Shown here one piece after another: positions 1 to 36,198 of a stretch of DNA of 36,198 nt. Under the pieces are notes generated by a model. The model was not told the origin of the DNA, searched no databases, and saw only the letters and a program-made list of their open reading frames with translations. Position 1 is the first letter of the stretch, and every line of letters starts with the position of its first letter. The position numbers were made by a program, and so were the translations under genes. The DNA is from Flammeovirgaceae bacterium UBA4465 (GTDB lineage: Bacteria > Bacteroidota > Bacteroidia > Cytophagales > Cyclobacteriaceae). The DNA is taken from NCBI GenBank assembly GCA_905182655.1, contig CAJJCN010000015.1, positions 1 through 36,198 on the forward strand, written 5' to 3'.

Positions 1-53
1 CCGCGCTGATGGTACTGCCGTAATAGGTGGGAGAGTAAGTCGTTGCCAGACTT
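1..53 (+). rRNA. rrf: 5S ribosomal RNA, 3' end (partial)
   Basis: The window opens inside the 3' part of a 5S rRNA. Visible are the conserved loop E/helix IV region (GATGGTACTGCC, then GGTGGGAGAGTAAGTCG) and the 3' strand of helix I (GCCAGACTTT). The 5' half lies outside the window. A strong intrinsic terminator follows directly, as expected at the end of an rRNA operon. The exact 3' end is estimated to within a few bases. Confidence 0.9.
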
Positions 54-57
54 TATC

Positions 58-87
58 AAAGCCCTTAGGAAACTAAGGGCTTTTTTT
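58..87 (+). terminator. Intrinsic terminator of the rRNA operon
   Basis: The arms AAAGCCCTTAG and CTAAGGGCTTT form a perfect 11-bp stem closed by a GAAA tetraloop, followed by a run of seven T. It sits a few bases after the 5S rRNA and separates the rRNA operon from the BatA-like gene. Confidence 0.95.
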
Positions 88-146
88 ATGGCCTATTTTT
101 TCAAATGAGTTGATCCTTTATTTATTCTAGCATAAACTTGTAGTTG

Positions 147-2114
147 ATGACGTTTTTATATCCATCTGTACTTTGGGGTTTAGGGCTATTACTTATCCCT
201 ATCTTAATCCACTTATTTTCCTTTAGAAGAGTGGTAACGGTTATTTTTCCGAGTATTTCATTCATGGAAGAACTCAAAAATGAAACTGGGAATAGAAGAA
301 ATTTGAAGCATTTATTGATCTTGTGTTCAAGACTCCTCTTTATGTTTTTTATAGTTATAGCCTTTGCACAACCGATCGTGACGGATCATTTGAGTCCTGT
401 TGATGGAACTGTGATATACATTGATAATTCAAGAAGTATGTCGGGAGAGGTTGCTGCTGGTCAGATCGGTTTAAATAAGGCTTTGGAATTGAGTGATGAC
501 CTCGTCAGTCGGGCGGCTATTGATGCCAAATTCCAAATTTTAACCAACCACTCTCCAGTGGCCTTATCATGGCTTTCTAAAGAAGGGGCGTTAGACAAGT
601 TGGCTCAAGTGAGTCTTTCAGATGATCCCAAGAGTTTCCCACAAATCATGCAGAGGGCTTCTGCTTTGTCTAGAACGGTATCTTTTTTTTATTTATCAGA
701 TTTCCAGAAATCTACCATAGGATCTATAGAAGCGCCAAAAGAGATGGATTGGCAAATCAATTTGATAAAAATACCAGTAGATAATGTATCCAATATATAT
801 GTTGATACAGCTTATATGGAAGTGGCTAACATTCACGATGAGCAAAAAAATATAAGCGTGGTATTAAAAAATAGTGGAAATAAAGATAGAAGGGCCATAC
901 AGCTCAAGCTTATCTCAGAACAGCAATTGATTTCAACTTCATCGGTTGACATCAAAGCCGGATCGAAATCTGTTGTGATATTATCTTTTGATGAGGGGTA
1001 TATCAAAGAAGGACAGATGAAAATGGAGTTGGTTGATTATCCCGTTTATTTTGATAATATTTTTCATATGTCACTTCCCGCAGCAAAAGTTAATAATATT
1101 GTGCATATTCATCCTACAGAAGATTTTACCAGAGCAGTTGAAAAGGTATATGGTAATGAGACGTATTTTGAATATGTCAGGTTTAAAGAAGAGGCGGTTG
1201 ATTATGGAAAACTGCAATTAGCAGATTTTGTCATTTTAGATGGGTTTGAAAACATACCCCAAAGTTTTGATGCGTACAAGGAGCACAATGACTTTTTGAT
1301 CATACCGCCCAAGGACATTCAAACGGCATCCTATCAAAGGTTTCTTTCTAGATCGGTATATCAGGTCAAGGATTCATTAGCCATTGGATTGAATATTAAA
1401 GATTTAAATGATCCATTTTTTGCAGGGGTATTTAATACCAAAGAGCCAGATATGGGGCTTCCAAAAGCAAAAAGAAACCTAGAAGTTAAAGGCAGGGTGA
1501 ATGTATTGGTTCAAAATGAATTTGAGAAGCCCTATTTGGGAAGCATTGAAAACAATAACCATTATATCTATTTTTTCGCATCACCTTTAACTAAAGAATT
1601 TACTAATGTGACCAATCATGCTACTTTTTTACCATTAATGTACAAAATGTCAATGGCGGGTAATCGCTATATGCATCCATTATATTATGATCTTTCTAAA
1701 GATTATTTAAGCATTGCTACGAGAGATTTTGATCCGTCAAAAAAATTGAGGGTTTTAAATGGAGCTACGGAATGGATTCCAAATTATCAATATGTAGAAG
1801 GAAAGTTAATGTTAGAATTACCTCCATTTGGATTAAAAGCAGGACATTATGAGATCATAAATGGGAACGTTTTGATTAAAAGAATGGCATTGAATGAATC
1901 AAGGGTTGAATCTGAGATGGAGGGGTATACCCATTCAGAATTAGCCGAATTAGATGCAAAGAGTCAGAATATACATTGGATTAATGTTGAAAGCACACAA
2001 AATTTGAGTGTTAATGAAGGTTTTGCAGACTCTACAGAAGACTTATTCAAAATTGCACTAATTTTGTCGTTGTTCTTTGTTCTGTCAGAGGCTTTACTTA
2101 TTCGATTTCTATAA
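147..2114 (+). CDS. BatA-domain / VWA-like membrane protein
   Basis: Large inner-membrane protein of the Bacteroidota BatA-N-terminal family. Residues 1-80 hold two hydrophobic segments around the family pattern LIPILIHLFSFRR. A von Willebrand factor A-like fold follows, with a MIDAS-type DxSxS site (IDNSRS, near residue 90) and a later LSDF segment. A long periplasmic region follows and a last membrane helix lies near residues 635-655. The reading frame also has a TTG one codon earlier; I prefer the ATG. No Shine-Dalgarno site is evident. It heads a tight operon with the next five genes: the next gene starts one base after its stop. Bat proteins belong to aerotolerance/MoxR-linked VWA systems, but no MoxR ATPase or other Bat gene is present here, so a specific role is unknown. 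Confidence 0.85.
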   Translation: MTFLYPSVLWGLGLLLIPILIHLFSFRRVVTVIFPSISFMEELKNETGNRRNLKHLLILCSRLLFMFFIVIAFAQPIVTDHLSPVDGTVIYIDNSRSMSGEVAAGQIGLNKALELSDDLVSRAAIDAKFQILTNHSPVALSWLSKEGALDKLAQVSLSDDPKSFPQIMQRASALSRTVSFFYLSDFQKSTIGSIEAPKEMDWQINLIKIPVDNVSNIYVDTAYMEVANIHDEQKNISVVLKNSGNKDRRAIQLKLISEQQLISTSSVDIKAGSKSVVILSFDEGYIKEGQMKMELVDYPVYFDNIFHMSLPAAKVNNIVHIHPTEDFTRAVEKVYGNETYFEYVRFKEEAVDYGKLQLADFVILDGFENIPQSFDAYKEHNDFLIIPPKDIQTASYQRFLSRSVYQVKDSLAIGLNIKDLNDPFFAGVFNTKEPDMGLPKAKRNLEVKGRVNVLVQNEFEKPYLGSIENNNHYIYFFASPLTKEFTNVTNHATFLPLMYKMSMAGNRYMHPLYYDLSKDYLSIATRDFDPSKKLRVLNGATEWIPNYQYVEGKLMLELPPFGLKAGHYEIINGNVLIKRMALNESRVESEMEGYTHSELAELDAKSQNIHWINVESTQNLSVNEGFADSTEDLFKIALILSLFFVLSEALLIRFL

Positions 2115-2115
2115 A

Positions 2116-3360
2116 ATGATTGTAAGAAATGTAGTTGTACAAGATATGCACTCATCCCACCATGGGCAAGAAGTAGATGTACGCATAGAAAAAGGAATTA
2201 TTCAGTCCATTGTTGAGAGTAAAACCAAGATAGATGCTCCAAAAATGATTACTCCGGGCCTGATGGACTTATCCAGTCACTTTAATGATCCAGGAACGGA
2301 ATATAGAGAAGACTTAATTACGGGTCTGAAAACCGCTTGTGAAGGGGGATTTACGGATGTTTGTATCCTACCGAATACTTTACCTGCAGCAGACAATCGA
2401 AGTACGATCGAATACCTCCTGACTAAAGGGAGTCAGCAGGTGACTTCAGTCCATCCATTGGGTGCTTTGAGTAAGAAATTGAAGGGTGAAAGCTTAGCAG
2501 AAATTTTAGATTTGAGAGAATCAGGTGCCGTCGCGTTTACCGATGGTATAATACCTGTCATGAATGCTGAGCTCTTACTAAAAGCGTTACAATACGTGCA
2601 GAAATTTAAAGGCCTTGTGATCAGTAGGCCAAGAGATTTAAGTCTTTCAAGAGCAGGTCAAATGCATGAAGGGCTGGTAAGCACTGGATTAGGATTGGTG
2701 GGCATGTCTAGCCTTTCAGAAAAAGTTATTATTGAAAGAGACCTTTCTATTCTAGCTTATACGGGCGGGCGTCTCCACATCCATGGTATTTCCACTTTTG
2801 AATCTGTAGCCTTGATCGCAAAAGCAAAAAAGAGTGGACTGGCGGTAACTTGCGACGTCATCTTGCATCAATTATGTTATTCCGATGATCATTTGATTTC
2901 CTTTGATACCTATTATAAAGTAGACCCTCCCTTGAGGACCACTAAAGATATTCAAGCGTTGAAGCTAGGGCTCGCCAATGGAACCATAGATGCCATAGCT
3001 ATTGATCACCTGCCTCAAGATGTTGAGGGTAAAAATCTAGAGTTTGACTTAGCGGCATTTGGAATGATCGGATTACAAACTGCTTTTTCATCTTTGCTTA
3101 CCTTAGTATCCAAAGAATTATCCCTAGATACGTTACTTGAAAAATTATCCAAGGGCCCTCGTCAGGTGCTGAATTTGCCCACGATAAAGATCGAGGAAGG
3201 AGAATCTGCTAAATTAACGCTATTAGATGCGCATCTAAAATGGCATTATAATGAGGAATCGAATGTTTCAAAGTCTAATAATTCGCCTTTATTTGGTCAT
3301 GAGCTTACAGGTAAAGCGGTGGGAGTGATCAATGGTGAAAAATCATATTTTCCAAGATAA
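2116..3360 (+). CDS. Dihydroorotase-like protein, probably non-catalytic
   Basis: A 414-residue amidohydrolase-fold protein that aligns along its whole length with bacterial dihydroorotase, which closes carbamoyl aspartate to dihydroorotate in pyrimidine synthesis. Landmarks are TPGLMDLSSHFNDPG (near residue 46), LPNT, AFTDGIIPV, HIHGIST, AIDHLPQ and AAFGMIGLQTA. Compared by eye with Aquifex-type PyrC, the zinc ligand HxH is SxH (S53, H55), the Asp of FTDDG is Gly, the DHCED His is Arg and the QHVST His is Gly; only the TDH Asp clearly remains. It probably cannot bind the normal metal centre. Inactive dihydroorotases (PyrC'/PyrX of Pseudomonas) are structural partners of aspartate transcarbamoylase, so a similar role is possible. 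The start ATG is 1 base after the upstream stop; an in-frame ATG at 2077 lies inside the preceding gene and was rejected. Confidence 0.85.
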   Translation: MIVRNVVVQDMHSSHHGQEVDVRIEKGIIQSIVESKTKIDAPKMITPGLMDLSSHFNDPGTEYREDLITGLKTACEGGFTDVCILPNTLPAADNRSTIEYLLTKGSQQVTSVHPLGALSKKLKGESLAEILDLRESGAVAFTDGIIPVMNAELLLKALQYVQKFKGLVISRPRDLSLSRAGQMHEGLVSTGLGLVGMSSLSEKVIIERDLSILAYTGGRLHIHGISTFESVALIAKAKKSGLAVTCDVILHQLCYSDDHLISFDTYYKVDPPLRTTKDIQALKLGLANGTIDAIAIDHLPQDVEGKNLEFDLAAFGMIGLQTAFSSLLTLVSKELSLDTLLEKLSKGPRQVLNLPTIKIEEGESAKLTLLDAHLKWHYNEESNVSKSNNSPLFGHELTGKAVGVINGEKSYFPR

Positions 3361-3363
3361 GCT

Positions 3364-3867
3364 ATGAAAGAAGTAGGTTTTCGATATGCCGGTGTTGGGG
3401 CATTTCTCATGACAATGACCTTTTTGGTGTCCTACTATATCGGAGTACATCCTTTCATAGAAATGAGCCATCTTTTTTTTGATCTCTTTATTTATGGATT
3501 GGTGATTTATTTTGCACTGAATGAGTTTAAGACAGTAAATAATGAAGGCATTTTACATTTTTGGCAAGGGATGAGTATTGGATTTTTCGTGAATATATTT
3601 TCTTTAGGAATATATATGGTATTCTTGTTTTTAGTAATGAAATTTGATGAAAATATTTTGATTAGTTATCAATTACAAGCCGTTGATTTTTTGGAAATCA
3701 AATCAGCGCAATATATTGAGGGTTTTGGGGAAGAACAATATCAAATTCAGTTGGAAACCATTCAAGAAACTACTATTTTAGATATGGTGTTGATGGGCGG
3801 GGTGAAAAAATTTATATCAGCCATGCTGATCACTCCAGTACTTTCAATTTTGAAAAGAAAAACTTAA
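3364..3867 (+). CDS. DUF4199 family membrane protein
   Basis: A 167-residue integral membrane protein. There are three hydrophobic segments in the first 100 residues, a polar acidic/glutamine-rich stretch (about 115-140) and a last hydrophobic segment before the basic end LKRKT. This matches the DUF4199 layout that is common in Bacteroidota and has no assigned function. It begins three bases after the dihydroorotase-like gene and is followed 13 bases later by a second member of the same family, suggesting an old tandem duplication inside the operon. Confidence 0.75.
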   Translation: MKEVGFRYAGVGAFLMTMTFLVSYYIGVHPFIEMSHLFFDLFIYGLVIYFALNEFKTVNNEGILHFWQGMSIGFFVNIFSLGIYMVFLFLVMKFDENILISYQLQAVDFLEIKSAQYIEGFGEEQYQIQLETIQETTILDMVLMGGVKKFISAMLITPVLSILKRKT

Positions 3868-3880
3868 TTTATAAAATGTT

Positions 3881-4402
3881 ATGAAAGATCATGCTTTAAA
3901 ATCCGGAGTGATACTTGGCGTAGTAGGGATATTAATTTCTTTGATTGTTTACATCATAGATCCCTTATTGATGATTAAATGGTGGTTCAGTCTCTCTTCA
4001 CTGGTTCTATTTATCGCTTTGGTAAGTTATTTTGGTATTCAATATCGGGAGATGTTGGGGGGTTTTGTGTCTTTCAAAATAGCATACATTTATTCCATTT
4101 TGACATTTGTCCTGGCAGGACTTATTGGGACAGCCTTCAGTATTTTGTTATTTCAAGTAATAGATCCTGACCTACCCCAATTAATGTCGGAAGCCATTAT
4201 TGAGCAAACTGTTGAGATGATGGAGGGCTTTGGTGCCAATCAAGAGATCATAGATGAAGCGATTGAGGACGCAGACCCAGCGGCTAGTTTTACGGTGATG
4301 GGGCAAATTAAAAGTTTTGGCATGGTTTTGATTTTCTATGCAGTGATGTCTTTAATCACCGGTGCGATCATCAAACGTAAAGTACCTGATTTTACAGAAT
4401 AA
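3881..4402 (+). CDS. DUF4199 family membrane protein, second copy
   Basis: A 173-residue membrane protein with the same layout as its upstream neighbour: three N-terminal hydrophobic segments, an acidic middle (EAIIEQTVEMMEGFGANQ and the following residues), then a final helix and the basic end KRKVPDF. It recalls the DUF4199 consensus more clearly than the first copy. The polar segment, roughly residues 100-140, contains a DPDLPQLM motif. It is co-directional and only five bases upstream of the glycosyltransferase gene. Function unknown. Confidence 0.78.
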   Translation: MKDHALKSGVILGVVGILISLIVYIIDPLLMIKWWFSLSSLVLFIALVSYFGIQYREMLGGFVSFKIAYIYSILTFVLAGLIGTAFSILLFQVIDPDLPQLMSEAIIEQTVEMMEGFGANQEIIDEAIEDADPAASFTVMGQIKSFGMVLIFYAVMSLITGAIIKRKVPDFTE

Positions 4403-4407
4403 GAACC

Positions 4408-5382
4408 GTGTCAGCAACTAATAACAACGTTTCCTTAATCATACCCTTATTAGATGAGCAAGAATCTATCGCAGAGTTGTATGCGTGGATTGTAAAAGTC
4501 CTTAAATCATCTAAACTTAAGGGAGAATTGATTTTTATCGATGATGGGAGTACAGATGATTCTTGGAAAGAAATATCAAAACTGGCAGCTACGGATGATC
4601 GTGTACAGGGGTTGAGATTTACTCGTAATTATGGAAAAAGTGCGGCCTTGCATGCGGGTTTCCAAATTTGCACGGGAGATGTGGTTATTACTATGGATGC
4701 CGATCTACAAGATTCTCCAGATGAGATACCCAAATTACATCGAATGATCATGGAAGAAGGTCATCATATGGTCTCAGGATGGAAAAAAATTCGGCATGAT
4801 CCCTTCGAAAAAAAAATTCCTTCCAAATTTTTCAATTGGGTGACTCGGATTTTTTCAGGTATTAAATTACATGATTTTAATTGTGGATTGAAGGCCTATC
4901 AAAATCGCGTGGTCAAGGGCATTCATTTGTATGGTGAGAGACACAGATACATTCCTCTTTTGGTTAAATGGAATGGCTATAAAAAAATAACCGAAACTGT
5001 GGTAGTGCATCAAGCACGGAAATATGGGATGACTAAGTTTGGATTTGAGAGGTATATCACGGGCTTTCTCGATCTGTTGTCGGTCTCTTTTATTACGCGT
5101 TTTCGTAAAAACCCGATGCACTTTTTTGGCTTATTGGGTACCATTAGTTTTATGAGTGGATTTGGGATTACCGTATTTCTGGTTGTAGATAAAATCCTCA
5201 ATCAGCATTACGAATTACCGGTTCGGGATGTAGTGGATCAACCCGTGTTTTTTCTTGCCCTTGTGGCATTGATTATTGGGGTACAATTGTTTTTGTCTGG
5301 CTTTTTGGCAGAAATGATTATGCAAGCAAGCCCCAATAAACATGACTATCAAATAGAAGAAGAAATTAAACCGAATGCCTAA
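4408..5382 (+). CDS. Family 2 glycosyltransferase, DPM1/GtrB-like
   Basis: A membrane-anchored GT-A glycosyltransferase of 324 residues. The N-terminal catalytic domain shows IIPLLDEQES, the nucleotide-binding IDDGSTDDS, and the DxD metal site in TMDADLQDSPDE. HDFNCGLKAY and the RKYGMTKFG segment are typical of polyprenyl-phosphate hexose synthases (DPM1, GtrB, ArnC). Two membrane helices follow (about 230-255 and 272-300). By family it would transfer a sugar from a nucleotide sugar to a polyprenyl phosphate or lipid carrier; the sugar cannot be read from sequence. The start is GTG, five bases after the previous stop. The 3' end overlaps the next glycosyltransferase by eight bases, so the two are probably translationally coupled. 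Confidence 0.9.
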   Translation: MSATNNNVSLIIPLLDEQESIAELYAWIVKVLKSSKLKGELIFIDDGSTDDSWKEISKLAATDDRVQGLRFTRNYGKSAALHAGFQICTGDVVITMDADLQDSPDEIPKLHRMIMEEGHHMVSGWKKIRHDPFEKKIPSKFFNWVTRIFSGIKLHDFNCGLKAYQNRVVKGIHLYGERHRYIPLLVKWNGYKKITETVVVHQARKYGMTKFGFERYITGFLDLLSVSFITRFRKNPMHFFGLLGTISFMSGFGITVFLVVDKILNQHYELPVRDVVDQPVFFLALVALIIGVQLFLSGFLAEMIMQASPNKHDYQIEEEIKPNA

Positions 5383-6370
5383 GTACTCCATAATCATCCC
5401 GGTATTCAATCGACCGGATGAGATAGATGAGCTGTTGGCCTCCTTGATGAAACAATCCTTTGATGACTTTGAGGTTATTCTGGTAGAAGATGGCTCATCC
5501 AAGACATGTCAAGCCATTGCAGAGCATTATGCAAATCGGCTAAACGTTAGGTACTTTTTTAAAGAAAATGAAGGCCAGGGTTATGCGAGAAATTATGGCT
5601 ATCAAAGAGCAGAAGGAGAGGTTTTAATAGTATTTGATTCTGATTGCCTCATTCCTCCCAATTACTTCCAAGAGGTAAACGACTATTTAGGCTTGCATCA
5701 AGTAGATGCTTTCGGAGGTCCAGATACTGCTCTTGATTCATTCACTCCGATACAAAGAGCCATCAGCCATACTATGACCTCTTTTTTTACTACCGGAGGC
5801 ATCAGGGGAAGGAAAAATCAAATAGGGTCATACCATCCGAGAAGTTTTAATATGGGAATTACCCAAGAGGTATTTCAAAAAACGGGGGGGTATCGTATTC
5901 CATTTATGGGTGAAGATCTTGAGTTCAGTATCAGAATCATCGCAGCAGGGTTTAAGACTGAGTTGATCCCCAGTGCTTTTGTATATCACAAGAGACGGAC
6001 CAATTTGATCCAATTCTATAAGCAAATTAATTATTTTGGAAGAGCGAGAATCAACCTGACGCGCTTTCATTCAGGTCATTTAAAAATATTGCATTTATTT
6101 CCATTGATTTTTGTACTGGGATTTTTCAGTGCCTTTGTCTTGAGTTTTTCAGGTCAAAGCCTAGGCTTTTTGGGGATCGGATGCTATGTAATTTATTTAT
6201 TACTGATCTCTCTAGAGGCCTTATTGAAGTCAAAATCCTTGAAAGTAGCCCTTTATGTGCCGTTGACGACATTGATTCAAATGTTAGGCTACGCAGTGGG
6301 TTTGATTCACGAGGTGATTCAGAAACTTAGGGGTATTGATCCCAACAAAAAGTACATTGATCTTTATTGA
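5375..6370 (+). CDS. Family 2 glycosyltransferase with C-terminal membrane helices
   Basis: A 331-residue GT-A glycosyltransferase. It has SIIIPVFNRPDE at the N terminus, the nucleotide-binding VEDGSS, a DxD site (VFDSDCLIP, near residue 90) and an acceptor/catalytic ED motif (MGEDLEFSIR). The C terminus carries about three hydrophobic helices (from residue 235). It resembles chitin/cellulose-synthase-like or rhamnosyl-type GT2 enzymes acting at the inner face of the membrane; donor and acceptor are unknown. It is the last gene of the operon begun at 147. Its end overlaps the 3' end of the convergent methyltransferase by seven bases. Confidence 0.88.
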   Translation: MPKYSIIIPVFNRPDEIDELLASLMKQSFDDFEVILVEDGSSKTCQAIAEHYANRLNVRYFFKENEGQGYARNYGYQRAEGEVLIVFDSDCLIPPNYFQEVNDYLGLHQVDAFGGPDTALDSFTPIQRAISHTMTSFFTTGGIRGRKNQIGSYHPRSFNMGITQEVFQKTGGYRIPFMGEDLEFSIRIIAAGFKTELIPSAFVYHKRRTNLIQFYKQINYFGRARINLTRFHSGHLKILHLFPLIFVLGFFSAFVLSFSGQSLGFLGIGCYVIYLLLISLEALLKSKSLKVALYVPLTTLIQMLGYAVGLIHEVIQKLRGIDPNKKYIDLY

Positions 6371-7137
6371 TTGGGTTTGATGGCGCGATGAATGATTTCG
6401 CCCTCAGGAAGGGCATGCTTTTTGACTAGGCTTGGCGCAAGTTCAGTGATGAAATGTTCTTCTATCACATCAAAACCAGTACTGCGAATACGGTCTGCAT
6501 AATCCTTACCATACATCCGAACATGATCATCTTGCCCAAATAATTCAGCTCTTTTTTTAGGATCTTTAAGGGTAGGATCTTCAATCGTTTGATCGATAAG
6601 GGGTTTAAATATGGGTATTTGAAGTATGGCCCAGCCTCCAGGTTTTAAAACCCGTAGCATTTCACTCAGGGCTTTTTTGTCATCTTGGACATGCTCCAGC
6701 ACATGATTACAAAAGATGACGTCAAAAGTATTTTCTGGAAATGGAATATCATGGATATCCATTTTTATTTTAGCCAAAGGAGACTCTATATCTGCCGTCA
6801 GATAGTCGAGTTTTGGTAGAGATTCAAATCTTTTTATATAACAAAGTTCGGGGGCAATGTGCAGCATTTTAGCTGAAATAGTAAAGAATTCAGTTTTATC
6901 TTTGAGAAAAAGCCACAAGAGTCGATGCCGCTCCAAGGACAAACAATGGGGACAAAGGGCATTGGGTCGACCGATTCTTCCATAAGGAAGGAATTTTCGA
7001 AATTGACGCAAGCAGACGGGGCACTCAACTTGGTTACCCATATAAAACAGAGAAAGTATTTTTAGCACATAATGGCTAACCAATTGAAGTTGTTTTCTCG
7101 GAATGGTTTTTAAAAAGAAACTGATTATATATTTCAC
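6364..7137 (-). CDS. SAM-dependent methyltransferase with N-terminal Cys4 motif
   Basis: A 257-residue class I methyltransferase. Residues 39-65 hold two CxxC pairs (C39/C42 and C62/C65), a likely zinc ribbon. The methyltransferase fold follows: motif I is the atypical MLHIAPE instead of a glycine-rich GxGxG, then LTADIES, DIHDIPFPENTFD, FCNHVLEHV and VLKPGGWAI, all clear methyltransferase_11-like motifs. The C-terminal part has DDHVRMYGKDY. The HIAPE class with a Cys-rich N terminus is a recognisable subgroup; its substrate is not known to me. It is a stand-alone gene, convergent with the glycosyltransferase operon. The adjacent glycan genes suggest, but do not prove, a sugar or lipid substrate. 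Confidence 0.85.
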   Translation of the reverse strand: MKYIISFFLKTIPRKQLQLVSHYVLKILSLFYMGNQVECPVCLRQFRKFLPYGRIGRPNALCPHCLSLERHRLLWLFLKDKTEFFTISAKMLHIAPELCYIKRFESLPKLDYLTADIESPLAKIKMDIHDIPFPENTFDVIFCNHVLEHVQDDKKALSEMLRVLKPGGWAILQIPIFKPLIDQTIEDPTLKDPKKRAELFGQDDHVRMYGKDYADRIRSTGFDVIEEHFITELAPSLVKKHALPEGEIIHRAIKPNQ

Positions 7138-7194
7138 AAGGGCTAAATTAGAGGCAAAGATATTTAAGAATAGGCTATCTTTTGGTTCGAATTG

Positions 7195-7614
7195 ATGAAA
7201 ATGGGACGACTAAAATATTTTTGTGCTTTTATTTCACTTTTTATAGGCCTGATGTCCTACGGCCAAGATCAAGGAAGTGTGGCTTTTAGTCCTGAGGAAA
7301 GCGTAGGGATCAGCCCCAAAAAGTTAAAAAAACAGGGAGCTAAAAGTAAAAGAAATATTGAAATCATATTTAAAACAAAATCAGGGAAAGTACTTTACGG
7401 AAATCCATGCCTCAGAGAATTCACTCGTGATATGGGATTTGAGTATGCTTTGCAATCAGCCAAAATGTCTAACCGTTCAGGGGTATGGAATATGCGAGGA
7501 AATAATCTCATGGTTTTTGCCAAATTGGTCTTAAAAAAGTCTCCTTTTTGGAAATTGATTCTCAATAAGCAGGTCAAAGATTGTAGAAGAAAAATGGGTG
7601 ATTTTGTGGGTTGA
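7195..7614 (+). CDS. Small secreted protein of unknown function
   Basis: A 139-residue protein with a Sec signal peptide: a basic start, a hydrophobic core near residues 8-20, and cleavage probably after SYG before QDQG. The mature part is basic (KKLKKQGAKSKRN). It contains two cysteines (in NPCLREFTRD and VKDCRRKMGD) that could form a disulfide. I do not recognise a characterised family. ATG 7195 is chosen over TTG one codon upstream; a second Met two codons further is also possible. It reads toward the dnaJ-like gene and their stop codons abut. Confidence 0.65.
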   Translation: MKMGRLKYFCAFISLFIGLMSYGQDQGSVAFSPEESVGISPKKLKKQGAKSKRNIEIIFKTKSGKVLYGNPCLREFTRDMGFEYALQSAKMSNRSGVWNMRGNNLMVFAKLVLKKSPFWKLILNKQVKDCRRKMGDFVG

Positions 7615-8796
7615 TCAATAGCAAAAGATATTTTCGGCCTGAATGCCTTTTTCTAATGCAATTAAGTATTGTTCACAAGCCAAGGTGGGCGCATCAAGCA
7701 ATAGATGGGCTTGGGCATTGATCAGATGTGCATCTCCTTTTTCTGGCCATACACGTAGATTCCACTTGGTTGCTTTCAAGGCTTGACTTGGATTATCGGT
7801 ATTCAGATAGGCCTTGGCAAGTCCATTGTAGAGGCGGTAATGACTTTCAGGTAAATCGGCACTTTTCAATAAGATGGCATAGGCTTTGCCATAAAAAGAC
7901 TCATAATATTTTTGGGCATAGGTATTGGCCGTTTCATAATAAATTAAAGCGCTTTTGGAATCTTCCATGAGATCAGCATAAATTTCTGCCAACTCTACAT
8001 AGGTATATACCGTTCGATGCCCTAGGAGCAATATTTTCTCAAGTGATCGGATGGCTGCCGCACCTTGTAAAGTAGCTCGATAGGATTGAGCCTGCCAATT
8101 GAGTAATTTAATTTCATTGAAAGGGGTATATTTTTCGAGTAAATTAAAATGGGCCAAGGCCTTTTGATGGGAACCTTCTTGATGATATTGGGTCACTTGG
8201 GCGACCAGTTCAGAAAATATTTTGATTTCAAATCGTTCCATATCTTTTTCATAAGGAAGGAGATATCCTTTCAATTCACTTAATTGAGATAAGGCGGCAT
8301 CCCATTGCCCATCGGCATGAAACGCGGTGGCTTGGTAGAAAATAGATTTTCTTAATTCTAGTTTTTCAAAGAACAATTTTTCGTTGTAGGCATCTCGTGC
8401 ACCGACGAAACTAACGACCAACAAGGCAATGATGAATACAAAACCAAAGGCATATAGGGTTGATTTTCTATTTGCCTTCCAATCGATTTCCGTTTTAACA
8501 TAGGATCGAAAAGGTCTTGTTGTGGATTGATATTTATAGGGTTTACGCCGTTTTTTTTGAGTATTGGGTGTATATGAAACCGTTTGGGGAGTAATACTAA
8601 AGTCATAATCTGCTCGAGATTGAGGCTGGCCCAAAACTTGATAGGCGGTATTAATTCTTTTAAAAATCTCCTCTTTATCTGGATCGCCATCATTTTTATC
8701 TGGATGATACTGGAGCGCCTTTTTTTTAAAGGCGGTTTTAATCGCTTGGCTACTTGCCGTTTTGGAGACACCTAAGAGATCATATAGCGTGATCAT
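7615..8796 (-). CDS. Membrane-anchored J-domain protein with TPR-like repeats
   Basis: A 393-residue protein with an N-terminal J domain (residues 1-66) that keeps the HPD motif (31-33), which stimulates the ATPase of Hsp70/DnaK. A basic Pro-rich linker and one membrane helix (about 113-135, [17 protein letters not shown]) follow. The C-terminal 250 residues have repeating helical segments with TPR character ([48 protein letters not shown]). No DnaJ zinc finger or substrate-binding domain is present. It is likely a specialised co-chaperone recruiting DnaK to the membrane. It is the last gene of an acpH-crcB-dnaJ-like run, 18 bases after crcB. Confidence 0.87.
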
Positions 8797-8814
8797 TTTT
8801 TTAGGACTCCAAGA

Positions 8815-9186
8815 TTATGGGATGCATTTGTTGGTGAGGTAATATCCGAGGGCCACAAATAATAATCCACCTAAAACACTTAAAAAAATATAACCCAAGG
8901 CCATGACTATATTCCCTGATTTGAGGAGAGATAAACTTTCAAATGAAAAACTTGAGAAGGTAGTAAACCCCCCACAAAACCCAGTGATCAGGAGTAATTT
9001 CCACAAGGTTTGATCTTTAAAGGACACGGCCATGAAGATACCAATCAACAATGACCCCATAAGGTTAATGCCGAAAGTAGCCCATGGAAATAATAGGTTC
9101 AATAGGCCCATTTTAATATTTATCAAATAGCGAAGACCACTTCCGACGAAGGCCCCTAATCCCACAAGTAATACATCCTTAATCAT
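8815..9186 (-). CDS. crcB: Fluoride ion channel CrcB/FluC
   Basis: A 123-residue protein with four membrane helices, the normal length of the Fluc family, which exports fluoride as a dual-topology dimer. Family motifs are GAFVGSGLRYL, FGINLMGSLLIG (the conserved Asn of the pore) and GFCGGFTTFSSFSFE (phenylalanine box and TTFSSF track). The start ATG overlaps the acpH stop (ATGA), so translation is probably coupled. I see no fluoride riboswitch in front of the operon. Confidence 0.95.
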   Translation of the reverse strand: MIKDVLLVGLGAFVGSGLRYLINIKMGLLNLLFPWATFGINLMGSLLIGIFMAVSFKDQTLWKLLLITGFCGGFTTFSSFSFESLSLLKSGNIVMALGYIFLSVLGGLLFVALGYYLTNKCIP

Positions 9187-9770
9187 AATTTTCGCGTCAT
9201 ATAGTCATTTATTTCAGCCCTTAATTCTGGAAAAAAGCAATTAAAATCCTCTTGATACTCGATAAAATTTTTCTTCAATTCAAGGGCGGCCCATTCCATC
9301 TTAGATTCAAATTTAGTCCTTCTTGACATGCCTGTCAATGCTTTGTCAATACCTTCTAATGTCCGGTACTCATACAGCCAATTATCTCGTTTCATGAAAT
9401 GTAGTACGTGATGGGCCTTTTCAGGAAGAATCAGTTTATTTTTATCCGCGATGGTATAAAAATGGCACGCAAAATCTTCTAAGCTGATCAATCCATATTG
9501 AGACCAATTTAAGGCTAAGAAGTGATCGTAGTACATATCCACAATTACGGGAGCATAATGCCCAAATTGGGGTCTCAATCGAATTTTACTTTTTTTGACA
9601 GTAGCATGCGTATCTGTATAATGATCGATATGGTGATGAAGTTTGATACCTTTTTGTATTTCGGCATTGAATTTTTTTTGATCCTTACTGCTGACAAAAT
9701 CGCCTAAAAAATTTCCTAATTTTAATAGGTCGTTATTTCCTGAGAGGAAAATGTGTGCTAAGTAGTTCAA
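9183..9770 (-). CDS. acpH: Acyl carrier protein phosphodiesterase-like protein
   Basis: A 195-residue protein of the DUF479/AcpH family, which removes the 4'-phosphopantetheine group from acyl carrier protein. Visible motifs are MNYLAHIFLSG at the N terminus, GNFLGDFV, GIKLHHHIDHYTDTH and APVIVDMYYDHFLALNW, an HD-like set of metal-binding His/Asp residues. The start is TTG: the family begins MNYLAH, and no ATG fits. Length agrees with E. coli AcpH (193 residues). It is the first gene of the minus-strand run with crcB and the J-domain gene. Confidence 0.92.
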   Translation of the reverse strand: MNYLAHIFLSGNNDLLKLGNFLGDFVSSKDQKKFNAEIQKGIKLHHHIDHYTDTHATVKKSKIRLRPQFGHYAPVIVDMYYDHFLALNWSQYGLISLEDFACHFYTIADKNKLILPEKAHHVLHFMKRDNWLYEYRTLEGIDKALTGMSRRTKFESKMEWAALELKKNFIEYQEDFNCFFPELRAEINDYMTRKL

Positions 9771-10093
9771 CGTCTGCTAAAAAATGAGTGTAAAAGACAA
9801 ATAAAACGGAAGTTAGTTTTCAAGGCACTAGAAAATGATGAATTAAAGCTAAATTAAATGATTTTGCACTAAAAAGCAGACCAGATATTGTGATCCTAAG
9901 TCGTGTTATAGTTATTTTAATAAGATCTTCCAAAATAAGTTTGAGTCATTTCTGATGTATAAATGGAACCTGAAGATAGAAATCGATGTGTTCTCATAGA
10001 AAAGGATACAACCCATGTCTCCACCTAAATTACACCTACCACAATCCAAATAATTTTAAAGAAAGAAATAAAAGAACAATTATATTTGTGTCG
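9771..10093. other. Intergenic region between divergent acpH and madL
   Basis: An AT-rich spacer of 323 bases between divergently transcribed genes. It must hold the promoters of both the acpH and madLM operons. Apart from a TATATTTG box just in front of madL, I see no strong hairpin, repeat, RNA gene or convincing reading frame; the frame open into madL from upstream starts in sequence unlike the MadL family. Confidence 0.6.
10081..10088 (+). promoter_or_regulatory. Candidate -7 promoter box before madL
   Basis: TATATTTG is an exact match to the Bacteroidota primary sigma -7 consensus TAnnTTTG. It ends only five bases before the madL ATG, which would give a leaderless or nearly leaderless transcript. 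No good TTTG -33 element is seen at the usual distance, so this may be chance. Confidence 0.4.
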
Positions 10094-10471
10094 ATGAAAA
10101 TTTACGGAGTTGCCTTCCTTGCAGCATGTTACTTGATAGGACAAGTGATTGGAAAATACATTGGAGTAGGTCTAGGTATTGGAGGCAATGTAGGGGGTGT
10201 CGGTATTGCGATGATTTTGCTGGTGATGATCAATGATCGGTTTTATAAGAAAACCTCTTTACACGTAGAGACCCAAGCAGGAGTACTTTTTTGGAGTAGT
10301 ATGTACATACCCGTGATCGTCGCCATGTCATCAATTCTGAATGTCAAGGTGGCCCTTTCGAATGGATGGGTAGCTATCTGTTCTGGAATCTTAGCCACTT
10401 CATGTTGTTATTTATTGATTCCCTTAATTTCTAAATGGTCTAAGTTGAATTTAAAAAAATCCACAGAATGA
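10094..10471 (+). CDS. madL: Malonate transporter subunit MadL
   Basis: A 125-residue hydrophobic protein with about four membrane helices. It matches MadL, the small subunit of the two-component MadLM malonate:Na+ symporter: MKIYGVAFLAACYLIGQ at the start, a glycine-rich GVGLGIGGNVGGVGIAMILL, and the MYIPVIVAMS segment. The frame is open for 36 more codons upstream, but that part is polar and unlike the family, so ATG 10094 is chosen. The stop overlaps the madM start by four bases. No malonate decarboxylase gene is in the window, so the transported acid may be malonate or a related substrate. Confidence 0.9.
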   Translation: MKIYGVAFLAACYLIGQVIGKYIGVGLGIGGNVGGVGIAMILLVMINDRFYKKTSLHVETQAGVLFWSSMYIPVIVAMSSILNVKVALSNGWVAICSGILATSCCYLLIPLISKWSKLNLKKSTE

Positions 10472-11220
10472 TAGGCGTGGATATTTTAGATGAGATGTTT
10501 ATCAAAAACGGATTGGTCATTGCCTTTTTGGTCGTGGGAGTGATGTTGTTTTTGGCCGATTGGATGTCAAAAAAAATATTTAATAAACGGATTCCAGGTG
10601 TAGCAATTGCTATTTTAGCAGCCCTTGTGATGGCGTACTTTGGGGGAGATAAAGGGATTGCAAATCATTCTGTTTTTTCGGGCATGGCACTTTTAGGAGG
10701 GGCCATGTTTCGTGATTTCACCATCGTAGCGACCGCTATGGGGGCCAGCTTATCTGAGCTCCGTAAAACTGGATTACCCGGAATTATTTCTTTATTTATA
10801 GGTGTAATTGTTACTTTTTTTGTGGGAGGGTCGATTGGATATGCCATGGGCTATACTGATGCGGTGAGTTTCACTACGATTGGGGCTGGCGCGTGCACCT
10901 ATATCGTTGGACCCATTACTGGGGCTGCTATTGGTGCCTCTTCGGATTTAATTGCGATTAGCATCGCAGCAGGTGTAGTCAAAACCATTTTTGTAACCAT
11001 TATTACGCCCTTAGTGGCCAAAAAGATAGGATTAGATAATCCGGGTACGGCCATGATTTTTGGAGGAATGATTGGTACTACCAGTGGAGTAGCGGCAGGT
11101 TTAGCGGCCACAGATCCCAAATTGGTACCTTATGGTGCGTTGACGGCTACCTTTTATACAGGAATTGGCGTCTTACTATGTCCTTCGGTTTTTTACCTTT
11201 TGATGGTTTATTTATTATGA
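10468..11220 (+). CDS. madM: Malonate transporter subunit MadM
   Basis: A 250-residue protein with multiple membrane segments, the large subunit of the MadLM malonate/sodium symporter. Typical glycine-rich family segments are seen: LADWMSKKIFNKRIPGVAIAI, GGAMFRDFTIVATAMGA, GAGACTYIVGPITGAAIGASSD and MIFGGMIGTTSGVAAGLAATD. Length is as usual for MadM. Its ATG overlaps the madL stop (ATGA), consistent with stoichiometric coupled translation. It is the last gene of the two-gene operon; a possible transposase remnant begins within five bases of its stop. Confidence 0.92.
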   Translation: MIGVDILDEMFIKNGLVIAFLVVGVMLFLADWMSKKIFNKRIPGVAIAILAALVMAYFGGDKGIANHSVFSGMALLGGAMFRDFTIVATAMGASLSELRKTGLPGIISLFIGVIVTFFVGGSIGYAMGYTDAVSFTTIGAGACTYIVGPITGAAIGASSDLIAISIAAGVVKTIFVTIITPLVAKKIGLDNPGTAMIFGGMIGTTSGVAAGLAATDPKLVPYGALTATFYTGIGVLLCPSVFYLLMVYLL

Positions 11221-11224
11221 TGGT

Positions 11225-11404
11225 TTGATAGGTCAAGATGTTTATCCGGTAGGGAGGGCTTTTATAGCGGCAAGTCAAAAACCATCCAGATCAAATCAGC
11301 AGAACTTGAAACTCAAAAGCGGTGGTACAAGGAGGTCCGTTTTACTTTCTCTATACAATGCAGCCCTCACCAGAGAAGGTAACCTTATTTACAGAAGATA
11401 TTAA
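11225..11404 (+). pseudogene. Possible C-terminal remnant of an IS110-type transposase
   Basis: An open frame of 59 residues without an ATG (a TTG at 11225). The segment AFIAASQKPSRS followed by KSGGTRRSVLLSLYNAALT recalls the C-terminal pattern of IS110-family transposases, in which a Gly-Gly or Gly-Asn pair is followed by [VL]Rxx[LA]LYxAAL. It stops at RRY, earlier than an intact transposase would, and neither terminal repeats nor an N-terminal DEDD domain is present. The similarity is by eye and weak; it could also be chance open frame. Confidence 0.3.
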
Positions 11405-11423
11405 TTAAAGCGAACCAACAAAT

Positions 11424-13319
11424 ATGACGGATCCACATCAGCATTTTTCTCAATTGCTCGACCTGCTTAAAATAGAGCGACAGGAAGATAGAGATCAATA
11501 TGAGGCTAAAATTCGTAACAAATCAATTGATCAGCGTAAGTCTGATGGCGTTACTTGTTATCCATTGCATTTCAAAAACTTCAGATTGGGGGTAGGGGAT
11601 CATTGCATTTTAACCTTTGGCTATGTGCCGATGAAGGGAAAGCGACATCTTTTTCAGGTCGGTGTTTCGGCAAGTCTTTTCGTAAATAAAGATCAAAAAA
11701 CATATTCAAGTCAGGGTATTATATCCAAGGTGAAACCTGATGAAATTGCCATTATGCTCAGTAGAAATGCGGCACCAGAATGGCTTGATAAGGGGAAAAT
11801 AGGCTTGGATTTACTCTTTGATGAAGCTACGTACGATCAAATGGAGAAAATGCTGTCGTGCCTAATGGACAAGACCAAAGGGAGAACTGCAGAGATGATT
11901 CAATATACATTGGGCAATGCTCGCCCTAGGTTTGAGGGATTACAGGGAATAACTTACCCAGATTTGAATGCCAGTCAAAACGAAGCCTTAAACCAAGTCA
12001 ATGCAGCCAAGGATATAGGCTTGATTCATGGCCCCCCTGGGACAGGTAAAACGACTACCTTGGTGACATGTATCAGACATATCTTACAAACAGAAAAACA
12101 AGTATTGGTCTGTGCGCCAAGTAATTCGGCAGTTGACTTAATTGTTGAAAAACTCCATCAAAAACAAGTGCCGGTGACTCGACTCGGTCACCCAGCTCGG
12201 GTAACTGAGGAGATAGAAAAACATACTTTAGATGCACAAATCACCCAACACCCGCTGTTCAAAGAATTAAAAAAAATAAGAAAAAAAGGAGATGAGCTCA
12301 GGCGACTGGGAAAGCAGTATAAACGCAGCTTTGGTCGAGCAGAGGCCCAAGAACGTAAATTGATGTTGCAAGAAGCCAGGTTTTTAAAGGCTGAGGGGCG
12401 GAGATTGGAAGATCAGATGGTCGAAGGCATCTTAAATACAGTAGCCGTGATTGCGTGTACTTTGGTAGGCGCCAATAATCAACGTATTTCTGACATGCAG
12501 TTTAAAACGGTATTCATTGACGAATCCTCGCAGGTATTAGAACCTGCTGCATGGATAGCGATCAGTAAAGCTGAGCGCGTCATTATGGCTGGAGATCATC
12601 TGCAGTTGGCACCTACGGTGAAATCTAAGGAAGCGCTTGTCAAAGGATTTGGGAATACTATTTTTGAACGATGCATCAATGCTTATGACATTGATGTAAT
12701 GCTTACCCAACAGTATCGCATGCATCCAGAGATCATGGCGTTTTCCAACCAACATTTTTATCACGGCTTATTGACGTCTGACGACTCTATTTTGGAGCGG
12801 CCGTTAAGGTTTGAAAGGGCGACTGAGTTTATAGATACGGCGGGTTGCGGATATGATGAGGCACTAAATAAAGAAACCTTAAGTACTTTTAACCGTGAAG
12901 AAGCCAGTTTTACGATCAACCAATTGAAAGAAATAGTAATCCATCTTGATCAGCCAGAAAATTACAGTTATGCCATCATAGCTCCCTATAAAGCCCAGGT
13001 AGAATTATTAAGATATTTTTTGAGTGAAGTTAAATACCCGCCTGCCTTATTAAAACGAATAAGTATCAACTCCGTGGACGCTTTTCAGGGTCAAGAAAGA
13101 GACATTGTTTTGATTTCTCTGACCCGAAGTAATACGCAAGGCGTTATAGGATTTTTGTCAGAAGAAAAGCGCATGAATGTAGCCATGACACGTGCCAAAC
13201 ATAAGCTTGTACTCATTGGAGATTCGGCGACCTTGAGTAGACATAGTTTTTTTGATAAATTAATTCAACATTACCAAGTGCAGGATCATTATAGAAGTGC
13301 TTTTGAGTTCCTTTATTAA
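11424..13319 (+). CDS. Superfamily 1 helicase, UPF1/IGHMBP2-like
   Basis: A 631-residue ATP-dependent nucleic-acid helicase of the UPF1-like SF1B group (AAA_11/AAA_12). The order is: an N-terminal beta-barrel-like region (1-180), Walker A GPPGTGKT (from residue 203), motif Ia CAPSNSAVD, a charged probably coiled-coil insertion (about 275-335, Lys/Arg/Glu rich), Walker B VFIDESSQVLEP, motif III MAGDHLQLAP, motif IV QQYRMHP, motif V SVDAFQGQERDIVLIS and motif VI RMNVAMTRAKH. Walker B has DESS where many relatives have DEAA. It works on DNA or RNA in the cytoplasm; the precise role in bacteria is poorly known. It is apparently monocistronic and converges on hutF. Confidence 0.92.
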   Translation: MTDPHQHFSQLLDLLKIERQEDRDQYEAKIRNKSIDQRKSDGVTCYPLHFKNFRLGVGDHCILTFGYVPMKGKRHLFQVGVSASLFVNKDQKTYSSQGIISKVKPDEIAIMLSRNAAPEWLDKGKIGLDLLFDEATYDQMEKMLSCLMDKTKGRTAEMIQYTLGNARPRFEGLQGITYPDLNASQNEALNQVNAAKDIGLIHGPPGTGKTTTLVTCIRHILQTEKQVLVCAPSNSAVDLIVEKLHQKQVPVTRLGHPARVTEEIEKHTLDAQITQHPLFKELKKIRKKGDELRRLGKQYKRSFGRAEAQERKLMLQEARFLKAEGRRLEDQMVEGILNTVAVIACTLVGANNQRISDMQFKTVFIDESSQVLEPAAWIAISKAERVIMAGDHLQLAPTVKSKEALVKGFGNTIFERCINAYDIDVMLTQQYRMHPEIMAFSNQHFYHGLLTSDDSILERPLRFERATEFIDTAGCGYDEALNKETLSTFNREEASFTINQLKEIVIHLDQPENYSYAIIAPYKAQVELLRYFLSEVKYPPALLKRISINSVDAFQGQERDIVLISLTRSNTQGVIGFLSEEKRMNVAMTRAKHKLVLIGDSATLSRHSFFDKLIQHYQVQDHYRSAFEFLY

Positions 13320-13331
13320 GAGTTTTCATCA

Positions 13332-14708
13332 TCATCTGATTTTAATTTGGCGCATACTTTTGGTAAAGGAGGTTTGTACCGCTTCTTGATTCAGATGTTT
13401 TTGGTTTTTAATTACCCATTGACCGTTGACTAGGGTACCCATCAAATCGTTGGGTTGACCTGAGTAAACTAAGGTAGCTAATATATTTTCGGGTTTTGAT
13501 ACGGATATTAACGGAGCATTGGCATTTAAGATGACTGCATCTAAGGACTGACCTACAGTAAGGAAATTTGACTTTTTTTCTCCCATGGCTTTTTGTCCAC
13601 TATGCCAGGCCATATCTATGGCAAATTTCCCAGCATCTCCTTGATGCTCAGAGGTGAACTGCGCACGATCATGGGTTTTGGTACGTTGACCGTAATCAAG
13701 TATTCTGAGTTCTTCTATGGGATTGAGATTGATTTGGCTGTCGGTACCGATGGACCACTTACCCCCTTGATTTTGAAATGCTTTGAGTGAGAAAAGACCA
13801 TCGCCTAGATTGCCTTCTGTGGCAGGACACAGTACAACCTGTGCTTGGCTAGTAGCAATGCCTTTGACTTCTTGAGGATTTAAATGAGTACAATGAATGA
13901 GATGAAATCGCTCATTCAAAATGCCCTGATTTAATAACCATTGGGCAGGTCTTTCTCCGTAAAAATCAATACAGGCGTCCACTTCTTTCAGCTGTTCGGC
14001 GAGATGCAAATGAATCGGAGCATCTTTGGGCCCTTCTTTAAAAATGCGTTCCATGGAATTTTTATCGGCAGCTCTTAACGAGTGGATTCCAAAACCTATT
14101 TGGGCATTTTCATAGTGTGTGATGGATGCACTAGAGGCTTCCAATAAACGAAAATAGTCATCAACATCTTTACTTAAGAATCTTCTTTGATGGGATTCAG
14201 CAGGCAGGCCAAACCCTCCTTTTTGATAAAAAATAGGGATCAAAGTAATATGAATACCTGTGGTTTTTGCTGCTGAAATTAATCGCTCCCCTAGTTCGCT
14301 TATATGGGCATAAGGTAGGCCTTGATCATCATGATGTAAATAGTGAAATTCAGCTACCGATGTGTAACCGTTCCGAAGCATTTCCACATAAAGCATGGCG
14401 GCTATGGATTCTAATTGTTCAGGATTGACCGACAGTGCGACTTCGTACATGGCATGTCGCCAAGCCCAAAAATCATCTTTACGAGAGTGATGCGTATGTA
14501 TTTCTGCTAAACCAGACATGGCATACTGAAAGGCGTGTGAATGGGCATTTTGAAATCCGGGCAAAAGGTAGCCGTCAATGTACTCATCAGAAGTGCCCTT
14601 TGAAGCAATTTTGGTAATTTTTCCTTTCGAATCGATGGTTACGAATGGATTCAATAACCAACTTTTTTGTTGTAAAATACCTTTTACCTGATAAGTTTTC
14701 ATTGCCAT
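13332..14708 (-). CDS. hutF: Formimidoylglutamate deiminase
   Basis: A 458-residue amidohydrolase of the HutF type, which converts N-formimino-L-glutamate to N-formyl-L-glutamate and ammonia in histidine degradation. Residues 49-65 carry LPGFQNAHSHAFQYAMSG with the metal-binding HxH (H56, H58), an exact family signature. Later are FHYLHHD, GFGIHSLRA, HLHLAEQ, IHCTHLNP, LCPATEGNLGDG (substrate carboxylate site) and IGTDSQINLNP (catalytic Asp). Length is normal. An in-frame ATG two codons later (14702) is an alternative start. No other hut gene (hutH, U, I, G) is in the window, so the pathway is scattered or continues elsewhere. Confidence 0.93.
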   Translation of the reverse strand: MAMKTYQVKGILQQKSWLLNPFVTIDSKGKITKIASKGTSDEYIDGYLLPGFQNAHSHAFQYAMSGLAEIHTHHSRKDDFWAWRHAMYEVALSVNPEQLESIAAMLYVEMLRNGYTSVAEFHYLHHDDQGLPYAHISELGERLISAAKTTGIHITLIPIFYQKGGFGLPAESHQRRFLSKDVDDYFRLLEASSASITHYENAQIGFGIHSLRAADKNSMERIFKEGPKDAPIHLHLAEQLKEVDACIDFYGERPAQWLLNQGILNERFHLIHCTHLNPQEVKGIATSQAQVVLCPATEGNLGDGLFSLKAFQNQGGKWSIGTDSQINLNPIEELRILDYGQRTKTHDRAQFTSEHQGDAGKFAIDMAWHSGQKAMGEKKSNFLTVGQSLDAVILNANAPLISVSKPENILATLVYSGQPNDLMGTLVNGQWVIKNQKHLNQEAVQTSFTKSMRQIKIR

Positions 14709-14759
14709 GTTATGAAGTAATTCTTTTATTAATAGTTCTAAGTTTCATTCAAATAAAAA

Positions 14760-15464
14760 TCATATTTCTCCAGTAAGTAAGGCAATGGTCATTAAAACAC
14801 CATTATGGAATGCATGAAATAGGATGCTCCAAATTAACCCAAATCGAATGCGCAGGTAACCTAAATTTATGCCAATTAAGATTTGTGGAGCTACCAGAAT
14901 AGGTGCGAGTAAATAGATGTTTAAGGAAGGCTCGAAATTCATGATATGCATGAGTCCGAATGCCAAAGCCATAAGATAAAAAATCCATCCGTAAAATTTA
15001 TCCCAAACCTTTCGAGCTATTTTAAGAAGGCTTCTTTTTTCACCTAAGTGAAGGGTTACCCCTATATGGATGCTCCATAAGATCAAAAAGTTAGATCTGA
15101 ATCTGAGAATGAGCCTAAACATTATTTCCTCAAAAAGGGGTGCCATGATCACAGCAAAAAAGAAGATCAATACAGGTTCCATTTCTTCAAAAATTTTCTG
15201 TAGGCTATGCATATCTTCTTCCCATAGACCCAATTGCTCCAATCCACCGAGCAGGGCCATAAGCACCAAAAGGGGAGGTATTTGGATTAAAAAGAGGGCC
15301 CAGCAAGTAGCTATTTTTTGCTGAATAGGCGAATTTTGATCTGCCAGCTCCACGGGATTTTTCATGAAATCCCATAGCTCTTGCAGGGTATTTGTAATCA
15401 ACGTGTTCATTTGGAGCATGGCTGTTTCATAATTGGAAAAATCTATAACATTGTGATTGCTCAT
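14760..15464 (-). CDS. CPBP-family intramembrane metalloprotease
   Basis: A 234-residue membrane protein of the CPBP (CaaX protease and bacteriocin-processing, Abi) family. The three family motifs are all present: EExxxR (E112, E113, R117 in FEEIMFRLILRF), FxxxH (FGLMHIMNF) and HxxxN/B (FHAFHNGVLM). The helices needed to form the membrane-embedded zinc site are visible from residue 55 onward. Substrate unknown; members process prenylated proteins, bacteriocins or signalling proteins, and others give self-immunity. It lies 51 bases after hutF in the same direction, but a functional link is not evident. Confidence 0.88.
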   Translation of the reverse strand: MSNHNVIDFSNYETAMLQMNTLITNTLQELWDFMKNPVELADQNSPIQQKIATCWALFLIQIPPLLVLMALLGGLEQLGLWEEDMHSLQKIFEEMEPVLIFFFAVIMAPLFEEIMFRLILRFRSNFLILWSIHIGVTLHLGEKRSLLKIARKVWDKFYGWIFYLMALAFGLMHIMNFEPSLNIYLLAPILVAPQILIGINLGYLRIRFGLIWSILFHAFHNGVLMTIALLTGEI

Positions 15465-15633
15465 TGAAAGATAACATGCAATTTTCTTTTGATTTGAATA
15501 AAAATACAGAATTTGTTTTTTTCATTTTAAGAGTCTGGTGTGATATTACCTGAAAAGGCTGTCTTTTTAGTAAGGTCATTTTTTCAGATCTTTGAGGGTT
15601 CAAAGGAAGTATCTAAATACACCTTTTAATTTA

Positions 15634-17823
15634 TTAAATAAGCAATAAACCCAAAGTGCTCAATCTCTTGAAAGCTGGAGATTCAACAAAATGTACAAAA
15701 TTCCCTAAATCATGCCCATTAAAATCTTTTTCAAGTCCTTTTAAAGTAGTTTTTTGGTAATGCTGTGATGGCATTAAATCAGTGAGGACCTGGGCCAGCC
15801 ATATACCCGTTTTGGGGGGAAATAATAAGGTATCCTCATCTTGTTTGGTTACCAAAGACAACTTCATAACTTCCACACCTCCTTTTTTTATGACTTTTGT
15901 TTGGGGTTTCGTACCCATCCAAAGAAAGATCGCAGCGCTGTTTGGAGTCTTCTTATACTCTTTTTCGATTTCTTGTAAAATATAGTGAGGTGGAATAGAG
16001 GGGGCAGGAATTTTGAAATCAAACCATTTTGAGAGCGCCAAATCAAATCCTGCACTGTTCATATAGTTGTACAGCGAAACCCTTAAGCCTTCACTGAAGC
16101 GTTTATGATCTGCCCCTTTAGGGTCTTCGTGTATTAAATCATTTTTAGCAAATCCCGCATGTTCCGGTCCAGAAAATCGCACTTCAAAGGCCGCAGGGTC
16201 AAGGCCTACCGGCGCATGTGCCGTCATGGCAAATTGATGCCAAAAACCGGATTGAATGATACCATTTTCAAATAGTTGGCGTACCATTTCCAATGAATCA
16301 ATTGTTTCCTGAGCTGTTTGGGTTGGAAACCCATACATCAAATAGGCGTGAACCATAATACCCGAGGCTGTAAAGTCTCTCGATACCCTAGCTACTTGGC
16401 TGACAGTAATGCCTTTGTTCATTTTGGCCAATAATCGATCTGAAGCTACTTCAAGTCCCCCAGAAACCGCAATACAGCCAGACCTCTTTAATAATCGACA
16501 AAGATCATAGGTAAAACGTTCTTCGAATCGAATATTGGTCCACCAAGTGATATTCATCTTGCGTTTAATTAGCTCAAGCGCCAATTCTTTCATAAGAGAT
16601 GGTGGGGCGGCTTCGTCGACAAAATGAAAGCCACTGACACCCGTTTGCTTGATCAATGCATCCATACGATCACATAAAATGGTAGCACTTATGGGCTCGT
16701 AATTTTTGATATAATCCAAAGAAATATCACAAAAAGAGCATTTCTTCCAATAACATCCATGCGCCATGGTGAGTTTATTCCATCTACCATCACTCCACAG
16801 TCTGTGCATGGGGTTGGTCACTTCGATTACGGATAAATATTTATCTAAAAGTAGATCTGAATAATCAGGTGTCCCGGTTTTATGAAAGGAGATATCAAGA
16901 TCTTTACTGCCATTTAAATACCTTACTTTCTTATCTATTAAGCAAAAAGTTCTTTTGAGTTGTGCGATGGGTCTTTTGTCTTCAAGGTATTCGATAAGAT
17001 TTTTCAATGGTCTTTCTCCATCATCTAAGCAGATGAAATCAACGACTTCAAATACCCGTGGGTCAGTAAGTGATCTAAGTTCCGTATTGGGATACCCTCC
17101 CCCCATGGCAATGTTGATTTTTGGATATTGGCGCTTAACGAATTGTCCACATCTCAAGGCACTGTACAGGTTTCCAGGAAAAGGAATAGAAAAACAGATG
17201 AGCGTCGGATGTTCTTTTTTAATGAGCGCATCGAGTAATTCGATGGTGAGGGTATCAATGAGTGTAAGTGGCTCTTGCAGTTTGGAATGAAGGGTGTCAT
17301 AAGATGATGCTGATATCCCCAAACGCTCAGCGTACCTACTGAATCCAAAATAAGGGTCTACGGCTTCAGTGATTAAATCGCCCAAGTCTTCCAAAAACAA
17401 CGTGGCTAAGTATTTGGCTTTGTCTTGAACCCCAATGGCACCAAAGGACCATTCTAGATCATCTATTTGCGCAAATCTTTCCGCTTCAGGAAGGAAAGAC
17501 CGTTCACATATACTGAAGGCTAAAGTTGGATTTTTGTGTTGTAAAAAGGCCATGACTTCTTCGATAACCTGAATATAGCTATGCTCTAGTTGAATGATTC
17601 TTGAAGCATTTTTTGAAATTTTCTTTTGTTTTTTTACTTGCGAAAAAATCTGCCGAAGCCCTTTTTTAGAAAACAATTGTATAATTACTTCAATACCTAA
17701 ATCTGCTTGAAAAGAAGGAAGTCCCAAAGTATTGAGATAACCTTTGATATAGGTAGTCGCTGGATAAGGGGTATTGAGTTGGGTAAATGGAGGAGTTATT
17801 AGTAATAATTGTGCCTTATTCAT
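15634..17823 (-). CDS. B12-binding-type radical SAM protein
   Basis: A 729-residue protein. The N-terminal ~320 residues look like a cobalamin-binding-type Rossmann domain (LLLITPPFTQLNTPYPATTY at the start; ICFSIPFPGN and AMGGGYPNTE around 215-250; FICLDDGERPL). The radical SAM core follows, with cluster cysteines C357, C362 and C365 (GCYWKKCSFCD), spaced CX4CX2C rather than the common CX3CX2C. It has VSGGLEVASDRLLAKMNKG and HAYLMYGFPTQT, typical of the elongator/B12 radical SAM class. The DxHxxG cobalamin motif was not found. The C-terminal ~130 residues match no domain I know. The reaction is unknown. The gene stands alone, 164 bases after the phosphatase gene on the same strand. Confidence 0.88.
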   Translation of the reverse strand: MNKAQLLLITPPFTQLNTPYPATTYIKGYLNTLGLPSFQADLGIEVIIQLFSKKGLRQIFSQVKKQKKISKNASRIIQLEHSYIQVIEEVMAFLQHKNPTLAFSICERSFLPEAERFAQIDDLEWSFGAIGVQDKAKYLATLFLEDLGDLITEAVDPYFGFSRYAERLGISASSYDTLHSKLQEPLTLIDTLTIELLDALIKKEHPTLICFSIPFPGNLYSALRCGQFVKRQYPKINIAMGGGYPNTELRSLTDPRVFEVVDFICLDDGERPLKNLIEYLEDKRPIAQLKRTFCLIDKKVRYLNGSKDLDISFHKTGTPDYSDLLLDKYLSVIEVTNPMHRLWSDGRWNKLTMAHGCYWKKCSFCDISLDYIKNYEPISATILCDRMDALIKQTGVSGFHFVDEAAPPSLMKELALELIKRKMNITWWTNIRFEERFTYDLCRLLKRSGCIAVSGGLEVASDRLLAKMNKGITVSQVARVSRDFTASGIMVHAYLMYGFPTQTAQETIDSLEMVRQLFENGIIQSGFWHQFAMTAHAPVGLDPAAFEVRFSGPEHAGFAKNDLIHEDPKGADHKRFSEGLRVSLYNYMNSAGFDLALSKWFDFKIPAPSIPPHYILQEIEKEYKKTPNSAAIFLWMGTKPQTKVIKKGGVEVMKLSLVTKQDEDTLLFPPKTGIWLAQVLTDLMPSQHYQKTTLKGLEKDFNGHDLGNFVHFVESPAFKRLSTLGLLLI

Positions 17824-17987
17824 CTGATCGGCAAGATCGGCAAAATATGCTGAAATGATTCTTTTTTCATCAAAGATTCATGTTCAGGGGCTGATAATAA
17901 TGGTAATTATCCTTAAATGGCTTTAATGTTTATGGTGGCACATACCTTGGACATTTAGTAGAAGATCAGTAGAGATCGAAACGGCCC

Positions 17988-19127
17988 TTATTTATCTAAG
18001 GCCTTGAGCATTTTGTGATAAACATCACTGTTTTGATAAAATCCAGAAAAATGATTGGACCCTGGACCAAAAGCTAAGACAGGGATTAAGGAGGCACTGT
18101 GACCGGTAGTTGAAAAGGTTGGAACGATGTCGTTATAGTCATGCTCATCTTCACCTTTTGAGTTTTGTCCAATGACCTTTCCCGATAGGGTAAATCCTCC
18201 CGTTTCGTGATCTGCGGTAACAATGACCAAAGTATTGCCCTCTTTTTCTGCATAATCCAAGACGGAACCTACCATTTGATCAAAGTCCAACAATTCTGTG
18301 ATAAGGTAATCAGTTACATTGTCGTGCCCGGCCCAATCAATTTGAGAGCCTTCCACCATGAGGAAAAAAGGGGAATTACTCTTGTCAAAATAGGTTAATG
18401 CTTTTTGTGTTGATTTCACTAGAAAATCACCTCGGCCTTCGATCATTTTTGGCATATCTTCTTCTCCCAAGATGAAGGCATGCTTTTTATTTCCATCGAT
18501 CTCTTTTTCCATCGAGTCAGTATAGATCTCAAACCCATTGGTTTTGAGTAGGTCTAGAATATTTTTTCCATCTTTTCTGTTTTGAAAGAATTTCAATCCA
18601 CCACCTGCAAAAAAATCGATAGGTGAGGTAGCCATTTGTTCAGCTATTTGCTCTTCCCAATCTCTGGAGGCAACATGGGCATAAAATGAGGCAGGTGTGG
18701 CATGGGTGATGGAGGAGGTTGCAATGAGACCTGTTTGGTAATTTTCTTTGGAGAGTAATTCGACGATATTCTCTACAGGTTGCTTATCCATGTCAACACC
18801 AATGGCCCCATTAAATGTTTTGATACCCGAGGCAAAAGAAGTGGCACCCGCGGCAGAATCTGTGATCTTTGAATTTGCGGCGATCACATTGCTCAATCCA
18901 ATCGTTTTAAAACGTGCGAAATTGGGTAGCTGGTCACTAAAATAAAAACTTGAAGAAAGCTGACTGAGTCCCATGCCATCCCCAATTAATAAAATAACAT
19001 TAAATGGTTGATTCGCCTTTATTGCCGGTTTTTCTGTTAATTTAGGTGGAGTTCCTTCACAATGACAAGCCAATAAGAGGACAACCAAAGCCATCCAAAG
19101 ATTATGTATTCGTATTTTTATATCCAC
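17988..19127 (-). CDS. Alkaline phosphatase, predicted lipoprotein
   Basis: A 379-residue PhoA-superfamily phosphatase that releases phosphate from monoesters outside the inner membrane. The N terminus has a hydrophobic segment ending in LLLAC, a lipobox with lipidated Cys21, so it should be membrane-anchored rather than free in the periplasm. All active-site motifs are kept: IGDGMG (metal Asp50), TDSAAGA (phosphorylated Ser91), VEGSQIDWAGH, TADHETGGF and TTGHSASL. It is shorter than E. coli PhoA (471 residues) but has the full catalytic set. The start is GTG; the next ATG (at 19094) would leave the signal peptide without its basic N terminus. A perfect inverted repeat lies just upstream. Confidence 0.93.
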   Translation of the reverse strand: MDIKIRIHNLWMALVVLLLACHCEGTPPKLTEKPAIKANQPFNVILLIGDGMGLSQLSSSFYFSDQLPNFARFKTIGLSNVIAANSKITDSAAGATSFASGIKTFNGAIGVDMDKQPVENIVELLSKENYQTGLIATSSITHATPASFYAHVASRDWEEQIAEQMATSPIDFFAGGGLKFFQNRKDGKNILDLLKTNGFEIYTDSMEKEIDGNKKHAFILGEEDMPKMIEGRGDFLVKSTQKALTYFDKSNSPFFLMVEGSQIDWAGHDNVTDYLITELLDFDQMVGSVLDYAEKEGNTLVIVTADHETGGFTLSGKVIGQNSKGEDEHDYNDIVPTFSTTGHSASLIPVLAFGPGSNHFSGFYQNSDVYHKMLKALDK

Positions 19128-19143
19128 TAGTTGTATTTTTAGT

Positions 19144-19174
19144 AAAGCTTATTAATTTATGTGACCTAAGCTTT
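19144..19174. repeat. Inverted repeat upstream of alkaline phosphatase gene
   Basis: AAAGCTTA and TAAGCTTT form a perfect 8-base inverted repeat separated by 15 bases. It sits 16 bases upstream of the GTG start of the phosphatase gene, in the probable 5' leader or operator. Each arm contains the palindrome AAGCTT. It could be a regulator site or an mRNA hairpin; it has no T-run, so it is not a terminator. Confidence 0.5.
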
Positions 19175-19392
19175 AATTCCGTATTATCATTTGAGTATTT
19201 TCGTATCTTATCAGAGATGGGTAATATAGCATGAGATGTATTCTGATTTGTATTTGAGCTCATCAATTTTCCCTTTTTTTGGATGAAGGGTATTTTAAAG
19301 AGAGCAACTTCAACTGTCATCTATTGAATCATCTTTCGTGGTCTTTCAAAATCATTTTGAAGCAAAAAATTGATTGAATGGGCATTTTAAGG

Positions 19393-21636
19393 TCAAAGAG
19401 GGGTCTGCTTGAGGGTCCTTTCAAATGCCTCAAAAAATTGATCTACATTTTGGATGGTAAAACAAAGCGGAGGCTTTAATTTCAATACATTGTCTCGGGG
19501 CCCATCTGTACCCGTGAGGATGAGTCGCCTTTTTAATTCATTTTTTATTTTTGAGGCATAGGCTGTCGCCGGTGCCAACGTTATCGGATGCACCAATTCT
19601 AGTCCAAGAAAGAGTCCTTGATTTCTAACATCGCCGATTTGAGGATAATCTGGGACCAAATTTTTGGCACATTCGTCGAAATAACTACCGACTTTTGAGG
19701 CATGTGCCTGCAAATTTTCGCGTTCAATCACATCGAGTACGGCATGAGCTATTTGCATAGAGACGGGATTACCTCCAAAGGAGCTAAAAAATTCCATACC
19801 GTTATCAAAAGATTCACTCAAAGCCAAAGTAGAGACCACGCCTCCTATAGGATGTCCATTTCCCATGGGTTTGCCAAGTACGACCAGGTCTGGGACGATG
19901 TCATAAAGTTCATAGCCCCAGAATACAGTTCCCATACGACCAAAGCCGACTTGCACCTCATCGGATATACACACAATTCCTTGTTCCTTGAGATAGGGGT
20001 ATAAGGTTTGTAAATAACCGCCTGCAAGGGGTACTTGCCCTCCACAACCTGATATAGGCTCAGCGATAAAGGCCGCTGGAGTGATATCTTTTGCCAGTAG
20101 ATCCTCAATAATTGCAATGGCTTCTAAGGCATAATCTTCACCTGAACTATGTGTGCCGTGGTACATTTTTGGTAAGGGAAGGACAGTTATATTATCATTG
20201 GCCCCACTGCCGCCTTTTCCATCAAACTTGTAAGCACTGATATCGATTCCCATGCGGGTATGTCCATGGTAGCCATCTGCCAATACTAAAAGATGTTTGT
20301 TGGAAGTAAAATTTTGAGCCATGCGAATGGCTAGATCCGCGGCTTCGCTGCCAGAGTTCACAAATATTACCTTATCGAGTGCATCAGGAAAATAATTCAA
20401 CAGTCTTTCGCTATAGCCCATAAGGGCCTCATATAAGTATCTGGTATTCGTATTCAGTTTATTGATTTGTTTTGCTGCGGCTTGAGTGATGTCAGGATGG
20501 CAATGTCCCACATGTGGGATGTTATTGTAGGCGTCTAAATACGTGTCTCCATTGGCAGCATACATATACTGAAAGGCGGCAGAAGTCATATGAATGGGAT
20601 CGTCATAACTCAGACTCAGTACACTGCTGAGGTGTTTTTTTCTCTTTAAAATTAGGGCAGGTGTAAGATTTAGCCGTTCAGGGGCAAAAGATTTTGTGAG
20701 ACGGTTCCTAAATAAAATAGGATTTATTTCCAACCATTTCGACAATAAGGCCCAAGCTTTATTTTCGGTCACAAAAATATAATCCTCGGCATTCCCTTGA
20801 GATCGCTCTTTGTTTGAGCTGATGACGCTCACGCATAAGCGGGCAGCGATCAGGTAATAAAGCAGATCAATTTCTTTTTCATCAAGTTTTTGTATGGAAA
20901 GATAACCTTCTATCAAAGCAACAGCTCGGGTAAGTGGGCTTGGGGTATCCAAGAGTAAGTAAGCCATAGCAATGGCCACGTCACATATTCTAGGTGCATA
21001 ACATAGATCACCAAAATCTATGATGCCTTTGATTTCGTTACCTGATACCAAAACATTCCAATCATTTAAATCATTGTGGATGATTTTTTTTGGAAGTTTT
21101 CGGAGCGGGTCACTACAGACTTGCTTGAATTGTTCTAAAAAATAACTGACTATTTTTCGCTGACTGGGATCAGAAATTAGGTCCATGTCCTCAACGCTAT
21201 CGAGACAATTCATCAGATTCCATTTGTGATCATAGGCTTCGATTTCAACATCTCTGTAGGAGTCCAAAGATTGGTGAGACAAAGCAATCACTTTTCCAAA
21301 ATTGAAACTCAGTTCAGGAGTAGCTTGAACATCTTTTAGAAAAACGCCATTGATAAAACAAAGCATTCGTGAAAAACTGCGATCAGGATAGGTAATGAGA
21401 GGGTCGTCGTAGGTAGGACTTGAAACTTCTATGGGCAGCTGTGCGGACAAATGAGCCATGATTTTATTTTCAGCTTCAATCCTTTTGAAACTGTCAGGAT
21501 CCGTGTGATGTTTGAAAAGATAGGTTTGGCCAGCAAGATCTTCAACTTGATAATTGACACTCCCATAACCTGCCAAGCGCGTTATTTTGGCGGGTGTGAT
21601 CGGATAGGGCTCGAAGAGGTCATAATTGCTCATCAT
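19393..21636 (-). CDS. Small-molecule kinase fused to class III aminotransferase/phospho-lyase
   Basis: A 747-residue two-domain enzyme. Residues 1-300 are an APH/choline-kinase-like phosphotransferase: IIHNDLNDWNVL (catalytic Asp189, Asn194) and IIDFGD (Asp207). Residues 335-745 are a class III PLP enzyme: YLDAYNNIPHVGHCHP, VNSGSEAADLAIRMA, ISDEVQVGFGR and the PLP lysine K589 in LGKPMGNGHPIGG. This domain resembles the AGXT2L group (ethanolamine-phosphate and phosphohydroxylysine phospho-lyases) more than ordinary transaminases. A fused kinase and phospho-lyase would phosphorylate a hydroxy-amine and then eliminate phosphate and ammonia, as human HYKK plus PHYKPL do with hydroxylysine. The substrate is inferred. 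It is followed 265 bases later by the alkaline phosphatase gene. Confidence 0.9.
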   Translation of the reverse strand: MMSNYDLFEPYPITPAKITRLAGYGSVNYQVEDLAGQTYLFKHHTDPDSFKRIEAENKIMAHLSAQLPIEVSSPTYDDPLITYPDRSFSRMLCFINGVFLKDVQATPELSFNFGKVIALSHQSLDSYRDVEIEAYDHKWNLMNCLDSVEDMDLISDPSQRKIVSYFLEQFKQVCSDPLRKLPKKIIHNDLNDWNVLVSGNEIKGIIDFGDLCYAPRICDVAIAMAYLLLDTPSPLTRAVALIEGYLSIQKLDEKEIDLLYYLIAARLCVSVISSNKERSQGNAEDYIFVTENKAWALLSKWLEINPILFRNRLTKSFAPERLNLTPALILKRKKHLSSVLSLSYDDPIHMTSAAFQYMYAANGDTYLDAYNNIPHVGHCHPDITQAAAKQINKLNTNTRYLYEALMGYSERLLNYFPDALDKVIFVNSGSEAADLAIRMAQNFTSNKHLLVLADGYHGHTRMGIDISAYKFDGKGGSGANDNITVLPLPKMYHGTHSSGEDYALEAIAIIEDLLAKDITPAAFIAEPISGCGGQVPLAGGYLQTLYPYLKEQGIVCISDEVQVGFGRMGTVFWGYELYDIVPDLVVLGKPMGNGHPIGGVVSTLALSESFDNGMEFFSSFGGNPVSMQIAHAVLDVIERENLQAHASKVGSYFDECAKNLVPDYPQIGDVRNQGLFLGLELVHPITLAPATAYASKIKNELKRRLILTGTDGPRDNVLKLKPPLCFTIQNVDQFFEAFERTLKQTPL

Positions 21637-21746
21637 TTTATAAATAGATCACTTCATGATTTTTTCAAATCAGGGTACCATTCTTATTTTTTTAATCTAT
21701 CATTAAACCCAAGTCACAACAAGGGTAAACCCTTTCTAGGTGTCGG

Positions 21747-22712
21747 TTATCGGTATTTATTGAAAAGGATTTGAATGGAATCATCCATAGATTTGTAAAC
21801 ATCACCTGACCGAATCATTTCATCAGCAGCATAGCTTCCAGTAAATTTATAATTATTGCAGCTGTTGATGGAAAGAATCCTACCATCAATAGATCTGACC
21901 ATTACCCACATAAACTTACCATGTAAAAAGGAGAAAATAATTTTAGGATAACTTCTGCCTGGAGTTTTCTCAACAATGATTTTTTGATAGGCTTGGAAGG
22001 GAACAAAAGTATATAGATTTACCAGTGACCTGTCAATTTCGAGGGCCTCTTCTTCCTTAAAATAGTCTTCTAATAAGCTGTATTTTGTTTTTCTTAAAGC
22101 TTTAATATTCTCTTCCACATTCCAAAAATCTTCATTTGGAACACCTGCAGCAGCATTTTTGAGTAGGTGCCGCAATTGTTGGCATAAAAATACATAATCG
22201 TGTTTGCTCAAATAACCATTAGCAAAGGTGATCACCGTAGCAATTTTCTCTCTTTTCCCATCAAAAACGCTCAGTTGATGTTCATGATATTCCAATTGAA
22301 TTTTATCATAATTAAAATTAGCTAGGGCATCTTTCTGGGCTTCGGTAGCGTCTCTTGAAGCGCCTAAAATCCATTGCTCCATACTTCCGTTGGCATATGC
22401 AGGTAGTGATTTTATTTGTTTTCCCAACGACTCAGTTTGCGTAAGAATGGCATAGTCTTGCGTTTTTGATTTCAAAAGGCTTTTAATTCCTTTGGGAAAC
22501 ATAAATTTCACACGCTTACTGGGCCAGTGCTCTTGAAAGGTCTCTCTTAAGACCTTATTCAAGGCTTTTTCAACTCCTGAACTTTCAGGGAGCAGCTGAA
22601 CCACCAATTCTTTGCTGTTAACAAGTGCTGCAACCTCTTGATCGGGATACATGTATTGGGCTTGAGTGTGAGAAATAAGAAGGGCAAATACTATGGTTAG
22701 GGTATTTTTCAT
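21747..22712 (-). CDS. Secreted protein of unknown function
   Basis: A 321-residue protein with a Sec signal peptide (hydrophobic residues 5-14; cleavage probably after HTQA before QYMYPD). The mature part has no motif I can name. There are three short blocks that look structured: PKGIKSLLKSKTQDYAILTQ, LSVFDGKREKIATVITFANG and KIIFSFLHGKFMWVMVRSID. The last block reads like a beta-rich nucleotide- or ligand-facing strand. Paralogues in Bacteroidota are likely but I cannot confirm. It is 110 bases upstream of the kinase/aminotransferase gene and 25 bases downstream of the oxidoreductase gene, all on one strand, so they may share a transcript. Confidence 0.65.
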   Translation of the reverse strand: MKNTLTIVFALLISHTQAQYMYPDQEVAALVNSKELVVQLLPESSGVEKALNKVLRETFQEHWPSKRVKFMFPKGIKSLLKSKTQDYAILTQTESLGKQIKSLPAYANGSMEQWILGASRDATEAQKDALANFNYDKIQLEYHEHQLSVFDGKREKIATVITFANGYLSKHDYVFLCQQLRHLLKNAAAGVPNEDFWNVEENIKALRKTKYSLLEDYFKEEEALEIDRSLVNLYTFVPFQAYQKIIVEKTPGRSYPKIIFSFLHGKFMWVMVRSIDGRILSINSCNNYKFTGSYAADEMIRSGDVYKSMDDSIQILFNKYR

Positions 22713-22737
22713 TCGGGAAAAGTAAATAATTAAAGCG

Positions 22738-23784
22738 TCATCTCCATGGAAGTGTACACTTTTTAAGTGAACTCTCTAGCGCGATTTCTATGATTTTAAT
22801 CGTATGCATGGCATCTTTTGGATCCACTAGTAAGACTTCATTTTTGACCAAAGCGTCATAGATGTTTTGGTAATAGATTCGGTAGTCTCCAGGAGGTGAG
22901 ACTATGGTTTCAGTAATGTCTTGATGGTCCACTAACAAACTGAGTTTACCCGCTTGTTCGATGGGTTCTTGACCCCATTGGGTCTTGCTTTCGGGGGTCA
23001 GACCGGCGGTAAGATCTCCTTCTTGTATGTCAAGTCCAAATTTTTCAAAAGTACCATTCATTCCATTTAATTTAAATACGGGACCTGGAATTTTGACTAA
23101 CATACTTGATCTTAAGTTGACTTTGAGCCCAGGATAATCCAGCCTTACCTCAAAATAGTCATTGGCTTTACCTCCCCGCTGATTCCTTAAGTCTGCGGTA
23201 ATAAATTCGGGAAGCCCAAAAAATACGATCGCCTGGTCAATCAAATGAGACCCTAAATCATAAAGTATACCCGATCCAGGCACAAGATCTTCTCTCCAAT
23301 TTCCATTGAACGAATTTCTGAAACGATCAAAATTCATGGTGACCTCTACTATTTTACCAAGGCGCTTGGAACGTATGATTTTTTCAACGACCAAAAAATC
23401 TGAAACGAATCGACGATTTTGATAAACAGAGAGTAACAAGTTTTTGGACTTTGCCAGATGAATTAAATCAGAAGCTTCCGTACTGGTTACAGTGAAAGGT
23501 TTGTCTACGATGACATTTTTTCCCGCGAGTAGGGCTTGTTTAGCCAATTGATAGTGAAATTCATTTGGTGTAACGATGATGATCAGATCAATTTTTGGAT
23601 CTTCAATAATCGTACTGGAATGACTTACTATCTTGACCTCAGGATATCTTTCTTGAGCAAGTTTACTCCAAAAAGGATTGGTCGTACGAATGGATTTAAT
23701 GTTAAAACCAGAAATACAGCTTATTATGGGCGCATGAAAAACTTGGCCCGCCATACCAAAACCTAAAATACCTATATTGATCAT
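22738..23784 (-). CDS. Gfo/Idh/MocA-family oxidoreductase
   Basis: A 348-residue NAD(P)-dependent oxidoreductase. The Rossmann motif GILGFGMAGQ sits at residues 5-14; VTPNEFHYQLAKQALLAGKNVIVDKPF (about 71-97) carries the catalytic lysine of the family's EKP motif, here DKP. NWREDLVPGSGILYDLGSHLIDQ is the conserved substrate-site segment with His. The overall pattern is like E. coli YdgJ and inositol-dehydrogenase-like members such as IolW/IolU, which oxidise cyclitols or sugars. The substrate cannot be read here. It starts 49 bases after the VOC gene on the same strand. Confidence 0.88.
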   Translation of the reverse strand: MINIGILGFGMAGQVFHAPIISCISGFNIKSIRTTNPFWSKLAQERYPEVKIVSHSSTIIEDPKIDLIIIVTPNEFHYQLAKQALLAGKNVIVDKPFTVTSTEASDLIHLAKSKNLLLSVYQNRRFVSDFLVVEKIIRSKRLGKIVEVTMNFDRFRNSFNGNWREDLVPGSGILYDLGSHLIDQAIVFFGLPEFITADLRNQRGGKANDYFEVRLDYPGLKVNLRSSMLVKIPGPVFKLNGMNGTFEKFGLDIQEGDLTAGLTPESKTQWGQEPIEQAGKLSLLVDHQDITETIVSPPGDYRIYYQNIYDALVKNEVLLVDPKDAMHTIKIIEIALESSLKKCTLPWR

Positions 23785-23833
23785 GCTCTTAGAGTTATAA
23801 ATTTTAATACCTACCTTGAATTAGCCGAACGGC

Positions 23834-24262
23834 TTACTTCACAAATAGCTGTGATAAATTTTTAAATGCCTTAAACTCTAACGCATTGCCTGAAGGATCT
23901 TTGAAAAACATGGTAGCTTGTTCTCCAGGTTGACCTTCAAACCTTATATAGGGCTCAATAAGAAAATTAATATGATGCCTTTTGAGTCTCTCAGACAATT
24001 CCTTCCAAAGGGCCATTTCCAAAACAACTCCAAAATGAGGGATAGGAACCTCATGACCATCTACCGGATTATGATTTTCTTTCTCAGGCTCAGTGGATTG
24101 CTCTATTTCATGTATGACTAATTGATGACCATAAAAATCGAAATCCACCCATTGCGTATCACTCCGACCTTCGGTACACTGTATGATATCTCGATAGAAA
24201 GTTCTGGCAGCTGCTAAATTATTTACAGGGATAGCTAGGTGAAAAGGAGATAACTTAGACAT
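23834..24262 (-). CDS. VOC-family (glyoxalase/dioxygenase-fold) protein
   Basis: A 142-residue single-domain VOC protein. The N-terminal FHLAIPVNNLAAARTFY and the central WVDFDFYGHQLVIHE, then a C-terminal MFFKDPSGNALEFKAF, form a strongly conserved arrangement for a VOC subgroup annotated as glyoxalase-like. Putative metal ligands are His8, a His in YGHQLVIH and the Glu of ALEFK. The reaction is unknown; family members include glyoxalases, ring-cleavage dioxygenases and resistance proteins. It is followed by the oxidoreductase gene on the same strand. Confidence 0.88.
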   Translation of the reverse strand: MSKLSPFHLAIPVNNLAAARTFYRDIIQCTEGRSDTQWVDFDFYGHQLVIHEIEQSTEPEKENHNPVDGHEVPIPHFGVVLEMALWKELSERLKRHHINFLIEPYIRFEGQPGEQATMFFKDPSGNALEFKAFKNLSQLFVK

Positions 24263-24393
24263 AAGTAGAGGTTGTTATTTTTGATTTGTTAATTTAAGAA
24301 AATTAAGAATAAAATTATAATCTATTATTTTATAAATATGATTTTATGTTCATTTAAGTGCCAATCTTTGCGAAAAAACTAATATTGGTAATC

Positions 24394-25116
24394 TTAAAGC
24401 ATGTATCCAAACTGAGCGGCAGTTTGACGGATCATGGGCACAATTATATCTAAATTTGCTTTCGCGAGGTTTTCTTTCCAGCGATTTATTTTGTTATGAT
24501 GGTCTTGAGTAGAATAAGTCCTAGAGGTCAGAGCTTCGATGAAATCTTCATTATTGTTGTTTTGAACGCTAGGATTTCATGATTTTAACGCTAGATCATG
24601 CGACCCTGGATCAATTTCCAATTGCTTGCAGATGTCCCTAGAAAATTTTGACGCATCTCCTACCAAATCTTCAAATTTGGTAACTATGGCTATTTTTTTG
24701 ATGGATGCATAGCCGATTGAATTGATATAGTTTCAGTGGTGTGCACATTTTTTTAATAAGCTTTCGTGCATCCAATCTTTGTAGTTAGGAGGTTGAGGAT
24801 GATGACCCCATGTTTTTGAAATCCCTACTCTCAGAGAGCAACTGGCGTCTAAAGGCTCTCGGAGCTGCCAATAAATTTTAATATTGGGAATTCGCTCCAA
24901 TAATACGTCCAAGGGAAAAGATAATCCAGGCGTATTTTGATATTTTCTGTTCTCTCTAGGTATTTTAGCAGCAATGGGCTTGGAAAAGTCTTTGTTCAGA
25001 TACAGGTCAAAATCGATTTTGCTGTAATAGGTATGAGTACTGAGAGGGTTAAAAAGTTCGCCGAAAATAGAAGTACCAGATCTTTTGCACCCCAAGATTA
25101 ATACATTTTCACACAT
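24394..25116 (-). pseudogene. Sulfotransferase-like gene broken by two in-frame TGA codons
   Basis: Reading on the minus strand from ATG 25116 gives a PAPS-dependent sulfotransferase N terminus (LILGCKRSGTSIFGELF, the 5'-phosphosulfate P-loop; LREPLDASCSLR, the 3'-phosphate site) and then a TGA at 24733-24735. Without any frame change the frame continues: NYINSIGYASIKKIAIVTKF then EDLVGD (the typical Lys/Arg-Tyr/Phe-Glu-Asp-Leu segment), another TGA at 24577-24579, then RTYSTQDHHNKINRWKENL and a typical end QFGYML with TAA at 24394-24396. Restored length is 240 residues, normal for small bacterial sulfotransferases. It starts one base after the cutC stop, so it is the second gene of that operon. 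The first 127 codons could still be translated, giving an inactive fragment. Confidence 0.85.
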
Positions 25117-25117
25117 T

Positions 25118-25750
25118 TTATTCTTTAAGATTACCCACAAGCAGTTTTCCATGATACTCGGTAATCCCTAATAATTCTATCATAGCAGTCAAGTTGAGAT
25201 CGTTTATTTTGCCGGCTGCAATGATTTTTATGTGTTTACTGTGGGCATCCATCTTTCGAATAACGGACGCGCCTTGTTCAGCTGTGGGCGCACCGCCAGA
25301 GGTGAGAATGTGCGTAATGCCCTTGATAGCTGCTAAAGTTTGGGTAGCATCTACAGGATCCGGAGTGAGGTCAATAGCTTTGTGGAATACTAAGTTCAAG
25401 CCCTCAGCTGCTTTTGCAATTTTCTCAACAGTGGGAATATCAATATTAAAATCCACCAATAAGGCACCAAAAACAATTCCTTTAATGCCCAGCTCTTTGT
25501 AGGCGTGTATGGTATCAATCATCGTCTCAATTTCATGAGGCAGGTATTGAAAATTAATGGCTCGAGATCTGATCATCGCATGGACTGGAATTTTAAGGGC
25601 CGCTAGCGTTCTTTTTGTTAATTCAAGCGTGGGTGTCAATCCATCTAAGGACAAGTGGCTACATAATTCGATTCTATCTGCACCTTTTGACTCCGCAGAT
25701 AAGGCATCTGAAAAGGTATCTACGCATACTTCGATCAAAGGATTTTTCAT
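25118..25750 (-). CDS. cutC: CutC family protein (copper homeostasis-like)
   Basis: A 210-residue TIM-barrel protein of the CutC family. Family blocks are EVCVDTFSDALSAESKGADRIELC at the start, LSLDGLTPT, MIRSRAINFQY, GIVFGALLVD, LVFHKAIDLTPDP and ILTSGGAPTAEQG. CutC was named for copper tolerance in E. coli, but its biochemical role has been disputed and a link to copper is not certain. It is shorter than the E. coli protein (248) because the C-terminal end is missing; the barrel strands seen here are nevertheless complete to GKLLVGNL. The damaged sulfotransferase starts one base downstream. Divergent from the serine dehydratase gene. Confidence 0.9.
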   Translation of the reverse strand: MKNPLIEVCVDTFSDALSAESKGADRIELCSHLSLDGLTPTLELTKRTLAALKIPVHAMIRSRAINFQYLPHEIETMIDTIHAYKELGIKGIVFGALLVDFNIDIPTVEKIAKAAEGLNLVFHKAIDLTPDPVDATQTLAAIKGITHILTSGGAPTAEQGASVIRKMDAHSKHIKIIAAGKINDLNLTAMIELLGITEYHGKLLVGNLKE

Positions 25751-25825
25751 AGTTTAAATATGGAACTAAATAAATTGAAATCATCTGATTTAACGGCTTT
25801 TGTATTTCATCAGAATCCTTAAAAA

Positions 25826-25843
25826 TGATGAGCGGTCTCATCA
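25826..25843. repeat. Inverted repeat between divergent cutC and sdaA genes
   Basis: TGATGAG-CGGT-CTCATCA is a perfect 7-base inverted repeat with a four-base centre in the 150-base divergent spacer. A nearby copy of the half-site (TTTCATCAGAA at about 25805-25815) is loosely related. No T-run follows either arm. It is a plausible regulator-binding operator for one or both genes. Confidence 0.5.
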
Positions 25844-25900
25844 GATAGTATGATTAATACTTTATTTTATTAATTTTAGTCACCATTAAAATAAAGGCCA

Positions 25901-27451
25901 TTGGCGATTTCTAGTATTTTCAATGACGTTTTGGGTCCAGTGATGCGAGGCCCCTCCAGTTCACACAGTGCCGCTGCTTGCCGTATAGGTTTGTTATTGA
26001 GGCAGTTGATGCATGAGCAGATCACTGCGATTGTGATAGATTATGATCCCAACGGATCCTTGGTTACCACACATGAGAGTCAAGGGACCGATATGGGTCT
26101 GTATGGTGGCTTGCTTGGTTGGGAGGCAGATGATGAGCAAATGCCACATTACCGTTCGGCCCTTGAAAAAGCAGGTATCGAGACCATCGTAAACTATATA
26201 GATTATGGAGCTACGCATCCTAACTTTTATCGTATTTCCGTATCGAATTCCTTCATAACTCATACCCTATCGGCGATAAGTACCGGAGGTGGCATGATGG
26301 AAGTCCTCAACATAGATGGTGCGGAGGTTTCTATTTTTGGTGACAAGTATGTGGTATTGATTTATGGGGAGAACCTTGGATTACTTCAATCTATGTTACC
26401 CGATTGGGCGCAAGGTAACCTTCGATTAACGACAAGTTTCATTGAAATCAGTACACTTATTGAATTTAAAAAAGAGGAAATAGCCGAACTTGAGTCTTTA
26501 CCTGGGGTCTCAAATGTATGCCAGTTGAAACCAGTGGTCCCCGTTTTGGAAGGAAAAACGTCTGATCTTCCCTTCAGATACTGTAGCCAAATGCTTGAGT
26601 TAGGAAATTCAGAAAAGCTTGAATTATGGGAATTAGGTCTTTTATATGAATCCAAAAGAGGTAATATTTCTCAAAAAAAGGCTTGGTCAAAGATGGAAAA
26701 TATCTCCAAAATAATGAAAGAGGGGATAAAAAAAGGAATGAGAGGAACCCATTATGAAGACAGGATATTACCGGTTCAATCTATTAAGTACAAGTTAAAA
26801 GATGAGAGTGGGCAATTGCTCAATGGAGGGATGCTCAATAAAATGATCATGTACACCACAGCTATGATGGAGGTGAAAAGTGCCATGGAGGTTTTTGTGG
26901 CTGCACCCACGGCGGGATCGTGTGGTGTCTTGCCCGGTACCCTCTTTGGGGCTGCTGAAGCGCTTGATTCGGATCCAGACACCATTGTTAAAGCTTTATT
27001 TTCGGCAGGCATCATAGGTGTTTTTATCGCGGAACATGCTACTTTTTCAGCAGAGGTGGCGGGATGTCAGGCTGAGACAGGCGCAGGGGGATCTATGGCG
27101 GCCGCCGCGTTGGTCACGCTGATAGGTGGAAGTTTAAAACAAAGCGTGACTGCCGCTTCTTTCGCCCTTCAAAATTCACTGGGTATTATTTGCGATCCGA
27201 TTGGCAATCGAGTAGAAGCTCCTTGCTTGGGTAAAAATGTAATGGCGGCATCCAATGCATTGTCCTGTGCCAACATGGCTTTATCTGATTATGAAGCCTT
27301 GATCCCTTTCGATGAAGTAGTGATGACAATGAAGGAGGTAGGAGATGCGATGACGCATGAGCTTAAATGTACTGGACTCGGTGGATTGGCGGCTACTCCC
27401 GCCGCTAAGGCCATCGAAAAAAAGTTAAAAGAAAAGGCTAAGTTTTGTTGA
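25901..27451 (+). CDS. sdaA: L-serine ammonia-lyase (serine dehydratase), single-chain [4Fe-4S] type
   Basis: A 516-residue enzyme that converts L-serine to pyruvate and ammonia. The beta domain comes first (IFNDVLGPVMRGPSSSHSAA, the allosteric/SSSH motif), then the alpha domain with AAPTAGSCGVLPG (substrate loop), AEVAGCQAETGAGG and EAPCLGKNVMAASNA. Cluster cysteines C389, C431 and C442 have the 42- and 11-residue spacing of the Legionella enzyme (C343, C385, C396). The protein ends in ...KAKFC: the C-terminal Cys516 fits the tail-in-mouth mechanism, where a C-terminal Cys occupies the fourth iron and is displaced by serine. The start is TTG; the family-like N terminus begins right there and no ATG is available. 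It is divergent from cutC. Confidence 0.95.
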   Translation: MAISSIFNDVLGPVMRGPSSSHSAAACRIGLLLRQLMHEQITAIVIDYDPNGSLVTTHESQGTDMGLYGGLLGWEADDEQMPHYRSALEKAGIETIVNYIDYGATHPNFYRISVSNSFITHTLSAISTGGGMMEVLNIDGAEVSIFGDKYVVLIYGENLGLLQSMLPDWAQGNLRLTTSFIEISTLIEFKKEEIAELESLPGVSNVCQLKPVVPVLEGKTSDLPFRYCSQMLELGNSEKLELWELGLLYESKRGNISQKKAWSKMENISKIMKEGIKKGMRGTHYEDRILPVQSIKYKLKDESGQLLNGGMLNKMIMYTTAMMEVKSAMEVFVAAPTAGSCGVLPGTLFGAAEALDSDPDTIVKALFSAGIIGVFIAEHATFSAEVAGCQAETGAGGSMAAAALVTLIGGSLKQSVTAASFALQNSLGIICDPIGNRVEAPCLGKNVMAASNALSCANMALSDYEALIPFDEVVMTMKEVGDAMTHELKCTGLGGLAATPAAKAIEKKLKEKAKFC

Positions 27452-27586
27452 TACTTTGGCTTTGAAACCCCATTAAATTTTCTTCAATGGGCGGATGAAG
27501 ACCTCCTCTTTTTGGGATCCGTCAAAAGGTTAAATTCATTTTTAAATATTTGCTATAATAGATGAATATCTGGGCACATTTGGATC

Positions 27587-27594
27587 TACATTTG
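27587..27594 (+). promoter_or_regulatory. Candidate -7 promoter box before uup
   Basis: TACATTTG exactly matches the Bacteroidota -7 consensus TAnnTTTG and lies 56 bases before the GTG start of uup. A weak TTTG at 27549 is too far upstream to be its -33 partner. A palindromic CCCATT/AATGGG arm pair (27468-27491) lies upstream, after sdaA. Confidence 0.4.
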
Positions 27595-27650
27595 CGCTTG
27601 GGCAGAAGATTAATGCTGCCAGGTCAAGTGAATTTAATATAATCTATCAA

Positions 27651-29534
27651 GTGAATTATTTATCTGTTGAGCGTCTAACTAAAAGCTTTGATGAAAAGCA
27701 ATTATTTGAAGAAATTACTTTTGGACTTGAACAAGGTCAAAAAGCGGCTTTGGTCGGGGTCAATGGATGTGGAAAATCTACGCTGCTTAAAGTGATCGCA
27801 GGCTTACTACATCCCAATTCAGGTGAGGTTACCTTTAGGAAAGGAATTAGCCTTTCAATTTTGACCCAAAATCCTGAGTTTGCAGATGAGGATACGGTGA
27901 TGCAAGCCGTTTTTTCCAAAGACCGAGAAGAGCTCAAAGCCATTCGAGATTATGAATCTGCACTTTTGAAAATGGAAAAAAACCCTGAATCTGAGGTTGA
28001 TTTATCTCCCTTTATAGAGCAAATGGATGCTTTGAATGCATGGGATTATGAACATCAGGTAAAGGAAATCTTGGGAAAACTAGGGATTCATACCTTGGAT
28101 CAAAAAATGGGAGAATTGTCTGGTGGGCAGAAAAAGCGGGTAGCTTTGGCTCAATGTCTCGTCGTGAAGCCCCATGTGCTTATTTTGGATGAGCCAACCA
28201 ACCATTTAGACTTGGAGATTATCGAATGGTTAGAGGAGTATTTAGCCACTCAAAATCTCACTTTATTGATGGTGACACATGATCGCTATTTTCTTGACCG
28301 CGTGACCAATGAAATCTTAGAGATTGACGCTGGTCAGATATTTAAATATCATGGAAATTACAGTGATTTTTTACAACAAAAATCAGAACGTGAAGAGCAG
28401 CAAGCGGTCACGGTTGGTAAAGCAAAAAATTTACTTAAAAAAGAGCTGGAATGGATGCGCCGACAACCTAAGGCGCGAGGAACAAAGGCGAAATACCGTA
28501 TAGATGCTTTTTATGACGTCAAGGAAAAGGCCAGTCAGACGGTAACTAAGAGTGAAATGGAGGTCAATCTTAAATCCGATCGCCAAGGGAAGAAGATCAT
28601 GGAGATCAAACATATTTCTAAAATTTTTGATGAGAAAAAAGTCATTGATGATTTCAGTTATGTATTTCAGCGCAAAGAGCGTATTGGCATTGTGGGAGCT
28701 AATGGTGCAGGAAAATCAACATTTCTCAATATTTTGACACAAAATCTAACTCCCGACTTAGGCGAACTGGACATAGGTCAAACGACGAAGTTTGGATATT
28801 ACACCCAAGATGAAGCTGTTTTCGATCCCCAAATGAAGGTCATTGAAGTAGTTAAAGAGGTAGCCGAGTTTATTCAATTGGCGGACGGATCTGAAGTTTC
28901 AGCCTCTAATCTCTTGACCCAGTTCCTGTTCCTACCCAGTGTGCAATACAATCTCGTAGGCAAATTGAGTGGAGGTGAAAAAAGGAGGCTTCAATTGCTA
29001 CGGGTGCTGATGGCCAACCCCAATTTTTTAGTATTAGACGAACCTACCAACGATTTGGACATCATGACTCTGAATGTATTGGAGGATTACCTAGATAAAT
29101 TTGATGGATGTTTGATGATTGTTTCCCATGATCGCTATTTTATGGACAAACTGGTTGATCATTTATTTGTGTTTGAAGGCCAAGGCCTCATTCGAGATTT
29201 TCCAGGAAATTATACCGATTATCGTGCAACTGAAGGTGGGATAAAGTCAGTTAAGAATGAGGGCCAAAAGCCATCGAATACAAAAAAAAATATTTCTAAG
29301 GAAGCGGTAGAAAGCCCACGTAAAATGACTTTTAATGAGAAAAGGGAGCTTGAACAGATTGAAAAAGAGCTGAGTAAGCTGGAAAACCAAAAGAAGGCCA
29401 TTGAAGGTGCTTTGGCCGAAGAAACTGATTATGAGAAACTGATGGCTTTGGGTATTCAATTGGACCAAATAAAGACCCATGCGGAAGATAAAGAATTGCG
29501 TTGGCTCGAGCTGAGTGAGCTCGATACACTTTAA
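27651..29534 (+). CDS. uup: ABC-F ATPase, Uup-like
   Basis: A 627-residue soluble protein with two ABC domains and no membrane segments. Domain 1: Walker A GVNGCGKST (36-44), signature LSGGQKKRVALAQ and Walker B LILDEPTNHLD. Domain 2: Walker A GANGAGKST (349-357), LSGGEKRRLQLLR and LVLDEPTNDLD. The interdomain linker holds WMRRQPKARGTKAKYRIDAF, typical of Uup, which reaches the ribosome or branched DNA. A C-terminal coiled coil (about 540-627, rich in Lys/Glu) is the CTD that distinguishes Uup from EttA. ABC-F proteins act on the ribosomal E site; Uup also affects precise transposon excision. The start is GTG. Its stop overlaps that of the convergent DUF3817 gene. Confidence 0.93.
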   Translation: MNYLSVERLTKSFDEKQLFEEITFGLEQGQKAALVGVNGCGKSTLLKVIAGLLHPNSGEVTFRKGISLSILTQNPEFADEDTVMQAVFSKDREELKAIRDYESALLKMEKNPESEVDLSPFIEQMDALNAWDYEHQVKEILGKLGIHTLDQKMGELSGGQKKRVALAQCLVVKPHVLILDEPTNHLDLEIIEWLEEYLATQNLTLLMVTHDRYFLDRVTNEILEIDAGQIFKYHGNYSDFLQQKSEREEQQAVTVGKAKNLLKKELEWMRRQPKARGTKAKYRIDAFYDVKEKASQTVTKSEMEVNLKSDRQGKKIMEIKHISKIFDEKKVIDDFSYVFQRKERIGIVGANGAGKSTFLNILTQNLTPDLGELDIGQTTKFGYYTQDEAVFDPQMKVIEVVKEVAEFIQLADGSEVSASNLLTQFLFLPSVQYNLVGKLSGGEKRRLQLLRVLMANPNFLVLDEPTNDLDIMTLNVLEDYLDKFDGCLMIVSHDRYFMDKLVDHLFVFEGQGLIRDFPGNYTDYRATEGGIKSVKNEGQKPSNTKKNISKEAVESPRKMTFNEKRELEQIEKELSKLENQKKAIEGALAEETDYEKLMALGIQLDQIKTHAEDKELRWLELSELDTL

Positions 29535-29821
29535 TAATCTTTATTGCGGAGGTAGTATCTCTCCATTACAAAAGTTCCAAAAGGGAGAAATGAAGCGATA
29601 AAGACTAAGAAAAAATCAATAAAACGCCAGTTAAATTTAAAAGTAATCCAGCACAAGGTGATGACATAAAGGAGGAACAGCAGTCCGTGAATCATTCCGA
29701 CGACCTGATTGGGCCAAAAAATCAATAATTGATATTTTAAAGGCATCGTTATCGCGAAAGAGAGCAAAGAAACCCCTTCTGCCAGTGCAATCCATCGAAA
29801 AAAAGCCAGTAATCGAATCAT
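29531..29821 (-). CDS. DUF3817 membrane protein
   Basis: A 96-residue membrane protein of the DUF3817 family, with three hydrophobic segments (WIALAEGVSLLSFAITMPL, MIHGLLFLLYVITLCWITF, FLVFIASFLPFGTFVMERYYL). The conserved residues EG near the start, the GMIHGLLF motif and the C-terminal PFGTFVxER are typical of small integral membrane proteins in actinobacteria and Bacteroidota. Function unknown. It starts 24 bases after the end of the M48 protease gene on the same strand, and its stop codon overlaps the uup stop. Confidence 0.82.
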   Translation of the reverse strand: MIRLLAFFRWIALAEGVSLLSFAITMPLKYQLLIFWPNQVVGMIHGLLFLLYVITLCWITFKFNWRFIDFFLVFIASFLPFGTFVMERYYLRNKDY

Positions 29822-29845
29822 TTCGAGTGATGTGAGCAGAAGAAA

Positions 29846-30646
29846 TTATTTTGCGTCATAATATTCCATTGCCTCTGGAAGGTGCTTTTTGAGGTCTTGA
29901 ATACGCCGTTCGTTGGATGGATGCGTAGAAACCCATTCGGGTGCATCAGGCCCTTCTGACATTTCGGCCATTCTTTCCCAAAATCCAGGAGCAACTTCGG
30001 GATTATAACCTGCGATGGCCATGAAAACCAACCCCATCCTATCAGCTTCGCTTTCATGTTTTCGAGAAAATTTCAGGATGCCCATTTGGGTACCCGCACC
30101 TACAGATTGCAGTAAGATGTCTCGGGTTAATGCTGAATTGTTTTGGGTCGCCAGAGAGAGCGAGGCCAATAATCCATTGGTAATCATGCTTTGACTCATT
30201 CTTTCTCTACCATGATTGGCAATGGCATGGGCAATTTCGTGCCCCATGACTACAGCAATCCCTTTTTCTCCTTGGCAAACCGGTAGGATTCCAGTATAAA
30301 AAGCGACTTTACCACCCGGCATGCACCAAGCGTTAACCGTTTCGTCTTCGATCAAATTAAATTCCCATTCAAAATCATTGAGGACTTTACTTTGTCCTTC
30401 CTTCTCAAGATACGCTTCCACTGCTTTTTGTATTTTGATACCGACTTTTTTAATCAATGCAGCTTGCGTATTGTTTTCAGAAAGTTCATGGGTCTTTAGA
30501 ACCTCATCGTATTGCTGAAAGCTCATCGGGATCAATTCTGAGTTTTTGATCATGCTTAATTGAGATCTGCCGGTGATGGGTACTGTGGCGCAGCCTAATA
30601 GTAATAGTAAAATGCTGAGCAGTGGCCAAGATCGAAGTTTTGTCAT
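29846..30646 (-). CDS. M48-family metalloprotease, lipoprotein
   Basis: A 266-residue zinc protease of family M48B/C type. The N-terminal LSILLLLLGC lipobox (Cys19) predicts a lipid-anchored periplasmic protein. The zinc motif HEIAH (H136, E137, H140) is followed by the third ligand region ESEADRMG, about 58 residues further on; the spacing and the RMSQSMITNG segment fit LoiP/YfgC/BepA-like proteases that degrade misfolded outer-membrane and periplasmic proteins. No C-terminal TPR is present, unlike BepA. The end STHPSNERRIQDLKKHLP is a typical family motif. It is followed by the DUF3817 gene. Confidence 0.92.
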   Translation of the reverse strand: MTKLRSWPLLSILLLLLGCATVPITGRSQLSMIKNSELIPMSFQQYDEVLKTHELSENNTQAALIKKVGIKIQKAVEAYLEKEGQSKVLNDFEWEFNLIEDETVNAWCMPGGKVAFYTGILPVCQGEKGIAVVMGHEIAHAIANHGRERMSQSMITNGLLASLSLATQNNSALTRDILLQSVGAGTQMGILKFSRKHESEADRMGLVFMAIAGYNPEVAPGFWERMAEMSEGPDAPEWVSTHPSNERRIQDLKKHLPEAMEYYDAK

Positions 30647-30690
30647 TTCGTTTTTATGCTAAAATTAATGCATCTTTTTTCTATTTTCAT

Positions 30691-30725
30691 AAAAAAGGCC
30701 TCACAATATGATTGCAAGGCTTTTT
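30691..30725 (-). terminator. Intrinsic terminator of the Ig-like lipoprotein gene
   Basis: On the minus strand, AAAAAGCC...TTGCAATCATATTG...GGCCTTTTTT folds into an imperfect stem (AAAAAG/CTTTTT, CCT/AGG and CAAT/ATTG arms with a CA/CA mismatch and a bulged G) with T-rich tail. It lies 25 bases after the stop of the lipoprotein gene and before the M48 gene. Flanking A and T runs would let it work in both directions. Confidence 0.7.
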
Positions 30726-30750
30726 ATGATTAATTTAACTGAAAGCAATT

Positions 30751-31677
30751 TTATTCACTTGCAGCCAATTTCATTTCAAGTTCGATCATACCGTCAGATC
30801 CAATGGTGCCCGTTATTGCACTTACATGAATTAAACCTTGAACATCATCTACAGTTTTGAACATAAGGATGTCACCTTCAGAAAGATTGGTTACGGTGCC
30901 ATCTGCACCAGTCACATCGACACCAGCAATAGCCGTTTCTATGTCACTCACCGTTATCATTTCAAGATATTCCGCGCTGGTGATGGTCGTGGAAGCTAAG
31001 ATAGTTGCATTTCGCGTGGTCCAAAGAGCCTTTTCTAAGTCATAGATGGTATATTCAGCAGGAGAAGCCAGTGAGGCACTATCATTGTCTCCGTAATAGT
31101 AACCAAAGTCAATACTTGCCGAGATGGGATCCGTAGTGGATTCTACCTCATTGCGACTGTAAGTCTCATTATTCGCAATCGAATAAAAGGTCTCAGAACT
31201 CAAATCACCTAAAGGTGCATACAACATGACGGCAGTCTGAATTTTAGCTGCAGGAGAAACGACGACAAAAGTGAATGAAGTGGTTGCCGTGTTATCATTA
31301 TCATCAACAGCCACGAAATCAATGTTGCCATCACCCAAGGAGCTAGAAGTAGTCGAAACAGTCAAAGTCACTTTAGCATTTTGAGTACCCGCATCCAAAT
31401 TCAAGTCATTTCTATTAAACGTGCCCGTTATATCACCACTTATGTTTAAAGTATTGAAGCCTGCTTCTGCAGTTATGGTGACGACAATTGAGAAAGAATC
31501 CGCTGCAGTTACTTCTCCACCATTTATCAAAGTGGTTCCATCGGAGGTTGTTGCCGATAGGGAGATGCCAATATTGGCCGCTTCATCTTCTATTACTTCA
31601 TCTTCGCTACATCCATAAAAAAACACAAGTCCTAACATGGAAGAAATGATGATTACTTTTTCAAATATTTTTTTCAT
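30751..31677 (-). CDS. Lipoprotein with Ig-like N-terminal region
   Basis: A 308-residue secreted protein. The N terminus is a lipoprotein signal (hydrophobic, ending YGC; lipidated Cys23), followed by acidic SEDEVIEDE, a Bacteroidota outer-surface lipoprotein pattern. Residues about 30-140 are Ser/Thr-rich and beta-like (Ig/cadherin-like: VTITAEAGFNTLNISGDI, VDDNDNTATTSFTFVVV). Residues 145-305 form a second, unclassified region. I do not recognise a specific family; close relatives probably exist among Cytophagales. It is monocistronic, with an intrinsic terminator after its stop. Confidence 0.75.
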   Translation of the reverse strand: MKKIFEKVIIISSMLGLVFFYGCSEDEVIEDEAANIGISLSATTSDGTTLINGGEVTAADSFSIVVTITAEAGFNTLNISGDITGTFNRNDLNLDAGTQNAKVTLTVSTTSSSLGDGNIDFVAVDDNDNTATTSFTFVVVSPAAKIQTAVMLYAPLGDLSSETFYSIANNETYSRNEVESTTDPISASIDFGYYYGDNDSASLASPAEYTIYDLEKALWTTRNATILASTTITSAEYLEMITVSDIETAIAGVDVTGADGTVTNLSEGDILMFKTVDDVQGLIHVSAITGTIGSDGMIELEMKLAASE

Positions 31678-31892
31678 TTGTAATTATTAATTGAATGGTA
31701 TGATTGATTTAAAAATTGAAGAAGCAAAATTGGACAATTTTCAATTGAGATGGTTAATAATAAATGTTAATTTTCATTAAAGAGTGAAGATTAATTTAAC
31801 TGGGCCACAGGTAATAAAGTCAATTTTTTTTCTCTTTACTTCACATACATTGCTTAAATCAAAGAAGGTTCTTCTGTGAGGGATGAAAATGC

Positions 31893-31900
31893 TATATTTA
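31893..31900 (+). promoter_or_regulatory. Candidate promoter box before the AsmA gene
   Basis: TATATTTA departs by one base from the Bacteroidota TAnnTTTG -7 consensus. It lies 34 bases before the AsmA ATG, a reasonable leader length, inside the 257-base spacer between divergent genes. The -33 partner is not clear. Confidence 0.35.
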
Positions 31901-31934
31901 TGGTCAAATCTTTTCGTATTTTAAATATTAGATA

Positions 31935-34625
31935 ATGAAAAAGTTATTAGTTGTATTGGGTTTATTATTAGTCGGTTTACTTGGGCTTCTTGTTGCGGTC
32001 CCCATAATTTTCAAGGAGGATGCTAAAAAAGCGGTTGATGATGCCATTGCCGCGCAAGTAAACGCACATGTTTTTTATGATCAAGGGGGATTCAGTCTTT
32101 CTTTATTTGAAAATTTCCCAAACTTCACTTTTTCCATGAAAGATTTTGGGGTATCCGGTATCGATGCTTTTGCATCGGACACCTTGATTCAAGTGGCCTC
32201 TTTTGAAATCATTCTTGACCTATTATCGGTAATATCTGGAGAACAAATAATGATTAATGAAATTAGCTTGAAGGCACCTCAGATTACTATTTTATCCCTC
32301 TCTGAGGGACAAAACAATTATGATATTTTTAAAGAAACGACCGTTGAAACCCCTTCAGAAACCCCTACTGAAGAGGCGTCAACCTTCAGTTTAGCAATAA
32401 AAAAATGGCAAATTATCGATGGAAATTTCACGTATGACGATCCTTCAAATGGGATTCATACGACACTTATCGGTATTAATCACACAGGTTCTGGAGACTT
32501 TTCGCAAGACATTTTTGATCTAATGACTAAGACAAACATCGCTTCGGTGGGCCTAAATTATGAAGGTACAAATTACCTCAATAACAAGTCATTCGATGCA
32601 GACGTCAATATGAAGATGAATTTAATAGAGTCAAAATATACATTCAGTGAAAATACATTGAAGCTGGGTGCATTGGGTGTAGGTTTGAATGGACATGTGA
32701 TGCTTCCCCTTGATGCGGATATGTTGATAGATATTCAATTTCAATCGCTGGACATGTCTATTAAATCCGTCCTTTCTCTTTTGCCTGGTGATTATTCATC
32801 TTATTTGGAAAATGTAAGTGCTGACGGCGAGGTAGGTATAGAAGGTAAGGTAAGTGGCGTCTATAACGAATCGAGGTTACCGGATATAAATATCAACGCC
32901 TTGATATCCAATGGCTATTTGGCTTATGAAGAATATCCCGTACCCATTGAGGAGATTCAATTGGAAGCTTCTTTAGTCGTACCGGGGGTCAATATGGATT
33001 TAATGTCTTTTTCAATGCCTCGCTTTTCCATGCGGGTAGAGGGCCAAGATTTCCAGGCAAAAATGGATTTTAAAAATTTAGCGAATTATACTTGGGATTT
33101 AAATGCCAGTGGGGGACTTGATCTAGGAAAAATATTTCAGATCATACCTGTTGAAGGAATGGACCTCAAAGGATTCATCTCGGGAAATTTTACGACCTCC
33201 GGTAATATGCTTTTGATAGAGGAAGAAAAGTATGAACAACTTCCTACCACAGGTCGGGTACAGGTAACTGATTTCAGCTTGGCCAATGAAACACTCCCAG
33301 TGGATATCATGATCCCAGAAGCAGATTTGAGTTTTGATAATCAGCAAATCGCCTTGACTCAATTTAAGGTCTTTTTCGGTGAAAGCGATCTCCAAATGAC
33401 AGGTACTTTAGAAAATTTCATAGGTTATGCGTTGGATCCTACGGAGGTATTGCATGGCAAATTAAATTTCAGTGCTCAAACATTAAACTTTAACCCTTTC
33501 CTCTCACCGACCGATACTTCAGTAACGGATGCTGCAGTAGATACTGCAGAACTTGAAATAATAAGAATTCCTATCAACGTCGAGGTAGCATTGAACACCA
33601 AGATAGGGCAGCTGCTATATGACAACTTGGAGTTTAAGGATATGGATGGTATGATCACGATGAGTGAAGGCATTGCCCAGTTGGACAATTTAGATTTTGA
33701 CCTTTTACAAGGGGGCTTTTTGATGAGTGGATTTTATAATTCCAATCCCCAGCTGCCCCTATTTAACTTTAATTTTAAGATATCCTCCATGTCTATAAAA
33801 GAGACTTTTTCGTCATTTAATACCATTCAGGAGATGGCTCCCGTTGCCAAGGACTTAGAAGGTGTTTTTTCAACTGAATTCGTAACTGACGGGACATTAG
33901 ATACCGCCATGATGCCGGTCATGGAATCCTTATCTGTGTATGGTCTCATAGACATGAGAGCTGCCACCTATAGCAATCCCAAATTCATTAAAGGATTGAA
34001 TAAAATAACAGGAGATCAAGAAGAGAAGTTGAAACTTCAAGATATTAATTTTGAATATGCCATTGAAGACGGGAACTTAATCATCCAGCCTTTCGATTTG
34101 AACATAGGGGGAAGGACTACGACTATTTATGGGACAAGTGGGATTTCAAGTGCCCAAGCGAATATGGATTATACCCTGGAGACCGATCTTAAAACAGGTG
34201 ATCTGGGGGCAACCGCCAACAATATGATTGCTTCCTTGACGGGCTTGAATGATCTGGTAGCTGAAGAGGTGAGGATGAAAATTAAGATTGAAGGAAACTA
34301 TGAAGATCCTCAATTTCGTTTGGATGGAATTTCTAATAGTAAAAAAGGTTCCGGTGATAAGAAAATCAAAGATTTAGCCAAAGAGCGGGCAAAAAACAAA
34401 CTCAAAGAGCAGCAAAAATTAGCCGAAAAGAAGATTCAAGAAGAACTAGATAAGCAAAAGGCTGTTTTGAAGGCAGAAGCTGATAAGAAAGCAGCTGCAC
34501 TCAAGTTAGAAGCCGAAAAAAAGGTAGAAGATATAAAGGAAGAGGCCAAAGAAGTATTGACCGATCAGATCAAATCAAAATTAGGAGGGAAGCTCAAAAA
34601 ACTCAAAAAGAAAGATGGAGATTAA
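31935..34625 (+). CDS. AsmA-family envelope protein
   Basis: An 896-residue protein of the AsmA-like superfamily, which bridges or shapes the cell envelope and is implicated in lipid transport and outer-membrane assembly. One N-terminal membrane anchor (about 4-25) is followed by a very long beta-rich periplasmic region with repeated VxxxxxF-type strands (residues 50-800), the repeating-beta-groove pattern of AsmA/TamB-like proteins. Family signals include FENFPNFTFSMKDF and a C-terminal TGDLGATANNMIASL-like block. Residues about 815-896 are Lys/Glu/Ala-rich and probably coiled-coil, an unusual tail that could lie in the periplasm. Function is inferred from family only. Confidence 0.87.
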   Translation: MKKLLVVLGLLLVGLLGLLVAVPIIFKEDAKKAVDDAIAAQVNAHVFYDQGGFSLSLFENFPNFTFSMKDFGVSGIDAFASDTLIQVASFEIILDLLSVISGEQIMINEISLKAPQITILSLSEGQNNYDIFKETTVETPSETPTEEASTFSLAIKKWQIIDGNFTYDDPSNGIHTTLIGINHTGSGDFSQDIFDLMTKTNIASVGLNYEGTNYLNNKSFDADVNMKMNLIESKYTFSENTLKLGALGVGLNGHVMLPLDADMLIDIQFQSLDMSIKSVLSLLPGDYSSYLENVSADGEVGIEGKVSGVYNESRLPDININALISNGYLAYEEYPVPIEEIQLEASLVVPGVNMDLMSFSMPRFSMRVEGQDFQAKMDFKNLANYTWDLNASGGLDLGKIFQIIPVEGMDLKGFISGNFTTSGNMLLIEEEKYEQLPTTGRVQVTDFSLANETLPVDIMIPEADLSFDNQQIALTQFKVFFGESDLQMTGTLENFIGYALDPTEVLHGKLNFSAQTLNFNPFLSPTDTSVTDAAVDTAELEIIRIPINVEVALNTKIGQLLYDNLEFKDMDGMITMSEGIAQLDNLDFDLLQGGFLMSGFYNSNPQLPLFNFNFKISSMSIKETFSSFNTIQEMAPVAKDLEGVFSTEFVTDGTLDTAMMPVMESLSVYGLIDMRAATYSNPKFIKGLNKITGDQEEKLKLQDINFEYAIEDGNLIIQPFDLNIGGRTTTIYGTSGISSAQANMDYTLETDLKTGDLGATANNMIASLTGLNDLVAEEVRMKIKIEGNYEDPQFRLDGISNSKKGSGDKKIKDLAKERAKNKLKEQQKLAEKKIQEELDKQKAVLKAEADKKAAALKLEAEKKVEDIKEEAKEVLTDQIKSKLGGKLKKLKKKDGD

Positions 34626-35007
34626 AAAAAGTCTGTATTGATCTGAATGTTTTAGGTACATGTCATGTATCAATAAGCTTTTCGTTCTAATCAAGAAAAG
34701 GAATAACTAATCAAGATTATGTCATCAGCATTATTTATTTTGAGACTTAGGAAAATAGGCTTAATTTCATTGAAATCGAATACTAAGAAATGAAGTAGTA
34801 TAAAACCTTGAGCACTTAATGCAAATTTCATTTTTGAATCACTGTTGGATTTATTTTGTCGGAGCCTTACTTCACAACCTCCGGAATGATTATAATCTTG
34901 AATAATTGAATCTGAATATTCCCATCGTTTATGGGGACAAATATTTTATAAATGGTTTGTGAAACTTACATGAATAATGTAGGTTTGCTGCCAAATCGAA
35001 CATACAG
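34626..35007. other. Gene-free spacer with several short hairpins
   Basis: Between the AsmA gene and the riboswitch I see no convincing coding region (longest open frames about 24 codons). It holds short palindromes: TACATG-T-CATGTA (34657-34669, inside TATTGAT...ATCAATA arms), CCCAT-CGTTT-ATGGG (34921-34935) and TACAT-GAATA-ATGTA (34967-34981). No T-runs mark a clear terminator. The region may carry the AsmA transcript end and the riboswitch promoter. Confidence 0.5.
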
Positions 35008-35102
35008 CTCGATTTATTAAGAAGTGCTTAGAGACAGGCTCGATGATGCGCTAGCAACCCCCCTACGAAGAGGTAGGTGCTAATTCCTGACAAATAAATG
35101 AG
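35008..35102 (+). promoter_or_regulatory. SAM riboswitch aptamer, SAM-I clan (P4 apparently absent)
   Basis: The conserved core of a SAM-I-type aptamer is present: GAGACAGGCTCGATGATGC, GCTAGCAACC and AGGTGCTAATTCC. Stems can be drawn: P1 CTCgATTTATT (35008-35018) with AATAAATGAG (35093-35102); P2 GTGC/GCGC (35024-35027/35048-35051) with GAG-ACAGG-CTC (35031-35041) and the kink-turn GATGAT; P3 TAGCA/TGCTA (35052-35056/35078-35082) and CCTAC/GTAGG (35062-35066/35073-35077). In standard SAM-I aptamers a P4 hairpin follows AAUUCC; here only about ten bases separate this block from P1. The aptamer binds S-adenosylmethionine and normally lowers expression of sulfur/methionine genes. The next recognisable genes are the YeeE/YedE pair. 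Confidence 0.85.
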
Positions 35103-35108
35103 ATGCTT

Positions 35109-35246
35109 ATGATAACTGCGAAAAGCCTTAGTACCCAAGCAATATTGGATGGGATTCATTCCAATTACTGCAACTCCTTTCACACCGACTTTACTTGCCT
35201 AAGTTACTGTGATGCTTCGCATACTTTTTCGAATATTCAACAATAA
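35109..35246 (+). CDS. Candidate short reading frame after the riboswitch
   Basis: ATG 35109 opens a frame of 45 codons to TAA 35244-35246, beginning seven bases after riboswitch P1. The predicted peptide has three cysteines in a YCN...TCLSYCD segment and no membrane helix or known motif. A frame of this length could occur by chance, so this is only a candidate small protein or regulatory leader peptide. No Shine-Dalgarno site is visible. Confidence 0.2.
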   Translation: MITAKSLSTQAILDGIHSNYCNSFHTDFTCLSYCDASHTFSNIQQ

Positions 35247-35265
35247 TATTTTTTAAACTATCCTA

Positions 35266-35285
35266 AACCCTCACTGGTGTGGGTT
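35266..35285 (+). repeat. Hairpin-forming inverted repeat before the yeeE-like gene
   Basis: AACCC-T-CAC-TG-GTG-T-GGGTT is a near-perfect inverted repeat (one T/T mismatch) that ends 59 bases before the TTG start. No T-run follows, so it is not a clear terminator; it might be an operator or part of the riboswitch expression platform. Confidence 0.4.
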
Positions 35286-35344
35286 ATCCAAAGAAGATGT
35301 TATTCATTTTAATTTATCAATATTTTTACTTTTAAATTCAAATT

Positions 35345-35896
35345 TTGGAACAAATATTAGAGGTTATACAAAATCCATGGCCATGGTATGTCTCTGGGCC
35401 CATGCTGGGTATGACCGTTCCCATATTATTACTCTCTAGCAATAAACAATTTGGAGTTTCTTCCGTTTTTAGACACGTGGGATGTGCGCTGAATTGGAAA
35501 AAAATTGAATACTTTAATTATGATTTAAAAAATCACATTTGGAACCTATTGTTTATCCTCGGACTTATTTTCTCTGCTGTTTTTTTACTGCAATGGGTTG
35601 AAGTAAAACAAGGAGTTTTAAGTGATGCGGCTCAATTATATCTCAAATCAAGGTCTATTTTGATTGAGGGTATATTGCCCATATCGAGTTTTAAATGGAC
35701 TTTTGGGAATGAAATACTTATGATTGCCTTTGGTGGATTATGTATTGGATTTGGTTCGAGATATGCCAACGGATGTACATCAGGCCATGCCATTACAGGA
35801 TTATCATTACTTAGTTTAGGCTCCTTGATTGCAGTTATTGGATTTTTCATAGGTGGAGTTTTGGGCACATTTCTCATTTTAGATTCGATTTTATGA
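35345..35896 (+). CDS. YeeE/YedE-family sulfur transporter, N-terminal half protein
   Basis: A 183-residue membrane protein of the YeeE/YedE (DUF395) family, related to TsuA thiosulfate importers. It has four to five hydrophobic helices and the family cysteine motif GSRYANGCTSGHAITGL with Cys144. The protein corresponds to one half of the full-length YeeE; the other half is the next gene. The start is TTG, since the family N terminus (QILEVIQNPWPWYVSGPMLG) begins there and no nearby ATG fits. The stop overlaps the next start by four bases (ATGA). It is 242 bases downstream of a SAM riboswitch, which suggests control by SAM or methionine status. Confidence 0.88.
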   Translation: MEQILEVIQNPWPWYVSGPMLGMTVPILLLSSNKQFGVSSVFRHVGCALNWKKIEYFNYDLKNHIWNLLFILGLIFSAVFLLQWVEVKQGVLSDAAQLYLKSRSILIEGILPISSFKWTFGNEILMIAFGGLCIGFGSRYANGCTSGHAITGLSLLSLGSLIAVIGFFIGGVLGTFLILDSIL

Positions 35897-36198
35897 AGTG
35901 GATTAAATTTGTCATAGCGGGGTTTTATTTTGGTTTTGTTTTAATAAAATCTGAAGCCATTTCTTGGTATAGAATTGTAGAAATGTTTCATTTTCAATCA
36001 TTTCATATGTTTGGGATTATCGGTTCGGCGGTGGGTGTTGGCACCATTTCGGTGCTTGTTATAAAAAAGTTAAACCAATCAGTTTTCAAGACGCAGCCAA
36101 TCGATTTAACAAAAAAGCCTTTTCAATTAAAAGCCCATTTGTTGGGTGGACTTATTTTTGGATTAGGATGGTCTTTGGTGGGTGCTTGTCCAGGTCCA
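35893..36198 (+). CDS. YeeE/YedE-like (DUF6691) protein, partial at window end
   Basis: The frame from ATG 35893 to the window end gives 102 residues and no stop. It has hydrophobic segments (VIAGFYFGFVL, FGIIGSAVGVGTISVLVI, HLLGGLIFGLGWSLVGAC) and ends on GACPGP, the conserved Cys motif of the DUF6691/YedE second half (Cys99). This is the partner of the upstream half protein, coupled by a 4-base overlap. Conserved cysteines of this transporter group relay sulfur in thiosulfate uptake. The C-terminal part lies beyond the window; rhodanese or persulfide dioxygenase genes are often neighbours, but none can be seen. Confidence 0.88.
   Translation, partial: MKWIKFVIAGFYFGFVLIKSEAISWYRIVEMFHFQSFHMFGIIGSAVGVGTISVLVIKKLNQSVFKTQPIDLTKKPFQLKAHLLGGLIFGLGWSLVGACPGP

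Follow-up and report, generated by a model that had tools for sequence, protein, structure and literature searches.

Descriptions of riboswitches and of leader-peptide attenuators usually treat the two as alternatives, and regulation at the RNA level is less studied in Bacteroidota. The described systems closest to the locus considered here include the SAM-I riboswitches (S-box, RF00162), whose translational members carry the ribosome site within the 3′ side of P1 (PMC2258182), and short leader ORFs rich in cysteine codons, namely the poly-cysteine leader peptides of the cys operons of Actinobacteria, proposed as ribosome-mediated attenuators with no conserved terminator found (PMC1262725), and uORFC-8-2 before cysS in Rhodobacterales, a Cys-codon ORF for which a ribosome-mediated attenuator has also been proposed (PMC8632094). 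An interplay between a B12 riboswitch and a uORF is described for metE and ppe2 of M. tuberculosis (PMC11260477). As for sulfur transport, the YeeE family includes thiosulfate transporters (PMC11073785, PMC11582611), and YeeD is an essential partner for the thiosulfate uptake mediated by YeeE (PMC11073785).

The DNA analysed here, referred to as the window, is 36,198 nt long and corresponds to one whole contig (C15) of the genome of Flammeovirgaceae bacterium UBA4465 (G000). The original prediction had placed, close to its end, a SAM riboswitch ahead of a split YeeE/YedE sulfur transporter, and this arrangement was confirmed: the RF00162 element is followed by two gene halves matching PF04143 and PF20398, in which the motifs GCTSGH and GACPGP are present. 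Compared with the SAM-I class, the element has the same core, helices P1–P3 and pseudoknot, and matches the full-length model above the gathering score, but helix P4 is absent, a translated-looking leader ORF follows, and the literature searched yielded no description of a target operon containing yeeE. With the leaders of Actinobacteria (PMC1262725) and Rhodobacterales (PMC8632094) the locus shares a short Cys-codon ORF 5′ of sulfur or cysteine genes, whereas here the ORF comes directly after a SAM aptamer, in Bacteroidota, and a conserved terminator was not found. The likeness to the B12 leaders of M. tuberculosis (PMC11260477) is that riboswitch ligand state and a short translated ORF would jointly set expression; the ligand differs, and the abstract of that work does not present the uORF as an amino-acid sensor. 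Finally, the transporter belongs to the same Sulf_transp family (PF04143) as YeeE/TsuA with its YeeD/TsuB (PMC11073785) and has cysteines equivalent to Cys91 and Cys293, but it is encoded by two genes with the halves reversed, Cys22 is lacking, and no YeeD/TusA protein was found in the genus. Our search, conducted mostly outside subscription journals, found no literature in which a SAM riboswitch is connected to YeeE or to a Cys leader peptide, and an earlier description is possible. We regard it as rather probable that the 5′ part of a sulfur operon repressed by SAM lies in the window, the whole operon being made of a P4-less SAM-I aptamer, a short Cys leader ORF, yeeE, yedE and then a metZ-like gene, with a leader duplicated from metY.

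Promoter and Aptamer

Just 5′ of the aptamer, on the + strand, lies a promoter of the Bacteroidota type (34956–34987), composed of TTTG (34956), 20 nt and TAGGTTTG (34980–34987), a perfect match to the form TTTG-N20-TAnnTTTG. The full motif, TTTG-N17-22-TAnnTTTG, occurs at two sites only on the + strand of the window, the other being at position 7885, and an identical layout is found 5′ of the metY leaders. The aptamer itself (35011–35100, + strand) was recognised by cmscan with 64.9 bits against a gathering score of 44.4 (E 4.5e-13, model positions 1–108) and is the sole Rfam match across the whole window. P1 is formed by 35011–35018 paired with 35093–35100, and both the core and the pseudoknot, in which CAGG of the P2 loop (35035–35038) pairs with CCTG of J3-4 (35086–35089), are intact. 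The columns of helix P4 are deleted in the Rfam alignment, and the window aptamer is thus, on this alignment, a SAM-I variant without the P4 of RF00162 that still lies above the cut-off of the family.

The helix is also missing in the other elements of the genus and in many elements of metY and of a second family of the order (f2); the P4-less form, 90–98 nt long, stands before metY in about 12 other genomes of the family, and occurs in the second family as well. Across 37 P4-less sequences the structure was paired in 95.8% of cells, with both-sided changes at 11 pairs, P1 included, and compensatory changes in P1, P2a and P3. The two outermost P1 pairs showed 17 cells each with both-sided changes, largely split between the two families. 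The covariation score exceeded all 500 shuffles and clearly exceeded the slid controls, in an alignment that had been fitted to the structure. For genome scans, a covariance model with a hand-written structure (R2), tuned to the P4-less aptamers, was preferred to an earlier one (R1, RNAalifold structure with 14 pairs) of poor quality.

Between the aptamer and the TTG start of yeeE we measured 244 nt, against the 242 bases originally counted, and this gap carries the leader ORF. Such a distance could suggest that yeeE is transcribed from a promoter of its own and that the aptamer belongs to a terminated small RNA. A separate promoter in this interval, with no read-through, had been named in advance as the observation that would count against riboswitch control; no TAnnTTTG box was found between 35100 and 35345, nor any terminator-like hairpin, and the gap is a leader of the metY type, the metY leaders being likewise about 200–250 nt long, so that transcription of yeeE independent of the aptamer appears highly improbable. 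More generally, no intrinsic terminator or conserved switch was detected between the aptamer and yeeE, and the fold of the whole leader was no better than that of shuffled sequences. An antisense ORF over the spacer (92 aa in the relative G002) was dismissed as a chance occurrence, having no credible Pfam match and being broken in the window.

Transporter Genes and Substrate

The first half of the transporter, yeeE, occupies 35345–35896 on the + strand and encodes 183 aa with a Sulf_transp match (PF04143, E 2.7e-14); the Cys codon of its GCTSGH motif is at 35774–35776, and its start codon is TTG in the window and ATG in the relatives. The second half, yedE/DUF6691, runs on the same strand from 35893 to the contig end at 36198, being still open after 102 aa, and matches PF20398 (E 5.6e-8) and PF04143; the Cys codon of GACPGP is at 36187–36189. 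Since half 1 aligns to residues 273–322 of the solved StYeeE, with its Cys144 at the position of Cys293, while the G002 orthologue of half 2 aligns to residues 6–119, with its Cys99 at the position of Cys91, the gene order of the two halves is reversed with respect to StYeeE. Among the conserved StYeeE cysteines 22, 91 and 293, the last two are present and Cys22 is replaced by Ile. The TsuA equivalog model scored far below its cut-off (26–30 vs 400 bits).

These observations bear on the model originally put forward, that is, a plain SAM-gated uptake of thiosulfate through YeeE/YedE with no input from a leader peptide. Its regulatory part is supported, at the level of an operon for sulfur transport under SAM control, by the synteny in 6 of 10 genus genomes and by a perfect promoter 5′ of the aptamer with none between aptamer and yeeE. 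The substrate is another matter: the family to which YeeE belongs does include thiosulfate transporters (PMC11073785, PMC11582611), and two of the three StYeeE cysteines are kept, yet YeeD is essential in the known system (PMC11073785), and no protein of the TusA/YeeD family (PF01206) was found in the 10 genus genomes, while 11 of 14 control genomes were positive. Because this partner was not found and one of the three transport cysteines has no counterpart, thiosulfate as the substrate is unproven; considering also that the operon carries metZ and that the spacer holds a leader ORF derived from metY, we judge the plain thiosulfate model very unlikely. With a metZ-like gene in the operon, the sensible reading is that the transporter brings in some reduced sulfur species from which homocysteine synthesis is supplied.

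The Operon in the Genus

The prediction had described the yeeE halves as the first recognisable genes downstream and the target as something other than a methionine gene. The halves are indeed there, but the wording reflects a truncation, because the second half is cut by the end of the window, itself a whole contig. In G002, the one relative with an intact copy, the order is SAM element, yeeE, DUF6691, a 391-aa PLP enzyme and a CBS protein, and the best NCBIfam models for the PLP enzyme are those of O-succinylhomoserine sulfhydrylase (502 and 488 bits); as these scores are slightly under the cut-offs (522 and 510), we call it metZ-like. Since the G002 operon runs into this gene, the locus appears to be a methionine operon after all, contrary to what had been proposed, and a metZ-like O-succinylhomoserine sulfhydrylase very probably lies past the contig end of the window.

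The G000 genome is 81.5% complete, and its assembly lacks about 3 kb past the contig end, the next contig (C58) resuming in the gene after the CBS region. A loss of metZ in G000 was considered and set aside: the adjacent CBS gene, kept in 5/5 relatives with the locus, is also absent from the assembly, and C58 starts about 3 kb further on, so that metZ is to be regarded as unassembled. When positions 31935–36198 were compared with G002 (L033), nucleotide identity was about 0.80–0.92 up to 35434 and then 0.94, 0.96 and 0.98 at the contig end; the rise starts within yeeE and would fit the beginning of a recombination tract or of a mixed assembly.

A comparison across relatives had been set beforehand as a check, with missing synteny as the outcome that would speak against the prediction. 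Within the genus this outcome did not occur: a SAM element before yeeE, or before its remnants, was found in 6 of 10 genus genomes (G000, G001, G002, G006, G008 and G009). The association was absent at the YeeE loci scanned outside the genus. Several of these copies are broken: in G001 yeeE is interrupted by two TGA codons, and in G006 and G008 by frameshifts as well as stops; metZ, too, contains stops in these three genomes, and G009 has lost metZ and retains only remnants of yeeE. The promoter is intact in G000 (TAGGTTTG) and G002 (TAAGTTTG), whereas the −7 box is changed to TAAGTTTA in G001 and G008, to GAGGTTTA in G006 and to TAAGTTGG in G009, and the mutated boxes coincide exactly with the four relatives with broken genes. 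The aptamer of G008 has a mismatch in the pseudoknot, and that of G009, the lowest-scoring of the yeeE copies (51.4 bits), carries an insertion as well as a deletion within P3/J3-4. Also in G009, a DUF748-type gene 5′ of the locus (L037:4462-7141) is frameshifted, while intact in relatives, by real decay or by assembly indels. The genus thus shows in fine detail the decay of an operon jointly with that of its promoter and riboswitch.

As four relatives have lost genes, the copy in the window may be dying too, and one could suppose that it is already non-functional, or nearly so, and that its riboswitch is a relic as in the relatives. Together with the damage to yeeE and metZ (stops, frameshifts or deletions) and the mutated −7 boxes of G001, G006, G008 and G009, the TTG start and the diverged leader ORF of the window would fit such a state. 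On the contrary, the reading frames of yeeE and of as much of yedE as the window contains are uninterrupted, and the dN/dS values to G002, 0.15 for yeeE and 0.13 for the DUF6691 part, indicate that this copy has been under constraint; moreover, the −7 box, the aptamer core and the pseudoknot are intact, and we consider a relic in the window unlikely. In the same way, the alternative of an orphan riboswitch left behind by a lost met gene, offered with the original prediction, found no support for the window, while G008 and G009 come near to it. We return, for the window, to the reading of a SAM-repressed sulfur operon.

Other loci of the genus were inspected. A yeeE/DUF6691 pair of G004 (L027/L042:7708-8682) was set apart as a different locus, being 45% identical, with no SAM element and with unrelated neighbours; the same genome has a metZ-like gene (L167:7560-8723; 61% identical) that lies near neither a yeeE nor a detected SAM element. 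In G002 (L044:7061-11163), L040 and L041, methionine synthase appears to be split behind another SAM element into a 332-aa homocysteine-methyltransferase half (MetH models), a 145-aa QueF-like (preQ1 synthase) gene and an 883-aa ORF that looks like the remainder of MetH.

Outside the genus, the R2 scan detected no SAM element near YeeE at 103 other loci (0/78 in the contig collection and 0/25 elsewhere in the family), and Rfam scans of about 35 of these loci gave the same result. On this evidence the link between riboswitch and yeeE is restricted to one genus. SAM elements directly 5′ of a metZ homologue were observed in other genera (L256, L264).

Leader ORFs with Cysteine Clusters

The leader ORF of the window (35103–35246, + strand) encodes 47 aa (MLMITAKSLSTQAILDGIHSNYCNSFHTDFTCLSYCDASHTFSNIQQ), with three scattered Cys and no Cys run; the G002 and G001 versions end with FTCISCCDI followed by the stop. 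It is homologous to the leader ORF of metY (39% over 36 aa, E 0.025, tblastn). Its nominal dN/dS to G002 is 0.26, a coding signal that is weak because the differences, 5, 5 and 7 at the three codon positions, show no third-position excess. In our reading it derives from the metY leader ORF and has since decayed. As the Cys run is eroded to three separate codons, cysteine sensing at the yeeE locus is doubtful and could be weakened or gone, leaving SAM control in place.

The yeeE leader of G002 is 77–81% identical to the metY leaders of the genus over about 185 nt, comprising the promoter, the aptamer and the first ~20 nt beyond. This similarity indicates that the stretch from the yeeE promoter through the aptamer to the start of the leader ORF was copied from the metY leader found elsewhere in the same genome; metY is the likely donor because its leaders carry such aptamers widely across the family. 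In the genus, a metY leader with a SAM element could be read in 8 genomes; the ORF begins 2–8 nt past the aptamer, and most versions end in a Cys cluster (e.g. MIIIQNLKFQLYFDVVASRIDSSFFVALLSCCCCRHDGMRLARIHTQLY). In other genera of the family, 20 of 24 leaders, nearly all before metY, had an ORF ending in a Cys cluster, as in ...TGCCCCCC, ...SLCCMCCCC and ...NRDCCC, where dinucleotide shuffles would give 0.4 (P ~3e-33), and the 21 SAM leaders that stand before other genes, metH, metX and metZ among them, had none (Fisher 5e-9). The second family gave 18 of 19 leaders with a Cys-cluster ORF, mostly with a GTG start, against 3.2 expected from shuffles (P 1e-14), and ...MMCCCCCCMPFGA precedes metY in G507, a single genome from a third family. 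In both the metY and the second-family leaders, the short ORF with Cys codons clustered near the stop stands 5′ of a sulfur gene.

The genes behind the leaders of the second family include those for PAPS reductase (cysH), an amino-acid permease and a RimK-like ATP-grasp protein, and the elements before these three genes represent a candidate SAM plus cysteine regulon. Up to 5–6 P4-less SAM plus poly-Cys elements per genome were observed in this family (L266–L287).

As to the function of the runs, the TGT/TGC repeats might act as RNA, or the peptide might be a metal-binding microprotein, rather than a cysteine sensor that stalls ribosomes. This could be argued from the fact that our search found no universal attenuator hairpin downstream and that no leader-peptide family matched the Cys ORFs. 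Nevertheless, runs of at least three Cys codons were in frame with the leader start in 31 of 31 cases tested (18/18 and 13/13), they use both TGT and TGC codons and include Met (CCMCC, CMCCC), the frame is kept across the different start codons (ATG, GTG) of the two families, and the runs occur at sulfur genes, all of which makes a role as RNA or microprotein quite unlikely. Behind the leader ORFs of metY, no terminator shared across the family was found; within the genus, these leaders contain CTACTGAG/CTCAGTAG and AGTAGTG/CACTACT, which can form competing hairpins 3′ of the ORF.

A Possible Two-Input Regulator

Because the 3′ strand of P1 abuts the start of the leader ORF, SAM binding could limit the translation of the leader: with SAM bound, P1 would close, leader translation would be limited and the operon would be off, whereas at low SAM ribosomes would translate the leader. 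In leaders of the metY type, a scarcity of Cys-tRNA would then stall the ribosome on the Cys run and the transcript would continue. Candidates for the readout are alternative hairpins, Rho or reinitiation; as no terminator is common to the family, Rho or reinitiation would be equally likely.

In Cytophagales, the P4-less SAM-I aptamer and the poly-Cys leader peptide could form a composite regulator with two inputs, in which SAM, via P1, gates the translation of the leader and cysteine supply gates the passage of the Cys run; it would govern metY, cysH, transporters and, by duplication, yeeE-yedE-metZ. We give this proposal an even chance of being correct. While the yeeE operon appears as a genus-level curiosity in decay, the source of its leader points to a widespread composite SAM plus cysteine element. 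If this is true, SAM, as the end product, and cysteine, as the sulfur supply, would act in series as a natural two-input RNA gate in the sulfur metabolism of Bacteroidota.
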